Positions 1 to 64,000 of a stretch of DNA of 64,000 nucleotides are shown here, piece by piece. The number at the start of each line of letters is the position of its first letter. The stretch's first letter is position 1. The notes under the pieces were generated by a model. That model saw nothing but the letters and a program-made list of their open reading frames with translations, searched no databases and had not been told where the DNA came from. The position numbers were made by a program, and so were the translations under genes. The stretch is from Pseudomonas sp. Irchel s3f7 (GTDB lineage Bacteria > Pseudomonadota > Gammaproteobacteria > Pseudomonadales > Pseudomonadaceae): assembly GCF_900187615.1 (NCBI RefSeq), contig NZ_FYDO01000015.1:62001-126000 (forward strand). The letters are read 5' to 3'.

Positions 1-1125
1 ACCGTGGCGGTGGGCGTGTCCATGGTGCTGTTGCTGATCGGCATGAAGCGTTTTACACCGAAATTACCGGCACCGTTGATTGCCGTGGCGATCGGCATTG
101 TTGCGATGAGCCTGTTGAACCTTGAGCGATTCGGCGTTTCGGCCGTCGGCGCGGTGCCGATTGGCCTGCCGGGTTTGACGATGCCCATCTGGTCGATGGC
201 GGAAGCCCTCTGGCCCTCGGCGTTGGGCATCGCGCTGATGAGTTTTACCGAGACCATTGCTGCAGGACGCGCCTTCGCCCGCAATGACGAGCCAACGCCT
301 CAACCGAACCGTGAGCTGGTTGCCACCGGCGTCGCCAACATCGGCGGTGCCTTTCTCGGCGCTATGGTTGCCGGTGGCGGCACGACCCAAACTGCCGTGA
401 ATCGCCTGGCCGGCGCACGCTCGCAACTGGCCGCACTGGTGACCGCGGCGTTGTCGCTGGGCACGTGCCTGTTACTGGCGCCGTTCATTGGCCAGATGCC
501 CAACGCCACGCTCGCTGCGGTGGTGATTGTGTATTCGGTGGGGCTGATCGAACCGGCAGAGTTTCGCGAGATCCTGTCGGTTCGCCGTACCGAATTTGTC
601 TGGGCCGTGGTGGCGATGCTCGGGGTGATGTTGCTGGGCACGCTGCAAGGCATTGTCGTGGCGATTGTCGTCTCGCTGGTGGCGTTGGCCTATCAAGTGT
701 CCGATCCGCCCGTGCATCGCCTGGGGCGCAAACCCGGTACCAACGTCTATCGTCCGCAGTCCGAAGAGACTGCCGAAGACGAACAGTTTGACGGGTTGCT
801 GTTGCTGCGCCCGGAAGGTCGCGTGTTCTTCGCCAATGCCGAGCGTATCGGCGAGAAGATGCGCCCGCTGATCAATGACGCTAACCCCGACGTGGTGATT
901 CTCGACCTGCGCAGTGTGTTCGACCTGGAATACACCGCCTTGAAGATGCTGACCCTGGCGGAGCAGCAAATGCGCGAAAAAGGTATTTCACTCTGGATGG
1001 TGGGCATGAGCCCGTCGGTGTGGGACATGGTTATCAAGGCCCCGTTGGGTCGTACGCTGGGCGAGTCGCATATGTTCTTGAACCTGGAGCAGGCGGTCGA
1101 TCATTACCAGCGCAGTCGACAGTGA
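1..1125 (+). CDS. SulP-family anion permease, C-terminal part (truncated by window edge)
   Basis: The reading frame is open from the first base, so the true start lies upstream. The visible part is a hydrophobic transporter domain with repeated membrane segments and the glycine-rich stretch AGGGTTQTAVNRL typical of SulP carriers. It is followed by a cytoplasmic STAS domain (about residues 260-370, beginning near FDGLLLLRPEGRVFF). SulP proteins move sulfate, bicarbonate or other anions across the inner membrane, and the STAS domain is regulatory. The substrate cannot be told from the sequence. The gene ends 58 bases before the polyphosphate kinase on the same strand, so co-transcription is possible but not shown. 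Confidence 0.85.
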   Translation, partial: TVAVGVSMVLLLIGMKRFTPKLPAPLIAVAIGIVAMSLLNLERFGVSAVGAVPIGLPGLTMPIWSMAEALWPSALGIALMSFTETIAAGRAFARNDEPTPQPNRELVATGVANIGGAFLGAMVAGGGTTQTAVNRLAGARSQLAALVTAALSLGTCLLLAPFIGQMPNATLAAVVIVYSVGLIEPAEFREILSVRRTEFVWAVVAMLGVMLLGTLQGIVVAIVVSLVALAYQVSDPPVHRLGRKPGTNVYRPQSEETAEDEQFDGLLLLRPEGRVFFANAERIGEKMRPLINDANPDVVILDLRSVFDLEYTALKMLTLAEQQMREKGISLWMVGMSPSVWDMVIKAPLGRTLGESHMFLNLEQAVDHYQRSRQ

Positions 1126-1183
1126 ATGAGCGTTCGCAAGCGCTCCCCGGACGTATTTTGACGAAATGAACGAGGTATCGGCG

Positions 1184-2005
1184 ATGGCGAAGAAGAAGGC
1201 TGAAGCGAAGACCAAGCCTGTTGAAACTGACAAGCTCAAGAACAAGGATTATCTCGAGGAGCTGGCCCGGCTGCATGTCGAACTGGTCAAGCTGCAAGAG
1301 TGGGTCAAGCACAAGGGCCTGAAGGTTTGCATCATCTTCGAAGGGCGTGACGGGGCAGGCAAGGGCGGTACGATCAAGGCCCTCACCGAGCGGGTCAGCC
1401 CACGGGTTTTCCGGGTCGTGGCCTTGCCGGCGCCGACGGAACGGGAAAAAAGCCAGATGTATTTGCAGCGTTACCTGCCGCATTTACCGGCGGCCGGTGA
1501 GGTGGTGATTTTCGACCGCAGTTGGTACAACCGTGCCGGTGTGGAACGGGTCATGGGGTTCTGCACGGAAGAGCAGGTCAGGAACTTCCTCGACAAAGTG
1601 GCACCGCAAGTCGAGCATGCGCTGGTCGAGTCGGGGATCATCCTGCTCAAGTACTGGCTCGAAGTCAGCTCTGAGGAGCAGACCCGCCGGCTCACGGCGC
1701 GTATCACCGATGGCCGCAAGATCTGGAAACTGTCACCGATGGACATCAAGTCCTATAGCCGCTGGTACGAGTATTCCCGCGCACGTGACGACATGTTCGA
1801 GGCGACCGATACCGAATACGCCCCATGGCGGGTTGCCAACTCGAACGACAAGCGTCGGGCGCGACTCAATATCATCAATGATGTGTTGAACAGCATCCCT
1901 TACGAGGATGTGCCACGTGAGAAAGTGAAGCTACCAAAACGGCAGGGGCCGGGCGACTACCGCGAGCCGGACTATCCGTACAAGTTCATTGCTGAAAAAT
2001 ACTGA
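1184..2005 (+). CDS. ppk2: Polyphosphate kinase 2 (PPK2 family)
   Basis: This 273-residue cytoplasmic enzyme transfers phosphate between polyphosphate and nucleotides. The Walker A motif GRDGAGKGG is at residues 54-62 and the Walker B/lid motif DRSWYNRAGVE at 111-121, both diagnostic of PPK2. The length fits a single-domain PPK2. An in-frame ATG at 1166 would add six residues, but the ACGAGG Shine-Dalgarno at about 1170-1175 sits correctly for the ATG at 1184, which was chosen. The N-terminus is lysine-rich (MAKKKAEAKTK). Whether it prefers ADP/GDP or AMP as acceptor cannot be decided from sequence alone. Confidence 0.92.
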   Translation: MAKKKAEAKTKPVETDKLKNKDYLEELARLHVELVKLQEWVKHKGLKVCIIFEGRDGAGKGGTIKALTERVSPRVFRVVALPAPTEREKSQMYLQRYLPHLPAAGEVVIFDRSWYNRAGVERVMGFCTEEQVRNFLDKVAPQVEHALVESGIILLKYWLEVSSEEQTRRLTARITDGRKIWKLSPMDIKSYSRWYEYSRARDDMFEATDTEYAPWRVANSNDKRRARLNIINDVLNSIPYEDVPREKVKLPKRQGPGDYREPDYPYKFIAEKY

Positions 2006-2017
2006 CGGTTGTAAATG

Positions 2018-2047
2018 ACAGGAGCCAGGCAATAGCCTGGCTCCTGT
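2018..2047. terminator. Convergent hairpin terminator between ppk2 and speC
   Basis: A perfect 13-bp stem (ACAGGAGCCAGGC / GCCTGGCTCCTGT) closes an AATA loop. It lies in the 51-base gap between the convergent ends of ppk2 and the ornithine decarboxylase gene. There is no strong T-run, but the position and the stem suggest a shared, bidirectional terminator. Confidence 0.7.
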
Positions 2048-2056
2048 GTCACCGCA

Positions 2057-4240
2057 TCAGGCCTTGATTACATAGCCGTAAGCCCGAGTGCGGCCTCCTT
2101 CCTGCTTCAAGTACACGCCTTGCAACTCTGGCGTGAAGCCTGGCAAGGCGTTGATGCCTTCTTCCAGCGCCAGGAAATACTTCAGCACCGCACCACCCCA
2201 GATTTCGCCGGGCACCACGCACAGCACGCCAGGCGGATAAGGCAGTGCGCCCTCGGCGGCGATCCGGCCGTCTGCATCCGCCAATGCCACCAGTTCGACG
2301 TTGCCACGGATGTACTCGTTCTGCGCTTGCTGCGGGTTCATCGCTTTTTTCGGGAAGTGTTCCTTGCGGAACATCGCCTTCTGCAGATGCTGGACGTCGC
2401 GCTCGCGGTACAGGTCGTGCATTTCCTGGCAGAGCTGGCGGATGGTGTAGTTGCGGTAGCGTTCCTCGTTCAACCCATAGATCGTCGGCAACACCCGGCT
2501 CATCGGTGCGTCATCACTGATGAACCGCTCGAAACGGGCGATCTGCGCGGCGAGGTGGGTCATTTTCGCCCAGTCTTCCGCCGGGGTCAGCAGGAACAGA
2601 ATCGAGTTCAGGTCGCATTTTTCCGGAACGATGCCGTTCTCGCGCAAGAAATTGGCGAGGATGCCGGCATGGATACCGAAGTCGGTGTAGCTGCCATCGA
2701 CCGGGTCGATCCCCGGCGTGGTGAACAGCAACTTGCACGGGTCAATGAAGTACTGCTTCTCGGCGTACCCGCTAAAGGCATGCCAGCGATCCTTCGGATG
2801 GAACTCGAAGAAGCGCAGGTCATTGGCGATCTCATCCGTTGGATAGTCTTCCCATGCCCGCCCTTCAATCGTGTCGGGCACGAATGGGCGCACCATGGTG
2901 CAGGCTTCCAGAATCAGTTTGCGGGCATCGATGCCGAACTTCACGCAGTCCTCCCACAGCCGCAGGCCACTGCGGCCGGCGTGGATACGCGCGTTGACAT
3001 CCAGCGAGGCGAACAACGGGTAGAACGGGCTCGTCGAGGCCTGGGCCATGAACGAGTTGTTCAGCCGGTGATGGTTGCAGTAGCGGTCCTGGCCCTTGAT
3101 GTGCCGGTCTTTCTTGTGCACCTGGGACGCCTGGGAGAAACCGGCCTGCTGTTTGTGCACCGATTGGGTGACGAAGATGCCGGGATCGTTTTCATCCAGT
3201 TCCAGCAGCAGGGGCGAGCAGTCTTTCATCATCGGAATGAACTGCTCGTAACCGACCCACGCCGAGTCAAACAGGATGTAGTCGCACAACTTGCCGATGC
3301 GGTCGACGACCTGCCGGGCGTTGTAGATGGTGCCGTCGTAGGTGCCGAGCTGAATGATCGCCAGGCGGAACGGCCGTGGCAGCTGAGCCTTGTCCGGCGC
3401 GACCTCGGCAATCAGTTCACGCAGGTAGTCTTCTTCAAAGCAATGCGAGTCGATCCCGCCGATGAAGCCGTAAGGATTGCGTGCGGTTTCCAGGTACACC
3501 GGCGTCGCCCCGGACTGGATCAGCGCGCCTTGGTGATTGGACTTGTGGTTGTTGCGGTCGAACAGCACCAGATCGCCCGGGGTGAGCAGGGCGTTGGTCA
3601 CCACTTTGTTAGAGGCCGAGGTGCCATTGAGCACAAAATAGGTCTTGTCGGCGTTGAACACTTTCGCCGCATGTTTTTGTGCCAGCAATGCCGGGCCTTC
3701 GTGGATCAGCAGGTCGCCCAGCTTGACGTCGGCGTTGCACATGTCGGCGCGAAACAGCGTTTCGCCAAAGAAGTCGAAAAACTGCCGCCCCGCCGGGTGT
3801 TTGCGGAAGAATTGCCCGCCCTGGTGGCCCGGGCAGGCGAATGTGGCGTTGGCCGATTCGGTGTACTTTTTCAGCGAGTCGAAGAAGGGTGGCAGCAGGG
3901 TTGCTTCATAGGCGCGGGCGGCAGTTTCCAGTTGGTTGCCATGGTATTCGACGTTGGCGCGGGTCCGGTCGAAAATGCCATTGACCTGCAACAGTACGTC
4001 TTGCAGGTGTTTGTAGACCTGCCGGGGTTGGGTTTCAACACCGGGGGAGGCAACCAGGAAAATCGGAATATCGAAACCGGTACGTTGGATCGCGTCCAGG
4101 GCGCCGGCCAATACATCGGCAACAGAGACCACCGCAACCGCGACGTTGGTGAAGTCGGTGTTGCCGAGCAGGACCACTTCCCGGGCATTCTTGAAACATT
4201 CCTGCGCGCCTTCGCTGGCGGCAATCTTCAGGGCTTTCAT
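2057..4240 (-). CDS. speC: Ornithine decarboxylase, class I PLP type (SpeC/SpeF-like)
   Basis: Converts ornithine to putrescine. The 727-residue protein has the N-terminal wing domain (LLGNTDFTNVAV), the TFACPGHQGGQFF motif near 133-145, and the PLP-binding lysine in SVHKQQAG at about residue 363, with LFDSAW at about 323-328. As far as I recall the E. coli SpeC sequence, this protein follows it closely along its whole length, including the C-terminal LPYPPGVLCVVPGE. Pseudomonads usually also carry a short, eukaryote-like ornithine decarboxylase, so this is probably a second, possibly inducible enzyme. The PuuB-like and PuuA-like genes that follow act on putrescine, which supports the substrate call. 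Lysine or arginine specificity is less likely. Confidence 0.88.
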   Translation of the reverse strand: MKALKIAASEGAQECFKNAREVVLLGNTDFTNVAVAVVSVADVLAGALDAIQRTGFDIPIFLVASPGVETQPRQVYKHLQDVLLQVNGIFDRTRANVEYHGNQLETAARAYEATLLPPFFDSLKKYTESANATFACPGHQGGQFFRKHPAGRQFFDFFGETLFRADMCNADVKLGDLLIHEGPALLAQKHAAKVFNADKTYFVLNGTSASNKVVTNALLTPGDLVLFDRNNHKSNHQGALIQSGATPVYLETARNPYGFIGGIDSHCFEEDYLRELIAEVAPDKAQLPRPFRLAIIQLGTYDGTIYNARQVVDRIGKLCDYILFDSAWVGYEQFIPMMKDCSPLLLELDENDPGIFVTQSVHKQQAGFSQASQVHKKDRHIKGQDRYCNHHRLNNSFMAQASTSPFYPLFASLDVNARIHAGRSGLRLWEDCVKFGIDARKLILEACTMVRPFVPDTIEGRAWEDYPTDEIANDLRFFEFHPKDRWHAFSGYAEKQYFIDPCKLLFTTPGIDPVDGSYTDFGIHAGILANFLRENGIVPEKCDLNSILFLLTPAEDWAKMTHLAAQIARFERFISDDAPMSRVLPTIYGLNEERYRNYTIRQLCQEMHDLYRERDVQHLQKAMFRKEHFPKKAMNPQQAQNEYIRGNVELVALADADGRIAAEGALPYPPGVLCVVPGEIWGGAVLKYFLALEEGINALPGFTPELQGVYLKQEGGRTRAYGYVIKA

Positions 4241-4436
4241 CGTGGCGTCTCCTGGCGGGCACTCAATTGTCCGCAGCTTTTATAGAGATCAATCTTCGAG
4301 GGAGCCTTCCAGTTCCCCTGATCGAAAATCGTGTCACCACTGGTTATAGAGCATTTTCCTGATCTGTCAGGCTTTTACTCTCGTTTGGCGCGGATTGCCG
4401 ACAGACGCTTGATTCAAATCAACGAAGCCGTGCCGA

Positions 4437-4505
4437 TCAGGCGTGCCCTAGCGCAATGGCAAAAGACACCACGATCATGCAGGCGAAAGCGAAATTGAGA
4501 TTCAT
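4437..4505 (-). CDS. Putative 22-residue hydrophobic peptide upstream of speC
   Basis: A short open frame starts at ATG 4505 and stops with TGA at 4437. It encodes a peptide beginning MNLNFAFACMIVV and ending AIALGHA, which could form one membrane segment. It lies about 200 bases upstream of speC on the same strand. The ribosome site is weak (GGAACC). The rest of 4241-4776 holds no larger gene, only AT-richer promoter-like DNA and REP sequence. It could be a membrane micropeptide, a leader peptide or chance. It does not resemble the E. coli SpeFL leader. Confidence 0.3.
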   Translation of the reverse strand: MNLNFAFACMIVVSFAIALGHA

Positions 4506-4708
4506 GAGGGTTCCATCCGTCCAATGGGCAATGGCGCCATTTTGAACAGATCGGGAGCAAATAAAAAATTCGGTGTAGTGATTTGAATGATCGAGGGCAT
4601 TGATACTTGGTGATGTATTTGTGGTGGGGCGGCTGGCCCCATCGCGGGCAAGCCCCTTCCCTCAGGGGATATCGGCCAGACCAAATTTTGTGGTCGACCG
4701 GAATCCCT

Positions 4709-4735
4709 GTAGGAGCAAGCTTGCTCGCGATGAGG
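4709..4735. repeat. REP palindrome
   Basis: Single Pseudomonas REP element with the core TAGGAGCAAGCTTGCTCGCG, in the intergenic stretch downstream of the PuuB-like gene. A diverged half element (CATCGCGGGCAAGCCCC) lies just upstream near 4639-4655. Probably a transcript-end or mobile REPtron-type repeat. Confidence 0.85.
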
Positions 4736-4776
4736 CCAGCACAGACAACATCAATGCTGAATATGCAGCAATTGAC

Positions 4777-6063
4777 TCAGCGCAACCGCTCAAGCATCTG
4801 GTAGTACCACATGCCCGCCGCCAACATCGGGTTGCCCAGCAGATCACCCATCGGCACACGGATGTGCTGACACGCGGCGAACGTATCGTAATGCTCCATT
4901 TGCCCGGTGATCGCCCGGCCCATGATTTCACCCATGATGTGGGTGGTGGCGATGCCATGGCCGGAGTAGCCCTGGCAATACCAGACGTTGTCCGAAAGCT
5001 TGCCCAGTTGCGGGATGCGATTGATCACGATGCCCATCGCGCAGCTCCACTGGTAATCGATAGCCACGCCTTTGAGCGCCGGAAACGTCTGTTCGATGCA
5101 CGGGCGCAACTCGGCGGCGATGTCGCGTGAATCCTTGCCGCTGTAGTTGGCGCCACCGCCGAACAGCAGGCGACCGTCGGCGGTCAGGCGATAGTAGTCG
5201 AGCACGAAACGGCAGTCGTACACGGCAAGGTCTTCGGGGTTGATCTGCTTCGCCAGATCGCCCAGCGGCGCGGTGGTGACGATGCCGCCCATGGCCGGGA
5301 AAATCTTGCCCTTGAGCTTGCTCGGTTCGAGCTTGTGGTACACGTCGCCAGCCAGCAGCACTTGATTGGCATCGATGCGGCCATGGGCGGTGCGCACGCC
5401 CGGCGTGTCGCCATGGATGATTTCCAGCACTTCGCTGTTTTCGAAGATCAATGCGCCCAGGCTTTCGGCCGCCCGCGCTTCACCGATGCACAGGTTGAGC
5501 GGGTGCAAATGCATGTTGCGAGTGTTCTTGATCGCGCCGTGATAGAGATCGCTTTGCAGCAGATCGCGTACCTGGCTGCGGTCGAGCAGGCTGACCTCGT
5601 CGCCCATGCCACGACGCACCGCTTCGTCGTAATCCTTGCGCAAGCCGTCCATGTGACTGGGCTTGTACGCGGCATGCAAGTGACCGTGCTTGAGGTCGCA
5701 GGCGATGCCGTATTTCTCGACCCGCTGCTGGATGATCTGGTGCCCGCGCCAGCGCAGGTGCCAGATGAAATCGTCGACGTCTTCGCCGATGGTGCGGCGC
5801 ATCTGTTTGCGCATCGCTTCATCGCCCGAGAGGCTGCCGGTGACCTGGCCGCCATTGCGCCCGGTGGCGCCCCAGCCGATTTTATTACTTTCGACAATGG
5901 CGACTTTCAGGCCTTTTTCCGCCAGTTCGACAGCGGTGGCGACGCCGGTGAAGCCGCCACCGATGATCACCACATCGACGCGATGCTGACCTTGCAGGGT
6001 CGGGTAATCGGTGTCCTGGTTAAGGGTGGCGGTGTAGTAGGAATTGCAGCGTTGTTGGGTCAT
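4777..6063 (-). CDS. FAD-dependent oxidoreductase, gamma-glutamylputrescine oxidase (PuuB) type
   Basis: A 428-residue flavoprotein of the DAO/GlpO fold. The dinucleotide motif VVIIGGGFTG is at residues 31-40, followed by the second FAD contact ESNKIGWGATGRNGGQVTG. The C-terminal motif CQGYSGHGIATTH is typical of PuuB and related amine oxidoreductases. Family knowledge: these enzymes oxidise gamma-glutamyl-putrescine or related amines. The PuuA-like ligase gene lies just upstream on the same strand, 178 bases away across a REP pair, supporting a role in putrescine breakdown. An ATG 30 bases further upstream (6093) is possible, but MTQQRCNSYY at 6063 fits the usual start of the family. Confidence 0.82.
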   Translation of the reverse strand: MTQQRCNSYYTATLNQDTDYPTLQGQHRVDVVIIGGGFTGVATAVELAEKGLKVAIVESNKIGWGATGRNGGQVTGSLSGDEAMRKQMRRTIGEDVDDFIWHLRWRGHQIIQQRVEKYGIACDLKHGHLHAAYKPSHMDGLRKDYDEAVRRGMGDEVSLLDRSQVRDLLQSDLYHGAIKNTRNMHLHPLNLCIGEARAAESLGALIFENSEVLEIIHGDTPGVRTAHGRIDANQVLLAGDVYHKLEPSKLKGKIFPAMGGIVTTAPLGDLAKQINPEDLAVYDCRFVLDYYRLTADGRLLFGGGANYSGKDSRDIAAELRPCIEQTFPALKGVAIDYQWSCAMGIVINRIPQLGKLSDNVWYCQGYSGHGIATTHIMGEIMGRAITGQMEHYDTFAACQHIRVPMGDLLGNPMLAAGMWYYQMLERLR

Positions 6064-6119
6064 GTCAGTGTCCAGGGGAAATTGGGAGAACATTGCCAGT
6101 CAAGTGAACGCAGCCCTTT

Positions 6120-6210
6120 GTGGGAGCGAGCCTGCTCGCGATAGCGATCGCCCAGTCAACAATGATGTTGAATGTGGTGGCCTCATCGCGAGCAGGCTCG
6201 CTCCCACAGG
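6120..6210. repeat. Inverted REP pair (BIME)
   Basis: Two REP palindromes in opposite orientation, TGGGAGCGAGCCTGCTCGCG (from 6121) and its complement ending about 6208, flank a 40-base spacer. The pair lies between the PuuA-like and PuuB-like genes and could form a large hairpin in the transcript. Confidence 0.85.
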
Positions 6211-6241
6211 GATTGAATTGGACCGATTGACGGAGAAGGGC

Positions 6242-7606
6242 TTACGCTTCAGTCAAATACCAGCGCCAGTCCTGCTCACCCACTTCAGCCATGAACTGCC
6301 GGTACTCGGCACGTTTGACCGCCAGATACACCCCCAGAAACTCCTGACCCAATGCATCCCGTGCCCACACCGAATTTTCCAGCGCCGTCAGCGACGTCAG
6401 CCAATCGGTCGGCAGCAATTGCGTGGCTTGCGCATAGCCGTTGCCTTCCACCGGATCGCCCGGATCGATATTTTCGCTGAAGCCCCGATGGATCCCCGCC
6501 AGAATGGCCGCCGCCGCCAGATACGGGTTGGCGTCGGCGCCGCAGATGCGGTGTTCGATGTGGCGGCTGTTGGCCGGGCCACCCGGCACGCGCAGGCTGA
6601 CGGTGCGGTTGTCGACGCCCCAGGTCGGTGCCAGCGGTGCGTAGCTGTTGGCCTGGAAACGCCGGTACGAGTTGGCGTTAGGGCAGAACAGCAGCAAGGA
6701 ATCGAGCAACGACGCCAGCATGCCGCCGATGGCGGTGCGCAACAGCGGTGTACCGGCCGGGTCTTCGGACGCAAACAGATTGCGACCCTCGGCATCGGCG
6801 ATGCTGACGTGCATGTGCATGCCGGTGCCCGCCAAGTGATCGAACGGCTTGGCCATGAACGTTGCCTGCATGCCGTGCTTGTGGGCGATGGCTTTCACCA
6901 GACGCTTGTAGCGCACCGCTTGGTCCATCGCTTCGAGGGCATCGCCATGTTCCAGGGTGATTTCCACCTGGCCCGGTGCGTACTCGGAAATCGCCGTGCG
7001 TGCCGGAATGCCGTGGAGCTTGCATACCGCATACAGGTCGGCGAGGAACGGTTCGATCTGCTCCAGTTCGCGCAGGCCATACACCTGCGTGTGTCGCGGT
7101 CGACCACCGTCCGCGTCCAGCGCCGGTTGTGGGCGTCCATTGTGGTCGCGCTTGGCGTCCAGCAAGTAGAACTCCAGTTCGCAGGCCATCACCGGGTAGT
7201 AACCCTCGGCTTTCAGACGGTCGATCACATTGATCAGCAGGTGACGCGGGTCGGCGATGCTCGCCGGCATGCCTTCTTCAGGGTGCATGCTGACCTGCAC
7301 GGCGGCGGTCGGAATCTGCCGCCACGGCAAGCGCACCAGGCTGCCTTCGAGCGGGTAAGCGCGGCAATCGATATCGCCCACGTCCCAGACCAGCCCGGAG
7401 TTTTCGACGTCCTCACCCTGCAAGGTCAAACCGAGGATGGTGCTGGGCAGCGGACGGCCGCTTTCGTAGACCGCCAGCAGTTCTTCACGGTGCAACAGCT
7501 TGCCGCGTGGCACACCGTTGGCGTCAAGAATGAACAGCTCGATCATGTCGATATCGGGGTTGTCGGCCAGAAAGCGTTTGGCGTCTTCAAGGGCTGCGAA
7601 TTTCAT
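6242..7606 (-). CDS. Glutamine synthetase-family ligase, glutamate-putrescine ligase (PuuA) type
   Basis: 454 residues with an N-terminal beta-grasp domain and a catalytic glutamine synthetase domain. Recognisable blocks are CELEFYLLD (metal-binding glutamates), GTGMHMHVS, the NSYAPLAPTWGVDNRTVSLR region and HRICGADANPYL. It lacks the adenylylation region of classical GlnA and is shorter than housekeeping GlnA. In pseudomonads such paralogues gamma-glutamylate putrescine or other amines. The PuuB-like oxidoreductase downstream and the ornithine decarboxylase nearby make a putrescine role likely, but the exact amine is inferred. Confidence 0.83.
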   Translation of the reverse strand: MKFAALEDAKRFLADNPDIDMIELFILDANGVPRGKLLHREELLAVYESGRPLPSTILGLTLQGEDVENSGLVWDVGDIDCRAYPLEGSLVRLPWRQIPTAAVQVSMHPEEGMPASIADPRHLLINVIDRLKAEGYYPVMACELEFYLLDAKRDHNGRPQPALDADGGRPRHTQVYGLRELEQIEPFLADLYAVCKLHGIPARTAISEYAPGQVEITLEHGDALEAMDQAVRYKRLVKAIAHKHGMQATFMAKPFDHLAGTGMHMHVSIADAEGRNLFASEDPAGTPLLRTAIGGMLASLLDSLLLFCPNANSYRRFQANSYAPLAPTWGVDNRTVSLRVPGGPANSRHIEHRICGADANPYLAAAAILAGIHRGFSENIDPGDPVEGNGYAQATQLLPTDWLTSLTALENSVWARDALGQEFLGVYLAVKRAEYRQFMAEVGEQDWRWYLTEA

Positions 7607-7735
7607 TGTTCGTCACTCACGTTGGCGTCCTGCGGACGCACGGATTCGGGCCTCGGCACGACGACGGATGCAAAGATCCGGGGCATGCAGGCAAAGGATT
7701 AGCGAGGGAGGGGGCTCGACGCGTTGGGGACGCGC

Positions 7736-7825
7736 TTAGACGAGCAGGGTGCTATCCGGCGGACGTGCGGAGTGACGAAGTTTGGAACGGCTCAAGGCCA
7801 TGGGCAGGTTGACAATGCGGTTCAT
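7736..7825 (-). CDS. Possible 29-residue basic peptide in the PuuA-ChrA gap
   Basis: The 321-base gap 7607-7927 has no clear gene. The best small frame starts at ATG 7825, preceded by GGAAACACTCGCT as a fair ribosome site, and encodes a basic peptide beginning MNRIVNLPMALSRSKLRHS. It is on the same strand as the genes on both sides. No family is recognised, and it may be chance. Confidence 0.22.
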   Translation of the reverse strand: MNRIVNLPMALSRSKLRHSARPPDSTLLV

Positions 7826-7927
7826 AGCGAGTGTTTCCAGCATTGGAAATCGTCGGCGGCAAGTGTGACAAGCCATCCGGTCGTGGCTGGATACTAGGGG
7901 GGAAAGCGGCGCGTGTAAACGTCTCAT

Positions 7928-9322
7928 TCATTGCATCAGGTGCACACCCAGCCCGATCACCCCACAACCGATCAACACTTCGATCACGCCGCGCTTGAAC
8001 CGCAGCAACGCAACGGCCGCGGCTATTGCTATCAGCGCCGAAGGCCAGTCGAGGTTTCCACTGAAACCGTTCGGCCACAGCACGTGATAAGCAAAAAAAC
8101 ACGCGAGATTAAGAATCACCCCGACCACCGCGGCGGTGATCGCTGTCAGCGGAGCGGTGAACTTGAGTTCGTTGTGCGTCGACTCCACCAGCGGGCCACC
8201 GGCGAGAATGAACAGGAACGAGGGCAGGAAGGTGAACCAGGTCACCAATGTGGCCGCGAGCGCACCGGCGATAAACGCCTGGTCCGGGCCGAATACCTCA
8301 AGCACATACCCGCCGATGAAACCGACAAACGCCACCACCATGATCAGCGGCCCGGGGGTGGTTTCGCCGAGCGCCAGGCCGTCGATCATCTGCGTCGGCG
8401 TCAGCCATCCATAGTGGCCGACCGCGCCCTGGTACACATACGGCAGCACCGCGTAGGCGCCGCCGAAGGTCAGTAGTGCCGCTTTGGTGAAGAACCAGCC
8501 CATTTGCGTCAACGTGCCTTCCCAGCCAAATAGGGCGGTGAGTGTGGCCATGGGCAGTGTCCACAAAATCGCACCGACAACGGCCAGGCGTGCCAGTTTC
8601 AAACCACTGAACCGGGCGTGTTCAGGCGGTGGGGTGTCGTCGTCGATCAACGCCGGGCCGAAGGTTTTTTGCGCAGCGCTGTGTCCGCCGGTCCTGAACT
8701 TTTCAGGGGCCAGTCGCCCGCCGAAATAGCCGATCACCGCAGCCGCCAACACGATCAGCGGAAACGGCACATTGAGCACGAAGATGGCCACGAAGGACGC
8801 CGCAGCGATGCCCCACAGCCAATTGTTTTTTAGCGCCCGCGAGCCGATCCGGTGAGCCGCCTGCACCACAATTGCCGTCACCGCCGGCTTGATCCCATAA
8901 AACAGACCGGCCACTACCGGCACGTCACCGAAGGCGACGTACACCCAGGACAGGGCGATCAGAATGAACAGCGACGGCAACACAAACAGCACACCAGCAA
9001 TCACACCGCCCCAGGTTCGGTGCATCAGCCAGCCGATGTAAGTCGCCAGCTGTTGCGCCTCGGGGCCGGGCAGCAACATGCAATAGTTGAGCGCGTGCAG
9101 AAAGCGTCGCTCGGAGATCCAGCGCCGCCGTTCGACCAACTCCTGGTGCATGATCGAAATCTGCCCGGCCGGCCCGCCGAAACTGATGAAGCCCAGCTTG
9201 AGCCAGAACAGAAACGCTTCACGCAGGCTGATGGCTTGGGGTGTCGACAGATCCTGTTCCGAGGTCGGCTTCAAACGTTTTTCCCTTAGAAGCGCGGTGG
9301 TTGAACCACCGCTCATATTCAT
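7928..9322 (-). CDS. chrA: Chromate transporter ChrA (two CHR domains)
   Basis: A 464-residue inner-membrane protein with two homologous CHR halves. The first carries [15 protein letters not shown] and [14 protein letters not shown]. The second carries [14 protein letters not shown] and [17 protein letters not shown]. These paired motifs and the 400-460 residue length define long-chain ChrA, which exports chromate, probably by proton exchange. A short charged stretch (about residues 180-220) links the halves. The start is uncertain: ATG 9322, ATG 9316 or an upstream TTG at 9325 are all possible, none with a strong ribosome site. It stands alone with no regulator or chrB next to it. Confidence 0.93.
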
Positions 9323-9418
9323 CAAACGGCGCAGACTGAAAGCAACGGGAAACGGCGCGCAATCACTGTTGATGAGCGGGTCATCGACGATGGTCCATGA
9401 AGCATGCCGTCACCGCCG

Positions 9419-10270
9419 TCACTGCGCCCCAAACATCACCGTCCAGTAAATCCCGCCGTCGCTTTTCGGATCGGTCGCATACGCCGCACCCAACTCGCGA
9501 AACTGCGGATTCATCAGGTTGGCGCAATGACCGGCGCTGGCCAACCAGCCATCGACCACCTTGCGCACGCTGTCTTGCCCGGCAGCGATGTTTTCGCCGA
9601 TTTGCTGAAAGTCATAGCCCGCCAGTTCTGCGCGATCGCCCGGTGTGCGGCCGTCGCGATCCCTGTGGTCAAAGTAGTTGTTGTTGGCCATGGACCGCGA
9701 GTGGGTCTCGGCGGCCGCCGCCAGTGTGGCGTTCCAGGTCAGCGGTGTGGTGGCCGCAAAGGATTGCGTGCCGCACTGGGTGGGGCGGGAGCGGGCTGTG
9801 TTGAGTTCGGCCAGCAGTTTCTGGCCTTCGGTTTGCCAGTCGCCCAGGCGTCCGCTCAACAGAGGGCGCGCCAGGGTAATGCGCCATTCACGGTCCTGGC
9901 GGCTGATGCCGACATCGACGAATTGCGGGTCCAGCACGATCTGGCAAAAACTTTCCTGGATGGCTTTCATGGCCGACGGCGCATCACGCGGCCCGGTCAG
10001 GCTGATCGCCTGCACGTTCTTCATCGGATAACCGGCCGAGGCCATGGCCTGCTGCAGATTGCCGACGCTGGTGGCGGACAGCACCAGGCGTGGATCGGCG
10101 GACAGTGGCGGCAATTCCGACGAGGCCTGGCCGGCACAGCGCTGCGGTTGGCTGCGGTACTGGTTGATCGCTTCAATCAACTGCGACTCGTCGCTGGCCA
10201 CCGCTGAGGCGGCGAACACCAGGCCCAGTGACAAACCGGCAAAACGCAGCGCGGATGAAATCAAACGCAT
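9419..10270 (-). CDS. Secreted CAP/SCP-domain protein with two CAP-like halves
   Basis: 283 residues starting MRLISSALRFAGLSLGLVFA, a signal peptide with cleavage near AVA-SDES. ATG 10270 has a good AAGGGG ribosome site and was preferred over longer in-frame starts. The C-terminal half (about 150-283) is a CAP domain: LLAELNTARS, the HSRSMANNNYFDH helix, GENIAAGQ and WLASAGHCANLMNP. The N-terminal half repeats the pattern in weaker form: LIEAINQYRSQPQRC aligns with LLAELNTARSRPTQC, and FVDVGISRQDREWRIT with the end of the second copy. CAP proteins are extracytoplasmic with varied roles. The function here is unknown. Confidence 0.82.
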   Translation of the reverse strand: MRLISSALRFAGLSLGLVFAASAVASDESQLIEAINQYRSQPQRCAGQASSELPPLSADPRLVLSATSVGNLQQAMASAGYPMKNVQAISLTGPRDAPSAMKAIQESFCQIVLDPQFVDVGISRQDREWRITLARPLLSGRLGDWQTEGQKLLAELNTARSRPTQCGTQSFAATTPLTWNATLAAAAETHSRSMANNNYFDHRDRDGRTPGDRAELAGYDFQQIGENIAAGQDSVRKVVDGWLASAGHCANLMNPQFRELGAAYATDPKSDGGIYWTVMFGAQ

Positions 10271-10413
10271 GGGAATCCCCTTTGAACTGACTGCGCCCAT
10301 GATGCGCGAAGTTACCCTCTTCAGGGCAACGGATTTTCCAAGTGTAGTGGGGTCAGGTGCAATCATTTCACTACTACACTGAAGCGACATCGCCCACAGG
10401 GTTGCGCCCATCC

Positions 10414-10724
10414 ATGCGCCGTCACTGGATCGCCGCTTGCCTTGCCATCACACTGCTCGCCAGTCCTGTACTTGCCAAACCAAAAATTGCCAGTTCTCCT
10501 GGTGGTGCGATGGGCGCTCCGACTCGGTACAGGAAGAGGTGCCTTACGCGATGGCCAAGGAAATCGCGCGCAAGGCGCTGAACAAGCAACTGCCGGATCG
10601 CACAAAAGGCGCGCTGTACTTTCATGACCGCACGGTGAAGCCGGATTGGGCCAGGAAATACACCAACACCGCGAACATCGGTTTGTTCAAGTTTTACAAG
10701 CCAAAGGGCGGGGATGCGAAGTAG
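10414..10724 (+). pseudogene. Remnant of SleB-type cell wall hydrolase (internal deletion plus frameshift)
   Basis: The 5' part (from ATG 10414) encodes a signal peptide, MRRHWIAACLAITLLASPV, ending at AKPK. A different frame, entered near 10480, carries the C-terminal half of a SleB/CwlJ-type hydrolase: NCQFSWWCDGRSD, then KGALYFHDRTVKPDWARK and an FYKPKGG end. Intact Pseudomonas homologues have roughly 100 more residues between these parts, including the ARTxYxEA block with the catalytic glutamate, which is missing here. The two halves are fused out of frame around CCAAAAATTG. The gene is almost certainly non-functional. Confidence 0.75.
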
Positions 10725-10768
10725 TACTGTTCGACGGACTCGTTGACCCGGCTCATGGCATACCTCCG

Positions 10769-10819
10769 GGTCAAGTGTCAGGGGCGTTGGCCTTCAGGTG
10801 CCGCGGCCCACACTTGACC
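10769..10819. terminator. Inverted repeat downstream of the aldehyde dehydrogenase gene
   Basis: GGTCAAGTGT (10769-10778) and ACACTTGACC (10810-10819) are perfectly complementary and lie directly after the stop of the minus-strand aldehyde dehydrogenase gene. The 31-base interior can also pair in part. It is probably the operon terminator, though no clear T-run follows. Confidence 0.45.
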
Positions 10820-10822
10820 TGT

Positions 10823-12295
10823 TTACTTCAAATACCACCCCCACGGCTGGTCGCTGATGTACTCGGTCACCTGCTTGACCTCCAGGTAGTTGTGCAGCCC
10901 CCATTGCCCCAGTTCCCGGCCGATGCCGCTGTGTTTCATGCCGCCCCAAGGCGCTTCGACGAAGGTCGGTTGCGAGCAGTTGACCCAGACGATCCCGGCG
11001 CGCAGCTGGTTGGCGACGCGTGCAGTGCGCTGCAAATCCGCGCTCATCACTGCGCCGGCGAGGCCGAAGCGGCTGGCGTTGGCCATTTGCACCGCTTGTT
11101 CTTCGGTCTTGAAGCGCTTGATGCACAGCACCGGCCCGAACACTTCTTCACGCCACAAAATGCTGCTGTGGCCGGGTTCGTCGAAGATGGCCGGTTCGAT
11201 GAAGTAACCCTCGGACAGATGCGCCGGTCGCCGCCCACCCGTGAGCAAACGGGCGCCACTGGCCAAGCCCTGATCGATGAAACCGAGCACCTTGTCGTAC
11301 TGGCCCTGGCTCACCAGCGGACCCAGCAGCACACCGGGCTGCATGCCAGGACCAATGCTGATCTTGCGGGTTTCCTCAACCAACCGTTCGATCAGGCGCG
11401 GGGCGATGGATTCTTGAACCAGCAAGCGTGACGTGGCGCTGCACACCTGGCCCTGGTTCCAGAAAATCCCGAACAGAATCCATTCCACGGCGGCGTCGAC
11501 ATCGGCGTCATCGAACACAATGAAGGCCGACTTTCCGCCCAATTCCAGGCTGATGTTCTTGATGTCCCGCGCCGCCGCCGACATGATTTTCGCCCCGGTG
11601 GGCACGCTGCCGGTAAAGGCCAGTTTGTCCACGCCGGGGTGTTCGGTGAGCGGGCTGCCGGCTTCGGCGCCGAGGCCGGTGACGACGTTCAGCACCCCGG
11701 CGGGCAAGCCGATACGGTCGGCGGCGGCGGCCAGTTCCAGCGCAGTCAGCGGTGTCAGCTCCGACGGTTTCAACACCACGGTGGTACCGGCGGCCAATGC
11801 CGGCGCGACCTTCCAGGCGGCCATCAGCAGCGGGTAATTCCAGGGAATGATTTGCCCGGCGACGCCAATCGGTTCATGGCGGATGCGGCAGCGAAAACGC
11901 GCGTCCGGCAGGGCCAGCGGCTGGTCCTGTTGTTGGTCCAGGTCACGGGCCAAACCGGCGTAATAACGAAAGCAACCAATCGCATCGCCAATGTCCCACT
12001 GCGCTTCGGGCAAGGGCTTGCCGTTGTCACGCACTTCCAGTTCCGCCAGCGCCTGCTGGCCGCTTTCCAATTCATCGGCCAACGCTTCCAGCCACTGTGC
12101 GCGCTCGGCGCCGCGGGTCTGGCCCCAGCCATTGTCGAAGGCACGACGGGCCGCACGCACGGCATGGTCGACGTCTTCTTCAGTGCCTGCCGCGACCCGG
12201 TGGAACACCTGCTCGGTGGCCGGATCGATCACGTCCAGATAACCGCCCAGATCCGGGCTGACCCATTCGCCGTTGATGTAGAGCTGATCACGCAT
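10823..12295 (-). CDS. NAD-dependent aldehyde dehydrogenase (betaine/aminobutyraldehyde dehydrogenase type)
   Basis: 490 residues of the classic ALDH superfamily: PWNYPLLMAAWKVAPALAAG, the cofactor-site FTGSVPTGAKI, the general-base motif LELGGKS, the catalytic cysteine in NQGQVCSATSRLL, and EEVFGPVLCIKRF. It oxidises an aldehyde to its acid. Its start overlaps the end of the permease gene by 8 bases, so it is the last gene of the ABC importer operon. That context suggests an amino-aldehyde derived from an imported polyamine or quaternary amine. Substrate choice between gamma-aminobutyraldehyde and betaine aldehyde is inference. Confidence 0.87.
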   Translation of the reverse strand: MRDQLYINGEWVSPDLGGYLDVIDPATEQVFHRVAAGTEEDVDHAVRAARRAFDNGWGQTRGAERAQWLEALADELESGQQALAELEVRDNGKPLPEAQWDIGDAIGCFRYYAGLARDLDQQQDQPLALPDARFRCRIRHEPIGVAGQIIPWNYPLLMAAWKVAPALAAGTTVVLKPSELTPLTALELAAAADRIGLPAGVLNVVTGLGAEAGSPLTEHPGVDKLAFTGSVPTGAKIMSAAARDIKNISLELGGKSAFIVFDDADVDAAVEWILFGIFWNQGQVCSATSRLLVQESIAPRLIERLVEETRKISIGPGMQPGVLLGPLVSQGQYDKVLGFIDQGLASGARLLTGGRRPAHLSEGYFIEPAIFDEPGHSSILWREEVFGPVLCIKRFKTEEQAVQMANASRFGLAGAVMSADLQRTARVANQLRAGIVWVNCSQPTFVEAPWGGMKHSGIGRELGQWGLHNYLEVKQVTEYISDQPWGWYLK

Positions 12296-13115
12296 GGTTC
12301 GACTCCTGAACGCCGGTGCGGCGGTTTTGCAGATGGCGGGAAGTAAACAGCAGGGCCAGCGACACGCAGATGATCACCGTCGAAATGGCGTTGATCTCTG
12401 GCGTCACGCCACGGCGGATGGAAGAAAAGATGTAGATCGGCAACGTCGTTTCGGAACCGGCGACGAAAAACGCGATGATGAAATCGTCGAAGCTGAAGGT
12501 GAAGGCCAGCAGGAACCCGGCCATGATCGCCGGACTGATCTGCGGCAGCGTCACCCGCCAGAAGGTGTCCATCGGCGGAGCGTAGAGGTCCGCCGAGGCT
12601 TCGAGCAAGGCCTTGTCCAGCGAGTCGACGCGACTGCGCACGATCACCATCACCAGCGCCATGGTGAACAACGAATGCGCGGCGATCACCGTAAAGAACC
12701 CCATGTTCAGCTTCGGCACCGTCGGCAACCAACTCGCCAGCAACGGGTTGATCAGGTCGAACAGGCTGATGAAGGCGATCAACGTCGAGATGCCGATGAC
12801 GATGCCGGGCACGATGATCGCGCAATAGGTCAACGCATCGAACAGCAGGCGCACTTTGGGGCCACAGCGCTGCAAGCCGAACACCGCCAGGGTGCCGAAC
12901 AGCGTGGCGATCACCGCCGAGCTAAAGGCAATCAGCGCGCTGTTACCCAGGGCTTCCATGATGAACGGGTTGCCGAATGCGGTGCCGAACCATTGCACCG
13001 AGCAGCACTGGAACGCCAAACCACTGCGCCCGGCGTTGAAGCTGAACAGCACGATCAAGGCAATCGGCGCGTAGAGGAACAGGTACAGCGAGGTTGAATA
13101 GCTGCGCAGCCACAT
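12288..13115 (-). CDS. ABC transporter permease, PotC/PotI type
   Basis: 275-residue inner-membrane protein with about six membrane segments and the permease-ATPase contact loop LLEASADLYAPPMDTFWRVTLPQISPAI (EAA motif). It is the second permease of a polyamine-type importer. The start at 13115 was chosen over 13130 because GGAGG lies 8 bases before it. This start overlaps the TGTGACATG junction with the previous permease, indicating translational coupling. Confidence 0.9.
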   Translation of the reverse strand: MWLRSYSTSLYLFLYAPIALIVLFSFNAGRSGLAFQCCSVQWFGTAFGNPFIMEALGNSALIAFSSAVIATLFGTLAVFGLQRCGPKVRLLFDALTYCAIIVPGIVIGISTLIAFISLFDLINPLLASWLPTVPKLNMGFFTVIAAHSLFTMALVMVIVRSRVDSLDKALLEASADLYAPPMDTFWRVTLPQISPAIMAGFLLAFTFSFDDFIIAFFVAGSETTLPIYIFSSIRRGVTPEINAISTVIICVSLALLFTSRHLQNRRTGVQESNHA

Positions 13116-13116
13116 G

Positions 13117-14034
13117 TCACAGGCCTCCATCGGCAGGGCGGCCGCCGTAGCGCGCCACCAGTTTCAAGTACACGCCGATGATCAGCAGCATCATCGCCAC
13201 CAACGTCATGGCCAGCGCACTGCCGAACGGCCAGTTGCGCGATTGCAGGAACAGGTCGACCAGCGCGTTGCCGACAAAGAACACCTTGCCGCCGCCGAGA
13301 ATGGCCGGGATCAGGAACTCGCCCATTAACAGGATGAACACCAGCATCACCCCGGTGATGATCCCCGGCGCAGACAACGGCAAAGTGATGCGGCGAAAGC
13401 TTTCGAAGGCACTGGCGCCCAGGTCCGCCGAGGCTTCGAGCAGGCGCTTGTCGAGTTTTTCCAGGCTGACGTAAATCGGGAACACCATCAGCGGCAGGTA
13501 GCCATAGACGATGCCGATCAGCACCGCCCACGGCGTGTTGATCAACCGCACATCTTCAAGGCCCAAACTGGCCAGCAGCGCCGGAATGCCCTTGCCGCTG
13601 AGGATGAAAATCCAGGCGTAGGTGCGGATCAGGAAACTGGTCCAGAACGGCACAATCACCAACGTTAGCAACAGCGAGCGGTTCCTCGTGACCTTGACCG
13701 CCAGAAAATACGCCAGCGGATACGCCGCCACCAGGCACACCAGCGTGCCCAGTGGCGCCAGCATCAGCGTGTTGCTGAACGCCGCGCCGCGCGAGCCGAG
13801 GTTCAGGTAGTTGGCCAACGTGAAGCCACCGGCGTAACCGCCCACGGCACTGCGCTCGCCGAAACTGAAGACCAGAATGATCACCAGCGGCATCAACAAC
13901 AGCAGCAGGAACCACAGGGTCGAAGGCAAGAGCATCAGCAGCGTGATGCGCCGGCCGAGGCTGCGCCGTTGGCGTACCTCGACCGACAGGGCGAGGCCCG
14001 GCTGCACCGTTTGCGGGTGGGCGGCGGCATTCAT
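13117..14034 (-). CDS. ABC transporter permease, PotB/PotH type
   Basis: 305 residues with a basic cytoplasmic N-terminus, a first membrane helix (ITLLMLLPSTLWFLLLLLM) and the EAA loop LLEASADLGASAFESFRRITLPLSAPGI. It is the first permease subunit of the importer. ATG 14034 has a GAGGAG ribosome site and was preferred over an in-frame ATG at 14055. It sits between the binding protein and the second permease with almost no spacing, as expected for one operon. Confidence 0.9.
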   Translation of the reverse strand: MNAAAHPQTVQPGLALSVEVRQRRSLGRRITLLMLLPSTLWFLLLLLMPLVIILVFSFGERSAVGGYAGGFTLANYLNLGSRGAAFSNTLMLAPLGTLVCLVAAYPLAYFLAVKVTRNRSLLLTLVIVPFWTSFLIRTYAWIFILSGKGIPALLASLGLEDVRLINTPWAVLIGIVYGYLPLMVFPIYVSLEKLDKRLLEASADLGASAFESFRRITLPLSAPGIITGVMLVFILLMGEFLIPAILGGGKVFFVGNALVDLFLQSRNWPFGSALAMTLVAMMLLIIGVYLKLVARYGGRPADGGL

Positions 14035-14065
14035 GGGTGACTCCTCATTGGCCATGGCTAGACGA

Positions 14066-15208
14066 TCAGGCGGACTTGAAGCGCGCCATCAGTTCGGCAC
14101 GCGCCGGGCTGGTCAGCGTCGCGGCGGCACCGAACTCCAACGGGCTCAGGGCCTCGGCGGCCGGGTACATGATCGGATCGTCGAGCATCGCCACAGGCAG
14201 CAGCGCATCGACACGCTTATCGCCGCTCGGGTAACCGTGGCTCAGCACTTCCAGCTTGTTGTGCTGCGGGTCGAGCAGGTAATTGATGAAGGCGTAGGCG
14301 GCGTCCTTGTGCTCCGAACTTTTCGGAATCGCGAAAAAGTCGCTCCACAACTCGCCACCTTCCTTGCCCAGTTCGAACTGCATTTGCGCGTTGTCGCGGT
14401 GCAGTTGCGAGGCATCGCCGGTCCACGACATCGCCAGCCAGGCATCGCCGCTGCGCATCGACGGCTGAATGTCGGAGTTGATCGCGAACAGGTGCGGCTT
14501 GACGTCGATCAGCAGTTTTTCCGCGTCGGCCAGTTCTTTAGGGTCCAGGGAGTTGAAGCTGTAGCCGAAGCTTTTCAGCGCGTTGCCGATGGCGGTCAAC
14601 TGGTAATCGTGAACGATCGTGCGACCACTGGCCGGGCCTCGGGCGGCGGCCCAGAACTCCTTCCAGCTGGTGGGGCCGTTTTTCAGTTTGCCGGTGTCGT
14701 AGAGCATGCCGGTGGTGCCCCAGTTCTTCGGCACCGCGTAGACCTTGCCGTCTACGGTGCCCTGGGCCATGAATTTCTGCTGGAACGCCGAAGCGTCGAA
14801 ATTGGGAATGCGCGACAGGTCCAGCGGCTCGATCAGCCCCAGGCCGACGTAGGTGCTGATGGTGTAGTTGGTCGGCACCAGCACGTCCCAGCCACTGCCA
14901 CCGGCCTGCAATTTGGCGAGCATTTCTTCGTTGGAGCCGAACACACTCATCGACACCCGGGCGCCGGTGGTCTTGCTGAACGCGTCGAGGTTTTCCTGAC
15001 TGTGGTAGTTCGGCCAGGTCGCCAGCGCCAGGCGATCCCCCAGTTTGCCTTGCTCGGCGGCCTCGGCGGTGGAAGTCAGCAGGCCGGGCATGTTGGTGGC
15101 GACCACGGCGGCGGCGATACCCAGGCCGGTGCGGCCAAGGAACTCGCGGCGGCTGATCGAGCCGTTCTGCCAGCTGCGCAGGGTTTTTATAAAAGTCTTC
15201 TGGTCCAT
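14066..15208 (-). CDS. Extracellular solute-binding protein, PotD/PotF type, Tat-exported
   Basis: 380-residue periplasmic binding protein of the spermidine/putrescine family. The N-terminus contains SRREFLGRTGLGIAAAVVA, a twin-arginine export signal, cleaved near AEAAEQ. Family blocks include LATWPNYHSQENLDAFSKTTG, WDVLVPTNYTISTYV and YAFINYLLDPQHN. It captures the substrate for the two permeases and the ATPase encoded around it. Many ABC binding proteins use Sec rather than Tat, so the Tat signal is notable but not unique. The ligand, polyamine or related cation, is inferred from family. Confidence 0.9.
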   Translation of the reverse strand: MDQKTFIKTLRSWQNGSISRREFLGRTGLGIAAAVVATNMPGLLTSTAEAAEQGKLGDRLALATWPNYHSQENLDAFSKTTGARVSMSVFGSNEEMLAKLQAGGSGWDVLVPTNYTISTYVGLGLIEPLDLSRIPNFDASAFQQKFMAQGTVDGKVYAVPKNWGTTGMLYDTGKLKNGPTSWKEFWAAARGPASGRTIVHDYQLTAIGNALKSFGYSFNSLDPKELADAEKLLIDVKPHLFAINSDIQPSMRSGDAWLAMSWTGDASQLHRDNAQMQFELGKEGGELWSDFFAIPKSSEHKDAAYAFINYLLDPQHNKLEVLSHGYPSGDKRVDALLPVAMLDDPIMYPAAEALSPLEFGAAATLTSPARAELMARFKSA

Positions 15209-15247
15209 AGCACGCTCCACATCCGGTTGATGAAACGAATCGATGAT

Positions 15248-16363
15248 TTACAACGCCATGGCCAGGCCATTGGCGTGATCCCAGCCGACGCGCACTGCCG
15301 CGCCGTGTTCGAATGCATTGGCGCCGTGATCCTGCTGGCGCGGTACCCGCACGCAGACCACGCCGAAGGCCTGGGTGCGTACGCGGTATTCGGTGGAGTT
15401 GCCCAGGTAGATGCGGTCCTCGACGGACCCTTGCAGCTTCACTTCCCGGGTCATTTCGGCGTTGGCGCTGGCGATGCTGATCAACTCCGGGCGCACGGCG
15501 ATGCAACCCGCGGCATTAGCGCTCAGGCCTTTGCCGGTGGGCGTCAGTGGGCTGGTCAGTTCCAGCCCTTGCTCGGTGCGCAGGACGACGGAGTTGCCGT
15601 TTAGCTGGCGCACGGTGCCGTCGAACAGGTTGGATTCGCCGATAAAGTCAGCCACGTAGCGACTGGCCGGGGCTTCGTAGAGTTGTTCCGGCGTGGCGGT
15701 CTGGATGATCGAGCCGTTGTGCATCACGCTAATACTGTCGCTCATCGACAGGGCTTCTTCCTGGTCGTGGGTAACCAGCACGAAGGTGATGCCGACCTCG
15801 CGTTGCAGGCGCAGCAGTTCCGATTGCATCTCCTTGCGCAGCTTGCGATCCAGCGCGGCCAGCGGCTCGTCGAGCAGCAACACGGTCGGCTTGTTGACCA
15901 AAGCGCGGGCGAGGGCGACACGCTGTTGCTGGCCGCCGGACAGTTCACTCGGCTTACGCTGGCCAAAGCCACTGAGGCGCACCATCTCCAACGCTTCATC
16001 AGCCATGCGCAGTTGCTGTTTTTTGTCCGGACGTGGATTGCGATAACGCAGGCCGTAGGCAATGTTTTGTGCCACGGTCAGATGCGGAAACAGCGCGTAA
16101 TGCTGGAACACCATATTCACCGGTCGCTCGAACGCCGGCACACCGGCCACGCTTTTACCGGCCAAACGGACTTCGCCGCTGGTGGGTTGTTCGAAACCGG
16201 CAATCATGCGCAGGGTAGTGGTCTTGCCACAGCCCGAACCACCCAGGAAGGAATGAAACGAACCACGCCGCACCGCAAAATCCAGACCGCTGACGGCCTG
16301 TACCTCGCCATAGCGTTTGACCACATTGCAGAATTCGATATCGCTTGGCGGGGTGTCGTTCAC
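15248..16363 (-). CDS. ABC transporter ATP-binding protein, PotA type
   Basis: 371 residues: nucleotide-binding domain with Walker A GGSGCGKTTT (second residue Gly where Pro is usual), Q-loop FQHYALFPHLTV, signature LSGGQQQRVALARAL, Walker B LLLDEPLAALD and switch THDQEEAL, then a C-terminal TOBE domain (about 280-370). It powers the importer. The start is a GTG at 16361-16363 with an AGGGAG ribosome site. It is the first gene of the five-gene operon ATPase, binding protein, two permeases, aldehyde dehydrogenase. Confidence 0.92.
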   Translation of the reverse strand: MNDTPPSDIEFCNVVKRYGEVQAVSGLDFAVRRGSFHSFLGGSGCGKTTTLRMIAGFEQPTSGEVRLAGKSVAGVPAFERPVNMVFQHYALFPHLTVAQNIAYGLRYRNPRPDKKQQLRMADEALEMVRLSGFGQRKPSELSGGQQQRVALARALVNKPTVLLLDEPLAALDRKLRKEMQSELLRLQREVGITFVLVTHDQEEALSMSDSISVMHNGSIIQTATPEQLYEAPASRYVADFIGESNLFDGTVRQLNGNSVVLRTEQGLELTSPLTPTGKGLSANAAGCIAVRPELISIASANAEMTREVKLQGSVEDRIYLGNSTEYRVRTQAFGVVCVRVPRQQDHGANAFEHGAAVRVGWDHANGLAMAL

Positions 16364-16465
16364 GGTCAGGCTCCCTTGCAGTGATCAATCAGTGCGTCGG
16401 GGACCAAATTAGCAATCGGGGTTTTGCGGTGTATATATCCCTTGGGGGATAGGAAGAGCACTTGG

Positions 16466-16882
16466 CTATTTGAGCAACCGAGTGTCCAGCCCAAAGCGCT
16501 CCTGCGAAACAAGCTTGAAATGATTCGCGGCCAGATCACAACTCACCAGCAGGTTCCACGAACGGCGTGTAACCGCAGACGGAATGAGCCAGTTTGGGTT
16601 TGGCACATCTTCGGGTTGAACAACTTTTATGAAATTCGAATCCATTACTTCGAAACATGTCTGCACATGAGGGACGCTATCCAGCGTACCGAAGCCGGTG
16701 TGGGTGGCCACTTCCAGAATGGCAGTCGCCGGGTCGGCCGAAGCGTAAATTACCCGGCGGCCGGGAGGATTCCATCGGCCCCCGGATTGTTGTGCGCCTA
16801 TGCCACTGCTCCATGTGTCCTTGAAGACTTCACGGTCAAGGCGCCAAGCGTGCCAAGTCCCATCCCAGGGCAAAGGATTCAT
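16466..16882 (-). CDS. RES-domain toxin of a RES/Xre toxin-antitoxin pair
   Basis: 138 residues. The RES family signature residues are visible: Arg14 in AWRL, the GGRWNPPG block at 34-41, VIYAS at 44-48 and Glu57 in ILEVAT. RES toxins degrade NAD+ and stop growth. The ATG overlaps the antitoxin stop by 4 bases (ATGA), the usual coupled arrangement with the antitoxin first. A second in-frame start is not needed. The toxin looks intact. Confidence 0.88.
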   Translation of the reverse strand: MNPLPWDGTWHAWRLDREVFKDTWSSGIGAQQSGGRWNPPGRRVIYASADPATAILEVATHTGFGTLDSVPHVQTCFEVMDSNFIKVVQPEDVPNPNWLIPSAVTRRSWNLLVSCDLAANHFKLVSQERFGLDTRLLK

Positions 16883-17292
16883 TGATAAACCCCGTGTTCA
16901 ATCCGGGTCAAATAGTCGTCTACCACCTGGAAGCCCAGTGGGTTGTCGATCAATTCCAGTGGCGTATGCCCCTCCAGGTACTTGCACGGTTTCTGCAGCC
17001 AGTTCTCAGCCAACTGTAGATTGCCAAACACATTGGTGGCGTGCTCCAGCGATTGAGCATATTGATAGGCGATTGTGCTTTGTTGCTGGTTCAGTCGCAC
17101 CGGTTCTGTCTCCTTTGCCAAGCGTTGTACTGTCCTGACGGACTTCCCTGTGATGCGCTCGACAAGGCCGTGCCCCATGTACAGTTCCGAAGCAGAAAGC
17201 ATCTCCCTCACGTCGCTCAGATCGAAGCCTTCTTGCGTGTATTTGATGATCAACATGCGCGTGTCACCCTTCACCAGCACTAGGCTAGCCAA
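16879..17292 (-). CDS. Xre/MbcA/ParS-type antitoxin (DUF2384 family)
   Basis: 137 residues ending in a typical MbcA/ParS/Xre toxin-binding domain: AQSLEHATNVFGNLQLAENWL and the GHTPLELIDNPLGFQVVDDYL block. The N-terminal half (YMGHGLVERITGKSVRTVQRLAK) is the likely Xre-like DNA-binding part. It neutralises the RES toxin and probably represses its own promoter. The best start is either TTG 17292, with AGGAACGA before it, or ATG 17256. Confidence 0.86.
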   Translation of the reverse strand: MASLVLVKGDTRMLIIKYTQEGFDLSDVREMLSASELYMGHGLVERITGKSVRTVQRLAKETEPVRLNQQQSTIAYQYAQSLEHATNVFGNLQLAENWLQKPCKYLEGHTPLELIDNPLGFQVVDDYLTRIEHGVYQ

Positions 17293-17638
17293 TCGTTCCT
17301 ACCTGCCTGGAACAGCTACATTAACCTTCGAACTTCCGACGGCAAACCCTAAAAACATGTCGGAAATTTCCCGTGCTTTCATCGCTTTTTAAACGCCAAA
17401 AGGGCAGTCCAGTCGGGTGTATAAGCGTTGGCGTTTATTTGCCGTCAGCGTTACTTCATGAAAGCTACAGCGCCTTGCGTCATTGCCTACAGGTACGCCA
17501 GAATCCGCCGGCTTGTGCGCCTGGTGCCCGGGTTTTATCGTTTGCTCGCCGCTGTAAAAAAACAGCGATCGGGTTTGGTAGACCCGTAGCATTGGCGCAT
17601 AGCGTCACCTTTAATCGTCCTTTTTTGGACGGAATTTT

Positions 17639-17728
17639 ATGGTGGCCATGCGCAGGGCTCCTCCGGGGGCGCCGGTTCCAATGCCCGGTCTACCAACCTT
17701 CGTATGGTCGCCACCCTTCGTTTGGTAG
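17639..17728 (+). CDS. Possible 29-residue proline-rich leader peptide upstream of the DUF6124 gene
   Basis: The 480-base stretch 17293-17772 has no ordinary gene. Within it, ATG 17639 preceded by GGACGGAATTTT opens a short frame that stops at TAG 17726-17728, 44 bases before the DUF6124 start. The peptide starts MVAMRRAPPGAPVPMPGLP and ends SPPFVW. The DNA over its 3' end can fold (CTACCAA at about 17690 with TTGGTAG at about 17722). A second hairpin-like palindrome, CGCTGT-A-run-ACAGCG, lies near 17550-17568. Translation of proline-rich codons next to a folding segment suggests an attenuator-like leader, but this is inference. Confidence 0.35.
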   Translation: MVAMRRAPPGAPVPMPGLPTFVWSPPFVW

Positions 17729-17772
17729 CGAGGTGGTGATGGCTCCTTTTCGATAGCATTGGAGTTTCATCT

Positions 17773-18144
17773 ATGTTCAAACCAACACCGAATCCCGCGG
17801 ACGCAGATCCGACATCGCAATCCGAAAACCCCGATCAAAAGCAATACGACGAGGACGTCAAGCGCGCCCTGGAGTTCTACTTCAATCCTGCCGCCCACGC
17901 CGCGTTCATCAAAGCCACACCCAGACGACTCGACGATATGTTCATCGTCAACCCGCAAGTCGATATGGAAACCCTGCTCGGTCATGCTTGCGAGTCACTG
18001 GCATCGGCCAATGTCATGGCCATGGATCTGGCGGATCATCTGGAGGGGACCAGTCGCAACTCACTGCTGGGCATTGCCCAGGTCATCATGCTCGGCGAAC
18101 TGGCGGTGAACCGGGCGCTGGATCAACTCGAACCAACGAACTAA
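17773..18144 (+). CDS. DUF6124-like small acidic protein, function unknown
   Basis: 123-residue soluble acidic protein with no signal peptide or membrane segment. A low-complexity N-terminus (TPNPADADPTSQSENPDQ) precedes a helical region, RALEFYFNPAAH through LLGHACESLASANVMAMDLADHL, and ends IMLGELAVNRALDQLEPTN. The pattern fits a Pseudomonas-restricted family I recall as DUF6124, often small genes of unknown role. A good GGAG ribosome site precedes ATG 17773. A long inverted repeat follows the gene. Confidence 0.7.
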   Translation: MFKPTPNPADADPTSQSENPDQKQYDEDVKRALEFYFNPAAHAAFIKATPRRLDDMFIVNPQVDMETLLGHACESLASANVMAMDLADHLEGTSRNSLLGIAQVIMLGELAVNRALDQLEPTN

Positions 18145-18166
18145 TCGCTATCCCCTGTAGGAGCTG

Positions 18167-18241
18167 CCGCAGGCTGCGATCTTTTGACCTTGATCTTAGG
18201 CGTTCGAGGGCAAAACAAAATCAAAAGATCGCAGCCTGCGG
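18167..18241. repeat. Long inverted repeat between convergent genes (REP-like, probable terminator)
   Basis: Two perfectly complementary 21-base arms (18167-18187 and 18221-18241; core GCAGGCTGCGATCTTTTGA) separated by 33 bases. It lies between the DUF6124 gene and the convergent LuxR gene. The CTGCGATC core is a known Pseudomonas intergenic repeat type distinct from the TAGGAGC REPs elsewhere in this window. It probably ends transcription from both sides. Confidence 0.8.
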
Positions 18242-18260
18242 TGAGGTGTTGTGCGTTTTT

Positions 18261-19064
18261 TCAGGCTTGCAACGGCTCCTCCGTCAACTCCCGAATAAAC
18301 AACCCCAGCAACTCCGACTGGCTGCCAATCCCCAGCTTGGCGTAGATGTTCTTGCGGTGGATTTTCACCGTGCCGGGGCTGATGTTCAATTGTTCGGCCA
18401 CCGAAGCGCTGGAGTGACCGCGCAACAACAGCTGAACGATTTCCTGCTCACGTCCGGTAAGGATGTGCGCGCCAAAATGGTCGAAGGCTTCGCGGATCTT
18501 GAAGTCCAGGTCCTGTGCAGGTCGCGGTTGCTGGGCCTGACGCAAGCGCCAGGCTTCATTGATGACCTGCTCGACCACCGCTTGTGCGCACTCGACCAAC
18601 TGCATTTCGTCCCGGCTGAACGCACAGCTGGCGCTCGATCGCATCAACGACAAAACCGCTGTGGCACCCTCGCCGAGGTCGACGAAAAACGCCACTTCCT
18701 CGGCCAGACCCGTCTGCTGGTAATAGGTCAGGAAGTATTCGCCGAGGTAGAAGTGGTCGGGCGCGAACTGACGCAGACGCCACAGCCCTGGCGCCTGGCC
18801 GCGGGTGCAGGCCAGGTAGAACGGATCGAGCAGATAAGGGCCGCACTGATAGTCATCGACATACACCGCACGCTTGTCCGCCGAGAAGGTATCGAACAAC
18901 GCCAGTGGCCGGTGATTGCCTTCGTAGACAAACAACACGAAATGATCGACCGGGCAGATTTGCCGTAACCAGTGGCTCAATCCCGCCAGCCGCGCATGCC
19001 CGGCAGGCAGGTCGAGCAAGTGGGCGACACCGGTGGTCCAGAGTTTGAGTTCCTTGGGGCGCAT
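18261..19064 (-). CDS. LuxR-family transcriptional regulator
   Basis: 267 residues. The C-terminal 65 residues are a classic LuxR/FixJ helix-turn-helix: LTGREQEIVQLLLRGHSSASVAEQL, then ISPGTVKIHRKNIYAKLGI. The N-terminal 190 residues match no autoinducer or receiver domain that I can recognise and may sense a small molecule. ATG 19064 (MRPKELKLWTTG) was chosen although its ribosome site is weak. The frame extends far upstream but with non-protein-like composition. Targets are unknown. The neighbouring efflux gene is on the same strand but 173 bases away. Confidence 0.85.
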   Translation of the reverse strand: MRPKELKLWTTGVAHLLDLPAGHARLAGLSHWLRQICPVDHFVLFVYEGNHRPLALFDTFSADKRAVYVDDYQCGPYLLDPFYLACTRGQAPGLWRLRQFAPDHFYLGEYFLTYYQQTGLAEEVAFFVDLGEGATAVLSLMRSSASCAFSRDEMQLVECAQAVVEQVINEAWRLRQAQQPRPAQDLDFKIREAFDHFGAHILTGREQEIVQLLLRGHSSASVAEQLNISPGTVKIHRKNIYAKLGIGSQSELLGLFIRELTEEPLQA

Positions 19065-19237
19065 GGCAACTACAGGCAGAAGAGGATGGCCAATGGATGC
19101 ACAAAGTACGCCATGGTGGTGTTGCCCGTGCGCAGTGGGGCGGGTGGCGGTGCGTCGTGGAAAAGACGCACCGCAACAGGGCCGGGTGTTACCGAGTGCT
19201 ACAGATCGGGTATCAAAACTGATCGGGTGCAGACCAT

Positions 19238-20467
19238 TCACGCACCCGACGGGCGTTGTGCAGTAGACGGCAACAGAATCGTCAGTATCCCCAGCAACGG
19301 CAGGAAAGAACACAGGGTGTAGACATATTCGATGCCATGACTATCCGCCAGATACCCGAGCAGCGCCGCACCGATCCCGCCGAAACCGAACATCAAACCG
19401 AAAAACACCCCGGCGATCATGCCGACGTTGCCCGGTACCAGTTCCTGGGCAAAGACCACGATGGCCGAGAACGCCGAGGCGAGGATGAAGCCGATGATCA
19501 TGCTCAGCACGCCGGTCCAGAACAGGTCGACGTAGGGCAGGGCGAGGGTGAAGGGCGCGGCGCCGAGGATCGAGAACCAGATCACTCGCTTGCGGCCGAT
19601 CCGGTCGCCAATCGGGCCGCCAAAGAAAGTCCCCGCTGCAACGGCACCGAGAAACAGGAACAGGTACAGCTGTGAACTGGCCACCGAGAGGTCGAATTTC
19701 TCGATCAGGTAGAAGGTGAAGTAGCTGGTGAAGCTGGCCATGTAGAAGTATTTGGAAAACACCAGCAGCGCCAGCACCACCAAGGCGAAGGTGACCCGGC
19801 GTTTTGACAGGCCGTGGGTGGCCTGGCTACCTTGCTTGAGCTTGAACAGGTTGAGGTGGTTGCGATACCAGCGACTGAGTCCGTATTGCACGAAGATGGC
19901 GAACACCGCGAACAGGCCGAACCAGGCAACGTTGCCCTGGCCGTAGGGAATGATGATCGCCGCGGCCAGCAGCGGACCGAAAGCACTGCCGGCGTTGCCA
20001 CCGACCTGGAACGTCGATTGCGCCAAACCGTAGCGACCGCCGGAAGCCAATCGCGCAACCCGTGAAGTCTCCGGGTGAAAGGTCGACGAGCCAACGCCGA
20101 CCAGTGCCGAAGCGACCAGAATCGCCGGGAAGCTGCCGACCATCGACAACATCAGAATACCGATCAACGTGCAGACCATCCCCGCGGGCAATAGCCACGG
20201 TTTTGGGTGGCGGTCGGTGTGGAAACCGATCCACGGTTGCAGCAGCGAAGCGGTGAGCTGGAAGGTCAGGGTAATCAGCCCGACCTGGGTGAACGTCAGG
20301 CCGTAGTTGGCCTTGAGCATCGGGTAGATCGATGGCAGCACGGCCTGGATCAAGTCGTTGATCAGGTGCGCCAACGCGCAAGCGCCGACAACGCGCATGA
20401 CCAAGGGACTCGCTTGTGCAGCCACCGAGGCGTTGGGCGAGGGTGAACTAAGGGTGGTGGTCGACAT
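19238..20467 (-). CDS. fsr: Fsr-type MFS efflux transporter (fosmidomycin resistance family)
   Basis: 409 residues, 12 predicted membrane segments. Strong family blocks: LAHLINDLIQAVLPSIYP, FTQVGLITLTFQLTASLLQP, GSSTFHPETSRVARLASGG, GLAQSTFQVGGNAGSAFGPLLAA and KYFYMASFTSYFTFYL. As I recall the E. coli Fsr sequence, similarity runs end to end. Fsr exports fosmidomycin, but the natural substrate in Pseudomonas is unknown. It diverges from the AraC regulator gene starting at 20589, a common pump-regulator pairing. Confidence 0.87.
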   Translation of the reverse strand: MSTTTLSSPSPNASVAAQASPLVMRVVGACALAHLINDLIQAVLPSIYPMLKANYGLTFTQVGLITLTFQLTASLLQPWIGFHTDRHPKPWLLPAGMVCTLIGILMLSMVGSFPAILVASALVGVGSSTFHPETSRVARLASGGRYGLAQSTFQVGGNAGSAFGPLLAAAIIIPYGQGNVAWFGLFAVFAIFVQYGLSRWYRNHLNLFKLKQGSQATHGLSKRRVTFALVVLALLVFSKYFYMASFTSYFTFYLIEKFDLSVASSQLYLFLFLGAVAAGTFFGGPIGDRIGRKRVIWFSILGAAPFTLALPYVDLFWTGVLSMIIGFILASAFSAIVVFAQELVPGNVGMIAGVFFGLMFGFGGIGAALLGYLADSHGIEYVYTLCSFLPLLGILTILLPSTAQRPSGA

Positions 20468-20588
20468 GGGTGATCTTCCAGATAAGTCGCGAGCAGCGCA
20501 GCCAATTTCAGGGTTCGGCGTTATCCTAGGGGCCTTGAAATCGCCCGTCTCGCGCAACTCGGGCGTCGACCATCGCAAAAAGGGCGTC

Positions 20589-21359
20589 ATGAAGCCACTG
20601 GATAAATTTCTCGCGGATATCGACCAGGGTGACTGGGACGTTCGCAGCAGCGCGACCGATTACCCGGAAAACTGGTTTATCCCGCCGCACTCCCACGAGA
20701 AGCATCAACTGATCTACGCCATCGAAGGCGTGATGGTGGTGCACTCCGCAAGCAGCCAATGGACCGTGCCGCCGAGCCGGGGCATCTGGATGCCGTGTGG
20801 GCAGATGCACTCGATTCGCTGTGTCGGGCCATTGAAAATGCGCAGTGTCTTTGTGCGCCCGGAAGCGGGGTTGAATCTGCCCGAAGAAGCCCGGGCCGTG
20901 AGTGTTTCTGCACTGCTGAGCGAGCTGATCAAGGTCTCGGTGGATTTCGACTTCAGCGGCGAACCGGACGCACGAGAGGCCCGCGTGCTACGCCTGATCC
21001 TAGATGAACTGACGATCTTGCCGACCTTGCCACTGAACCTGCCGCAGCCAACCGACCCACGTATCAACCAGATCTGTACCGCGTTGCAGCGTGATCCTGG
21101 AGATGGTTCGACCCTGGCCGACTGGAGCGCCCGCCTGAGCCTCGACGAAAAAACCATCCAGCGTCGCTTCCGCAAGGAAACCGGTATGACCTTCGGCCAG
21201 TGGCGCCAGCAATCGCGGTTGCTGTTGGCTCTGGAACGCATCGCCGTCGGGGAGAAGATCATCGACATCGCCGGGGAGCTGGGCTACGACAGCCCGAGTG
21301 CGTTCACGACCATGTTCAAGAAACAATTCGGCAAGACGCCGAGTGATTTTTTCAAGTGA
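20589..21359 (+). CDS. AraC-family regulator with cupin sensor domain
   Basis: 256 residues. The N-terminal cupin-like domain (FIPPHSHEKHQLIYAIEGVMVVHSASSQWTVPP) probably binds a ligand. The C-terminal domain has two AraC helix-turn-helix units: LADWSARLSLDEKTIQRRFRKETG and IIDIAGELGYDSPSAFTTMFKKQFGKTPSDFF. ATG 20589 follows AAAAAGGGCG, a good ribosome site. Only 121 bases separate it from the divergent efflux gene, so it most likely controls that gene and itself. Confidence 0.88.
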   Translation: MKPLDKFLADIDQGDWDVRSSATDYPENWFIPPHSHEKHQLIYAIEGVMVVHSASSQWTVPPSRGIWMPCGQMHSIRCVGPLKMRSVFVRPEAGLNLPEEARAVSVSALLSELIKVSVDFDFSGEPDAREARVLRLILDELTILPTLPLNLPQPTDPRINQICTALQRDPGDGSTLADWSARLSLDEKTIQRRFRKETGMTFGQWRQQSRLLLALERIAVGEKIIDIAGELGYDSPSAFTTMFKKQFGKTPSDFFK

Positions 21360-21365
21360 TGGCGA

Positions 21366-21380
21366 CCGTCCGTGGGACGG
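21366..21380. terminator. Small hairpin between convergent AraC and phnX genes
   Basis: CCGTCC-GTG-GGACGG forms a 6-bp stem in the 42-base gap between the converging genes. There is no T-run. Weak candidate for a shared terminator. Confidence 0.35.
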
Positions 21381-21401
21381 CCGCTTGGCGCCGGGATCGG
21401 G

Positions 21402-22229
21402 TCAGGATCCTTGCGGCGTTTCACCCCGCATCAGACGGGCATTGATGTCTTCGATCACTGCCGGCAGATCGACGATGGTGTCGATCAAATAGTGTGGGCG
21501 GGAGCCTTCGAACATCTTGACGATACGTGCCCGCTCGCTGTCGAGCCGGTCAGAAGGCAGGGCCTTGAATTGATCGTAGGTCAAGCCCAGCGCATTGCCG
21601 GAGCAGGTCAGCGCGACCGTCCACATCCCGGCGGCCCGGCCTTCTAGAATGCCAGGCCAGGTGTCGTCGACCTTCACGCACGCGGCCACATCGCTGATCC
21701 CCAAGGCAATTACGTTGGCCAAGGCCTGGGCCGGGTAGGGGCGGCCGTTCGGCACTTCGTCGGTGGCGACGACGTGGTCGGCGACGTAGCCGTTATGCCG
21801 CGCCAGCTCCACCACTTTCTCCATGACAACGGCCGGGTAACCGGAGCAGGAACCGATCTTCAGGCCTTTGTCGCGCAACGCGTCGATGGCGTTCAGGGCA
21901 CCAGGAATCAGTGCCGAGTGCAGGGCAATTTTCTCGATCTGCAGCGGCATGAATCGTTCATACAGTGCGGTGACATCGTCATCGGTTGGCAGGCGATCAA
22001 AGGCTGCGCGGTAGCGTTCGGCAATTTGCGGCTGATTGCACAGGGTACGGATGTGATCCCACTTGCCCATGCCCATCGGCCCCCGCGCTTCTTCAAGGGA
22101 AACCGCGACGCCGAACTCGGCAAACGCTTCGACGAAAATCTGCGTCGGGGCAAAGGAGCCGAAATCGACGACGGTGCCGGCCCAGTCCAGGACCACGGCT
22201 TGCAGTTGGGTCGGTTGTTGGTAATTCAT
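21402..22229 (-). CDS. phnX: Phosphonoacetaldehyde hydrolase (phosphonatase)
   Basis: Splits phosphonoacetaldehyde into acetaldehyde and phosphate. The 275-residue HAD-superfamily protein has the nucleophile motif [13 protein letters not shown] with Asp15, the Schiff-base lysine in [11 protein letters not shown] (Lys56) in the cap domain, and [10 protein letters not shown] and [18 protein letters not shown] loops. Length and motifs match PhnX closely. PhnX usually sits beside the transaminase PhnW. Here no PhnW is present, and an iron alcohol dehydrogenase lies in the cluster instead, pointing to a different precursor of phosphonoacetaldehyde. Confidence 0.95.
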
Positions 22230-22315
22230 GGTGATTCTCCATTTTTTGTTGTGGGCAGGCCGTCCCTCTCGAGATCGAGAAGTAGGCCTATGGATTGCTC
22301 AAGGGTGAGGCGAAA

Positions 22316-23188
22316 TCAGGTGGCCGGTGTGGGGCTTGCGTCGAACAGCTCCGCAATCATTGGCCGGTTTCGGCGGATACCCAGACAGCACAAGTGGTAG
22401 TCGATGGAAAACGGGTGATTGACGAAGGTGATGGGCCGGGTACCCGGTGTTTCGGTGTACTCGACAGCCGAAACGAAACCGATCCCGATGCCTTTGGCGA
22501 TGGCATGCACAATGGCTTCGCGGCTGTTCAACTGCATGACGCAGTTCAGGGCGACGCCCAGTTGCTTGCAGCTTTCTTCTACCAATTGGCGGGTGCGAGA
22601 ACTTTTTTCCCGCATGACCCATTTCTCTTCGCTGATCTGCTCGACGTGCACTTCCTTCTGCCGGGCCCAGGGATGGTCCTCGCGCACCACGGCAATGATC
22701 GGGTAGCGCCGGTAAAGCTGCGTGTCGAAGCGTTGGTCGAATTCGGACAACGCCAGGATCGCCACATCGATATCGAAGTTGAACAGGCGATCCAGGGTCT
22801 CCTTTTCAGGGGAGAACGAGGTTTCCAGTTCGATGTCCGGATGCCGCTGCATCAGCTCGTAGGTCAGGTTCATCGCAATCGGCGGCGAGACGGCGCCGAG
22901 GCGCAGCATGCCGGTCTTGCGTTGCTTGAAACTTTGCAGCAATTGCACGGCTTCATCCTCCTGGCCGAACAGGCCCTGGGTGATCGCATAGAGCTGGTGT
23001 CCGGCGGCACTCATTTCGATAAAGCGGCCGCGGCGGTGGAACAGTTCCACGGAAAACTTCTTCTCCAGGGCATTGACCTGCTCACTGACCGTGGGCTGGC
23101 CGACGCTCAAATACTCGGCGGCGAGGGTGAAGCTGCCGGTCTTCGCCACGGCATGAAATGAACGTAGCCACTTGTGGTACTGGTACAT
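22316..23188 (-). CDS. LysR-family regulator of the phosphonate cluster
   Basis: 290 residues. N-terminal winged helix-turn-helix: FHAVAKTGSFTLAAEYLSVGQPTVSEQVNALEKKF is the classic LysR pattern, followed by a periplasmic-binding-like effector domain (about 90-280). It is in the same orientation as phnX and 86 bases upstream of it, within a four-gene minus-strand cluster. By position it likely activates phnX and perhaps the transporter and dehydrogenase genes, in response to a phosphonate. The effector is unknown. Confidence 0.88.
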   Translation of the reverse strand: MYQYHKWLRSFHAVAKTGSFTLAAEYLSVGQPTVSEQVNALEKKFSVELFHRRGRFIEMSAAGHQLYAITQGLFGQEDEAVQLLQSFKQRKTGMLRLGAVSPPIAMNLTYELMQRHPDIELETSFSPEKETLDRLFNFDIDVAILALSEFDQRFDTQLYRRYPIIAVVREDHPWARQKEVHVEQISEEKWVMREKSSRTRQLVEESCKQLGVALNCVMQLNSREAIVHAIAKGIGIGFVSAVEYTETPGTRPITFVNHPFSIDYHLCCLGIRRNRPMIAELFDASPTPAT

Positions 23189-23242
23189 AGACGATCCTGT
23201 TCCTGAGCCGCTGCCATTGATTCAATCTGTCCGGCCGGGCAA

Positions 23243-24538
23243 TCAACGCCTGATAAACAGCGCCACCGACGCGCTGCAAAGACAGGCCGCGGTGACCACG
23301 ATGAAGATCAGCGACGTGTTGCCGGTACTGTCGAGCATACTGCCGATCAGCGGTTCCGCCAGGCCGGCGAACAGATAGGACGAGAAGTTCATCACACCGG
23401 TCGCCGTACCTGCGCGTTTGGCACCCACCAGGTCCGGGCATAGCGCCCAGAAGCTGGAGGCGGGGCCGTACACGAAGAAGCCGCAGAGAAACAACGCCAC
23501 CAGGCCGGTCGCGCTGTGCGGCGCCAGGGTCCACATCCACAAGCTGGTCGCTGCACCGAGGAACATGTAAAGCATGATCGCCAGATAGCGTCTGGAGCCG
23601 AACAGTTTGTCCGAGATCCAGCCATTGCTCAGTGCGCCGATGGCCATGCCGACGGGAAGGGCCACGGTGATCCACTTCGGATCGATCATGCTGTCGCCGG
23701 TCTTCCAGTTGGCGCCCAGAAAGTGCACCGGCACCCAGACGATCAAACCATAGCGGGCAGCGTTCTGAAACCCGAGGGACACGGCAGCAATGATCAGGCG
23801 GAAGTTCTTCAGGACGGCTTTGTAGCGTTGCGCCGACGTTTCGACTTCACCGTGGGCCACCTCGTGATTCTTGTCCTCGGCATTGGCCACGCCCGTGTCG
23901 GCAAGCGGTTCGAAACCCAGGTCCTGCGGACGCTCCCGAGCCACGAAGTAGAAGATGATGCCGCCGGCGAGCATGAGTAGCACGGGCAAGCGGAAGATCC
24001 AGCGCCATTCCAGGTGCATCACTTCCAGCACGACGATGGAGGTCACGTAAGACAGGACAGAGGCACACCCGGCCGCGAACACATAAAAGCCGTACACCTT
24101 GCCGCGTTCACCTGCGCTCCACCAGTTGGAGATCAGTCGACTGCCCGGCGCCCAGCCCAATGCCTGGAAGTAGCCGTTGATGCCCCAAGGCAAAATCAAC
24201 GCGGCAAAGTTGCTGGCGAAACTCGTCACCCAGTTGGCGCCGCAGGACAGCACTGCGCCCACGGTCATGATGCGTCGGCCACCGAATTTGTCGGCGAGGT
24301 TGCCGTTGATGGCCTGGCCAATCGCGTAGGCCCAAAGCATGGCGGCCGATACCCAGCCAAGGTGCTCTTTGGTAAAACCGAACTCGGCCTGGATACCCGG
24401 AATGGCGAAACCGAACGTTTGCCGCCCGGTGTAGAAAAACAGATAGCAAAACATCGCTGCCAGCAACATGCGCCACTGGGCGACACGGAACGACGCGGTG
24501 TGTACGGCAAGACCTGGCAAGGTTTGGGCACGATTCAT
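23243..24538 (-). CDS. MFS permease of the organophosphate (OPA/GlpT-like) type
   Basis: 431 residues with 12 predicted membrane segments. Family features: YLFFYTGRQTFGFAIPGIQAEFGFT in helix 1, GWAPGSRLISNWWSAGERGKVYGFY, and a charged central loop (about 205-240). OPA permeases exchange phosphate for organophosphates such as glycerol-3-phosphate. In this cluster the likely cargo is a small phosphonate, such as hydroxyethylphosphonate or aminoethylphosphonate. This is inference from context. The gene lies 54 bases from the LysR gene and 128 bases from the dehydrogenase gene. Confidence 0.85.
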   Translation of the reverse strand: MNRAQTLPGLAVHTASFRVAQWRMLLAAMFCYLFFYTGRQTFGFAIPGIQAEFGFTKEHLGWVSAAMLWAYAIGQAINGNLADKFGGRRIMTVGAVLSCGANWVTSFASNFAALILPWGINGYFQALGWAPGSRLISNWWSAGERGKVYGFYVFAAGCASVLSYVTSIVVLEVMHLEWRWIFRLPVLLMLAGGIIFYFVARERPQDLGFEPLADTGVANAEDKNHEVAHGEVETSAQRYKAVLKNFRLIIAAVSLGFQNAARYGLIVWVPVHFLGANWKTGDSMIDPKWITVALPVGMAIGALSNGWISDKLFGSRRYLAIMLYMFLGAATSLWMWTLAPHSATGLVALFLCGFFVYGPASSFWALCPDLVGAKRAGTATGVMNFSSYLFAGLAEPLIGSMLDSTGNTSLIFIVVTAACLCSASVALFIRR

Positions 24539-24666
24539 GATCTTTTCCTTATTCTTGTTCGGTCCCTCCGTGTGGTAACGGAGGGTGCACTCTTTTTCAG
24601 GTGCGGCAGGAAATCGTCGCGGCTCGTAACGCCGCTGGCAGTGTAGTGATTTATGAGCGGTGAAAC

Positions 24667-25758
24667 CTAGGCCGCGCGTGAACCGATGAAGTTCTTGCCG
24701 CGGGCACCCTGCAGGGCGAAATCGATCATGGCTTCGGCTTCGTCGGCCGTTACGCCGTAGTCGGCGAACTCGGTTTTGACATCGAGGCTGTGCAGGAAGG
24801 CGCGCAACCGGGACTGGGCCTGGTCCAGGTCCGGTCCGAAAACCCGTTGCAGGGTTTTGTCACGCGTTGCGTCGTGGCCCCAGGCAAGGCCCAAAACCAG
24901 CGGCAGGGTGAAGGAACACGCAATGCCGTGGGGCAAGCCGTAGCGCAAGGTCATCTCATAGGAAATGGAATGGGCCAGTGCAGTCTTGGTGTTGGAGAAC
25001 GCCAGCCCGGCCTTGAGTGCCGCCAGGGCCATTCTTGAGCGCAGTTCCTGATTGGACAGGTCCTGCCGCAGCAACGGCAGGCATTCTAGGATGTCTTCGA
25101 TGGCCGAGATGGCGAAGGTGTCGGAAATCGGGTTGGCGTTAATGTTCCAGATCGATTCCAGCGCATGGGACAGGGCGTCCAGGCCCGTGGAGACGGTGAC
25201 GCCGCCCGGAACCGTGAGCATCAATTGCGGATCGATGATGGCGACACTTGGCCAGGTGCAGTCCAGGTGCAGCGAGTACTTCTTGTGATTGGCCGCGTCC
25301 CAGATCGTCGCCCAGGGCGTGACCTCACTGCCCGTGCCCGCGGTGGTCGGGGCGGCGATCAGCTGTTTACTGCGAACCGGAACGAAGGGTTTGCCGCTTG
25401 CCAGCAATGCCAGCAGCTCATCGAAACGACCTGACTCGGTGCCGACAATCAGCGCCTTCGCCGTGTCGATGGCGCTGCCGCCACCGACGGCAATCACGGC
25501 GTGGCACTCGCCGGCTTCTTTCCAGAAACGTTCATAGGTCTCACGCAGTTGCGCGACATCGGGATTGGGCTGGACGTCTTCGATCACATAGACCAGTCGG
25601 TCGCCCAGTAGCGCTTGAAGGCGATCCACCAGCCCCAGGCCTCGGGCTTCGGGAAAGGTCACAACGGCAACGCTCTGGTTCTCAGTGATGGCGGCAAGCT
25701 CTTGCAGGCTGCCCCAGCCGAAACGGGTATCCACTGGATTGTGAAATCGGGCGGTCAT
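24667..25758 (-). CDS. Iron-containing alcohol dehydrogenase, phosphonoacetaldehyde reductase type
   Basis: 363-residue member of the Fe-ADH family. Visible are the NAD(P)-binding AVGGGSAIDTAKAL, PTTAGTGSEVTPWATIWD, the metal-site histidines in GLDALSHALESIW and TALAHSISYEMTLRYGLPHGIACSF. Homologues in phosphonate antibiotic clusters (PhpC, FomC) reduce phosphonoacetaldehyde to 2-hydroxyethylphosphonate. Beside PhnX and with an OPA permease, the reverse oxidation in catabolism is more likely here. The frame is open far upstream, but ATG 25758 with AAGGACCCGCC is the credible start. The 270 bases upstream, to the divergent NIPSNAP gene, hold no other gene. Confidence 0.85.
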   Translation of the reverse strand: MTARFHNPVDTRFGWGSLQELAAITENQSVAVVTFPEARGLGLVDRLQALLGDRLVYVIEDVQPNPDVAQLRETYERFWKEAGECHAVIAVGGGSAIDTAKALIVGTESGRFDELLALLASGKPFVPVRSKQLIAAPTTAGTGSEVTPWATIWDAANHKKYSLHLDCTWPSVAIIDPQLMLTVPGGVTVSTGLDALSHALESIWNINANPISDTFAISAIEDILECLPLLRQDLSNQELRSRMALAALKAGLAFSNTKTALAHSISYEMTLRYGLPHGIACSFTLPLVLGLAWGHDATRDKTLQRVFGPDLDQAQSRLRAFLHSLDVKTEFADYGVTADEAEAMIDFALQGARGKNFIGSRAA

Positions 25759-26028
25759 GGCGGGTCCTTTGTTTTTGTTGTTGGAAGTGACGCCATGCTC
25801 GCGGTCTGCGCACTGCTGCACAAATCGATAATTCGCAGGTTTGAATCGGCTGAGCCGATAACAGCGGGTATGAAGGAAGGCGCTCTCGATCGTTGTAAAG
25901 AAACTACCTAGCGCCCTGCGGCAATCACCATGACCGATGGTGGTTGCCTCAATATTTTGCCTGTGGGGTCTGGCATACGCTGTGCGCCAAGGGAGGCCCG
26001 CACGGGCTGACAATCGCCGGAGCGTGGT

Positions 26029-26652
26029 ATGCGTTTTTTTGAACTGATCACTTTGACCGTGCGGGTGCGCACGGTGGCCGATGCACTGGTGCGCATCGAA
26101 ACTGCGTTGGCGAAGCCAGAAGTCGGTGGGGCGTTGATGGGCTGCTGGGCGTCGGAGATCGGCCAGTTGAACCAGATCACCGTACTGCGCGGCTATGAAG
26201 ACGAAAGCCTGCGGCAGGCCGAGCGTGAGCGCTTCCTGTTGGGCGGCGAAGTGTTCGGTGTCGGCGAGCTCATCACCGATCTGCGCATCGAGAATTACAC
26301 GCTGTTTCCTTTCCTCAAACCCTTGCACGCCGGGCAGCATGGCCCGTTCTACGAAATGCGTGTCTATGACCTGATCAGCAGCGGCCTCAAGCCCACGCTC
26401 GACGGTTGGAGCAAAGCCATCGAAGCGCGCACCGCCGAACAGTACTCACCGGTGTATGCGGCGTTTTACGCCACTGATGGTTCGCTGCCACGTTATCTGC
26501 ACATCTGGCCGTGGGCCACGCTGGAAGAGCGCCTGCAAGTACGGACCCAAGCCGTTGCCGACGGCGTCTGGCCGCCGGAAAACTCCGGTCCGCAATTGCA
26601 GGACATGTGTTCGACGATCTATCTGCCGGCGAAATTTTCACCGTTGCAATGA
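26029..26652 (+). CDS. NIPSNAP-family protein
   Basis: 207-residue soluble protein with two ferredoxin-like NIPSNAP modules. The second is clear: GPFYEMRVYDLISSGLKPTLDGWSKAIEAR followed by FYATDGSLPRYLHIWPWATLEERLQVR. The family has no settled biochemical role. It is divergent from the phosphonate dehydrogenase gene and converges with the thioesterase gene 4 bases away. Whether it belongs to the phosphonate module is open. Confidence 0.85.
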   Translation: MRFFELITLTVRVRTVADALVRIETALAKPEVGGALMGCWASEIGQLNQITVLRGYEDESLRQAERERFLLGGEVFGVGELITDLRIENYTLFPFLKPLHAGQHGPFYEMRVYDLISSGLKPTLDGWSKAIEARTAEQYSPVYAAFYATDGSLPRYLHIWPWATLEERLQVRTQAVADGVWPPENSGPQLQDMCSTIYLPAKFSPLQ

Positions 26653-26656
26653 TCGG

Positions 26657-27160
26657 TCAGCTGGCGTCCCGGCCGTGAGCGGCGGCCGCCAGTTGTTCGG
26701 TGTCTACGCGCACAAATGTCGAATCACCAATGGCGGTCAGCACTTCACCGGCGTAGACCTCGCAGACGACACGGGTTTTGCGTCCGACCTCGCCTTCGAC
26801 TTTGGCGCGCAGGGTCAGCGGCAAACCCATGGGTGTCGGTTTGATGAACTTGATGCCCAGGTTGCCGGTGACGCAATTGATCCGCGGCAGGCTGGCGGCA
26901 TCCCGCTGTTCGGCGCGGTAGTGGTACGCCATCGCCGTCCAGTTGGAGTGGCAGTCGACCAGCATCGCGATCAGGCCGCCGTACACCAGGTCCGGCCAGC
27001 CGCAATATCGGGCGTCCGGTACGTGCTCGGCCATGACGTGCACGCCGTCTTCGTGCCAAAAGCTCTTGATGTGCAGCCCGTGCGGATTGTCGGGGCCGCA
27101 GCCATAACAAACGCCATCGGGTGCGGCGGTGTCTTGCAGGGAGGTGTCGTGCCGGGACAT
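26657..27160 (-). CDS. Hotdog-fold thioesterase (PaaI-like)
   Basis: 167 residues. A hotdog fold is suggested by LVYGGLIAMLVDCHSNWTAMAYHY (central helix with the usual GGxxxxxxD pattern), then CVTGNLGIKFIKPTPMGLPLTLRAKV and RKTRVVCEVYAGEVLTAIGDSTFVRV. Such proteins hydrolyse acyl-CoA or related thioesters. An N-terminal extension carries Cys residues (GVCYGCGPDNPHGLH), common in this subgroup. ATG 27160 was chosen (MSRHDTSLQDT). A longer start at 27193 is possible. It lies 54 bases downstream-facing from the hydroxyproline cluster. Confidence 0.78.
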   Translation of the reverse strand: MSRHDTSLQDTAAPDGVCYGCGPDNPHGLHIKSFWHEDGVHVMAEHVPDARYCGWPDLVYGGLIAMLVDCHSNWTAMAYHYRAEQRDAASLPRINCVTGNLGIKFIKPTPMGLPLTLRAKVEGEVGRKTRVVCEVYAGEVLTAIGDSTFVRVDTEQLAAAAHGRDAS

Positions 27161-27214
27161 ACCTTGATCATCCTTTGAAATGTGAACCATCACTTGATGG
27201 TTCTACAGTTTCCC

Positions 27215-28492
27215 TCAAAAACGATCCAGTCTGTAGGGCTCAGTCGCGGGTAATCCTGTAGAGGCTGCGACACTCCCGGGCAGGGCCAGTTGTGCGATGA
27301 GTTCGGCCGTTACTGCGGCCTGCGTCAGCCCCAGATGTTGATGACCGAAAGCAAGCAGGACCTTGCCGTCGCACACCCGGTCGATGATCGGCAGCGAATC
27401 CGGCAGCGAAGGGCGGAACCCCATCCACGGCGTTGCGGCTTCGGCATTCAACTCACGACGGAACAAGCCTTTGCTCAAGCGGTGCAATTGCCAGGCGCGC
27501 TCCATGCTCGGTGGCTGATCAAGGCCAGCGAACTCGACCGTCCCCGCCAGCCTCAAGCCTTCGGACATGGGCGTCATGATGAATTTGCGCTCCAGCGAGG
27601 TGACGGCAAACGGCAACCGTTCGAGCTCAAGGGGCAACATCAGGTGATAACCGCGCTCGGTGTCCAGCGGGACTTTTTTGCCGGTCAGCGCAGCGGTGAG
27701 TTTCGCCGAGTGAGCACCGCAGGCGATCAGGACTTGTCGGCTGGAGACTCGGCCTTGATCGGTGATCAACGAAACGCCGTGTTCAGTGAGCTGTCCGCCA
27801 TCGACCCGTTGCTTGAGGAACTGCACGCCGCTAGCCTTGGCCGCATTGACCAGTTCGCCAACCACCCGAAACGGGTCGAGGAAATGTCCGGTGCGCGGGA
27901 AGAACAATCCGCCCCTAATGCCTTCGCTCAGTTGCGGGGCCGCTTCGCGCACGGCGTTGGCCTGCCAGAAATCGACGGGCACCTGTTGCTGGCGCATGCG
28001 TGCCAGCACTGCTTCGATAGCAGGTTGTGAATCGGGCCGTTCGAACACCAGCAGCGAGCCGTCTTCTTTCAGCAGATCAGGGCGGGCGATTCCGCTCAGC
28101 AACCGTTGCCAGGCGTCCAGGCTGCTTTCATTCAAAGCGCGGATACCGGCCACGGTGCGCTGGAACGGCGCCGGGCGCAGGTTCAGCAACAGACGCATGA
28201 ACCAGGGCAGGGCGCGGGGCATGTATTTCCAGTCCAGGCGCAGCGGGCCCATCGGGTCCATGAGCATGGCGGGCAGGCGCTTGAGGATCGACAGGTCGGC
28301 GATGGGAAACACCTGCTCGGTGGCCAGGTGCCCGGCGTTGCCAAATGAAGCGCCGCGACCGGGTTCCTGCTGGTCGATGACCACCACTCGATGGCCTTGG
28401 CGGGCGAGCTGCAAGGCGCAGGCAACGCCGATGATCCCGGCGCCGACCACGGCAATGTCATGGGCAAAGTGGGGCGAGGAAAGATTCGACAT
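27215..28492 (-). CDS. D-hydroxyproline dehydrogenase, FAD-dependent (HypOX/LhpB type)
   Basis: 425 residues of the DadA/DAO family. FAD-binding motif VVGAGIIGVACALQLA at residues 15-30 (GAGIIG 17-22), then VVIDQQEPGRGASFGNAGHLATEQVFP, and a C-terminal FAD contact LAFGHQHLGLTQAAVTAELIA. It oxidises cis-4-hydroxy-D-proline to pyrroline-4-hydroxy-2-carboxylate. The substrate is assigned from its place in a complete hydroxyproline cluster: the upstream ALDH gene ends 2 bases before this start, and the deaminase and epimerase genes precede that. In isolation it would be called a D-amino acid dehydrogenase. Confidence 0.85.
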   Translation of the reverse strand: MSNLSSPHFAHDIAVVGAGIIGVACALQLARQGHRVVVIDQQEPGRGASFGNAGHLATEQVFPIADLSILKRLPAMLMDPMGPLRLDWKYMPRALPWFMRLLLNLRPAPFQRTVAGIRALNESSLDAWQRLLSGIARPDLLKEDGSLLVFERPDSQPAIEAVLARMRQQQVPVDFWQANAVREAAPQLSEGIRGGLFFPRTGHFLDPFRVVGELVNAAKASGVQFLKQRVDGGQLTEHGVSLITDQGRVSSRQVLIACGAHSAKLTAALTGKKVPLDTERGYHLMLPLELERLPFAVTSLERKFIMTPMSEGLRLAGTVEFAGLDQPPSMERAWQLHRLSKGLFRRELNAEAATPWMGFRPSLPDSLPIIDRVCDGKVLLAFGHQHLGLTQAAVTAELIAQLALPGSVAASTGLPATEPYRLDRF

Positions 28493-28494
28493 GG

Positions 28495-30072
28495 CTAGGC
28501 TTCTCTCTGGCCGTCGAGTAGGCGCCGCAGTTGCAGCGGATTACCCTGCTGGAGCGCGGCGGGGAGCAAGGCGTCCGGGAAATCCTGATAGCACACCGGG
28601 CGCAGGAACCGCAGGATTGCCGCGGTGCCGACCGAGGTGGTACGTGGGTCGGACGTCGCCGGGAACGGCCCGCCATGGACCATGGCATCGCACACTTCGA
28701 CGCCGGTTGGCCAGCCGTTGACCAGCAAGCGGCCCGCCTTGCGTTCCAGCACCGGCAGCAAGGCCCGAGCGCTGTCCAGATCGGCGTCATCCAGTTGCAG
28801 CGTGGCGGTCAACTGGCCTTCGAGGTGCTCGATGACCTGACGCATTTCATTGTCATCGGCGCATTGCACGATCAGCGAAGCGGCGCCGAACATTTCAGCC
28901 TGCAACGCGGGGTCCGCGAGAAAATCCTGTGCTCGGCTGACGAACAAATGGGCCTGGCATTGGTTGGGTGTTTCACCCGCCAAACCGACGGCCGCTGCCT
29001 GGGCATGCGCATGCTCGACCAGCGAGCCGACGCCGGCCTCGTAGGCACTGAAAATCCCGGGCGTGAGCATGGTTTGCGCGGGGCTGCGACGCACAATGTC
29101 GGCTGCTGCGCTGATGAAACGATCGAGGGCAGCGCCTTGGCGGGCGATCACCAGACCAGGGTTGGTGCAGAACTGACCGGCGCCCTGGGTCAGCGATGCG
29201 ACGAAGCCTTGAGCCAATGCCTCACCGCGAGCTTGCAGGGCGGCCGGGAACAGCAACACCGGATTGATCGAACTCATTTCCGCGTACACCGGGATCGGTT
29301 CCGGACGTGCCTGCGCCGCTTGGCACAAGGCGATGCCGCCACTGCGTGAACCCGTAAATCCAACGGCCTTGATGCGCGGGTCAGTGACCAGGGCGATGCC
29401 GACTTCGCGACCGGAGCCGAACAGCAGCGAAAACACACCCTCGGGCAGCGCGCACTGTTTCACCGCACGCGCCACCGCACGGCCGACCAGTTCGCTGGTC
29501 CCCGGATGAGCGCTGTGCGCCTTGACCACCACCGGGCAACCGGTGGCCAATGCCGAAGCGGTGTCGCCACCGGCGACGGAGAAGGCCAGTGGAAAATTGC
29601 TCGCACCGAACACCGCCACCGGGCCCACGGGGATCTGTCGTTGGCGCAGGTCCGGACGGGGCAGGGGTTGACGTTCCGGCAGCGCGTTGTCGACGCGTAC
29701 ATCCAGCCATTCGCCGGCGCGCACGGTGCGGGCAAACAGGCGCAGTTGCTGACAGGTGCGGCCCCGTTCGCCCTGGATGCGCGGACGCGGCAGGCCGGTC
29801 TCAGCCACAGCGCGGTCGATCAGTTCATCGCCGAGGGCTTCGATCTCGCTGGCGATGGTTTCGAGGAATTCAGCGCGTGCGTCCAGCGAGGTTGCGCGAT
29901 AGCCGTCGAAGGCGGCCGATGCCAGGGCACACGCCTGTTCGACGTGCTCGCGGCCACCTCCGAGGTAGGCCGGTTCGAGTGGCAAGCCAGTGGCGGGATT
30001 AATGGCCCGGATCGCTTCGCGATGCCCGGTAACGGCTTGCTGGCCGATCAGCAGGTTGCCTGTCAGAGTCAT
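28495..30072 (-). CDS. Alpha-ketoglutarate semialdehyde dehydrogenase (HypDH type)
   Basis: 525 residues, the length of 2,5-dioxovalerate dehydrogenases rather than the usual 480-490 of ALDHs. Motifs: [33 protein letters not shown], the general base in [15 protein letters not shown], and the catalytic cysteine in [15 protein letters not shown]. It turns 2,5-dioxopentanoate into 2-oxoglutarate, the last step of hydroxyproline breakdown. ATG 30072 is preceded by AGGAACCACC. An extended frame upstream has no family similarity. It sits between the deaminase and the dehydrogenase genes. Confidence 0.9.
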
Positions 30073-30152
30073 GGTGGTTCCTGAAAAAAATAGGTGGGGA
30101 CGAAAACAAAAGCGGCGCGACCCGGCGCGCCGCCGTGCAAGCCGGGTGAACG

Positions 30153-31100
30153 TCAGGCGACGTTCTGCTCGGCCGACCAGTGCTCGTACCACTGGCGGAA
30201 CAGCGCGTACTGGTTCTCGGCGTAACGACGCTGGGCATCGCTGAGCACATCGGTTTCGTTGAAGTGCAGCGCGTATCCCTTGTCGCCGTTGAGCACCATC
30301 AGGTGCTTGTAATAAAGCACCAGGTCGCAACCCTCGTCGAAGGACGACAGCACCGCCAGTGCCGATTCCAGCTCGCGGGCCTGACGACGGGCCTTGGCGT
30401 CGCCTTTGGCAGCTTGCTTGCTCAATGCCACCAGTTGCAGCACTTCGCGTGGCAGGGCGTTGCCGATGCCGGTGATGGCGCCGGTGGCGTTGCAGTTGAC
30501 GAAGCCGTGCACCACTTGGGTGTCGACACCGACCATCAGGGTGACGGCGTCATCCTTGGAGGTGATGTGTTCGGCGGCGTAGCGCAGGTCGGCAGCACCG
30601 CCGAATTCCTTGAAACCGATCAGGTTCGGGTACTCGCGACGCAGTTCGAAGAACAGGTCGGCACGGGTGGCGAAGCCGTAGTAAGGGCTGTTGTAGATCA
30701 CGGCGGGCAAGCCCGGTGCGGCTTTCAGAATCGCGGCGAAGTGAGCTTTTTGCGCGGTGGCCGAAGCGCCACGGGACAGCACACGAGGAATGACCATCAG
30801 GCCATGGGCGCCGACCTTGGCCGCATGCGCCGCATGGGACACCGCTTCGCGGCTGTTGACCGCACCGGTACCGACGATGGTCGGAATGCCGGCAGCCACC
30901 AGACGGGCTACGCCTTCCTGACGCTCGGTTTCGGTGAGCAGCGGCCAGTCACCCATGGAACCGCAATACACGACGGCGCTCATGCCGATGTCGATCAGCT
31001 CGCGACCCTTGGTCACCAGTGCGTCGAAGTCCGGCTTGCGGTCGGCGGTGCACGGGGTCATCAGTGCCGGAATGCAGCCAGTAAAAATGTTGTCGCTCAT
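30153..31100 (-). CDS. Pyrroline-4-hydroxy-2-carboxylate deaminase (HypD/LhpC type, DapA family)
   Basis: 315-residue TIM-barrel protein of the DapA superfamily. The Schiff-base lysine is Lys164 in IGFKEFGG, with the catalytic tyrosine region [11 protein letters not shown] at 134-143 and [13 protein letters not shown] at the entrance. It deaminates and dehydrates the cyclic imine product of hydroxyproline oxidation to 2,5-dioxopentanoate. Genes for the epimerase, dehydrogenase and semialdehyde dehydrogenase around it make this function much more likely than dihydrodipicolinate synthase. Confidence 0.9.
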
Positions 31101-31155
31101 TGTTGTAACTCCTTGAAGCGTTCATACAGATTGATTGAGGAAAGACGCGTAGGGC

Positions 31156-32082
31156 TCAGATGCCCCACGCAAAGGGATCCTGTTCGTCGATCAGCAACAT
31201 GGCGTCGGCGGTCATGTAGGCGCGGCCCGTGATGGACGGGATGATGCGTTCGCCGTCCCATTCATAGCTGCCGACGAACTGGCTGCCGGTGATGCTGGCC
31301 TGGACCCAGCGCTCACCGACGGCGAGTTTTCCGTCGGCCGCCAGGCAGGCCAGTTTGGCGCTGGTGCCGGTGCCGCAGGGTGAGCGGTCGTAGGCCTTGC
31401 CCGGGCACATGACGAAGTTGCGGCTGTCGGCCTGGTCGTCCTCGGCGAACAATTCGACGTGGTCGATCAGCGCGCCGTCTTCGCCGTGGATGCCTTGGGC
31501 TTCGAGGGCCTTGAGCATCGCCCAGGTGTACTCGGTCAGGGCGTCGACGTTGTCCATCTGCAACGTTTTGCCGTGGTCGGACACCAGGAAAAACCAGTTG
31601 CCGCCCCAGGCGATATCGCCATGGACACGACCATGGCCGGGCACCTCGACCGGCACCTGTTGGCGGTAGCGGTAAGCGGGCACGTTGCGCAGGGTGACGT
31701 TGCCGTCCTCATGCAACGTCGCGTTGACCGGGCCGACCGGGGTGTCGATCTTGTGCACGCCGGGCTGGATATGCCCCAGGTAATGCAGCGAGTTGACCAG
31801 GCCGATGGTGCCGTGGCCGCACATGCCGAGGTAGCCGGCGTTGTTGAAGAAAATCACGCCGCAGGTGGCATCCGGCGACACCGGTTCGCAGTACAGCGCA
31901 CCCACCAGCACATCGTTGCCACGAGGTTCCAGCAGGCAGGCGCGACGCCATGGATCATGCTGCTCGCGCAGGGCATCGCGCTTCTCGGCCATGGTCCGGC
32001 CGGGCAACTGGGGCAGGCCCGACATCACCAGGCGAGTCGGTTCGCCGCCGGTGTGGGAATCAATGACATGTACTTTTTTCAT
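31156..32082 (-). CDS. 4-Hydroxyproline 2-epimerase (HypRE/LhpA type)
   Basis: 308 residues of the proline racemase family. The two catalytic cysteines are Cys88 (GMCGHGTIG) and Cys236 (SPCGTGTSA), with the substrate-site [10 protein letters not shown] near the N-terminus. It converts trans-4-hydroxy-L-proline to cis-4-hydroxy-D-proline, the first step of the pathway. Both cysteines are present, which separates it from the dehydratase branch that has one cysteine replaced. [10 protein letters not shown] at 32082 was preferred over the ATG at 32094. Confidence 0.93.
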
Positions 32083-32128
32083 AAACCTTTCCATTCAGAG
32101 GAACACGCAGGCATTGCTGGCCTGAATT

Positions 32129-33775
32129 TCAGCGAGAGGTCTGGGCGGACACGCCGATTGGACGCTGGCCAGTGGTCGTGCCGGGGTGAACAGAATCGGC
32201 TTCGCTTTCAGCGTCCTCTTCTTCCAGGCGAACCAGATGCGCCGGCACGCCGGTGGCCGCGCCCCAGTAGTAAATGCCCATCGCACAGGCCGCCACGACC
32301 ACGGTGTCGAAAGGATGGGTGAGTACGCCCATGCCGCCGAAACTGCCGAGCCAGGACAGCACGATGGTCACGGCGTAGAAGCCGATCAGCCATGCCGAAG
32401 AACGCACTTGCTGGGCCAGGCTCAGGTGTTGCGTCGGCACATAGCGACCGCACAGCAGGTAGATCACGAACATCAGGATTTGCAGGCCGAGCAGCCAGGA
32501 CACGGTGTTCCAGCCCGACCAGTAGACGATCAGCGCGGCAATGATGAACGACACCGGGCCGAGGACGCCCATGCGCTTGACCTTGAATGGTCGCGGCATG
32601 TCCGGCGCATTGCGGCGCAGGGCGGCAACGGAGACCGGCGCCACGGCGTAGCTCAACACCAGCGCGGCGGAGACCACGTTGATCAGGGCTTCCCACGAAG
32701 GGAAGGGCAGGGTCCAGAACACAGACAGGGCAAAGGTCAGCCACAGCGCCGGACGCGGGATGCCGGACTTTTCGTCGATGCGGGTGAAGATCTTGAAGAA
32801 GGTCCCGGTTTGCGCCCAGCCGTAGATCACACGTGGGGTGGCGTTCATGTAGATGTTGCCGCAACCGCTCGGGGAGATCACCGCGTCGGCCACCACCAGA
32901 TAAGCCAACCAACCCACACCCAACGCCAGGGCGATATCGCGGTAGGGCAGGGCCAGTTCTTTGGCGACGCCGGCCCAGCCATTGGCGAGCATTTCGGTGG
33001 GCACGCCGCCGAGGAAGGCCACTTGTAGCAGCACATAAATCGCGGTGGAGAGCAGTACGGAGAGGATCAGTGCAATCGGGATGGTGCGTTGCGGATTCTT
33101 CACTTCGCTGGCCACCGAGATGATCGGCGTCAGCCCCAGGTAAGCGAAGATAATGCCGCCGGCGGACACCGCCATTTCGACACCGGACAGCCCGAACGGC
33201 ATGAAGCCCTGGGACTGGAAGTTCTCCGGTTTGAAAAAGGTGAACAGCACGCCGATCACCAGCAACGGCACGATGAACTTGAACAGGCTGATCAGGTTGT
33301 TGGCCTTGGCGAAGGTTTTCACGCTGTAGTAGTTGAGCATGAAGAACAGGCACAACAGGCCAAACTGCACCAGCCAGCCAAGCGCCGTTGGATTGCTGGA
33401 GCCGGCCTGCGTCAATGCGGGAAACCATGCAGCAGCGTACTGACGCGCAGCGACCACTTCGATGGCCACCAGGCTGGAAAACGCGATCAGCGTGATGAAG
33501 CCCATCAGGTAACCCAGCAGCGGGCCGTGGGAATAAACCGGGTAGCGAATCACACCGCCGGCACGGGGCAGCGCCGCGCCTAATTCACAATAAACGATGC
33601 CCAACAGCAGAACGGCAAACCCGCCCAGCAACCAGGAAAATATCCCCGCCGGCCCCGCAATCGCGGAGACGTGACTGGCTGCGAACAGCCAACCGGAGCC
33701 GAAAATCGCCCCCAGTCCGATAAACGTGAGGTCTATCAACGACAGTTGTTTTTTGAACTTGCCTTGGCCTGACAT
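32129..33775 (-). CDS. APC-superfamily amino acid permease
   Basis: 548 residues with about 12-14 membrane segments. N-terminal signature: LTFIGLGAIFGSGWLFAASHVSAIAGPAGIFSW, followed by RAGGVIRYPVYSHGPLLGYLMGF. The C-terminal tail is acidic and soluble (RLEEEDAESEADSV). ATG 33775 has AAGGCGATGCC before it. It lies 46 bases upstream of the epimerase gene in the same orientation, so it is the likely first gene of the operon and hydroxyproline (or proline) its likely cargo. The substrate is inferred from context. Confidence 0.85.
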   Translation of the reverse strand: MSGQGKFKKQLSLIDLTFIGLGAIFGSGWLFAASHVSAIAGPAGIFSWLLGGFAVLLLGIVYCELGAALPRAGGVIRYPVYSHGPLLGYLMGFITLIAFSSLVAIEVVAARQYAAAWFPALTQAGSSNPTALGWLVQFGLLCLFFMLNYYSVKTFAKANNLISLFKFIVPLLVIGVLFTFFKPENFQSQGFMPFGLSGVEMAVSAGGIIFAYLGLTPIISVASEVKNPQRTIPIALILSVLLSTAIYVLLQVAFLGGVPTEMLANGWAGVAKELALPYRDIALALGVGWLAYLVVADAVISPSGCGNIYMNATPRVIYGWAQTGTFFKIFTRIDEKSGIPRPALWLTFALSVFWTLPFPSWEALINVVSAALVLSYAVAPVSVAALRRNAPDMPRPFKVKRMGVLGPVSFIIAALIVYWSGWNTVSWLLGLQILMFVIYLLCGRYVPTQHLSLAQQVRSSAWLIGFYAVTIVLSWLGSFGGMGVLTHPFDTVVVAACAMGIYYWGAATGVPAHLVRLEEEDAESEADSVHPGTTTGQRPIGVSAQTSR

Positions 33776-33962
33776 GGCATCGCCTTCTTGTGAGTTATTG
33801 GATAGGCAGGTGTGCACTTCAAGTCGCCCCGGTCGGTTTTGCCGAGGAGGGCGGTGGCCATAGATTGAACGTGGCGGCGAACTCGCGATTGATGTTTTTC
33901 TTGGGTGTCGATGACGAAATCAGCACAATGGGCACTGTCTGATTTTTGCGAAGGGCGGGTTC

Positions 33963-34757
33963 ATGACTCAGGATGCGTTTGCAATGCTGTGCCAGGGCGA
34001 CGACTCGAATCGCCCCGAATCCATCGAGCAATTGCTGGCCGGCGTTGCGCTGTTGCTGCCCATGCTGGATGTCATTCCCAATGCTGCGATCTTCATCAAG
34101 GATGTTCAGGCGCGCTATGTCATGGCCAATCGCACGCTGGTGCAACGCTGCGGCTTGAAGCAGTTGAAACCGCTCTTGGGGAAAACCAGCGCCGAAGTGT
34201 TTCCGGCGCAATTGGGCCCCGGTTATACCGAGCAGGACCGACGGGTTCTGGAGCAGGGTTTTGTCCTGGAGGATCAACTGGAGCTGCACTTGTACGGCAG
34301 TCGAGAACCGGGTTGGTGCCTGACTCACAAGCGGCCGCTGTATAACCGCCGCAATGAAATCATCGGCCTGGCCGGGATCTCGGTCGACCTGCAATCGGCG
34401 AGCGATACGCACCCGGCGTATCAGCGCCTGGCGGCGGTCGATGAGCACATTCGCGCGCACTTCAATCGACGCGTGACGCTTGGCGAACTGACGCGCATCG
34501 CCGGTATTTCAGTGGCGCAACTGGAGCGCTACTGCAAGCGCGTGTTCCACCTGACACCGCGGCAGATGATCCAGAAAGTGCGCCTGGAACATGCTTATCG
34601 TCTGCTGCACACCGAGATGCCGATCACCGACGTTGCCTTGCAATGCGGCTACACCGACCACAGTGCGTTCACTCGGCAGTTCAAGGCCTCGACCGGATTC
34701 ACGCCGCGTCAGTACCGGCAGGCGACCGGTCTGGAGCAGTCGTCGAGCCTGGATTAG
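33963..34757 (+). CDS. AraC-family regulator with PAS sensor domain
   Basis: 264 residues. The N-terminal PAS-like domain (MLDVIPNAAIFIKDVQARYVMANRTLVQRCG to IIGLAGISVDL, about 35-140) may sense a metabolite. The C-terminal AraC domain has VTLGELTRIAGISVAQLERYCKRVF and MPITDVALQCGYTDHSAFTRQFKASTGFTPRQYRQ. It is divergent from the hydroxyproline operon with a 187-base shared upstream region, so it most likely activates that operon. A PAS sensor is less usual than a cupin in AraC proteins. Confidence 0.87.
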   Translation: MTQDAFAMLCQGDDSNRPESIEQLLAGVALLLPMLDVIPNAAIFIKDVQARYVMANRTLVQRCGLKQLKPLLGKTSAEVFPAQLGPGYTEQDRRVLEQGFVLEDQLELHLYGSREPGWCLTHKRPLYNRRNEIIGLAGISVDLQSASDTHPAYQRLAAVDEHIRAHFNRRVTLGELTRIAGISVAQLERYCKRVFHLTPRQMIQKVRLEHAYRLLHTEMPITDVALQCGYTDHSAFTRQFKASTGFTPRQYRQATGLEQSSSLD

Positions 34758-34832
34758 CGATGCGTCGGGATTGGCCTGTAAACTGGCTGCGTCAAAGGCA
34801 TTCGCCTTACCCTTTCAAGCAAGAGAGTTCCC

Positions 34833-35213
34833 ATGGCAAACCACGACCTGACCTTTACGCCCGATCCTGATGCGGATTCGATTTCCTCCGACGTCGTCGG
34901 TTTCGGCGGCGTGCTGGTCTCCACGCAGATTCCGACCCGCGCCGACGGCAGCCTGGAACTGGGCGACATCACCCTGCAAAGCGAATGCACCCTGCAAGCG
35001 CTGAAAGTGGCACTGGAACGTGCCGGCAGCTCCATGGACCGCGTGATGCACCTGACCATCTACCTCACCGACATGGCCGACCGCGCCGCGTTCAACGAAG
35101 TCTACAAGCGCTATTTCGCCAAGCCATGGCCGGTCCGCGCTGCTGTGGGCGTAGCGTCCCTGGCGGTCGAAGGCATGCGCGTGGAAGTGACCGCGATGGC
35201 CGCCAAGGCCTGA
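34833..35213 (+). CDS. RidA-family protein (imine/enamine deaminase)
   Basis: 126-residue Rid/YjgF/UK114 protein: GFGGVLVSTQIPTRADGSLELGDI, the trimer-core VALERAGSSMDRVMHLTIYLTDM, and FAKPWPVRAAVGVASLAVEGMRVEVTAMA. The usual substrate-anchoring arginine is present in WPVRAAV. RidA proteins hydrolyse reactive enamines and imines. Hydroxyproline breakdown passes through a cyclic imine, so a link to the adjacent pathway is plausible but unproven. The AAGAGAG ribosome site precedes ATG 34833. It follows the AraC gene on the same strand by 75 bases. Confidence 0.88.
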   Translation: MANHDLTFTPDPDADSISSDVVGFGGVLVSTQIPTRADGSLELGDITLQSECTLQALKVALERAGSSMDRVMHLTIYLTDMADRAAFNEVYKRYFAKPWPVRAAVGVASLAVEGMRVEVTAMAAKA

Positions 35214-35238
35214 CCTCCACCAGACATACACAAAACCC

Positions 35239-35877
35239 TGTAGGAGCGGGCTTGCCCGCGATGACGGCGTGTCAGTCGACATCCATTTTGAATGGTCTAC
35301 CGCTTTCGCGAGCAAGCTTGCTCCTACAGGGGCATGTTGGTCATGGGCTGAATGTGTGGTCCACGCCGATCAACTGTAGGAGCGGGCTTGCCCGCGATGA
35401 CGGCGTGTCAGTCGACATCCATTTTGAATGGTCTACCGCTTTCGCGAGCAAGCTTGCTCCTACAGGGGCATGGTGGTCATGGGCTGGATGTGTGGTCCAC
35501 GCCGATCAACTGTAGGAGCGGGCTTGCCCGCGATGACGGCGTGTCAGCCAACACCCATTTTGAATGGTCTACCGCTATCGCGAGCAAGCTTGCTCCTACG
35601 GGGGCATGTTGGTCATGGGCTGAATGTGTGGTCCACGTCGATCAAATGTAGGAGCGGGCTTGCCCGCGATGGCGGAGTGTCAGTCGACATTCATTTTGAA
35701 TGGTCTATCGCTATCGCGAGCAAGCTTGCTCCTACGGGGAATGTTGGTCATGGGCTGAATGTGTGGTCCACGTCGATCAAATGTAGGAGCGGGCTTGCCC
35801 GCGATGACGGCGTGTCAATCGACATACATTTTGAATGGTCTACCGCTATCGCGAGCAAGCTCGCTCCTACAGGGATT
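35239..35877. repeat. Tandem array of five REP-pair (BIME) units, 135-136 bp period
   Basis: Units begin TGTAGGAGCGGGCTTGCCCG at 35239, 35375, 35511, 35647 and 35782, giving periods of 136, 136, 136 and 135. Each unit holds a forward REP, a spacer (GTGTCAGTCGACATCCA..., then TTTTGAATGGTCTACCGC), an inverted REP ending TTGCTCCTACAGG, and a linker with GGTCATGGGCTGAATGTGTGG. Copies differ by only a few bases. The array fills the RidA-RlhA gap 35214-35987. No gene is inside it. Confidence 0.95.
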
Positions 35878-35987
35878 CAGGTCGTCAGGTCTACACAAAA
35901 CGCCACCCGGCAGCACACGGGTGCCCCTCAAGCGTTTCACCGCTACAATGCACGCCTCGACCGTGACAGCCTGACTAAAAAAATATT

Positions 35988-37976
35988 ATGTCCCTGCCCA
36001 AACATCATCTGGAATTGCTCAGCCCCGCCCGTGACGTGGCCATCGCCCGTGAGGCGATCCTGCATGGCGCTGATGCGATCTACATCGGCGGCCCGAGCTT
36101 CGGCGCCCGCCACAATGCCTGCAACGAAGTCAGCGAAATCGCCGAATTGGTGGAATTCGCCCGTCGCTATCACGCGCGGGTGTTCACCACCATCAACACC
36201 ATCCTGCACGACAACGAACTGGAGCCGGCCCGCAAGCTGATCCACCAGTTGTACGATGCCGGTGTCGATGCGCTGATCGTCCAGGACCTGGGCGTGATGG
36301 AGCTGGACATTCCACCCATCGAGCTGCACGCCAGCACCCAGACCGACATCCGCACCCTGGAACGGGCAAAGTTCCTCGATCAGGCCGGCTTCTCCCAACT
36401 GGTGCTGGCCCGTGAGCTGAACCTGCAAGAGATCCGTGCGATTGCCAACGAGACCGACGCGGCCATCGAGTTCTTCATCCACGGTGCGTTGTGCGTGGCG
36501 TTTTCCGGGCAGTGCAACATTTCCCACGCCCACACCGGTCGCAGCGCCAACCGCGGCGATTGCTCCCAGGCGTGCCGTTTGCCTTACACCCTCAAGGACG
36601 AAAAGGGCGGTGTGATCGCTTACGAAAAACACCTGCTGTCGATGAAGGACAACAACCAGAGCGCCAACATCCGCGCCCTGGTTGAGGCCGGCGTGCGTTC
36701 GTTCAAGATCGAAGGGCGCTACAAGGACATGGGCTATGTGAAAAACATCACGGCCTATTACCGCCAGCGCCTCGACGCCGTACTCGAAGACCGCCCGGAC
36801 CTGGCCCGTGCCTCCAGCGGCCGCACCGCGCACTTCTTCCTGCCCGACCCGGAAAAAACCTTCCACCGTGGCAGCACCGATTACTTCGTCACGGATCGCA
36901 AGATCGACATCGGCGCCTTCGACTCGCCGACCTTCACCGGTTTGCCGGTGGGTGTGGTCGAGAAAGTCGCCAAGCGTGACATGCAGGTCGTCACGCACGA
37001 ACCGCTGTCCAACGGCGACGGCCTCAATGTGCTGGTCAAGCGTGAAGTCGTGGGTTTCCGCGCCAACATCGCCGAGCCGAAAGGCGAATTCGAGGAGGAC
37101 GGCGAGAAGCGTTATCGCTATCGCGTCGAGCCAAACGAGATGCCGGAGGGGATGTACAAACTGCGCCCCAACCATCCGCTGAATCGCAACCTCGATCACA
37201 ACTGGCAACAGGCGCTGCAAAAGACCTCAGCCGAGCGTCGCGTGGCCCTGCGTTGGGTCGCTAGCCTGCGTGAAGAGCAGCTGGAACTCACCGCGACCAG
37301 CGAAGAGGGCATCAGCGCCAGCGTCACCCTGAAAGGGCCGTTCGGTGCCGCCAACAAGCCGGAGCAGGCACTGGAGCAATTGCAGGACCTGCTCGGTCAG
37401 TTGGGCACTACGCAGTACCACGCCATCGACATCAAGCTGGATGCGCCACAGGCGTACTTCATTCCGAACTCGCAGCTCAAAGCCTTGCGCCGTGAAGTGA
37501 TTGAAGCCTTGACCGAAGCGCGCATCGCCGCTCACCCGCGCGGTGGTCGCAAGGCCGAGACCACACCGCCACCGGTGTACCCGGAATCGCACCTGTCGTT
37601 CCTGGCGAACGTCTACAACCAGAAGGCCCGCGACTTCTATCATCGCCACGGCGTGAAGCTGATCGATGCGGCCTACGAGGCCCACGAGGAAACCGGCGAG
37701 GTGCCGGTGATGATCACCAAGCACTGCCTGCGATTCTCCTTCAACCTGTGCCCGAAACAGGCCAAGGGCGTGACTGGCGTGCGTACCAAGGTCGCGCCGA
37801 TGCAGTTGATCCACGGCGACGAAGTATTGACGCTGAAGTTCGACTGCAAGCCTTGCGAAATGCACATCATCGGCAAAATGAAAGGCCACATCTTCAACCT
37901 GCCGCAACCGGGCAGCGTGGTCGGTCACATCAGCCCTGAAGACCTGCTCAAGACCATCCCGCGCGCGCCGCATTGA
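35988..37976 (+). CDS. rlhA: 23S rRNA 5-hydroxycytidine synthase RlhA (peptidase U32 family)
   Basis: 662 residues. The U32 domain (HHLELLSPARDVAIAREAILHGADAIYIGG to VRSFKIEGRYKDMGYVKNITAYYR) includes the cysteine region GQCNISHAHTGRSANRGDCSQACRLPY. The C-terminal DUF3656-type part ends in MITKHCLRFSFNLCPKQAKG and CKPCEMHIIGKMKGHI, contributing more conserved cysteines. As I recall E. coli RlhA (YdcP, about 650 residues), the match is full length and close. It is longer than the tRNA-modifying TrhP (YegQ). RlhA hydroxylates C2501 of 23S rRNA. The old peptidase name is misleading. Confidence 0.9.
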   Translation: MSLPKHHLELLSPARDVAIAREAILHGADAIYIGGPSFGARHNACNEVSEIAELVEFARRYHARVFTTINTILHDNELEPARKLIHQLYDAGVDALIVQDLGVMELDIPPIELHASTQTDIRTLERAKFLDQAGFSQLVLARELNLQEIRAIANETDAAIEFFIHGALCVAFSGQCNISHAHTGRSANRGDCSQACRLPYTLKDEKGGVIAYEKHLLSMKDNNQSANIRALVEAGVRSFKIEGRYKDMGYVKNITAYYRQRLDAVLEDRPDLARASSGRTAHFFLPDPEKTFHRGSTDYFVTDRKIDIGAFDSPTFTGLPVGVVEKVAKRDMQVVTHEPLSNGDGLNVLVKREVVGFRANIAEPKGEFEEDGEKRYRYRVEPNEMPEGMYKLRPNHPLNRNLDHNWQQALQKTSAERRVALRWVASLREEQLELTATSEEGISASVTLKGPFGAANKPEQALEQLQDLLGQLGTTQYHAIDIKLDAPQAYFIPNSQLKALRREVIEALTEARIAAHPRGGRKAETTPPPVYPESHLSFLANVYNQKARDFYHRHGVKLIDAAYEAHEETGEVPVMITKHCLRFSFNLCPKQAKGVTGVRTKVAPMQLIHGDEVLTLKFDCKPCEMHIIGKMKGHIFNLPQPGSVVGHISPEDLLKTIPRAPH

Positions 37977-37983
37977 CGGACGG

Positions 37984-38013
37984 GTGGAGCGCGGCCCTGA
38001 TGCCGCGCTCCAC
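37984..38013. terminator. Bidirectional hairpin terminator after rlhA
   Basis: GTGGAGCGCGGC, loop CCTGAT, GCCGCGCTCCAC: a perfect 12-bp stem in the 54-base gap between convergent genes. An A-run (GAAAAAATC) just to the right gives a T-run for the minus-strand gene and a weak tail for rlhA. Confidence 0.8.
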
Positions 38014-38030
38014 TGTCGAAAAAATCGAGA

Positions 38031-38474
38031 CTAGTTACAGGCTTCAGCGACGGCCTTTTCGGCGCGTTTAAACTCCTGGCTGACGTCCGTAGTGATTTTC
38101 TGCTCTTTCATTTTCTGGCCGAGAAATGGTTGCTCACCGCGGGACTCGACTTCTGCATCTTCGGCAACGATCTGGGCTTTGATCGCGGTGGCATGTTCGT
38201 CGATGACAGCATCGACCTCAGCCTGGTTTTTTGCGGTGTCGAGGGCTTTGACCAGTTTGCCTGCTTCCGCTTTTTCGGCTTCGGCATAGGCCTCGACCGT
38301 CAATCCAGCGGCCATTGCCCGAGCTTGGGTTTCCAGGGCCTTCATGTGCTGCTGAGCGGTGTTGCACAGGGTTTCCTGCCGTTTGCTTTCGACTAGGCTC
38401 CAGATGTTGACGCCATAAATTGCGGCACCCGTGACAATGAGGATGACCGCGGCACTGATCAATTTGCCTTTCAC
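38031..38474 (-). CDS. Membrane-anchored small protein, function unknown
   Basis: 147 residues. One N-terminal hydrophobic segment (LISAAVILIVTGAAIYGVNIW) anchors a highly charged, alanine- and lysine-rich helical domain, probably periplasmic, with likely coiled-coil character (QHMKALETQARAMAAGL, AEAEKAEAGKLVKALDTAKNQAEVD). The start is GTG 38474; no better ATG exists in frame. I do not recognise the family. It converges with rlhA across a hairpin. Confidence 0.65.
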   Translation of the reverse strand: MKGKLISAAVILIVTGAAIYGVNIWSLVESKRQETLCNTAQQHMKALETQARAMAAGLTVEAYAEAEKAEAGKLVKALDTAKNQAEVDAVIDEHATAIKAQIVAEDAEVESRGEQPFLGQKMKEQKITTDVSQEFKRAEKAVAEACN

Positions 38475-38825
38475 ATTCCATACCCAAGCGTGTCAAGGGA
38501 AGTCCTGTTTTGCATCCATAGCCCGACTCCATTCGAATTAGAAAAGCGTAGCAGACGAAAATTTTCTTCCGGTGAAACGTTTCGCTCAGCGCGCTGCCGT
38601 TCGGGTTGAATTGCGGGCTGTAGAAGCGCCTGCGTCAGGGTTTTTACCGTCGCCAAGTGCTTCAATGGGTAGTAAGCATCTGTTTTAAAAAACAATTTGT
38701 ACTAAAAGGGCTTCCCAGACGGCGAGAAAGTTGATAAATTTCCGCCCGCTCTTGCAGCAACCCTTACAGGGTTCGCAGCGCAGGAGCTTCACAAGAGAGC
38801 GCCACGCTCTCGTCGCAACACCTAC
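38475..38825. other. Intergenic region upstream of tRNA-Gln, no gene seen
   Basis: 351 bases with no convincing open frame. It contains AT-richer DNA near 38680-38740 that could hold the tRNA promoter (TTGTAC and GATAAATT elements), but I would not define it more precisely. Confidence 0.4.
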
Positions 38826-38900
38826 AGGGGCGTCGCCAAGCGGTAAGGCAGCAGGTTTTGATCCTGCCATGCGTTGGTTCGAATCCAGCCGCCCCTGCCA
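38826..38900 (+). tRNA. tRNA-Gln (anticodon TTG)
   Basis: 75-base cloverleaf. The acceptor stem AGGGGCG pairs with CGCCCCT, followed by G and an encoded CCA. The anticodon stem GCAGG/CCTGC holds the loop TTTTGAT with anticodon TTG. The T arm carries GGTTCGAATCC. It stands alone, not in a tRNA cluster. No att-like duplication of its 3' end was noticed nearby. Confidence 0.95.
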
Positions 38901-39203
38901 TTTTCCTTACACTCATCCCGTCAGTCGGCCGTCAACGCGCCAGCTTGGGATGATTGTGTCTTTGAGAAACGCCAATGCCTGTTCGGCGTGGGCTCTCCTT
39001 TCAGTTGTCTATCCTCCTCTGTCACCCTTGTACTTGATCCTGGAATTCATCTGCAGTAAACAGGGCACATTCCGCGCATTATGCAGACATGCAGATCAGT
39101 TTTTTCGGCTTGGTGTCTGGGCATCAAAGGCGTTTAATCAAATGTGGACCCCCATGATCAAGCGAGATATCCGTTGGTAGAGCGCCGTCAGTTCAGTGGT
39201 GGC
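38901..39203. other. Intergenic region between tRNA-Gln and the GlxA-type regulator
   Basis: About 300 bases with no supported gene. Base composition is lower in GC than the flanking genes. No terminator with a clear T-run follows the tRNA. Confidence 0.35.
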
Positions 39204-40187
39204 ATGAAGGGTAAGAATCTTCGCTACCTCAATGATCATGAGGGCCAACCGGTCCTTCGGGCCCGCGCAGGGTTTTTGTTGCTGGAGCATTTTTCGTTGC
39301 CTGCGTTTACCCAGGCGCTCGATACGATTGTCACTGCAAACCTGTTAAGGCCTGCATTGTTCTCAACGAAAACCTTCGGGCTGACGGAAGGGGAAGTGAT
39401 CAGTGATCTGGGGCTGGTCATTCGACCCGATGCAAGTCTCAATCATGCCGCGATCCAGGACCTGGACTTGCTGGTTGTCTGTGGCGGGTACCGTACGGCA
39501 CTCAAAGCGGACGATGCATTGATCAATCTGTTGCGCGAAGCGTCTGATCAGGGCGTTACGCTGGCTGGTGTGTGGAATGGCGCCTGGTTCCTCGGACGAG
39601 CCGGTTTGCTGGATGGATATCGCTGCGCGATTCACCCTGAACATCGTCCCGCACTGGCGGAAATTGCCAGGCTGGCTCAAGTCACCAGTGAAGCCTATGT
39701 GGTTGATCGCGACCGCCTGACCGCATCCAGTCCCAATGGTGCGTTCTACATGGCCCTCGAGTGGATAAAGGGCTTGCACGACAAGGCACTGACCGACGGC
39801 ATTGAAGACATTCTTGCATTTGAAGCTTCGCGTTACCGGCGCATCAAGCCAACGCTGAACGTGTCGGTCAGCGGTCCTCTCAGGGAAATGGTCAACTTGA
39901 TGGATGCCAACCTGGAGGAGCCGCTGGAAATGGAGGTGCTCTGCCTGTACGCGGGCCGATCCCGTCGACAGATCGAACGTCTGTTCAAAGAGCAGCTTGG
40001 CACCACCCCGCAACGCTATTACATGGACTTGCGGATAACTGAAGCACGTCGACTCCTTCAGCACACCACGTTGACCATCGTCGAAGTCTCGGTAGCCTGT
40101 GGTTTCGTTTCGCCCAGCCACTTCAGCAAATGCTACAACGCGTATTTCGGTTATCGGCCATCAAAGGAAATCAGGCTGGTCAAATAA
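39204..40187 (+). CDS. GlxA-family AraC regulator with DJ-1/PfpI-like domain
   Basis: 327 residues from ATG 39204 (MKGKNLRYLNDHEGQPV). The N-terminal class I glutamine amidotransferase-like domain has FLLLEHFSLPAFTQALDTI, the nucleophile-elbow region LLVVCGGYRTAL and VTLAGVWNGAWFLGRAGLL, and is not expected to be catalytic. The C-terminal AraC domain has LEMEVLCLYAGRSRRQIERLFKE and TIVEVSVACGFVSPSHFSKCYNAYFGYRPSKEI. Relatives regulate amine, arginine or choline/carnitine use. Longer starts (39144) have no family support. The target may include neighbouring genes. Confidence 0.82.
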   Translation: MKGKNLRYLNDHEGQPVLRARAGFLLLEHFSLPAFTQALDTIVTANLLRPALFSTKTFGLTEGEVISDLGLVIRPDASLNHAAIQDLDLLVVCGGYRTALKADDALINLLREASDQGVTLAGVWNGAWFLGRAGLLDGYRCAIHPEHRPALAEIARLAQVTSEAYVVDRDRLTASSPNGAFYMALEWIKGLHDKALTDGIEDILAFEASRYRRIKPTLNVSVSGPLREMVNLMDANLEEPLEMEVLCLYAGRSRRQIERLFKEQLGTTPQRYYMDLRITEARRLLQHTTLTIVEVSVACGFVSPSHFSKCYNAYFGYRPSKEIRLVK

Positions 40188-40208
40188 CTGTCATGCAATC
40201 ACCGATGG

Positions 40209-40871
40209 CTAGCGAAACCGCTGCGCAATGCCATCGGCAAACGGATAGATAGAAAACCAGGGTCTGGCCTCGTCGATCACTCGCTGGAACGAAGGTCGGG
40301 TGATCAGCCGCTCGAAATACGCATTCAAGTGCGGGTAGTCATCGGCAAACGGCACCAGCGTATCGGCATAGAACAATGCCGGGCAGGCGGCGCAGTCGGC
40401 CATGCTGAACTCGTCTCCGGTGGCCCACATTCTGGACGCCAATTGACGGTCGAGCATGCCGTACGCGGTCGTCAGTGCGGCGCGTTCCCGGGTCAGGTCG
40501 CCGTTCGTCGAGCGCAGGCGATCGAGGACGATCTGGTTCATCGGCCCCTGGACGTCGAGGTCGAAAAAACGATCCCACAAACGAATCTCCCACGCAGCCT
40601 CCCAATCGTCGGGAATCAGGCGATGTCGGCGTGCATGAAAGTGGTCCAGATACTCGATGATGATGCTCGATTCCGCCACGTCGCGCTGACGTGCGTGATC
40701 GCGGATCACCGGAAACTTGACCAGTGGCCACAGGGCTTGAAGCTCTGCCCGGTCGGCCTCGTTGCCCAGGTCGATGATCTTTTTTTCAAACTCGATGTCG
40801 TGTTCGTAGAGTGCGATCAGCACTTTGTGGCAGTACGACGAGAGCGGATGGAAGTAGAGAGTCAGCGGCAT
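40209..40871 (-). CDS. Glutathione S-transferase family protein
   Basis: 220 residues. N-terminal thioredoxin-like domain: LTLYFHPLSSYCHKVLIALYEHDIEFEKKII with the usual active-site Ser/Cys region, then AESSIIIEYLDHF, the conserved ES/SSI glutathione contact. The C-terminal helical domain has ASRMWATGDEFSMADCAACPALFY, the N-capping box. The GAGGGACC ribosome site supports ATG 40871. Its substrate is unknown. It converges with the GlxA-type regulator gene and diverges from the guanidine-associated operon. Confidence 0.87.
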   Translation of the reverse strand: MPLTLYFHPLSSYCHKVLIALYEHDIEFEKKIIDLGNEADRAELQALWPLVKFPVIRDHARQRDVAESSIIIEYLDHFHARRHRLIPDDWEAAWEIRLWDRFFDLDVQGPMNQIVLDRLRSTNGDLTRERAALTTAYGMLDRQLASRMWATGDEFSMADCAACPALFYADTLVPFADDYPHLNAYFERLITRPSFQRVIDEARPWFSIYPFADGIAQRFR

Positions 40872-40935
40872 CTTTCGGTCCCTCGGCCAAGTGCAAACCC
40901 GTGCATTATCCGCCTGCACTCGCCGATGTGCGAGG

Positions 40936-40952
40936 TGCTCCATCGTGGTGCT
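40936..40952 (+). promoter_or_regulatory. Putative NtrC-binding site
   Basis: TGCTCCATCGTGGTGCT fits the NtrC dyad TGCACCA-N4-GGTGCA with two mismatches in the half sites. It lies about 115 bases upstream of the sigma-54 promoter, a usual enhancer distance. Assignment is by eye. Confidence 0.6.
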
Positions 40953-41051
40953 GTTTGGAGGTGAAAGGGTTGGGAATTGCTTGACCTGACAATCATTAAA
41001 ATATCTTTTAAATCAATGTGATCGTAACTCGTTCGGTGATCAGTCCGAACG

Positions 41052-41067
41052 TGGCACGCACATTGCT
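41052..41067 (+). promoter_or_regulatory. Sigma-54 (RpoN) promoter, -24/-12 type
   Basis: TGGCACGCACATTGCT matches the consensus TGGCAC-N5-TTGCW exactly. The -12 GC at 41065-41066 predicts transcription start near 41078, leaving a leader of about 105 bases that contains the two riboswitch hairpins before ATG 41183. Confidence 0.8.
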
Positions 41068-41100
41068 CCATTCCTCTGGCACCGGTTCTGGTGCGATTGA

Positions 41101-41151
41101 TCCGGGACGACCCGGAGGCCTAGCGGCTCTGCGATATCTGGACGACCAGGT
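41101..41151 (+). promoter_or_regulatory. Guanidine-II (mini-ykkC) riboswitch candidate
   Basis: Two hairpins with identical ACGA tetraloops: TCCGGG-ACGA-CCCGGA (41101-41116, perfect 6-bp stem) and ATCTGG-ACGA-CCAGGT (41136-41151, one G-U pair), joined by a 19-base linker. Paired stem-loops with ACGR loops and C-G closing pairs are the defining feature of the mini-ykkC class, which binds free guanidine and usually exposes the ribosome site. A strong AGGAGG lies 20 bases downstream at 41171-41176. The predicted sigma-54 start places both hairpins in the transcript. Confidence 0.85.
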
Positions 41152-41182
41152 GACATTTTGACTAATCATCAGGAGGTTACTT

Positions 41183-42232
41183 ATGGCGCCCACGCCTCGA
41201 ACTACCCCTCATTCAGCGTTCGAACACCTGCCCCTCGTGGACATTGGCGGACTGTTTTCCGACTGCGCAGCCGATCGCATCCAAGCCGCCGCAGCGTTGG
41301 GGAACGCCGCGCAGCAGGCAGGTTTCCTCTATGTGACCGGGCACGGTATCGATCCGCAGATCATCAATCGTCTCAAGCAACGGAGCGTTGAATACTTCGC
41401 CCAGCCGGTCGAGCGCAAGATGCAGGATTACATCGGGCTTTCGAGCAATCACTGCGGGTATGTCCCGGAGGGCGAGGAGCAGTTTGTCGAGGGCAGCATC
41501 GATCACAAGGAGGCCTTCGACGTTGGCTTCGACTATGTCCTGCCAGAGGGGCAGCGCCCCATGCTGGGGGCCAATCGCTGGCCAGTGTTGCCGGGTTTCA
41601 AGCAGGACATCAAGGCTTACTACGACGCGGTGTTCAGTCTTAGCCTTGCGCTGTTTCGGGGCTTTGCGCTGGCCTTGGGTTTACCGGAAAACGCCATCAG
41701 CCAGTGGGTCAATCATCCGCCCAGTCAACTTCGATTGATCCACTATCCGTATTCAAAGGATGCACCGCAGGATCGTCCGGGCATTGGCGCGCACACCGAC
41801 TACGAATGCTTCACCATCCTGCTGCCGACTGCGCCGGGGCTTGAAGTGTTGAACGGAGCAGGGCAGTGGATCGACGTGCCGCTGGTCGAAGGTGCATTTG
41901 TGATCAATATCGGCGACATGATGGAGGTGCTGAGCAATGGCACCTACGTCGCCACGGCCCATCGGGTGCGCAAGGTCAGTGAAGAGCGTTATTCCTTCCC
42001 GATGTTCTGCGCTTGCGACTATGACACGGTCATCGAACCTATCGCGCAACTGCTCGAACCGGCAACGCCGAGCCGCTATGGGCCGGTGGTTTGCGGTGAG
42101 CATCTGTATGCACAAACCCTGCAAACCTTTCGCTATCTCAAGCAACGCATGGCGCGGGGCGAGCTGAGTTTGCCCAGTGGCGCCAAAGGCTTGTCGTCAT
42201 TCGGCTACGCCCCCATCTGCGAGGAGGTTTGA
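41183..42232 (+). CDS. 2-Oxoglutarate/Fe(II)-dependent oxygenase, isopenicillin N synthase-like
   Basis: 349 residues. The N-terminal DIOX_N domain (LPLVDIGGLF, AAQQAGFLYVTGHGID) is followed by the double-stranded beta-helix core with metal ligands His204 and Asp206 (GAHTDYECFTIL) and His260 (ATAHRV), and the 2-oxoglutarate-binding Arg269 in ERYSFPMF. All catalytic residues are present. The substrate is not evident from family. It is the first gene behind a guanidine-II riboswitch candidate, and some plant and bacterial relatives hydroxylate homoarginine-type compounds and release guanidine, so a guanidino substrate is a reasonable inference. AGGAGG ribosome site; overlaps none, next gene starts 1 base after the stop. 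Confidence 0.88.
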   Translation: MAPTPRTTPHSAFEHLPLVDIGGLFSDCAADRIQAAAALGNAAQQAGFLYVTGHGIDPQIINRLKQRSVEYFAQPVERKMQDYIGLSSNHCGYVPEGEEQFVEGSIDHKEAFDVGFDYVLPEGQRPMLGANRWPVLPGFKQDIKAYYDAVFSLSLALFRGFALALGLPENAISQWVNHPPSQLRLIHYPYSKDAPQDRPGIGAHTDYECFTILLPTAPGLEVLNGAGQWIDVPLVEGAFVINIGDMMEVLSNGTYVATAHRVRKVSEERYSFPMFCACDYDTVIEPIAQLLEPATPSRYGPVVCGEHLYAQTLQTFRYLKQRMARGELSLPSGAKGLSSFGYAPICEEV

Positions 42233-42233
42233 C

Positions 42234-43175
42234 ATGCACCTTCACGACCTTGTCGAGCAATTTGCACAACAATCACCCCACGGTGTTCCTGACTGGATGC
42301 TCGGTTTCTACAAGCGCCGGGCGATCAGTTATGCCGACGGCCTGACCGACGTGCAGACCCACGTGTGCTGGTTCCAGAGTCGCAATTTCACCATCGATCT
42401 GCGCCTGCCGCTCGAGCACCAGCAGGTCGCGGCCAAGCCCTTGTCGGCGTACAACGCGCAAGAGCTGCAAGTGCTCGCCAATTACGAAGGCTGGGAAGCC
42501 TTGTGTTCCTGGGAAGGCGAGACCCTGAGCTGGCACACGGACACGTCTTTGCAGGTGCACAATCGCTGGCCGGAGCCTGGACTGCTCAAGCGCATCGGTG
42601 ACTGCATGATCGAGTTCTCACCCAGTGACGCCTACGTCGAAGACTGGCGCTTGCAATCATCGGCACCGGGGGCATTGATCGGCTTGCGACTGCTGCACGA
42701 AAAGGAACTGGACAGCGGCCGCGTGCACCACCGTGGTGGTGGGCTGATCGTGTGCGGCGATCATGCGGCGCTGGTGCTTGGGCGTGCCGAGGTGCTTGAG
42801 TGCGGCCCCCTCGATCTGCGTGATGCGGTTGCGCGCCATGCCGATGATCTGCCATGGCTCAGCCAGGCCTTCAACTTCGAGACTTCAGTTGCCTGTGGTT
42901 CCCTCGCAGAGGGCTACAACGTGACCCTATCGACCTGCGCTGCACGCATCGGTCAGCCGCTGATCTCGCTGGAAGGCTTCGAGATTCACCCTGACGGTCA
43001 GCACGTTTTCCAGTTGCTTCAGGTCGACGGTGTTGTCCGCGAGCGCTTGTTTGTCATCGACACGCTGGAGCCGCAGGTCAGCTATTCACCCGCCACCGGC
43101 TTCACCGACCGTGCCGCGCAATGGTACGAGCGCGAATCCCCGACATTGAGCCGCTACACCCGGCCGCTCGTTTGA
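42234..43175 (+). CDS. Uncharacterised protein in the guanidine-sensing operon
   Basis: 313-residue soluble protein without signal peptide or membrane segments. I do not recognise a family. Visible features: an N-terminal stretch VPDWMLGFYKRRAISYADGLTDVQTHVCWFQSRNFTIDLRLP that looks beta-rich, many Trp and His residues, CSWEGETLSWHTD, and a middle YVEDWRLQSSAPGALIGLRLL. The start at ATG 42234 has a strong GAGGAGG site inside the end of the oxygenase gene, indicating coupled translation. Position between an oxygenase and a binding protein suggests a role with the same substrate. A lipocalin- or calycin-like barrel is possible but unproven. Confidence 0.75.
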   Translation: MHLHDLVEQFAQQSPHGVPDWMLGFYKRRAISYADGLTDVQTHVCWFQSRNFTIDLRLPLEHQQVAAKPLSAYNAQELQVLANYEGWEALCSWEGETLSWHTDTSLQVHNRWPEPGLLKRIGDCMIEFSPSDAYVEDWRLQSSAPGALIGLRLLHEKELDSGRVHHRGGGLIVCGDHAALVLGRAEVLECGPLDLRDAVARHADDLPWLSQAFNFETSVACGSLAEGYNVTLSTCAARIGQPLISLEGFEIHPDGQHVFQLLQVDGVVRERLFVIDTLEPQVSYSPATGFTDRAAQWYERESPTLSRYTRPLV

Positions 43176-43214
43176 ACCCAATGCGTCACCCCATTCATAA
43201 CCCGTGAGGTTTCC

Positions 43215-44294
43215 ATGAAGGCATTCTCGTGCGTGTTCTACCGTTTTGCATTCGTGTTGCTGGCGTTGTCCTGTGTGGCTTTCGGTGCTTCTGCGGCCGA
43301 GAAAAAACAGTCGTTCAAGGTGGCCTGGTCGATCTATTCCGGGTGGATGCCGTGGGGCTACGCCAGCGAACACGGGATCATCGAAAAATGGGCGAAAAAG
43401 TACGGCATCCAGATTGAACTGGTGCAACTCAACGACTACATCGAGTCGATCAACCAGTACGCCGCGGGGGCATTCGATGCCTGCGGCATGACCAACATGG
43501 ATGCCTTGACCATCCCGAGCGCCAATGGCGTGGACACCACGGGGCTGATTCTGGGCGATTACTCCAACGGCAACGACGCCATCGTCCTGAAGAACGGCAA
43601 GAGCTTTGCCGACATCAAGGGCCAGCAGGTCAATCTGGTGGAGTTGTCGGTGTCCGACTACCTGATGTCCAGGGCTTTGGACATCCATGGGCTGAGCCAA
43701 CGCGATATCAAGATCATGAACACCTCCGATGCTGATGCGGTGGCTTCGTTCTCCACGTCCGGGGTGACGGCGGCAGCATTGTGGAATCCGCAATTGAGCA
43801 TGGTGATGAAGCAGTCACCGACGGCGGTTCAGGTCTTCACCTCCAAAGAAATACCGGGGGAGATCATTGACATGATGGCGGTGAACACCGAGACGCTGGC
43901 GGCCAATCCGGAACTGGGCAAGGCGTTGGTCGGTGCGTGGTTCGAGACCTTGCAATTGATGAGCGGCGACGACGGGCAGGCCATCGCCGCACGTACTTCG
44001 ATGGCCGAGCGCTCGGGTACCGACCTTAAAGGCTACGAGGAACAACTCACGCAAACCATGTTGTTTTATACGCCGGGCACCGCGTTCGAGTTCGCCAACT
44101 CCGACGCCATCCGCCATACCATGGACAAGGTGCGCACCTTCTCCTTTGCCAAAGGCTTGCTGGGCCAGGCCGCCACCAGCGCCGATGCGGTGGGCATGCA
44201 GTTTGCCGACGGCTCTACCCTTGGTGATAAGAACAACATCAAGCTGCGCTTCGATAGCCGCTTCGTGAACATGGCGGTGGCCAACCAGCTCTGA
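43215..44294 (+). CDS. ABC transporter substrate-binding protein, urea/guanidine-carboxylase-associated type
   Basis: 359 residues with a Sec signal peptide ([21 protein letters not shown]) and a NitT/TauT-like binding fold: [77 protein letters not shown] and a late [16 protein letters not shown]. It resembles the periplasmic component found near urea (guanidine) carboxylase genes, as I recall that family. No permease or ATPase gene follows: the operon ends at a truncated DoxX gene 24 bases on. It may work with a transporter encoded elsewhere, or its partners may have been lost. Confidence 0.85.
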
Positions 44295-44317
44295 GCGAAG
44301 GCGACCAAGGGGGTGCA

Positions 44318-44554
44318 GATCAGTTCGGCCCACATCGACAGCTCCCAGTTCAGTGTTGCCGAGACGTGGTTGAACGGAAACGGGAAGCGCTCCTGAATGT
44401 CGGCGAACCAGTTCTGGCCGTTGAGCTTCTCCAGGCCCGACTCGAAGAATTCCCAGGCGAGGAACACCCGCAAGGCCAGCGGCGCAATCCAGTCGCCGGC
44501 ACGGTCCAGGTTCAGGTGCAGGCCTTTGACGGCCGAGGAGATTGAGGTGTTCAT
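44318..44554 (-). pseudogene. Truncated DoxX-family membrane protein gene
   Basis: From ATG 44554, with a good AAGGGGACC ribosome site, 79 codons read as a DoxX N-terminal part: [44 protein letters not shown]. Intact relatives continue for 50-100 residues with further membrane helices. Here family similarity stops at AELI, 24 bases from the end of the convergent binding-protein gene, and the frame then runs antisense into it. The gene kept its start and lost its 3' end, marking a recombination or deletion junction. Confidence 0.7.
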
Positions 44555-44696
44555 GGGCGATGGTCCCCTTGAGTGAGTTGAACGTTTGGATCGGCGTGGC
44601 CAATCGACAGACGAATTCAATCAACGGGGTGTATCTGCGATGTGTCGTCGGTGCGGGGTTGTACACACTGTGATACTTCAAACACCGCTTATCCCT

Positions 44697-44782
44697 TGTA
44701 GGAGCAAGCTCGCTCGCGATGACAATGGACCAGATACTTCAATGTGGCTGACCTACCGCTATCGCGAGCAAGCTTGCTCCAC
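44697..44782. repeat. Inverted REP pair
   Basis: TGTAGGAGCAAGCTCGCTCG at 44697 and the inverse ATCGCGAGCAAGCTTGCTCC ending 44780 flank a spacer of about 40 bases. It lies in the gap 44555-44868 between the DoxX remnant and the ProA-like gene. Confidence 0.85.
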
Positions 44783-44868
44783 ACAAAAGCGCAACCACAA
44801 AGGGCCGTGACGCTCTCGCGCAATTGCTATACATTTTCCGGCCGCCCTCAGCATGGTGATACCGCTTC

Positions 44869-46371
44869 ATGTCTCTTGCGCTCGAACGTCTAGTCGCTGG
44901 CACGCCGATCCCTTTCGCCGGTAACCGTGTCACGGTTGTCAGCCCCGAACTGGCAGAACGCTTCCAGCCCGGTGATCACCTGCTGGTGGAGCAGGTCAGC
45001 GGTGAACTGTTGCTGATTCCGGTGGTGGACCAGCGAGCAGCAGCGGTCGCGATCGAACGTGCTGAAGCGGCATTCACGGCAATGTCCGCCGTTTCTGATC
45101 AGGCGATCAGCGCATTTTTCGATTTGTTTGCCCAGCGCCTGGAAACCCCTGAGTGCTGGGCCTTGATCGAGGCCGCGAACCTGGCCGACATCGAGCGGGC
45201 CAAGGCGCGCGGTCGTTCGACCACACGCCTCTTGGCCGATGAGCGCATGCGTCGCGACATGATTGCCGGGCTGCGCGCCTGGCGCGATGCTTCGGCCATG
45301 CGCGGCAAAGTGGTCAGTTGCGTCGAGCACGACGGCTGGAAGGTCGAGCAAGTGGTTTCGCCGCTGGGCATCGTCGCGTTTGTCTTCGAAGGTCGACCGA
45401 ACGTTTTCGCCGACGCCGCCGGCGTATTGCGCACCGGCAACACTGCCGTTTTGCGCATTGGCAGCGATGCGTTGGGCACTGCTCAGGCAATCGTCAGTCA
45501 CGCACTGAATCCAGCGTTGGCCGACGCCGGTTTGCCCAATGGCGCGGTGTCGTTGGTGGAAAGCGTCAATCATGCCGCCGGTTGGGCGATGTTCGCCGAC
45601 CGGCGCCTGTCGCTGGCCGTGGCCCGTGGTTCGGGCCGCGCAGTCAGTCAGTTGGGCAGCATCGCGCAGCAGGCAGGCACCGCTGTCAGCCTGCACGGCA
45701 CCGGTGGCGCCTGGCTGGTCGCCCATGCAGATGCGGATGCCCAGCGCTTCGCCAGCGTGGTACGCAACTCCCTGGACCGCAAAGTCTGCAACACCCTGAA
45801 CGTGTGCCTGATTCACCGTGATCGTGCTGCAGAGCTGGTCCCGCTGTTTCTCGATGCCCTGCAACAGGCAGGCAAGGCGCGGGGGCAGGGCTGCAAGTTG
45901 CACATCGTCGAGGGCAGCGAGGCGTACTTGCCGAGCGACTGGCAAGCGGCAACGGTGCAGGTGTATCGCGCCGAAGGCTACCAGACCGAAGCATTGGCCG
46001 AACCGCTGCCCGAAGATCAACTGGGGCGCGAGTGGGAATGGGAAGAAACCCCGGAAGTCAGCCTGAAAATCGTCGATGACCTGGACAGCGCCATCGCCTT
46101 GTTCAACCGCTACAGCCCGCAATTCACGGTGTCGCTCATCAGCGAAAGTGCCGAGGCTCAGGACCGTTTCTACAACGCGGTCAACGCGCCTTTTGTCGGC
46201 AACGGCATCACCCGCTGGGTTGACGGTCAGTACGCGCTGAACAAACCGGAACTGGGTCTTTCGAACTGGGAAAGCGGACGACTGTTTGCCCGCAGCGCGA
46301 TTCTCTCGGGCGATGGCGTGTTCACCATCCGTAGCCGCATGACCCAGGTCGACCTGGGCGTCAAACGCTGA
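44869..46371 (+). CDS. Glutamate-5-semialdehyde dehydrogenase-like (ProA-like) aldehyde dehydrogenase
   Basis: 500 residues, about 80 longer than ProA. ProA-like blocks: VVSPLGIVAFVFEGRPNVFADAAGVLRTGNTAVLRIGSDAL, and the catalytic cysteine in LDRKVCNTLNVCLI. An N-terminal extension (ERLVAGTPIPFAGNRVTVVSPELAERFQPGDHLLVEQ) is not found in housekeeping ProA. The middle AVSLHGTGGAWLVA and the C-terminal FNRYSPQFTVSLISES fit the ProA fold. It may reduce a gamma-glutamyl or similar acyl phosphate, but no kinase partner is adjacent and the substrate is unknown. It stands alone. Confidence 0.8.
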   Translation: MSLALERLVAGTPIPFAGNRVTVVSPELAERFQPGDHLLVEQVSGELLLIPVVDQRAAAVAIERAEAAFTAMSAVSDQAISAFFDLFAQRLETPECWALIEAANLADIERAKARGRSTTRLLADERMRRDMIAGLRAWRDASAMRGKVVSCVEHDGWKVEQVVSPLGIVAFVFEGRPNVFADAAGVLRTGNTAVLRIGSDALGTAQAIVSHALNPALADAGLPNGAVSLVESVNHAAGWAMFADRRLSLAVARGSGRAVSQLGSIAQQAGTAVSLHGTGGAWLVAHADADAQRFASVVRNSLDRKVCNTLNVCLIHRDRAAELVPLFLDALQQAGKARGQGCKLHIVEGSEAYLPSDWQAATVQVYRAEGYQTEALAEPLPEDQLGREWEWEETPEVSLKIVDDLDSAIALFNRYSPQFTVSLISESAEAQDRFYNAVNAPFVGNGITRWVDGQYALNKPELGLSNWESGRLFARSAILSGDGVFTIRSRMTQVDLGVKR

Positions 46372-46383
46372 AGCCTTCCTTCC

Positions 46384-46408
46384 AGCGACCGCCATCACGG
46401 CGGTCGCT
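46384..46408 (+). terminator. Hairpin terminator after the ProA-like gene
   Basis: AGCGACCGCC, loop ATCAC, GGCGGTCGCT: a perfect 10-bp stem 12 bases after the stop codon. The following T content is weak (GCGGTCTTG). Confidence 0.7.
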
Positions 46409-46421
46409 GCGGTCTTGATCA

Positions 46422-46628
46422 AGCAGCCTCAAACGCTCTGCCATACACGGCGCAAGTCGTCGGGTGCTCGGCCAGGGCCACGAAGCCACCCCCGGGATGC
46501 GGACTGTATGACGGCACGATGTTGCCGGCGTTGCGGATCACGAACAGCTCACCGGGTTCTTGCTGGGTCAGCAGCTCCGGCACGACGCGGCTGTCGGAAC
46601 AGGTGATGAACCGGGTGCCGGGGTGCTG
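46422..46628 (-). pseudogene. Remnant of beta-carbonic anhydrase gene
   Basis: A fragment reads [19 protein letters not shown], then [18 protein letters not shown] and SPHPGG, the zinc-site core (CSDSR with the first Cys ligand) of beta-carbonic anhydrases. The part before it is replaced by the REP array that begins at 46631. After PHPGG the frame departs from the family (expected VSASVEYAV), and the second zinc ligand pair (HSDC) is missing. About 45 residues of a 200-220-residue enzyme remain. Confidence 0.75.
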
Positions 46629-46630
46629 CG

Positions 46631-47173
46631 TGGGGAGCTGGCTTGCCAGCGATGAGGTCCACGAGATTGATGCAAAATTCAAAGCCGCCTTCGCCAGCAA
46701 GCCGGCTCCTACAGGGAATGTGGCGATCACAAAATCTTGCTCTTCGTAGGAGCTGGCTTGCCAGCGATGAGGTCCACGAGATTGACGCAAAATTCAAGGC
46801 CGCCTTCGCCAGCAAGCCGGCTCCTGCAGGGAATGTGGCGATCACAAAATCTTGCCCTTCGTAGGAGCTGGCTTGCCAGCGAAGAGGCCCGCGAGATTGA
46901 CGCAAAATTCAAAGCAGCCTTCGCCAGCAAGCCGGCTCCTACAGGGAATGTGGCGATCACAAAATCTTGCTCTTCGTAGGAGCTGGCTTGCCAGCGAAGA
47001 GGCCCGCGAGATTGTTGCAAAATTAAAGGCCGCCTTCGCCAGCAAGCCGGCTCCTACAGGGAATGTGGCGATCACAAAATCTTGCTCTTCGTAGGAGCTG
47101 GCTTGCCAGCGAAGAGGCCCGCGAGATTGACGCAAAATTCAAGGCCGCCTTCGCCAGCAAGCCGGTTCCTACA
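46631..47173. repeat. Tandem array of five REP-pair units, exact 115-bp period
   Basis: GGAGCTGGCTTGCCAGCG recurs at intervals of exactly 115 bases (reference base at 46636, 46751, 46866, 46981, 47096). Each unit contains this REP, a spacer (GCGAGATTGACGCAAAATTC...), the inverted REP GCCAGCAAGCCGGCTCCTAC, and a linker GGGAATGTGGCGATCACAAAATCTTG. REP class and spacer differ from the array at 35239. Copies vary at few positions. It abuts the carbonic anhydrase remnant and fills 46629-47180. Confidence 0.95.
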
Positions 47174-47189
47174 AGGACACGCAAGCATT

Positions 47190-47226
47190 AAAAAGGGCCT
47201 GCTCTTTATGGGAGCAGGCCCTTTTT
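47190..47226 (-). terminator. Intrinsic terminator of the 47243-47572 gene
   Basis: AAAAAGGGCCTGCTC, loop TTTATGG, GAGCAGGCCCTTTTT: a 10-bp GC-rich stem flanked by A- and T-runs, so it works in either direction. It lies 17 bases beyond the stop of the minus-strand gene. Confidence 0.9.
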
Positions 47227-47242
47227 GTGAATCAACTAATAA

Positions 47243-47572
47243 TTAATACAGCCGATCAATCACCCGAACTTCGTTCTGGTTCTGCATCGAATCCCATGCC
47301 TGTTTCAGCGTTTGCAGAACGCTGCCGATGAAGTCCTTGTCGGCCGCGGCTTTCTTGCCGACATAGCCTTGGCCGCGACGGTACATCTTCAGGCGGGCCA
47401 GCAGGTTCTGGTTGTTCTGGTCGAACTCGGCTTCATGGGCATGTGGCGACAGGCAGTCGATATGCACCTGGCCAGACTTGCTGATCCAGAGAATATGGTT
47501 GTCGTGGCTGTCTTTTTTAGCCGCAAACATACGAGCCAGTTCTTCGATAGTAGGTTGATTGTTCAGATTCAT
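47243..47572 (-). CDS. Small protein of unknown function
   Basis: 109 residues, soluble, mixed charge. N-terminal helix TIEELARMFAAKKDSHDNHILWISKSGQVHIDCL, then HAHEAEFDQNNQNLLARLKMYRRGQGYVG and a helical C-terminus FIGSVLQTLKQAWDSMQNQ. I do not recognise the family. Support for being a real gene: AAGGGG ribosome site before ATG 47572, coding-like composition, and a strong intrinsic terminator directly after it. Confidence 0.7.
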   Translation of the reverse strand: MNLNNQPTIEELARMFAAKKDSHDNHILWISKSGQVHIDCLSPHAHEAEFDQNNQNLLARLKMYRRGQGYVGKKAAADKDFIGSVLQTLKQAWDSMQNQNEVRVIDRLY

Positions 47573-48092
47573 AATAAAGCCCCTTGACCAATTGGTGATC
47601 TTTCAAAGTTGATTCGCTAATACAGGTAGCCCATCGGTTAGTTGATCCCTGGCACCGAAACCAGGACGTCGGCGTTCGACCGCCTTATCGGGCGGGGTCC
47701 TGCGTCTGTTGCATGTAGTCGTGTTGAATAACTGCTACGCAATAGCGTCACAACGAAGAGAAGCGGCGATACCTGGAAGTCACTGCCGACTTTTCAAGGG
47801 TCGGCCACAAGCTTCATGAGGATGGCTCGCCAAGTCTTCTCGCCCTTGTACTGGACGTTCAGGCCAGGTCAGCTTCTTCAATCTGCCTTGTGGGCAGCGT
47901 GTATCCGGGGAAAACAGCTCGGCGGTCAGACGAGCTTGCTCAAACGTGTTGCCTGTTCTCCCGATCGGGGAGACGTCTGCATCATGCAAGGGCAAATCGA
48001 AGGCGTCAACGGTTTTGTAGTGAATATTTTCAGGCACTACATATTGTCGGACAAAGCTGTTCGGAATTAGAAAAGGAGGCGCGGGAGTGCTG
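47573..48092. other. 520-base intergenic region, no gene supported
   Basis: Lower GC than its surroundings. An inverted repeat GACCGCC-TTATCG-GGCGGGGTC near 47677-47698 could fold. Several open frames of 75-120 codons exist, but none has a ribosome site, family similarity or protein-like composition. It probably carries the promoter of the 47243-47572 gene. Confidence 0.4.
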
Positions 48093-48596
48093 TCAGGGCG
48101 ATGGCAGCGGTGACTCAAATCGATAGAACGTGCAGGAATGGCCGTCAACCGTGAGCGAGTGTCGGGTGAATCCCGCGGCGCAGAGCGTGGGCATCACAGC
48201 GACCCAGAACAGCCGTGCTGGCTGATTTGCCTCGATGTGGAAAATCTGCCATTGACCGGGGAGGCGGCTCAAGAGGGTAGACACGACAAATCGCGCGACG
48301 CCCTGGCCACGAAAGCGTCGACTGACAAACAGATACCCGATGTTGTAGCGGGCGCCTTGCAAGTGGGTGTCTTCGTCCACGGTCACGAAACCGGCCAATT
48401 CTCCATTGACCTTGATCAGAAACGGCCGGGTCGCGGGTTTTCGCCAGTAGTCGGGCATGGGCAGGATACTGAAAAAGCCGGATTCGCCCAGTTTCAGCGG
48501 CAGCCATTCGCTGAAATCGTAGGTGTAGAACTGCATCAGGTTTTCGATGGTTTCAAGTTCATCGCGTTGAGCGACGTGCAATTCGATCGAAAGCAT
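48093..48596 (-). CDS. GNAT-family N-acetyltransferase
   Basis: 167 residues. Acetyl-CoA-binding motif A is visible as YLFVSRRFRGQGVARFVVSTLL (R/Q-x-x-G-x-G/A), preceded by ELAGFVTVDEDTH and followed by WQIFHIEANQPARLFW. The N-terminus (IELHVAQRDELETIENLMQFYTYDFSEW) is usual for the family. The substrate cannot be told. It is monocistronic. Confidence 0.85.
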   Translation of the reverse strand: MLSIELHVAQRDELETIENLMQFYTYDFSEWLPLKLGESGFFSILPMPDYWRKPATRPFLIKVNGELAGFVTVDEDTHLQGARYNIGYLFVSRRFRGQGVARFVVSTLLSRLPGQWQIFHIEANQPARLFWVAVMPTLCAAGFTRHSLTVDGHSCTFYRFESPLPSP

Positions 48597-48648
48597 CGGC
48601 TGGGTTTCCGTATGGCAGGCGTGTAGTGGCGTGCGCTACAGGATAATG

Positions 48649-49977
48649 TCAATTGGTGACCAACAGCTCCGGGCCAAGGTAGTCGTTGATCTGATTGATA
48701 TCATCGTCGCCCAGGCTGCCCACCGAAGAGGCCAGGCGCAAGCGCGACATCAGATAGCGTAACTTGGCTTCGAACAGATCGTGGCGCGCAACGAAGAGCA
48801 GTTCTTCGGCATTGAGCACGTCCGAGTTGGTGCTGGTGCCGCCTTCCAGGAAGCCCTTGCGTGACGATGCCAGTGAGCGCTCGTTGGACGCTACGGCCTT
48901 CTCTAGAGCGCGAATGCGTTTGGCGCCGCTCAGGATGCCTTGATACTCACGGGTGGTTCCCGTGATGACCTCCTGACGTGCGGCGTCAAGTTCATCCAGG
49001 GCTTTACTGCTATTGGCACTGGCCTGGCGTGTCAGCGCGCTGACGCCGCCACCGCTGTACAACGGGAAATTGACTTCCAGTCCGACTGAGCTGTAGTGGT
49101 TGCGTTGATTCAACTCGGAGAGTGATTGGCTCTCACCCGCGGTGTAGCCGGCGATGAAATCCAGGGTTGGCCAGTGACCCGCTTTGGCACGATTCACCTC
49201 TTCTTCGGCGAGGTTGCTGCTATGCCGGCGCGCAAGGATCGTCGGGCTATCGGTCTGGGCTTTGACCAACCAGTCCTGCAGGTTGCTCGGTAGCAGCGGT
49301 GGTGTCTCGAAGCTCGGGCGCAAGGTGGTCAGCGATTCGGGGGGTTCACCGATGTATTCCTCGAGCTGGCGGCGTGCATTGATCAGGTTGTCTTGCGCCT
49401 CGATCAGTTCGGCTTCGGCGAGGTCCCGGCGAGCGGCCGACTCGTCGATGTCGGTGATAGTGCCTGCCCCCAGTTCCATGCGCCGTTTCGCCGAGGCGAG
49501 TTGCTCGTCGAAGGCGGTCAGCTTGGACTTGGCCAGCGTGATGGTTTCGCTGGCCAGGAGCACATCGAAATAGCTTTCGGCCAGACGCACCGCGGCATCC
49601 TGGCTCTTGGCATCGAATACCGCGTTGCTGTAGTCGGCACGCTGCTGACCCTGACGGTATTCGGCCATTTTCTGTTTGTTGAACAGCGGCTGGCGCAGGC
49701 GCACGTTAGCGCCCTTGGAATCGTAGTCGAGATCTCGTTCGAATCCGCTCTGGCGTTGTGTGCCATTGACCTTGTGGTCGTAGGCTGTGGCATTGATCTG
49801 CGGTAGCAAACCAGCCTTGCCGATGGCGCGGTTCTCCTTGCCGGCTGCATTTTCATGTACGGCGGCCTGGTAGATGGGGCCCTGGAACTGCAACAGATCC
49901 CAGGCTTGTTTGAGGTCCATGGCGCTGACCGGAAGGCTCAGTCCAAGCAGGCAGATAAGCACGCAATGACGGTCCAT
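48649..49977 (-). CDS. Type I secretion outer membrane protein (TolC/AprF family)
   Basis: 442 residues with a signal peptide (HCVLICLLGLSLPVSA) and two outer-membrane efflux repeats: LPQINATAYDHKV, SYFDVLLASETITLAKSKLTAFDEQLASAKRRMELGAGTITDID and the second-half LNQRNHYSSVGLEVNFPLYSGGGVSALTRQA. It forms the outer-membrane channel of the secretion system with the two genes upstream. ATG 49977 has AAGGAAC before it and lies 1 base after the fusion protein's stop. Confidence 0.92.
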   Translation of the reverse strand: MDRHCVLICLLGLSLPVSAMDLKQAWDLLQFQGPIYQAAVHENAAGKENRAIGKAGLLPQINATAYDHKVNGTQRQSGFERDLDYDSKGANVRLRQPLFNKQKMAEYRQGQQRADYSNAVFDAKSQDAAVRLAESYFDVLLASETITLAKSKLTAFDEQLASAKRRMELGAGTITDIDESAARRDLAEAELIEAQDNLINARRQLEEYIGEPPESLTTLRPSFETPPLLPSNLQDWLVKAQTDSPTILARRHSSNLAEEEVNRAKAGHWPTLDFIAGYTAGESQSLSELNQRNHYSSVGLEVNFPLYSGGGVSALTRQASANSSKALDELDAARQEVITGTTREYQGILSGAKRIRALEKAVASNERSLASSRKGFLEGGTSTNSDVLNAEELLFVARHDLFEAKLRYLMSRLRLASSVGSLGDDDINQINDYLGPELLVTN

Positions 49978-49978
49978 T

Positions 49979-51319
49979 TCATTGTTCCTTGAAGGAGCTG
50001 TTGACGCGATCAAGCATTGGTTTAAGTAGATAGCTCATCATGCTGCGCTCGCCGGTCTTGATGGTGACGCTGGCGGGCATGCCGGGGCGGATGTGATTGG
50101 TGCCAAGCAGGCTCATGCCATCAGGGGTGACTTCCACCTGAGCCAGATAGAACGGTTGTTTGCTTTCCTCGTCGACCAGGCGGTCGGCGGAGACGGTCAT
50201 CACGCGGCCGGGAATATTGGGTGTCTTGGTATGGTTGAAGGCCGGGAAGGTAATGTCCACGGGCAGGCCGGGGACCATCTTGTCGATGGCCTGCACGGGA
50301 ATCATTGCGTCGACCTGCAGGGGTTCATTAGTCGGGACGATCTCCATGATCTTGAAACCGGGCTGAATGATCCCGCCGACGGTGGCGACGCTCAGGGCCT
50401 GGACCATGCCATCGATCGGCGAGCGAATCACCGTGTGGGTCACTTCATAGTCCAGCGCGCGCAAGCGGTCGGCCAGGGTGGTGTTTTCCTTGGCGGTGTC
50501 GGTCAGCTGCGATTCGACTTCCTTCAGATAATCGTGCTGGCGCTGCAGGATGCGCAGCTTGATTTCGGTGGTCTGGCTACGCACGCGAGCGATGTTGTTG
50601 AGGTTCTCGGCCTGACCGGCGGAGAGTTCGGCATTGTTGCGTTCCAGCTCGAGCAAACGGTTACGCGGCACATAGCCTTCGGCCGCCAGCACGCGGGTGC
50701 CTTGCAATTCCTGGTTGAGGAAGTTGATCTGCGAGGCGCGAGCACCATAGACCTGCTGCAAGCCCTTGAGCTGCACCGCCGACGCCGCGAGGTTTTCCTG
50801 CAGGATGCTGATTTCGCCAGCGAGGCCGGCGCGCCGGGTGTCCAGCAGGCGTTGTTGCAAGTCCATGGCAGCCACCAGGCGAGGGTCGGCGTCGAAGCGC
50901 TTGAGCAGCATGGGGTCGTAACTCACGACGTCGCGGTTGTCCCGTTCGGCTTCCAGGCGATTTTCCACGGTCTTGCTGACGATGTACTGGGCACTCACCG
51001 CACCCTGTTCTGCCAGGGCGCGTAATGAGTCGAGGCGAACCACCTCTTGGCCTTTTTTCACCATCTCGCCTTCGCGAACGAGAATGGCCTCCACGGTACC
51101 GCCGCTCAGGTGTTGCACGGTTTTGCGATTGCTGGTGACTTTGACCGTGCCTGTCGCCACCACGCCTGCATCCAGCGGCGCCAGCCAGGACCACAGAAGA
51201 AAGCCGCCGAAGCCGGCAATCACCAGCCACAGGCCCCACCGCGCGGGTTTAGCGACGTCCAGATCGATCAAGCTCTTGGGGTCGCTTTGAATGATCTCGG
51301 TGCTTTGACTCATTTGCAT
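49979..51319 (-). CDS. Type I secretion membrane fusion protein (HlyD/AprE family)
   Basis: 446 residues. One N-terminal membrane helix (WGLWLVIAGFGGFLLWSWLAPLDAGVVATGTV), a lipoyl/barrel start VQHLSGGTVEAILVREGEMVKKGQEVVRLDS, a long coiled coil (about 110-290), and the returning VIRSPIDGMVQALSVATVGGIIQPG. It bridges the inner-membrane transporter and the outer channel. It overlaps neither neighbour but is spaced 6 bases from the transporter gene. Starts at residue 1 or Met3 are both possible. Confidence 0.93.
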   Translation of the reverse strand: MQMSQSTEIIQSDPKSLIDLDVAKPARWGLWLVIAGFGGFLLWSWLAPLDAGVVATGTVKVTSNRKTVQHLSGGTVEAILVREGEMVKKGQEVVRLDSLRALAEQGAVSAQYIVSKTVENRLEAERDNRDVVSYDPMLLKRFDADPRLVAAMDLQQRLLDTRRAGLAGEISILQENLAASAVQLKGLQQVYGARASQINFLNQELQGTRVLAAEGYVPRNRLLELERNNAELSAGQAENLNNIARVRSQTTEIKLRILQRQHDYLKEVESQLTDTAKENTTLADRLRALDYEVTHTVIRSPIDGMVQALSVATVGGIIQPGFKIMEIVPTNEPLQVDAMIPVQAIDKMVPGLPVDITFPAFNHTKTPNIPGRVMTVSADRLVDEESKQPFYLAQVEVTPDGMSLLGTNHIRPGMPASVTIKTGERSMMSYLLKPMLDRVNSSFKEQ

Positions 51320-51325
51320 GATTGG

Positions 51326-53062
51326 TCACTCCCGTGCTTTGACGGAGGCCAGCGGAGTCGGTGCGCCTGTGGGTATCACACTGGCCTTGCGCAGCGCAGT
51401 GAATACTTCGTCGCGGGTGCCGAGCATCTGCACGGCGCCGTCGCGCAGCATCAGCATCTTGTCGACGGCACAGAGCACGTTGGGTCGGTGGGAAATCAGA
51501 ATGAGGGTGGCGCCGCGATTCTTGAGTTCGGCCAGCGCATCGATCAAGGCTTTTTCGCCGACGTCGTCGAGGTTGGCGTTCGGCTCATCCAGCACGATCA
51601 GATTGGGTTCGCCATACAGCGCGCGGGCCAAGGCGATACGTTGCTTCTGGCCGCCGGAAAGCGGGCTGCCATCGGTGCTCAGGCGGGTGTCATAACCTTG
51701 CGGGAAACGCAGGATCATCTCGTGTACGCCAGCGCTCCTGGCGGCGCGAATGACGGCTTCGCTGTCCACTTCGCCAAAGCGCGCAATGTTGTCGGCGATG
51801 CTGCCTTCGAACAGTTCCACGTCTTGTGGCAGGTAGCCGATCCAGGGACCCAGTTCGCTCTTGTTCCAGGTGTACATGTCCGCACCGTCCAGGCGCACTT
51901 TGCCAGCCTGTGACGGCCAGACGCCAACCAGCAGGCGGGCGAGGGTGGATTTGCCGGAGGCGGATGGACCGATAATGCCAAGGCTTTCGCCGGGGACAAG
52001 GCTGAAGCTCACTCCGCGCAATATCGTATTGTTGGTCCCGGGCGCGCAGGCATACACATTTTCTACCGCCAGCATGCCCAGTGGTCGCTGCAGCGACATG
52101 CTCGGTACTCTGCGTGGATAGTCATGCAGCATTTCGTTGAGCCTGGCCCAGGCCGTACGGCAGCCGATCAGTTGCTTCCACGAGGCGATGACTTGTTCCA
52201 CCGGACTCAGTGCGCGGCCGGTGAGGATCGAGCAGGCAATCATCATCCCGGGCGTGATCTTGCCGTCGATCGCCAGCAGTGCGCCGGCGCCGAGGATCAG
52301 CGACTGCAACGTGATTCGTACGAAGCGCCCGGTGCCGCTGATCACGGCGGCACGGTCGGAGGCCAGGGTCTGCATTTCCAGAACGCGCAAATGGCTTTGG
52401 TACCAGCGCTTGCTGATGGATGGCAGCATGCCCATGGCCTCGATAACCTCGGCATTGCGCAGGTTGTTGTTGGCGTATTGGGCGGAGGAGAGGGAGGCCT
52501 GATTGGCCTCGGCCAGGGGCTTCTGCGTCGCCTTCTCGGTGAGAAAAGCCAAGGCCACCAGAATCAGTGAGCCGATCAGCGTGAGCAGTCCGAGGATCGG
52601 GTGGATCAGATAGGCGACCAGCAGGTAGATCGGCGTCCACGGCGCATCGAAGAAAGCGAACAGGCCATTGCCGGTGAGGAACTGGCGAACCTGCGCGAGA
52701 TCTTGCAGGGCCTGGGCCGGGTTGCCTCCGGCGCGGCTCAGGTTTCGCTCGAACGCAGCGGTGAAGATTCGCCGGTTGAGGTCCATGTCGAGGCAGTTGC
52801 CGACCCGGATCAGCAGGCGGGTTCGGATCATTTCCAGTGTGGACATCAACAGGAACAGGCCCACCACCAGAACGGTCAGCATCGTCAATGTTGTGACATT
52901 TCCACTGACCAAGGCTCGGTCATAGACCTGAAGCATGTACACGGCTGGCGTCAACATCATGATGTTGATGACGCCGCTGAAGCCCGCCAGTGAGTAAAAG
53001 CTACGGCGCAGACGAAAGAGTGCGTCAGCCAGTTCGGAGCGGGTGCTCGACGGCTTATGCAT
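51326..53062 (-). CDS. Type I secretion ABC transporter (AprD/PrtD family)
   Basis: 578 residues: membrane domain with six helices, then a nucleotide-binding domain with Walker A IIGPSASGKSTLARLL, signature SPLSGGQKQRIALARAL and Walker B LIVLDEPNANLDD. It lacks the C39 peptidase domain, as expected for transporters that export RTX proteins, proteases or lipases without a leader peptide. First gene of the three-gene export operon, GGGAGG ribosome site. No RTX or serralysin-type substrate gene is in the window next to it. Confidence 0.93.
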   Translation of the reverse strand: MHKPSSTRSELADALFRLRRSFYSLAGFSGVINIMMLTPAVYMLQVYDRALVSGNVTTLTMLTVLVVGLFLLMSTLEMIRTRLLIRVGNCLDMDLNRRIFTAAFERNLSRAGGNPAQALQDLAQVRQFLTGNGLFAFFDAPWTPIYLLVAYLIHPILGLLTLIGSLILVALAFLTEKATQKPLAEANQASLSSAQYANNNLRNAEVIEAMGMLPSISKRWYQSHLRVLEMQTLASDRAAVISGTGRFVRITLQSLILGAGALLAIDGKITPGMMIACSILTGRALSPVEQVIASWKQLIGCRTAWARLNEMLHDYPRRVPSMSLQRPLGMLAVENVYACAPGTNNTILRGVSFSLVPGESLGIIGPSASGKSTLARLLVGVWPSQAGKVRLDGADMYTWNKSELGPWIGYLPQDVELFEGSIADNIARFGEVDSEAVIRAARSAGVHEMILRFPQGYDTRLSTDGSPLSGGQKQRIALARALYGEPNLIVLDEPNANLDDVGEKALIDALAELKNRGATLILISHRPNVLCAVDKMLMLRDGAVQMLGTRDEVFTALRKASVIPTGAPTPLASVKARE

Positions 53063-53377
53063 TTTGGGCCTCCCTCTTCGAAAACCCGGTTGCCCTTTAG
53101 GCGCAACGGCTAAATATCGGTCTAATCCGGCGCGTAGCTTTTGATACGCAGGCGGGTCGCTCTATGGCGAGTCATCCAAAACCTCTGCTTGCTCCCTTAT
53201 CCCGCAGCGTAGGTGGCAGCGTTCTAATCTGAAATATTTTTTCGCTCTATAGCCACTTCTGTCATCGCATATATATCTTTCTAAAACAGCGAGTTAATTG
53301 CACTGATAATCGTTCTTGTCATACGGGTGGCGTAATTTTGGCAATTTTTTGCCATTGTCCTTCAGTTCAAAAGAACG
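53063..53377. other. Region upstream of the secretion operon, no gene seen
   Basis: 315 bases of lower GC, rich in A/T around 53220-53300. It presumably holds the secretion operon promoter and the end of topB transcription. No RTX-substrate fragment or inhibitor gene is visible here. Confidence 0.4.
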
Positions 53378-55327
53378 CTACGAAGGCTTGGCCGGCTTTG
53401 CCGCGCGCTTGCTGCTGCTCGCTGGTTTGCGTTTGGCGGTCTTGCGTTGTTTTTTCCACGGGGTGGCCCCGCGCCCGGCGGGGCTTGCCGGGCCGCTGAT
53501 GGTCAGGCTCAAGCCGGCACAGCGGCTGACTTGCTTGCTCATCCAGGCGGCTTGTTTGGTGACGAATTCCTCAAGGCTCATTTCTCCGCTTTGCACCATG
53601 TCCAGAGCCTGTTCCCAGATGGCTGTGGTCCCCGGATCGGCAATGGCGCGCGGCACGGCATCGATCAGGCTGAACGCTGCGGGCGTTGCGGCCAGGGCTT
53701 TGCCGTTTTTCACCAGATAACCACGGTCGAGCAGACCCTGGATGATCGAAGCACGGGTCGCTTCGGTGCCGATGCCGGTGGTGTCCTTGAGCTTTTGCTT
53801 GAGCAGTGGATCCTCCACCAGTTTGGCGACGTTCTTCATCGCCTTGATCAGATCGCCTTCGGTGAATGGCTTGGGTGGCTGAGTCCAGAGGTCCTTGAAC
53901 TGCACGCCAGCCACCGCGCAATCAATGCCTTCGGCCAGGTTCGGCAGTGTTTGCGGTGTTGGCGCTTCGCGACCCTTGGCCGGTGCCAGTGCTTCAGGCA
54001 GGGCGCGTTTCCAGCCTGGTTCGATGATCTGTTTTCCCACGGCGCGCAAAGCCTCGCCAGCACAATCGAAATCGGCCTGGGTGCGGTCGTATTCGTGATT
54101 GGGCAGGAACTGTGCGAGATAGCGTGCGCGGATCAGCGTATAGACCGCACGGTGCTTGCCGGTCAGACGTTCAAGATTTTTCGCCGCGACGGTGGGGATG
54201 ATGCCGTGGTGAGCGGTGACCTTGGCATCGTTCCAGGCCCGCGAGCGGCGGTGCGGCTCAAGGTGATCGTGCAAGGCGTTCAGGGCCGGATCGGCCTGAC
54301 GCAGCGCTGCCAGAATCGCCGGTGCCTCGCTGTGCTGGCTGAGCGGCAGGAAGCCGCAATCGCTGCGTGGATAGGTGATGACTTTGTGGGTTTCGTAAAG
54401 CGCCTGAGCGATGTCGAGGGTTTCCTGGGCGCCGAGGCCGAGTTTTTTCGAACAGACTTCCTGAAGCGTTCCCAGGTCGAACGGCAGCGGTGCCACTTCG
54501 CGCATCCGCTCGGTGCGCAGCTTGATGACCCGGGCCGTGGAGGCGCTGCCTATGGCTGCCGCCGCTTGTTGTGCCAGGACCTGATTCAGGCAGCGGTCCT
54601 GATCGTCGCAAATCTCGGATGCCGCCCGCCATTGCGCGGTAAACGCGGTGCCGTTGTGCAGCAGCTGCACGTCGATGGCCCAATAGGCGACAGGTACGAA
54701 ATCGGCGATGCTGCGGTCGCGGTCCACCACCAAACGCAAGGTCGGCGTCTGTACCCGGCCCACCGGCAACACCCCCTGATAACCGGATTGGCGCCCGAGC
54801 AGCGTGAAAAGCCGACTCATGTTCATGCCGATCAGCCAGTCAGCCCGGGATCGTCCCAGGGCCGAGTGATAGAGACTGAACGTGTCGGCCCCCGGTTTGA
54901 GCGTGGCAAGGGCCTTGCGGATCGAGGCATCGTCCAGTGCCGACAACCAGAGGCGGCGGATCGGTCCGCGGTAACGGCAATGCTCGACCAGTTCGCGGGC
55001 GATCATCTCGCCTTCGCGGTCGGCGTCGGTGGCAATGATCAGTTCGGAGGCTTCGCCGAGCAGGCGCTTGACCGCCTTGTACTGGCTGGCCGTGCGTGGC
55101 TTGACGGTCATCTTCCATTTTTCGGGAATGATCGGCAGGTCCGCCAGCACCCAGCGCTTGTAGCGTGCATCGTAGGCATCCGGCGGCGCGGTTTCCAGCA
55201 GGTGGCCGATGCACCAGGTCACCGTGACGCCCGTTCCCAGCCAGCAGCCATCACCCCGGCGCCTGGCGCCGAGTACCGCTGCAATGTCTTTGGCCTGGGA
55301 AGGTTTTTCACAGAGGTACAGCTGCAT
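53378..55327 (-). CDS. topB: DNA topoisomerase III
   Basis: 649 residues. TOPRIM domain with LYLCEKPSQAKDIAAVLG at the start and the metal motif DADREGE (101-107); the active-site tyrosine is Tyr319 in VITYPRSDC; GVLPVGRVQTPTLRLVVDRD and TGIGTEATRASIIQGLLDRGYL are standard blocks. The C-terminus is a lysine-rich tail (KKQRKTAKRKPASSSKRAAKPAKPS) that probably binds DNA. It relaxes and decatenates DNA. It is divergent from lexA2, with LexA boxes in the 144-base gap. Confidence 0.95.
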   Translation of the reverse strand: MQLYLCEKPSQAKDIAAVLGARRRGDGCWLGTGVTVTWCIGHLLETAPPDAYDARYKRWVLADLPIIPEKWKMTVKPRTASQYKAVKRLLGEASELIIATDADREGEMIARELVEHCRYRGPIRRLWLSALDDASIRKALATLKPGADTFSLYHSALGRSRADWLIGMNMSRLFTLLGRQSGYQGVLPVGRVQTPTLRLVVDRDRSIADFVPVAYWAIDVQLLHNGTAFTAQWRAASEICDDQDRCLNQVLAQQAAAAIGSASTARVIKLRTERMREVAPLPFDLGTLQEVCSKKLGLGAQETLDIAQALYETHKVITYPRSDCGFLPLSQHSEAPAILAALRQADPALNALHDHLEPHRRSRAWNDAKVTAHHGIIPTVAAKNLERLTGKHRAVYTLIRARYLAQFLPNHEYDRTQADFDCAGEALRAVGKQIIEPGWKRALPEALAPAKGREAPTPQTLPNLAEGIDCAVAGVQFKDLWTQPPKPFTEGDLIKAMKNVAKLVEDPLLKQKLKDTTGIGTEATRASIIQGLLDRGYLVKNGKALAATPAAFSLIDAVPRAIADPGTTAIWEQALDMVQSGEMSLEEFVTKQAAWMSKQVSRCAGLSLTISGPASPAGRGATPWKKQRKTAKRKPASSSKRAAKPAKPS

Positions 55328-55398
55328 AACCACCATCGTCGATCAAGGTACGAGAGGTGCACAGAATGGCGGCTGACGCGCATCGGGGCAATCTTTAT

Positions 55399-55414
55399 CT
55401 GTATGCATGTACAG
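55399..55414. promoter_or_regulatory. LexA1-type SOS box
   Basis: CTGTATGCATGTACAG is a perfect CTGT-N8-ACAG SOS box, the operator of the main LexA of gammaproteobacteria. It lies in the divergent topB/lexA2 gap, 58 bases upstream of the lexA2 start and 72 bases upstream of topB. Confidence 0.88.
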
Positions 55415-55464
55415 CTTTTTGTGTCGCAGCTGACTGGAGGTCCTTGCCAGGGAAAAACCAAAAG

Positions 55465-55478
55465 AGTACAAATGTACT
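55465..55478 (+). promoter_or_regulatory. LexA2-type operator
   Basis: AGTACAAATGTACT, extended to GAGTAC-AAAT-GTACTC, is a palindrome fitting the AGTAC-N4-GTRCT operator described for the second LexA of Pseudomonas putida. It overlaps the ATG at 55472 and ends 2 bases before the ATG at 55481, so repressor binding would block the promoter's early transcribed region. Confidence 0.75.
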
Positions 55479-56089
55479 CCATGACGACTTTAACTCCCCG
55501 CCGTACCGCCATCCTGACTTTTATCCGCGAGCGCATCGCCGAACAGGGTCAATCTCCGAGCCTCGCTGAAATCAGCGAGGCGTTCGGCTTTGCCTCCCGA
55601 AGCGTGGCGCGCAAGCATGTGCTGGCGTTGACCGAGGCCGGTTTTATCGAGGTCAATCCTAATCAGGCCCGGGGCATTCGTTTACTCGGGCAACCACCGC
55701 GCCCGGAGTTGCTGGACATCCCGGTCCTCGGTCGGGTCGCGGCCGGCGCGCCGATCGGCGCCGATGCCGAGGTGCACAGCCGCTTGTTGCTCGATCCGTC
55801 GATTTTTTCGCGGGTGCCGGACTACATGCTCCGGGTCCGGGGCGATTCAATGATCGAGGACGGTATTCTCGACGGCGATCTGGTGGGCGTGCACCGCAAT
55901 CCCGAGGCGCTCAACGGCCAGATCGTCGTCGCGCGGCTCGACGGTGAGGTCACCATCAAGCGTTTCGAGCGGGTGGGTGACGTTGTGCGCCTGCTGCCGC
56001 GTAACCCGGCCTACCAGCCGATCATCGTCGAAGCCGATCAGGACCTGGCCATCGAAGGGGTGTTCTGCGGTCTGGTGAGGCAAGGCTGA
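55472..56089 (+). CDS. lexA2: LexA2 repressor of the imuA-imuB-dnaE2 operon
   Basis: 205 residues. N-terminal winged helix-turn-helix: TPRRTAILTFIRERIAEQGQSPSLAEISEAFGFASRSVARKHVLAL. The self-cleavage site is Ala91-Gly92 (VAAGAP); the catalytic Ser126 is in RGDSMIEDG and Lys163 in TIKRF. RecA-stimulated self-cleavage would release the mutagenesis operon. The start may be ATG 55472 (MYSMTTL) or ATG 55481. Its stop overlaps the imuA start by one base (TGATG). First gene of a four-gene SOS cassette. Confidence 0.92.
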   Translation: MYSMTTLTPRRTAILTFIRERIAEQGQSPSLAEISEAFGFASRSVARKHVLALTEAGFIEVNPNQARGIRLLGQPPRPELLDIPVLGRVAAGAPIGADAEVHSRLLLDPSIFSRVPDYMLRVRGDSMIEDGILDGDLVGVHRNPEALNGQIVVARLDGEVTIKRFERVGDVVRLLPRNPAYQPIIVEADQDLAIEGVFCGLVRQG

Positions 56090-56706
56090 TGGGCGCCGTC
56101 GTTGCGTTGGATACGCTGTTCAATGGCGGCCAGGTCTGGAAGGGCCGGCCTGCGCCACCGACCGTCAGCCCGCAACCCACCGGGCATGCCACGCTGGATG
56201 CGACGTTGCCCACCGGTGGCTGGCCGGAAGCGGCGCTGACCGAAATCCTCCTGACCGGGCAGGGTGTCGGCGAGTTGCAACTGGTGTGGCCAGCGCTGGC
56301 GCGGTTGGCGGCAGCGGGGGAGCGCATCGTGCTGGTCGCGCCGCCCTTCGTACCGTACCCCCAGGCGTGGCAGAACGCCGGGATCGACCTGCGCCAGTTG
56401 TCGATCATCCAGGCCAGCGAGCGCGATGCGCTGTGGGCGGCGGAACAATGCCTGCGCTCGGGCAGTTGCGGCGCCGTGCTGTGCTGGCCGCACAAGGCCG
56501 ATGATCGCGCATTGCGTCGCTTGCAGGTGGCGGCGGAAACCGGCCAGACCCTGGCGTTTGCCTATCGTCCGCTCAGTGAGGCCATCAACCCGTCACCGGC
56601 GGCCCTGCGCATCGCCATCGATGCGCAACCGGCGCAATTGCGGGTGCTCAAGTGCCGGGGCGGTCTGGCCCGCTCGGCGCCGATTGCCTTCGCCGTGGGG
56701 CATTGA
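56089..56706 (+). CDS. imuA: ImuA, RecA-like component of the mutasome
   Basis: 205 residues. A degenerate RecA-like fold: HATLDATLPTGGWPEAALTEILLTGQGVGELQLVWPALARLA, GERIVLVAPPFVPYPQAWQNAGI, SGSCGAVLCWPHKADDRALRRLQVAAE. It is sometimes annotated as SulA or cell-division inhibitor. It recruits the translesion proteins ImuB and DnaE2 for damage-induced mutagenesis. Its start overlaps lexA2, and imuB follows after 7 bases. Confidence 0.9.
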   Translation: MGAVVALDTLFNGGQVWKGRPAPPTVSPQPTGHATLDATLPTGGWPEAALTEILLTGQGVGELQLVWPALARLAAAGERIVLVAPPFVPYPQAWQNAGIDLRQLSIIQASERDALWAAEQCLRSGSCGAVLCWPHKADDRALRRLQVAAETGQTLAFAYRPLSEAINPSPAALRIAIDAQPAQLRVLKCRGGLARSAPIAFAVGH

Positions 56707-56713
56707 GGTTGCC

Positions 56714-58129
56714 ATGCGCTGGGTTTGCATTCTCTTCCCGCAATTGGCGCTGGACGCGGTACTGCGTCAGCGTGCCGATCCTGATGAACCTCTGGTTTTG
56801 CTGACCGGCCCGGCCCAGCGTCGGGTGTTGCAGGCGGTCAATGGCCCGGCGAGGGCGTTGGGCTTGCGTCCCGGTCAGTCCATGAGCGCCGCCCAGGCTT
56901 TGAGCAAAGGTTTTGCCACGGCCGAATACGACGCCGCCGACATCGAACACTGGCAACAGTTTCTCGCCGCCTGGGCCTATGGTTTCAGCTCCCAGGTCAG
57001 CGTGCATTACCCGCGCACCGTGGTGTTTGAAATCGAGTCCAGCCTCGGGCTGTTCGGTGCCTGGCCGCAACTCGAGGCGCGCTTGCGTCGCGAACTCGGC
57101 GAACTGGGTTTTCGTCATCGCATTGTCGCCGCGCCCAACCCGGTGGCGGCGCGGGTGCTGGCCAACGCTTATGACGGTCTTGTGGTGCCTGACGATCAAG
57201 CCTTGCAGCATCATCTGGGACAATTGCCGATCGACCGGATCGGGCTGGAGGCATCGGTTGCCACGGCATTGTTACGCATGGGCTTGCGCACCTTGAGTCA
57301 AGTGCAGGCGTTACCCCGGCATAGCCTCGCCCGGCGTTTCGAGGCTCAGGTGCTCAAGTATCTGGACGCGCTGCTGGGGTTGCGTCGGCTCGCACTGGCG
57401 TTCTACCTGCCGCCGGACCGTTTCGATGTGCGCATCGAGCTCAATTTCGATGTGCAGTCCCATCAGGCCTTGCTGTTTCCATTACGCCGGCTGACCGGCG
57501 ATCTGGCGGCGTTTCTTTGTGGTCGCGACAGCGGCGTACAGCGTTTTGACCTGCACCTGGAGCACGCGGGGTTGCCGGACACGCTGATCAAGGTCGGTCT
57601 GCTCAGCGCCGAGCGTGATCCGGCAATGCTCTTTGAACTGGCTCGGGGGCGACTGGAGCAAGTTCAGGTCGAGGCGCCGGTGCGCGGCTTCCGTCTGCGC
57701 GCCGAAGACCTGCCGGCGTTCGTACCCCAGCATCAGGAGCTGTTCGATGATCGTGCGCAGCAATCCTTGCCCTGGGAGCAACTGCGCGAACGCTTGCGCG
57801 CACGGCTGGGGGATGACGCGGTGCATGGCCTGCGCTTTCAGGCCGATCATCGACCCGAGTGCGCCTGGCAGGCCAAGGCCGACCATCACTCCTGCACGGG
57901 GCTTGCCGTCGTGAAGCGACCGGGTTGGCTGCTGACTGAACCGTTGGCCGTGCACCAAGGCTCGGCACGCATCCTCATGGGGCCGGAACGTATCGAGTCC
58001 GGTTGGTGGGACGGCGGCGATGTCCGCCGGGATTATTACCTGATCGAAACCCGCGCCGGCCAACAGGGCTGGGCCTACCGGGCGGTGGGTGAGGACGGCC
58101 CGTTGTGGTTGCAGGGCTGGTTCGCATGA
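56714..58129 (+). CDS. imuB: ImuB, non-catalytic Y-family polymerase of the mutasome
   Basis: 471 residues with the Y-family fold. The N-terminal [17 protein letters not shown] block replaces the catalytic metal-binding pattern of active DinB, as expected for ImuB, which is an adaptor for the beta clamp rather than a polymerase. Other blocks: [80 protein letters not shown] 56714 has a TTGAGG ribosome site. It overlaps dnaE2 by 4 bases (ATGA). Confidence 0.92.
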
Positions 58130-61100
58130 ATGTCGAATATGCCGAGCTGCACTGCCTGTCGAATTTCAGCTTCCAGCGCGGCGCGTCCAGTGCCCTCGAA
58201 CTGTTTCAGCGAGCAAAAAAACAGGGCTACCAGGCGCTGGCGATCACTGATGAGTGCACCTTGTCGGGCATCGTTCGCGCCTGGCAGGCAGCGAAATCCG
58301 TGGAGCTGCCGCTGATCATCGGCAGTGAAGTGCGCATCGAAAACGGCCCGAAATTGGTGCTGCTGGTGGAGAATCTGGAGGGTTATCAGGCGTTGTGCCG
58401 ATTGATCACCCGCGCTCGGCGTCGTACGCAGAAAGGCCAGTATCAAGTACTGCGCGAAGATTTCAGCGAACCGTTGCCGGGGCTATTGGCGTTGTGGGTA
58501 CCGGACGCGGTCGACGCTTTTGAGCAAGGGCACTGGCTGAAACAGGTCTTCACCGAACGCCTGTGGCTGGCGGTGCAATTGCATCGTGGCCAGGACGATG
58601 CACGACGCCTGAGCGAACTGTCAGCCCTGGCCCGGGAGTTGGGAGTTCCAGCGGTGGCCAGCGGCGATGTACACATGCACGCGCGCGGCCGGCGGGCCTT
58701 GCAGGACACCATGACCGCGATCCGTCATCATCTGCCCGTAGCCGATGCCGGGTTGCGGCTGCACCCCAACGGCGAGCGGCACCTGCGCGGTCTCGATGTC
58801 CTGCAGGCGCTTTACCCGCCAGCCTTGCTGGAACAAACGCTGGTTATCGCCCGGCGCTGCACCTTCGACCTCGGTCAATTGCGTTATCAATATCCCCGAG
58901 AACTGGTGCCTGAAGGGCATAGCGCCACGTCCTGGCTGAGCGAGTTGACCGAGCGCGGTATCCGCGAGCGATGGCCGCAAGGCGCCAGCGACAAGGTGCG
59001 CGGGCTGATCGACAAGGAGCTCGGGCTGATCGCCGAGCTGGGTTACGAAAGTTATTTCCTTACGGTTCAGGACATCGTCGCCTTCGCCCGACGCGAGAAA
59101 ATCCTGTGTCAGGGTCGAGGTTCGGCGGCCAACTCGGCGGTGTGTTTCGCCTTGGGCATCACCGAGATCGACCCCGACCGGATGAACATGCTGTTTGAGC
59201 GTTTTCTCTCCAAGGAGCGCAACGAGCCGCCGGATATCGATGTGGACTTCGAGCACGAACGCCGCGAGGAAGTCCTGCAGTACGTGTTCAAGCGCTATGG
59301 CCGGGGTCGTGCAGCGTTGACCGCTGTGGTCAGCACTTACCATGCGGCCGGCGCGGTGCGTGATGTGGCCAAGGCGTTGGGTTTGCCACCGGACCAGATC
59401 AATGCCCTGGCCGATTGTTGTGGCCACTGGAGTGATGAAACACCCCCCGTCGAACGCTTGCGTGAAGGCGGTTTCGATCCAGAAAGCCCGGTATTGCGCC
59501 GGGTGTTGAGCCTGACGCAGCAGTTGATCGGTTTCCCTCGACACCTGTCCCAGCACCCCGGTGGTTTTGTCATTTCCGAGCAGCCTTTGGACCATCTTGT
59601 ACCGGTGGAAAACGCGGCCATGGCCGAGCGCACTATCATTCAGTGGGACAAGGACGACCTTGATGCCGTCGGCCTGCTCAAAGTCGATATCCTGGCCTTG
59701 GGCATGCTCAGCGCGATTCGTCGTTGTTTCGATTTGCTGCGTCGTCATCGCAACCGCGATTTGAGCCTGGCAACCGTGCCTTCTGAAGACTCGCAAACCT
59801 ACGACATGATTGGTCGGGCCGACACCATCGGTGTGTTCCAGATCGAATCCCGGGCACAGATGTCGATGCTGCCCAGGCTCAAGCCCCGCAAGTTCTATGA
59901 CCTGGTGATCGAAGTCGCCATTGTCCGTCCGGGGCCGATTCAGGGTGGCATGGTGCACCCGTACCTGCGTCGTCGAAACAAGGAAGAACTCGAAAGCTAC
60001 CCCTCCGAAGAGTTGCGGGAAGTGTTGAAACGCACCCTCGGTGTGCCGCTGTTTCAGGAACAGGTGATGCAGATCGCAATCGTCGCCGCCGACTACAGCC
60101 CTGGCGAGGCCGATCAGTTGCGTCGTTCCATGGCAGCCTGGAAGCGCCACGGCGGGCTCGAGCCGCACCAGGAGCGGTTGGCTGCGGGCATGAAGAAAAA
60201 GGGCTATACCGCCGAATTCGCCGCGCAGATTTTCGAGCAGATCAAGGGCTTTGGCAGCTACGGTTTTCCCGAGTCCCACGCTGCCAGTTTCGCCTTGTTG
60301 ACGTACGCCAGTTGCTGGTTGAAATGCCACGAACCGGCCGCCTTCGCCTGCGCGCTGATTAACAGTTGGCCGATGGGTTTCTACAGTCCGGACCAGATTC
60401 TGCAGGATGCGCGCCGCCATCATTTGCAGATTCGTCCGGTGGACGTGCGCGCCAGCGATTGGGATTGCAGCCTGGAGCCGGTCACCGGGGCGCAACCGGC
60501 GATTCGCATGGGCTTGCGCATGATCAAGGGCTTTCGTGAGGACGACGCCCGGCGCATTGAAACGGCCCGTCTGAACGGTGCATTTGTCGACATCGCCGAC
60601 CTCGGGGAACGGGCGCGACTCGATGCCCGTGCCCAAGAGCAACTGGCCGATGCCGGTGCGTTGCGCGGGTTGGCCGGGGATCGGCACCGGGCGCGCTGGG
60701 AAGTGGCAGGCGTGCAAAAGCAGCTCGGCTTGTTCGCCGGGCTACCGAGCCAGGAGGAAGGTGCGGTGTCGCTGCCCAAACCCACGGTCGGCGAAGACCT
60801 GCTCGCCGATTACAACAGCCTGGGCACCACCCTCGGGCCGCATCCGCTGGCGCTGTTGCGCAGTGAATTGAAAGCCCGGCGCTGTCGCAGCTCAAAAGAG
60901 CTGCTTGACGTCGAGCACGGACGACTGGTCAGCGTTGCCGGCCTGGTGACAGGCAGGCAACGTCCAAGCACCGCCAGCGGTGTGACCTTCGTTACGCTGG
61001 AGGACGAGTTCGGCAACGTCAACGTGGTGGTCTGGCGCGACCTGGCCGAGCGGCAACGTCAGGTACTGGTCGGTTCGCAGTTGCTCAAGGTCGATGGGCG

Positions 61101-61203
61101 CTGGGAGAGAGAGGGCGAAGTCCGGCACCTGATTGCCGGGCGCTTGAGTGACTTGAGCCCGCTACTGGAGGGTATCAATGTGCGTAGCCGCGATTTCCAC
61201 TAA
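58126..61203 (+). CDS. dnaE2: DnaE2, error-prone DNA polymerase III alpha subunit
   Basis: 1025 residues, shorter than the replicative DnaE (about 1170). PHP domain at the N-terminus ([23 protein letters not shown]), then polymerase motifs: [65 protein letters not shown], the [14 protein letters not shown] and [20 protein letters not shown] blocks. A C-terminal OB-fold ([29 protein letters not shown]) is present. It inserts bases opposite damage, with ImuA and ImuB. ATG 58126 overlaps the imuB stop. Confidence 0.95.
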
Positions 61204-61321
61204 CACCGCAATCCCAGTGGGCTGAAGGAGCCTCGCGAGAATCAGCTATACCTCTATGAAACGAATGGCGTGCGACGTGCTCGAAACAAACGGGCGTAGA
61301 TGACCTGGATTGAGCCAACCG

Positions 61322-63433
61322 ATGCAATTTCTAGAGGATAGCCACGGATGTTCCGGCTGGAGCGGCGAGATGGCCGGGCGCATTCGTGCGTTCGACTGGA
61401 GCTGCACCGAACTGGGCGCACTCGACACGTGGCCCAGAAGCCTGAACAGCGCGGTGCAGTTGATGCTCGCGTCCCCCCTGCCAATGGTGATGCTTTGGGG
61501 GCCGGCCGGGTACATGATCTACAACGATGCCTACTCGCAGTTTGCCGGAGGGCGGCATCCCTATCTGCTGGGGTCGCCCGTTGAACTGGGCTGGCCGGAA
61601 GTCGCCGAGTTCAACCGGCACGTGGTCGATACCTGCCTGGCGGGTGGGACCTTGTCCTACCGCAACAAAGAATTGGTACTGCTGCGTGACGGGGTCCCGG
61701 AAGAAGTCTGGATGGACCTCTATTACAGTCCGGTCGCTGATGATACCGGGCACCCGGCCGGCGTCATGGCCATGGTGGTGGAGACCACGGAACGGGTGAT
61801 TTCCGAAAGCCGTCGACAGGCAGCTGAAGACGCTTATCGTGCCGACAACGAGCGGGTACGCCTGGCGCTGAATGCCGGTGCCTTGCTGGGCTCATTCGTC
61901 TGGGACATCAAGGCCAATGTGCTGTCCGGTGATGAGCGTTTCGCCCGCACGTTTTCCTATCCGCCGGGGCAAGATCTGGGGGATCTGCCGCATGAAGTCG
62001 CCGAGGCGCGCATTCATGTCGATGACTTCGACTGGGTTCAGGAACAAGTCAGGCATTCGGTTGGAACCGGGGAGCCGTTCAACGCCGAATACCGCATCCT
62101 GCGTCCCGATGGCAGTTACCTCTGGGTACTTGCCAGTGGCTGTTGCGAGTTCAACGAGCAGGGCGAAGCGTTTCGTTTTCCGGGGGTATTGATCGACATT
62201 CACGAGCGCAAGACCGCCGAAGAGTCCTTGCTCAAGTTCACCCGCAATCTGGAGCAGCGGGTGGCCGATGAGGTCGAGGCACGGATGACGGCGGAAGAGC
62301 AGTTACGCCAGTCCCAGAAACTCGAAGCCATCGGCGGCCTCACCGGTGGCGTGGCCCATGACTTCAACAACCTGCTGCAAGTGATCGCCGGCAACCTGCA
62401 CTTGCTGGCGCGTCACGAGCGCGACAATGCCAACGTGCAACGCCGGGTCGCAGCGTCGATTGCCGCCGTGGAACGTGGCGCAAAGCTGTCCTCGCAACTG
62501 CTTGCGTTCGCTCGTCGTCAACCGCTGTCGCCAGCGGTTTTTACCCTGCGGCAGATCTTCGACGGTCTGGCGGAACTGTTGCAGCGTGCACTGGGTGAAA
62601 CGCTCCAGGTGCACATGAGCGCCCCCGAGGATGCCTGGAATGTCTTTGTCGATCGCAATCAACTGGAGAACGCCATCCTCAATCTGGCGATCAATGCCCG
62701 GGATGCCATGCAGGGCGAAGGCACCATCGAACTGAGCGCCGAGAACATCCGCCTCAACCGCGAGTTTTGCGTCGGAAAGGGCATTGGTGCGGGTGATTTT
62801 GTGCGGGTGTCCGTGGCCGATACCGGCATCGGCATGCCGCCGCAGGTATTGGCTCAGGCCTTCGAGCCGTTCTTCACCACCAAGGCTGACGGGCAGGGCA
62901 CGGGGCTGGGGCTGAGCATGGTGTTCGGATTCGTCAAGCAAAGTGGCGGTCATATCGAGATCACCAGCGAAGTCGGGCAGGGGACACAGGTGCAGTTGTA
63001 TTTCCCTCGCACTCAACGTGTGGCACTGACTGAAACGCCGAAACCTGACGTGCATCAGCGCGGCGGACATGAACGCATTCTGGTGGTCGAGGACAATGAC
63101 GCGGTGCGCGCTTCGGTGGTTGAGCTACTGCGTGACGAGGGTTATCAGATCCTGACGGCCACCAACGCCGATGTGGCCATGCAAATGTTGCTGGAGGGGG
63201 CAGCGGTGGACCTGATTTTCACCGACGTGGTCATGCCCGGCCTGATCAAAAGTTCGGACCTGGCCGCTTGGGCGAGCGTGCAGGTTCCGCCGGTAGCCAT
63301 ACTGTTCACGTCAGGGCATACCCGCGACATCATCTCGCGCAATCACCAGCTCAGCCCCGAGACCCATCTGCTGAATAAACCGTATGGCCCTGAAGCGCTG
63401 ACCCAAATGGTGCGCACCGTCCTCAACGGCTGA
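61322..63433 (+). CDS. Hybrid sensor histidine kinase (PAS, HisKA, HATPase, receiver)
   Basis: 703 residues, no membrane segment, so a soluble sensor. Two PAS-type domains (about 40-155 and 180-295; the second with EYRILRPDGSYLWVLASG), a short coiled coil (305-330), the phospho-accepting His346 in GGVAHDFNNLLQ, the ATP-binding N box near 455 (NQLENAILNLAINARDAM), G boxes DTGIGMPP and GTGLGLSMVFGFV, and a receiver domain from about 583 (ERILVVEDNDAVRASVVELL) with its acceptor in FTDVVMPG. ATG 61322 was chosen; a TTG at 61310 would add four residues. No partner regulator gene is adjacent. Confidence 0.9.
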   Translation: MQFLEDSHGCSGWSGEMAGRIRAFDWSCTELGALDTWPRSLNSAVQLMLASPLPMVMLWGPAGYMIYNDAYSQFAGGRHPYLLGSPVELGWPEVAEFNRHVVDTCLAGGTLSYRNKELVLLRDGVPEEVWMDLYYSPVADDTGHPAGVMAMVVETTERVISESRRQAAEDAYRADNERVRLALNAGALLGSFVWDIKANVLSGDERFARTFSYPPGQDLGDLPHEVAEARIHVDDFDWVQEQVRHSVGTGEPFNAEYRILRPDGSYLWVLASGCCEFNEQGEAFRFPGVLIDIHERKTAEESLLKFTRNLEQRVADEVEARMTAEEQLRQSQKLEAIGGLTGGVAHDFNNLLQVIAGNLHLLARHERDNANVQRRVAASIAAVERGAKLSSQLLAFARRQPLSPAVFTLRQIFDGLAELLQRALGETLQVHMSAPEDAWNVFVDRNQLENAILNLAINARDAMQGEGTIELSAENIRLNREFCVGKGIGAGDFVRVSVADTGIGMPPQVLAQAFEPFFTTKADGQGTGLGLSMVFGFVKQSGGHIEITSEVGQGTQVQLYFPRTQRVALTETPKPDVHQRGGHERILVVEDNDAVRASVVELLRDEGYQILTATNADVAMQMLLEGAAVDLIFTDVVMPGLIKSSDLAAWASVQVPPVAILFTSGHTRDIISRNHQLSPETHLLNKPYGPEALTQMVRTVLNG

Positions 63434-63445
63434 CAAAAATTCCGG

Positions 63446-63467
63446 CGCGAGCAAGCTCGCTCCTACA
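63446..63467. repeat. REP half-element
   Basis: CGCGAGCAAGCTCGCTCCTA, a single REP sequence 12 bases after the kinase stop codon. Confidence 0.75.
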
Positions 63468-63515
63468 TGGGATTGTGTTGTGCGCCGGTGCAGCACACCC
63501 CAGCCATTGGGATAG

Positions 63516-64000
63516 CTATTTGCTGGGGTGCGCAGCCTGGAGCTTCTTGGCCATCCCCAGATGTTTTTCCAGCGATGGCAGCATTTTCTGTGCAAAACCC
63601 TTGAGCTCGGTGGCGCCTTTGGTCTTGTCATCCGTCACGGTATTGGCTTCTTTCTTGAACAGTTCGATGGTGTCTTCGTGGGCTTTGACCTGGTTGTTGG
63701 CGTAGGCCTCATCGAAGGATTCATCGCGCATATCGAGAATTTTTTCCTTGGCCTGTTTCACCAGCGTGGTGGTGTCCGGCACCTCGATATCATTCTTTTT
63801 CGCGATGGCTGCGAGCTCATCGTTGGCCTTGGAATGATCGGTGATCATCATGTTAGCAAATGTTTTCACGTCGGCAGAGGCGCTTTTTTCCAGCGCCAGG
63901 CGGCTGGTTTCGATTTCCGCGATGCTGCCGGCAGCCGCTTTGTCGACAAAATCATTGGAAGTGCCAGCGTAAGCGGTGCCCATGCTGATGCTCAGGGCTA
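63516..64000 (-). CDS. DUF4142-family periplasmic protein (5' end beyond window)
   Basis: The frame remains open to the right edge, so the gene start and most of the signal peptide lie outside. The visible end of the signal is ALSISMGTAYA-GTS. The mature part is a ferritin-like helical DUF4142 domain: FVDKAAAGSIAEIETSRLALEKSASADVKTFANMMITDHSKANDELAAIAKK, KAHEDTIELFKKEANTVTDD and MLPSLEKHLGMAKKLQA. The family's role is unclear, possibly stress-related; DUF4142 proteins are small and secreted. An apparent start at 63983 is an internal methionine. Confidence 0.85.
   Translation of the reverse strand, partial: ALSISMGTAYAGTSNDFVDKAAAGSIAEIETSRLALEKSASADVKTFANMMITDHSKANDELAAIAKKNDIEVPDTTTLVKQAKEKILDMRDESFDEAYANNQVKAHEDTIELFKKEANTVTDDKTKGATELKGFAQKMLPSLEKHLGMAKKLQAAHPSK

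Follow-up and report, generated by a model that had tools for sequence, protein, structure and literature searches.

The short leader RNA ahead of a 2-oxoglutarate (2OG)-dependent oxygenase gene of Pseudomonas sp. Irchel s3f7 is very likely a translational ON riboswitch of guanidine-II type, placed before an operon for the uptake and demethylation of methylguanidine. Judged by homology, the operon consists of mgdH, mgdL and a gene for a substrate-binding protein (SBP), and very probably strips the methyl group from methylguanidine for nitrogen use. Demethylation by MgdH and MgdL under guanidine-riboswitch control is already published: according to Sinn et al. (October 2025; PMC12508155), the 2OG oxygenase MgdH of Vreelandella boliviensis hydroxylates methylguanidine, MgdL, a hypothetical protein, splits N-(hydroxymethyl)guanidine and requires D49 and R51, and the guanidine-II riboswitch of the operon has similar affinities for guanidine and methylguanidine. 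New are the expression platform and the finding that mgdHL forms separate operons in Pseudomonas and in other genera, with a sub-threshold guanidine-II variant of their own. Within the accessible portions of the open-licence literature, including PMC12508155, PMC12186494, PMC7266159 and PMC11647477, there was no mgdH in Pseudomonas, no stand-alone mgdHL operon and no sub-threshold guanidine-II group before mgdH.

Sequence and family assignment of the element

The features of the leader and operon, with positions in the window (the whole 64,000-nucleotide stretch of DNA that was analysed), are as follows.

40936..40952, + strand: predicted NtrC-type enhancer-like site, 116 bases upstream of the sigma-54-like promoter, two mismatches
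41052..41066, + strand: predicted sigma-54-type -24/-12 promoter, TGGCACGCACATTGC, found by pattern match
41101..41116, + strand: hairpin 1 (P1) of the guanidine-II-type aptamer, TCCGGG-ACGA-CCCGGA, ACGA loop, read directly
41117..41135, + strand: linker between the hairpins, 19 nt, read directly
41136..41151, + strand: hairpin 2 (P2), ATCTGG-ACGA-CCAGGT, ACGA loop, CUGG/CCAG core nearly invariant, outer pairs covarying
41150..41180, + strand: predicted hairpin sequestering the Shine-Dalgarno (SD) sequence, 41150-41154 with 41176-41180 and 41156-41161 with 41169-41174
41171..41176, + strand: SD sequence AGGAGG, read directly
41183..42232, + strand: mgdH-like 2OG/Fe(II) oxygenase gene (H204, D206, H260), by homology to gca-operon MgdH
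42234..43175, + strand: candidate mgdL-like N-(hydroxymethyl)guanidine lyase gene, 313 aa, D55/R57 aligning with the catalytic D49/R51
43215..44294, + strand: ABC SBP gene, TIGR03427 (ABC_peri_uca), with no permease or ATPase genes beside it

Direct reading bears out the first-pass annotation in that two stem-loops with identical ACGA tetraloops lie 19 bases apart and stand before AGGAGG; the distance from hairpin 2 to AGGAGG is 19 bases instead of the 20 claimed, and the ATG follows at 41183. Both copies of the core CNGGACGACCNG that the 64-kb window contains lie within the element, while shuffled windows held a mean of 0.21 copies and reached two or more in 2 of 100 shuffles.

At a lax threshold the best-matching Rfam family was Guanidine-II (RF01068; 41099-41150, 23.4 bits, E 0.0079 after correction for 4227 families over 301 nt), the family that had been named from the letters. 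The score lies below the RF01068 gathering score of 32 bits, and a search of the whole window at gathering did not list the element, which is for this reason called here a guanidine-II-type variant rather than a curated member of the family. In the search of the whole genome the match had an E of 0.0376, and at E up to 1 RF01068 gave matches in seven of 14 control genomes, above the cut-off in two only; given such sub-cut-off matches, a lone RF01068 match is weak, and the case rests on comparison. The folding stability of the isolated 101-nt leader is not unusual (z -1.25). Two other guanidine-II elements of the same genome exceed the cut-off, at 45 and 43.8 bits. Matches to the FourU thermosensor (20.1 bits against a cut-off of 60) and to ribosomal leaders near the element were weak, far under their own cut-offs, and were rejected.

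The mini-ykkC (guanidine-II) reading of the first-pass annotation stands as regards architecture, loop and closing pairs, linker, place, conservation, covariation and best Rfam match, though not as regards textbook membership. Both window loops are ACGA, with ACGR in 35/35 sequences of an alignment of relatives (A3) and GG/CC closing pairs, and the 19-nt linker falls within the 7-40 nt given for guanidine-II RNAs in PMC7544219. The guanidine-II pocket, as described in PMC5486947, comprises a G6-C11 floor, A7, C8, G9 and a purine at position 10; the ligand sits on loop G9 over the G6-C11 pair, and an opening admits methylguanidine. The bases of this site are retained as G-ACGA-C in both window hairpins, and the pocket bases are invariant in A3 except for the fourth loop base, which is A or G.

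Conservation of the element before mgdH

Homologues of the second gene of the operon (gene 2, 42234-43175) were found in 13 of 149 genomes of the genus and 18 of 390 of the order, weak ones counted. A collection of named records provided 66 loci, a few of them from MAGs titled Burkholderiales or Gallionellales and the majority from Pseudomonas and other Gammaproteobacteria; separate mgdHL loci occur in records titled Pseudomonas, Gilvimarinus, Marinobacter, Haliea, Thalassolituus and others. An oxygenase match adjoins gene 2 in 64 of the 66 named loci (absent from L085 and L124, partial only in L104), and these 64 and the window form the set of 65 loci compared here. In 59 of the 65, mgdH is preceded by two GGACGRCC cores at a distance of 20-60 nt from each other, and five loci (L076, L079, L081, L083 and L094) have a wider spacing of 73-92 nt. 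Both cores thus precede mgdH in 64 of the 65 loci, L083 and L094 among them being doubtful because model R1, described below, misses the former and scores the latter at 14.5 bits; L078 is the sole locus with no element before mgdH. Linker length differs among the relatives, and in L073, L077, L110, L111, L115 and L116 longer linkers, several of them self-complementary by eye, could form an extra hairpin between the aptamer hairpins.

In A3, which holds 35 sequences from many genera, both GGACGRCC cores are kept and the outer pairs vary. Over 12 pairs and 35 sequences 93.8% of cells are paired, and the combined pairing and covariation score was unmatched in 500 shuffles, while the number of pairs changed on both sides (four) was equalled by 224 of the 500 and so does not rise above them. 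For hairpin 2, likewise, the covariation was reached in 0/500 shuffles and the two-sided-change count in 269.

The elements used to build R1, 35 of 49 distinct ones with that of the window among them, owe their own scores to that construction. In a scan of 390 genomes R1 gave 26 matches with E no higher than 0.01. Every one of the 12 strongest (45-62 bits) precedes mgdH. Of the 13 genomes in which gene 2 has a strong match (E below 1e-40), 12 contain these matches, the exception, G457, having a wide element scored at 24.4 bits. The other 14 matches reach 33 bits or less; eight are guanidine-II elements above the Rfam cut-off and six are unlisted by Rfam, and the downstream ORFs, inspected by eye at eight of the 14, include three carboxylase-like and one SMR-like, with four unassigned. 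Since the 12 strong-match genomes overlap the loci behind R1, and the scan scored only the 13 best first-look candidates per genome under strict filters, it tests specificity only partly. Among 12 mgdH leaders compared with RF01068, eight scored 20.3-26.5 bits against the cut-off of 32 and four (L170-L173) were unreported. Because the strong R1 matches all precede mgdH and the mgdH leaders score low against RF01068, the mgdH-leader group and the ordinary guanidine-II group appear to be separate.

Like RF01068, the variant has two ACGR stem-loops closed by GG/CC, a variable linker, a place beside the ribosome-binding site and guanidine-metabolism genes downstream; it differs in a hairpin 2 stem nearly fixed as CUGG/CCAG and in its association with mgdH, whereas guanidine-II elements above the cut-off here stand before a carboxylase gene or before ORFs that look SMR-like or carboxylase-like by eye. 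The support for the putative riboswitch is comparative: it occupies the same place before the same gene in relatives, with covarying stems.

Expression platform and promoter

An SD/anti-SD switch is the mechanism proposed for the guanidine-II class in PMC7544219, and the leader contains a candidate for it. The predicted SD stem and hairpin 2 have positions 41150-41151 in common, and 41149 too by a possible G-U pair. In an alignment of 40 leaders from hairpin 2 to the start codon, 41150-41154 pair with 41176-41180, directly 3' of the SD, with two-sided changes at 5/5 pairs (18 cells, 0/500 shuffles) and a covariation of 0.409 versus 0.238 in shuffles, which ignore kinship among the sequences; sliding the partner strand reduces every measure. 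Alignment columns 19-20 pair within hairpin 2 as well as within the SD stem, and column 18, in the invariant hairpin 2 core, is able to pair behind the SD in 35/37. A register-free test on 37 distinct leaders gave a duplex energy of -8.13 for the native sequences versus -5.62 (sd 0.34) for permuted ones, a value reached in 0/10000 permutations, which likewise disregard kinship; L104, L123 and L083 have poor SD duplexes. Folded in silico from the predicted sigma-54 start, without ligand and without loop kissing, the leaders of all 12 loci in the window clade form the SD stem (p at least 0.91) and hairpin 1 (p at least 0.80) and leave hairpin 2 mostly open (p 0.08-0.33). This modelled leader with its SD hidden provides the putative switch with a concrete OFF state. 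An alternative stem blocking hairpin 1, seen early on, was gone once folding began at the predicted sigma-54 start.

The sequence TGGCACGCACATTGC at 41052 fits the sigma-54 consensus, and 40936..40952 resembles, with two mismatches, that of NtrC. The sigma-54 pattern lies 84-88 bases before hairpin 2 in 12/12 loci of the window clade (L060-L070 and the window) and is present in 15 of 67 loci overall, mostly close relatives of the window, against a background of 0.005 per 300 nt. The best NtrC-like site is found at -104 to -116 in all 12 and has three mismatches or fewer in ten (L064 has four, L069 five), a level also reached by 61 of 802 background stretches (each 250 nt long, taken from 13 loci with the sites themselves left in). 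As the window-clade loci are closely related, the conservation of promoter and NtrC-like site is modest evidence; the two features suggest that transcription in this clade may also require nitrogen limitation.

The oxygenase

The first gene encodes a protein with the oxygenase domains PF03171 (75.7 bits) and PF14226 (72.5 bits) and the HxD...H facial triad (H204, D206, H260). In all comparisons the gca-operon homologues L136 and L044 stand in for V. boliviensis MgdH and MgdL; a search with the V. boliviensis mgdH primer gave no match in 61 genomes of one genus. By eye, L044 (genome family f36, taken to be Halomonadaceae) contains a carboxylase end, an oxygenase, a lyase and an amidase-like allophanate hydrolase, a gca-type operon. 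The L136 proteins start with MSQSMND and MSVSLP, and the V. boliviensis primers in PMC12508155 translate to MSQASND and MSVSLP.

The window oxygenase is 53% identical to L136 MgdH (360 bits). Ethylene-forming enzyme (EFE) and isopenicillin N synthase (IPNS) belong to the same fold superfamily (PF03171, PF14226), but similarity to them is lower; an IPNS or EFE identity was rejected on account of this sequence distance (39.5-67 bits for EFE), and the 'IPNS-like' label of the first-pass annotation has to be replaced by MgdH-like. Its view that an oxygenase is an unfamiliar guanidine-II target is likewise superseded, since Sinn et al. (PMC12508155) place MgdH and MgdL downstream of a guanidine-II riboswitch. 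Within the gene, ARAGORN calls a tRNA-Ser at 41333-41410 (- strand) that is absent from Rfam at gathering and is probably false.

In a tree of 65 oxygenases the window belongs to a clade of 26 (support 99/99) and gca-operon MgdH forms one of nine rows (100/98); a joint clade of 42 rows (99/100) holds both together with a third clade of seven from Pseudomonas. No paralogues that could serve as outgroup were found in the window's own genome. The branch grouping the third clade with the window clade is weak (83/15), the tree program warned of long branches, and the window enzyme is 52-56% identical to the third clade and 51-55% to gca-operon MgdH; with the third clade equally close and this branch weak, the tree alone does not fix the substrate. 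Six residues (Q182, T216, N252, L308, T312 and F316) are identical in 35/35 MgdL-linked oxygenases and in 0/7 of the third clade, though most other positions fixed in the MgdL-linked enzymes are also found there. These six favour, without proving, a common function of the window and gca-operon enzymes.

The third clade (L194-L200) represents MgdH-like oxygenases in 7/26 Pseudomonas genomes, with ABC-type genes nearby by eye; L195 also has a TIM-barrel gene and an arginase-family gene nearby. The 12-kb stretches around these genes held no MgdL-like ORF, no R1 match and no guanidine riboswitch at gathering. Among PDB chains the best match of the window oxygenase was 9ovh (E 7.6e-52), listed under the name of an ethylene/succinate-forming enzyme; other chains so named gave much weaker matches, among them 9eir (E 1.4e-17, 67 bits) and 5lsq/5mof (E 3.2e-9, 39.5 bits).

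The putative lyase

The product of gene 2 has no Pfam or NCBIfam match at E 0.001 but is homologous to gca-operon MgdL, with the catalytic pair conserved. It is 26% identical to the MgdL of L044, and hhalign gave probabilities of 97.6% (L044) and 96.1% (L136), aligning D55-L-R57 with D49-L-R51; the second protein of L044 carries D49-L-R51 under the same numbering as V. boliviensis MgdL. Two alignments, of 13 and 28 sequences, show no change at D55 or R57. The window protein is longer, 313 aa versus 238 (L044) and 232 aa (L136). Its AF2 model (pLDDT 94) is beta-rich, with D55 and R57 in the strand 52-59, and a structure search with it returned partial lipocalin-like barrel matches only, with no PDB match at E 0.001 or better.

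Other MgdL-like proteins were seen in passing. A second, more distant oxygenase/MgdL-like pair occurs in f36 genomes (L126-L130; L059, 7805-9384), in L059 between a PhyH-family dioxygenase and ABC transporter-like genes and with no R1 match; it perhaps demethylates another N-methyl compound. Distant MgdL-like proteins of Pseudomonas (L022-L028, about 28-30% identity) lack an MgdH-like neighbour; the L022 protein has no Pfam match, and L027 has a weak R1 match (4389-4437, 20.8 bits).

The binding protein, the guanidine carboxylase operon and the surroundings

The SBP, of guanidine/urea type, scores 505.6 bits with TIGR03427, above the curated 333.9. Of the 65 loci, 31 have it after gene 2, 19 have a similar SBP in divergent orientation and 15 have neither. 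The operon is not a truncated one, as L060 and L049 have the same three genes and then, by eye, unrelated ones. Elsewhere in the same genome lie, in a row, a Gd-I element, an SBP, permease-like and ATPase-like genes, UAAP1, UAAP2, a Gd-II element, a urea-carboxylase-type gene and allophanate hydrolase, which is the arrangement of guanidine carboxylase operons. The marker UAAP1 (TIGR03425) is above its cut-off in 17/17 genomes with a strong gene-2 match and was found in 112/381 genomes sampled from the order for comparison. Since no permease was seen beside the SBP in L060 and L049, we infer that the SBP probably feeds the permease of the gca operon.

In its 2OG oxygenase and D-x-R lyase, guanidine-riboswitch-type control and link to guanidine carboxylase the system resembles MgdH/MgdL of V. 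boliviensis; as described in PMC12508155, however, mgdHL there lies between gca and atzF and uses the gca riboswitches, whereas here it forms a separate mgdHL-SBP operon with an element of its own.

Abutting the end of the SBP gene is a DoxX/HvfX gene remnant (about 44299-44491, - strand; the first 65 of 165 positions of NF050144, under cut-off), as though the operon had inserted into that gene or next to it. At 44869-46371 (+ strand) lies a gene for a 500-aa ProA-like protein (160.6 bits versus a cut-off of 289), perhaps a glutamate-semialdehyde dehydrogenase paralogue with another role; being outside the operon and under the ProA cut-off, it was rejected as an EFE partner (P5C). Farther off, the window contains a C4 antisense RNA (RF01695, 72.1 bits, 17635-17718, + strand) just ahead of a small ORF at 17773 and close to a RES toxin/Xre-MbcA-ParS antitoxin pair (16466-17292, - strand), as well as tandem arrays at 35238-35874 and 46634-47208 with units of about 136 and 115 nt, which read as repeated spurious ORFs and are likely intergenic repeats.

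Discussion

The features obtained by computation (element, conservation, covariation, SD stem, homologies and genome co-occurrence) suggest a model in which the ligand, the direction of switching, the enzyme activities, the sharing of a transporter and the sigma-54 control are our proposals. Without ligand, the 3' strand of hairpin 2 would pair with the bases just behind the SD, which would then be hidden. Binding of guanidinium or methylguanidinium would let the two ACGA loops kiss and hold hairpin 2 closed, and the closed hairpin would take the first bases of the SD stem, so that translation of mgdH could start. MgdH would then hydroxylate the methyl group of methylguanidine, MgdL would cleave the hemiaminal into guanidine and formaldehyde, and the guanidine carboxylase operon elsewhere in the genome, under Gd-I/Gd-II control, would convert the guanidine to ammonia.

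That the motif is merely a chance pair of hairpins has a negligible probability. It is short, its genome-wide E of 0.0376 refers to one family, and control genomes also hold sub-cut-off matches; chance is nevertheless contradicted by the comparative data, which place it at the same position before the same gene in nearly all loci, across several families and with covariation. We consider it very improbable, too, that the hairpins are what remains of a decayed guanidine-II element, or that the leader only hides the SD (for instance as a thermosensor-like or protein-bound RNA) and senses no ligand. The sub-threshold Rfam score, the weak FourU match and the unremarkable stability of the isolated leader would agree with this, but a relic is not expected to retain both loops, which all 35 aligned sequences from many genera do while their outer pairs vary, and a simple SD hairpin needs no hairpin 1.

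A rival that accepts the guanidine-II-type switch has the oxygenase act on another guanidino compound, releasing guanidine, with the second gene aiding the decay of a different hemiaminal. Arginine or homoarginine (by C-hydroxylation, as in EFE or plant enzymes), N,N-dimethylguanidine and agmatine-like compounds are candidate substrates. The equally close third clade in other contexts, one locus of it near an arginase-family gene, suggests that homologues may differ in substrate, and the best PDB match bears the name of an ethylene/succinate-forming enzyme. Other chains of that name are far weaker matches, however, and the six residues shared by all MgdL-linked oxygenases are missing from the third clade, even if most fixed positions are common to both. 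The MgdL partner with its D-x-R is narrow for N-(hydroxymethyl)guanidine according to PMC12508155, and the carboxylase marker is present in every one of the genomes checked. Another substrate is improbable, and methylguanidine is preferred.

A tentative extension of the methylguanidine reading, itself rather unlikely, is that the mgdH leader forms a guanidine-II sub-class of its own, which evolved alongside the demethylase and, over guanidine alone, favours methylguanidine or requires both compounds. If this were true, a cell would have one guanidine-II variant controlling gca and efflux genes and a second, with another ligand, controlling mgdHL.

The findings extend the methylguanidine demethylation route from halophiles, for which PMC12508155 describes it, to Pseudomonas and several other proteobacterial genera. 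They show a coherent riboswitch group that falls below the curated guanidine-II cut-off, and in the competition between hairpin 2 and the SD stem they offer a clear platform for the kissing-loop switching proposed for guanidine-II RNAs. Two guanidine-II variants in one genome are a natural pair for asking how one small pocket might come to select different ligands, and the wider distribution of the route suggests that methylguanidine is a widespread nitrogen source.
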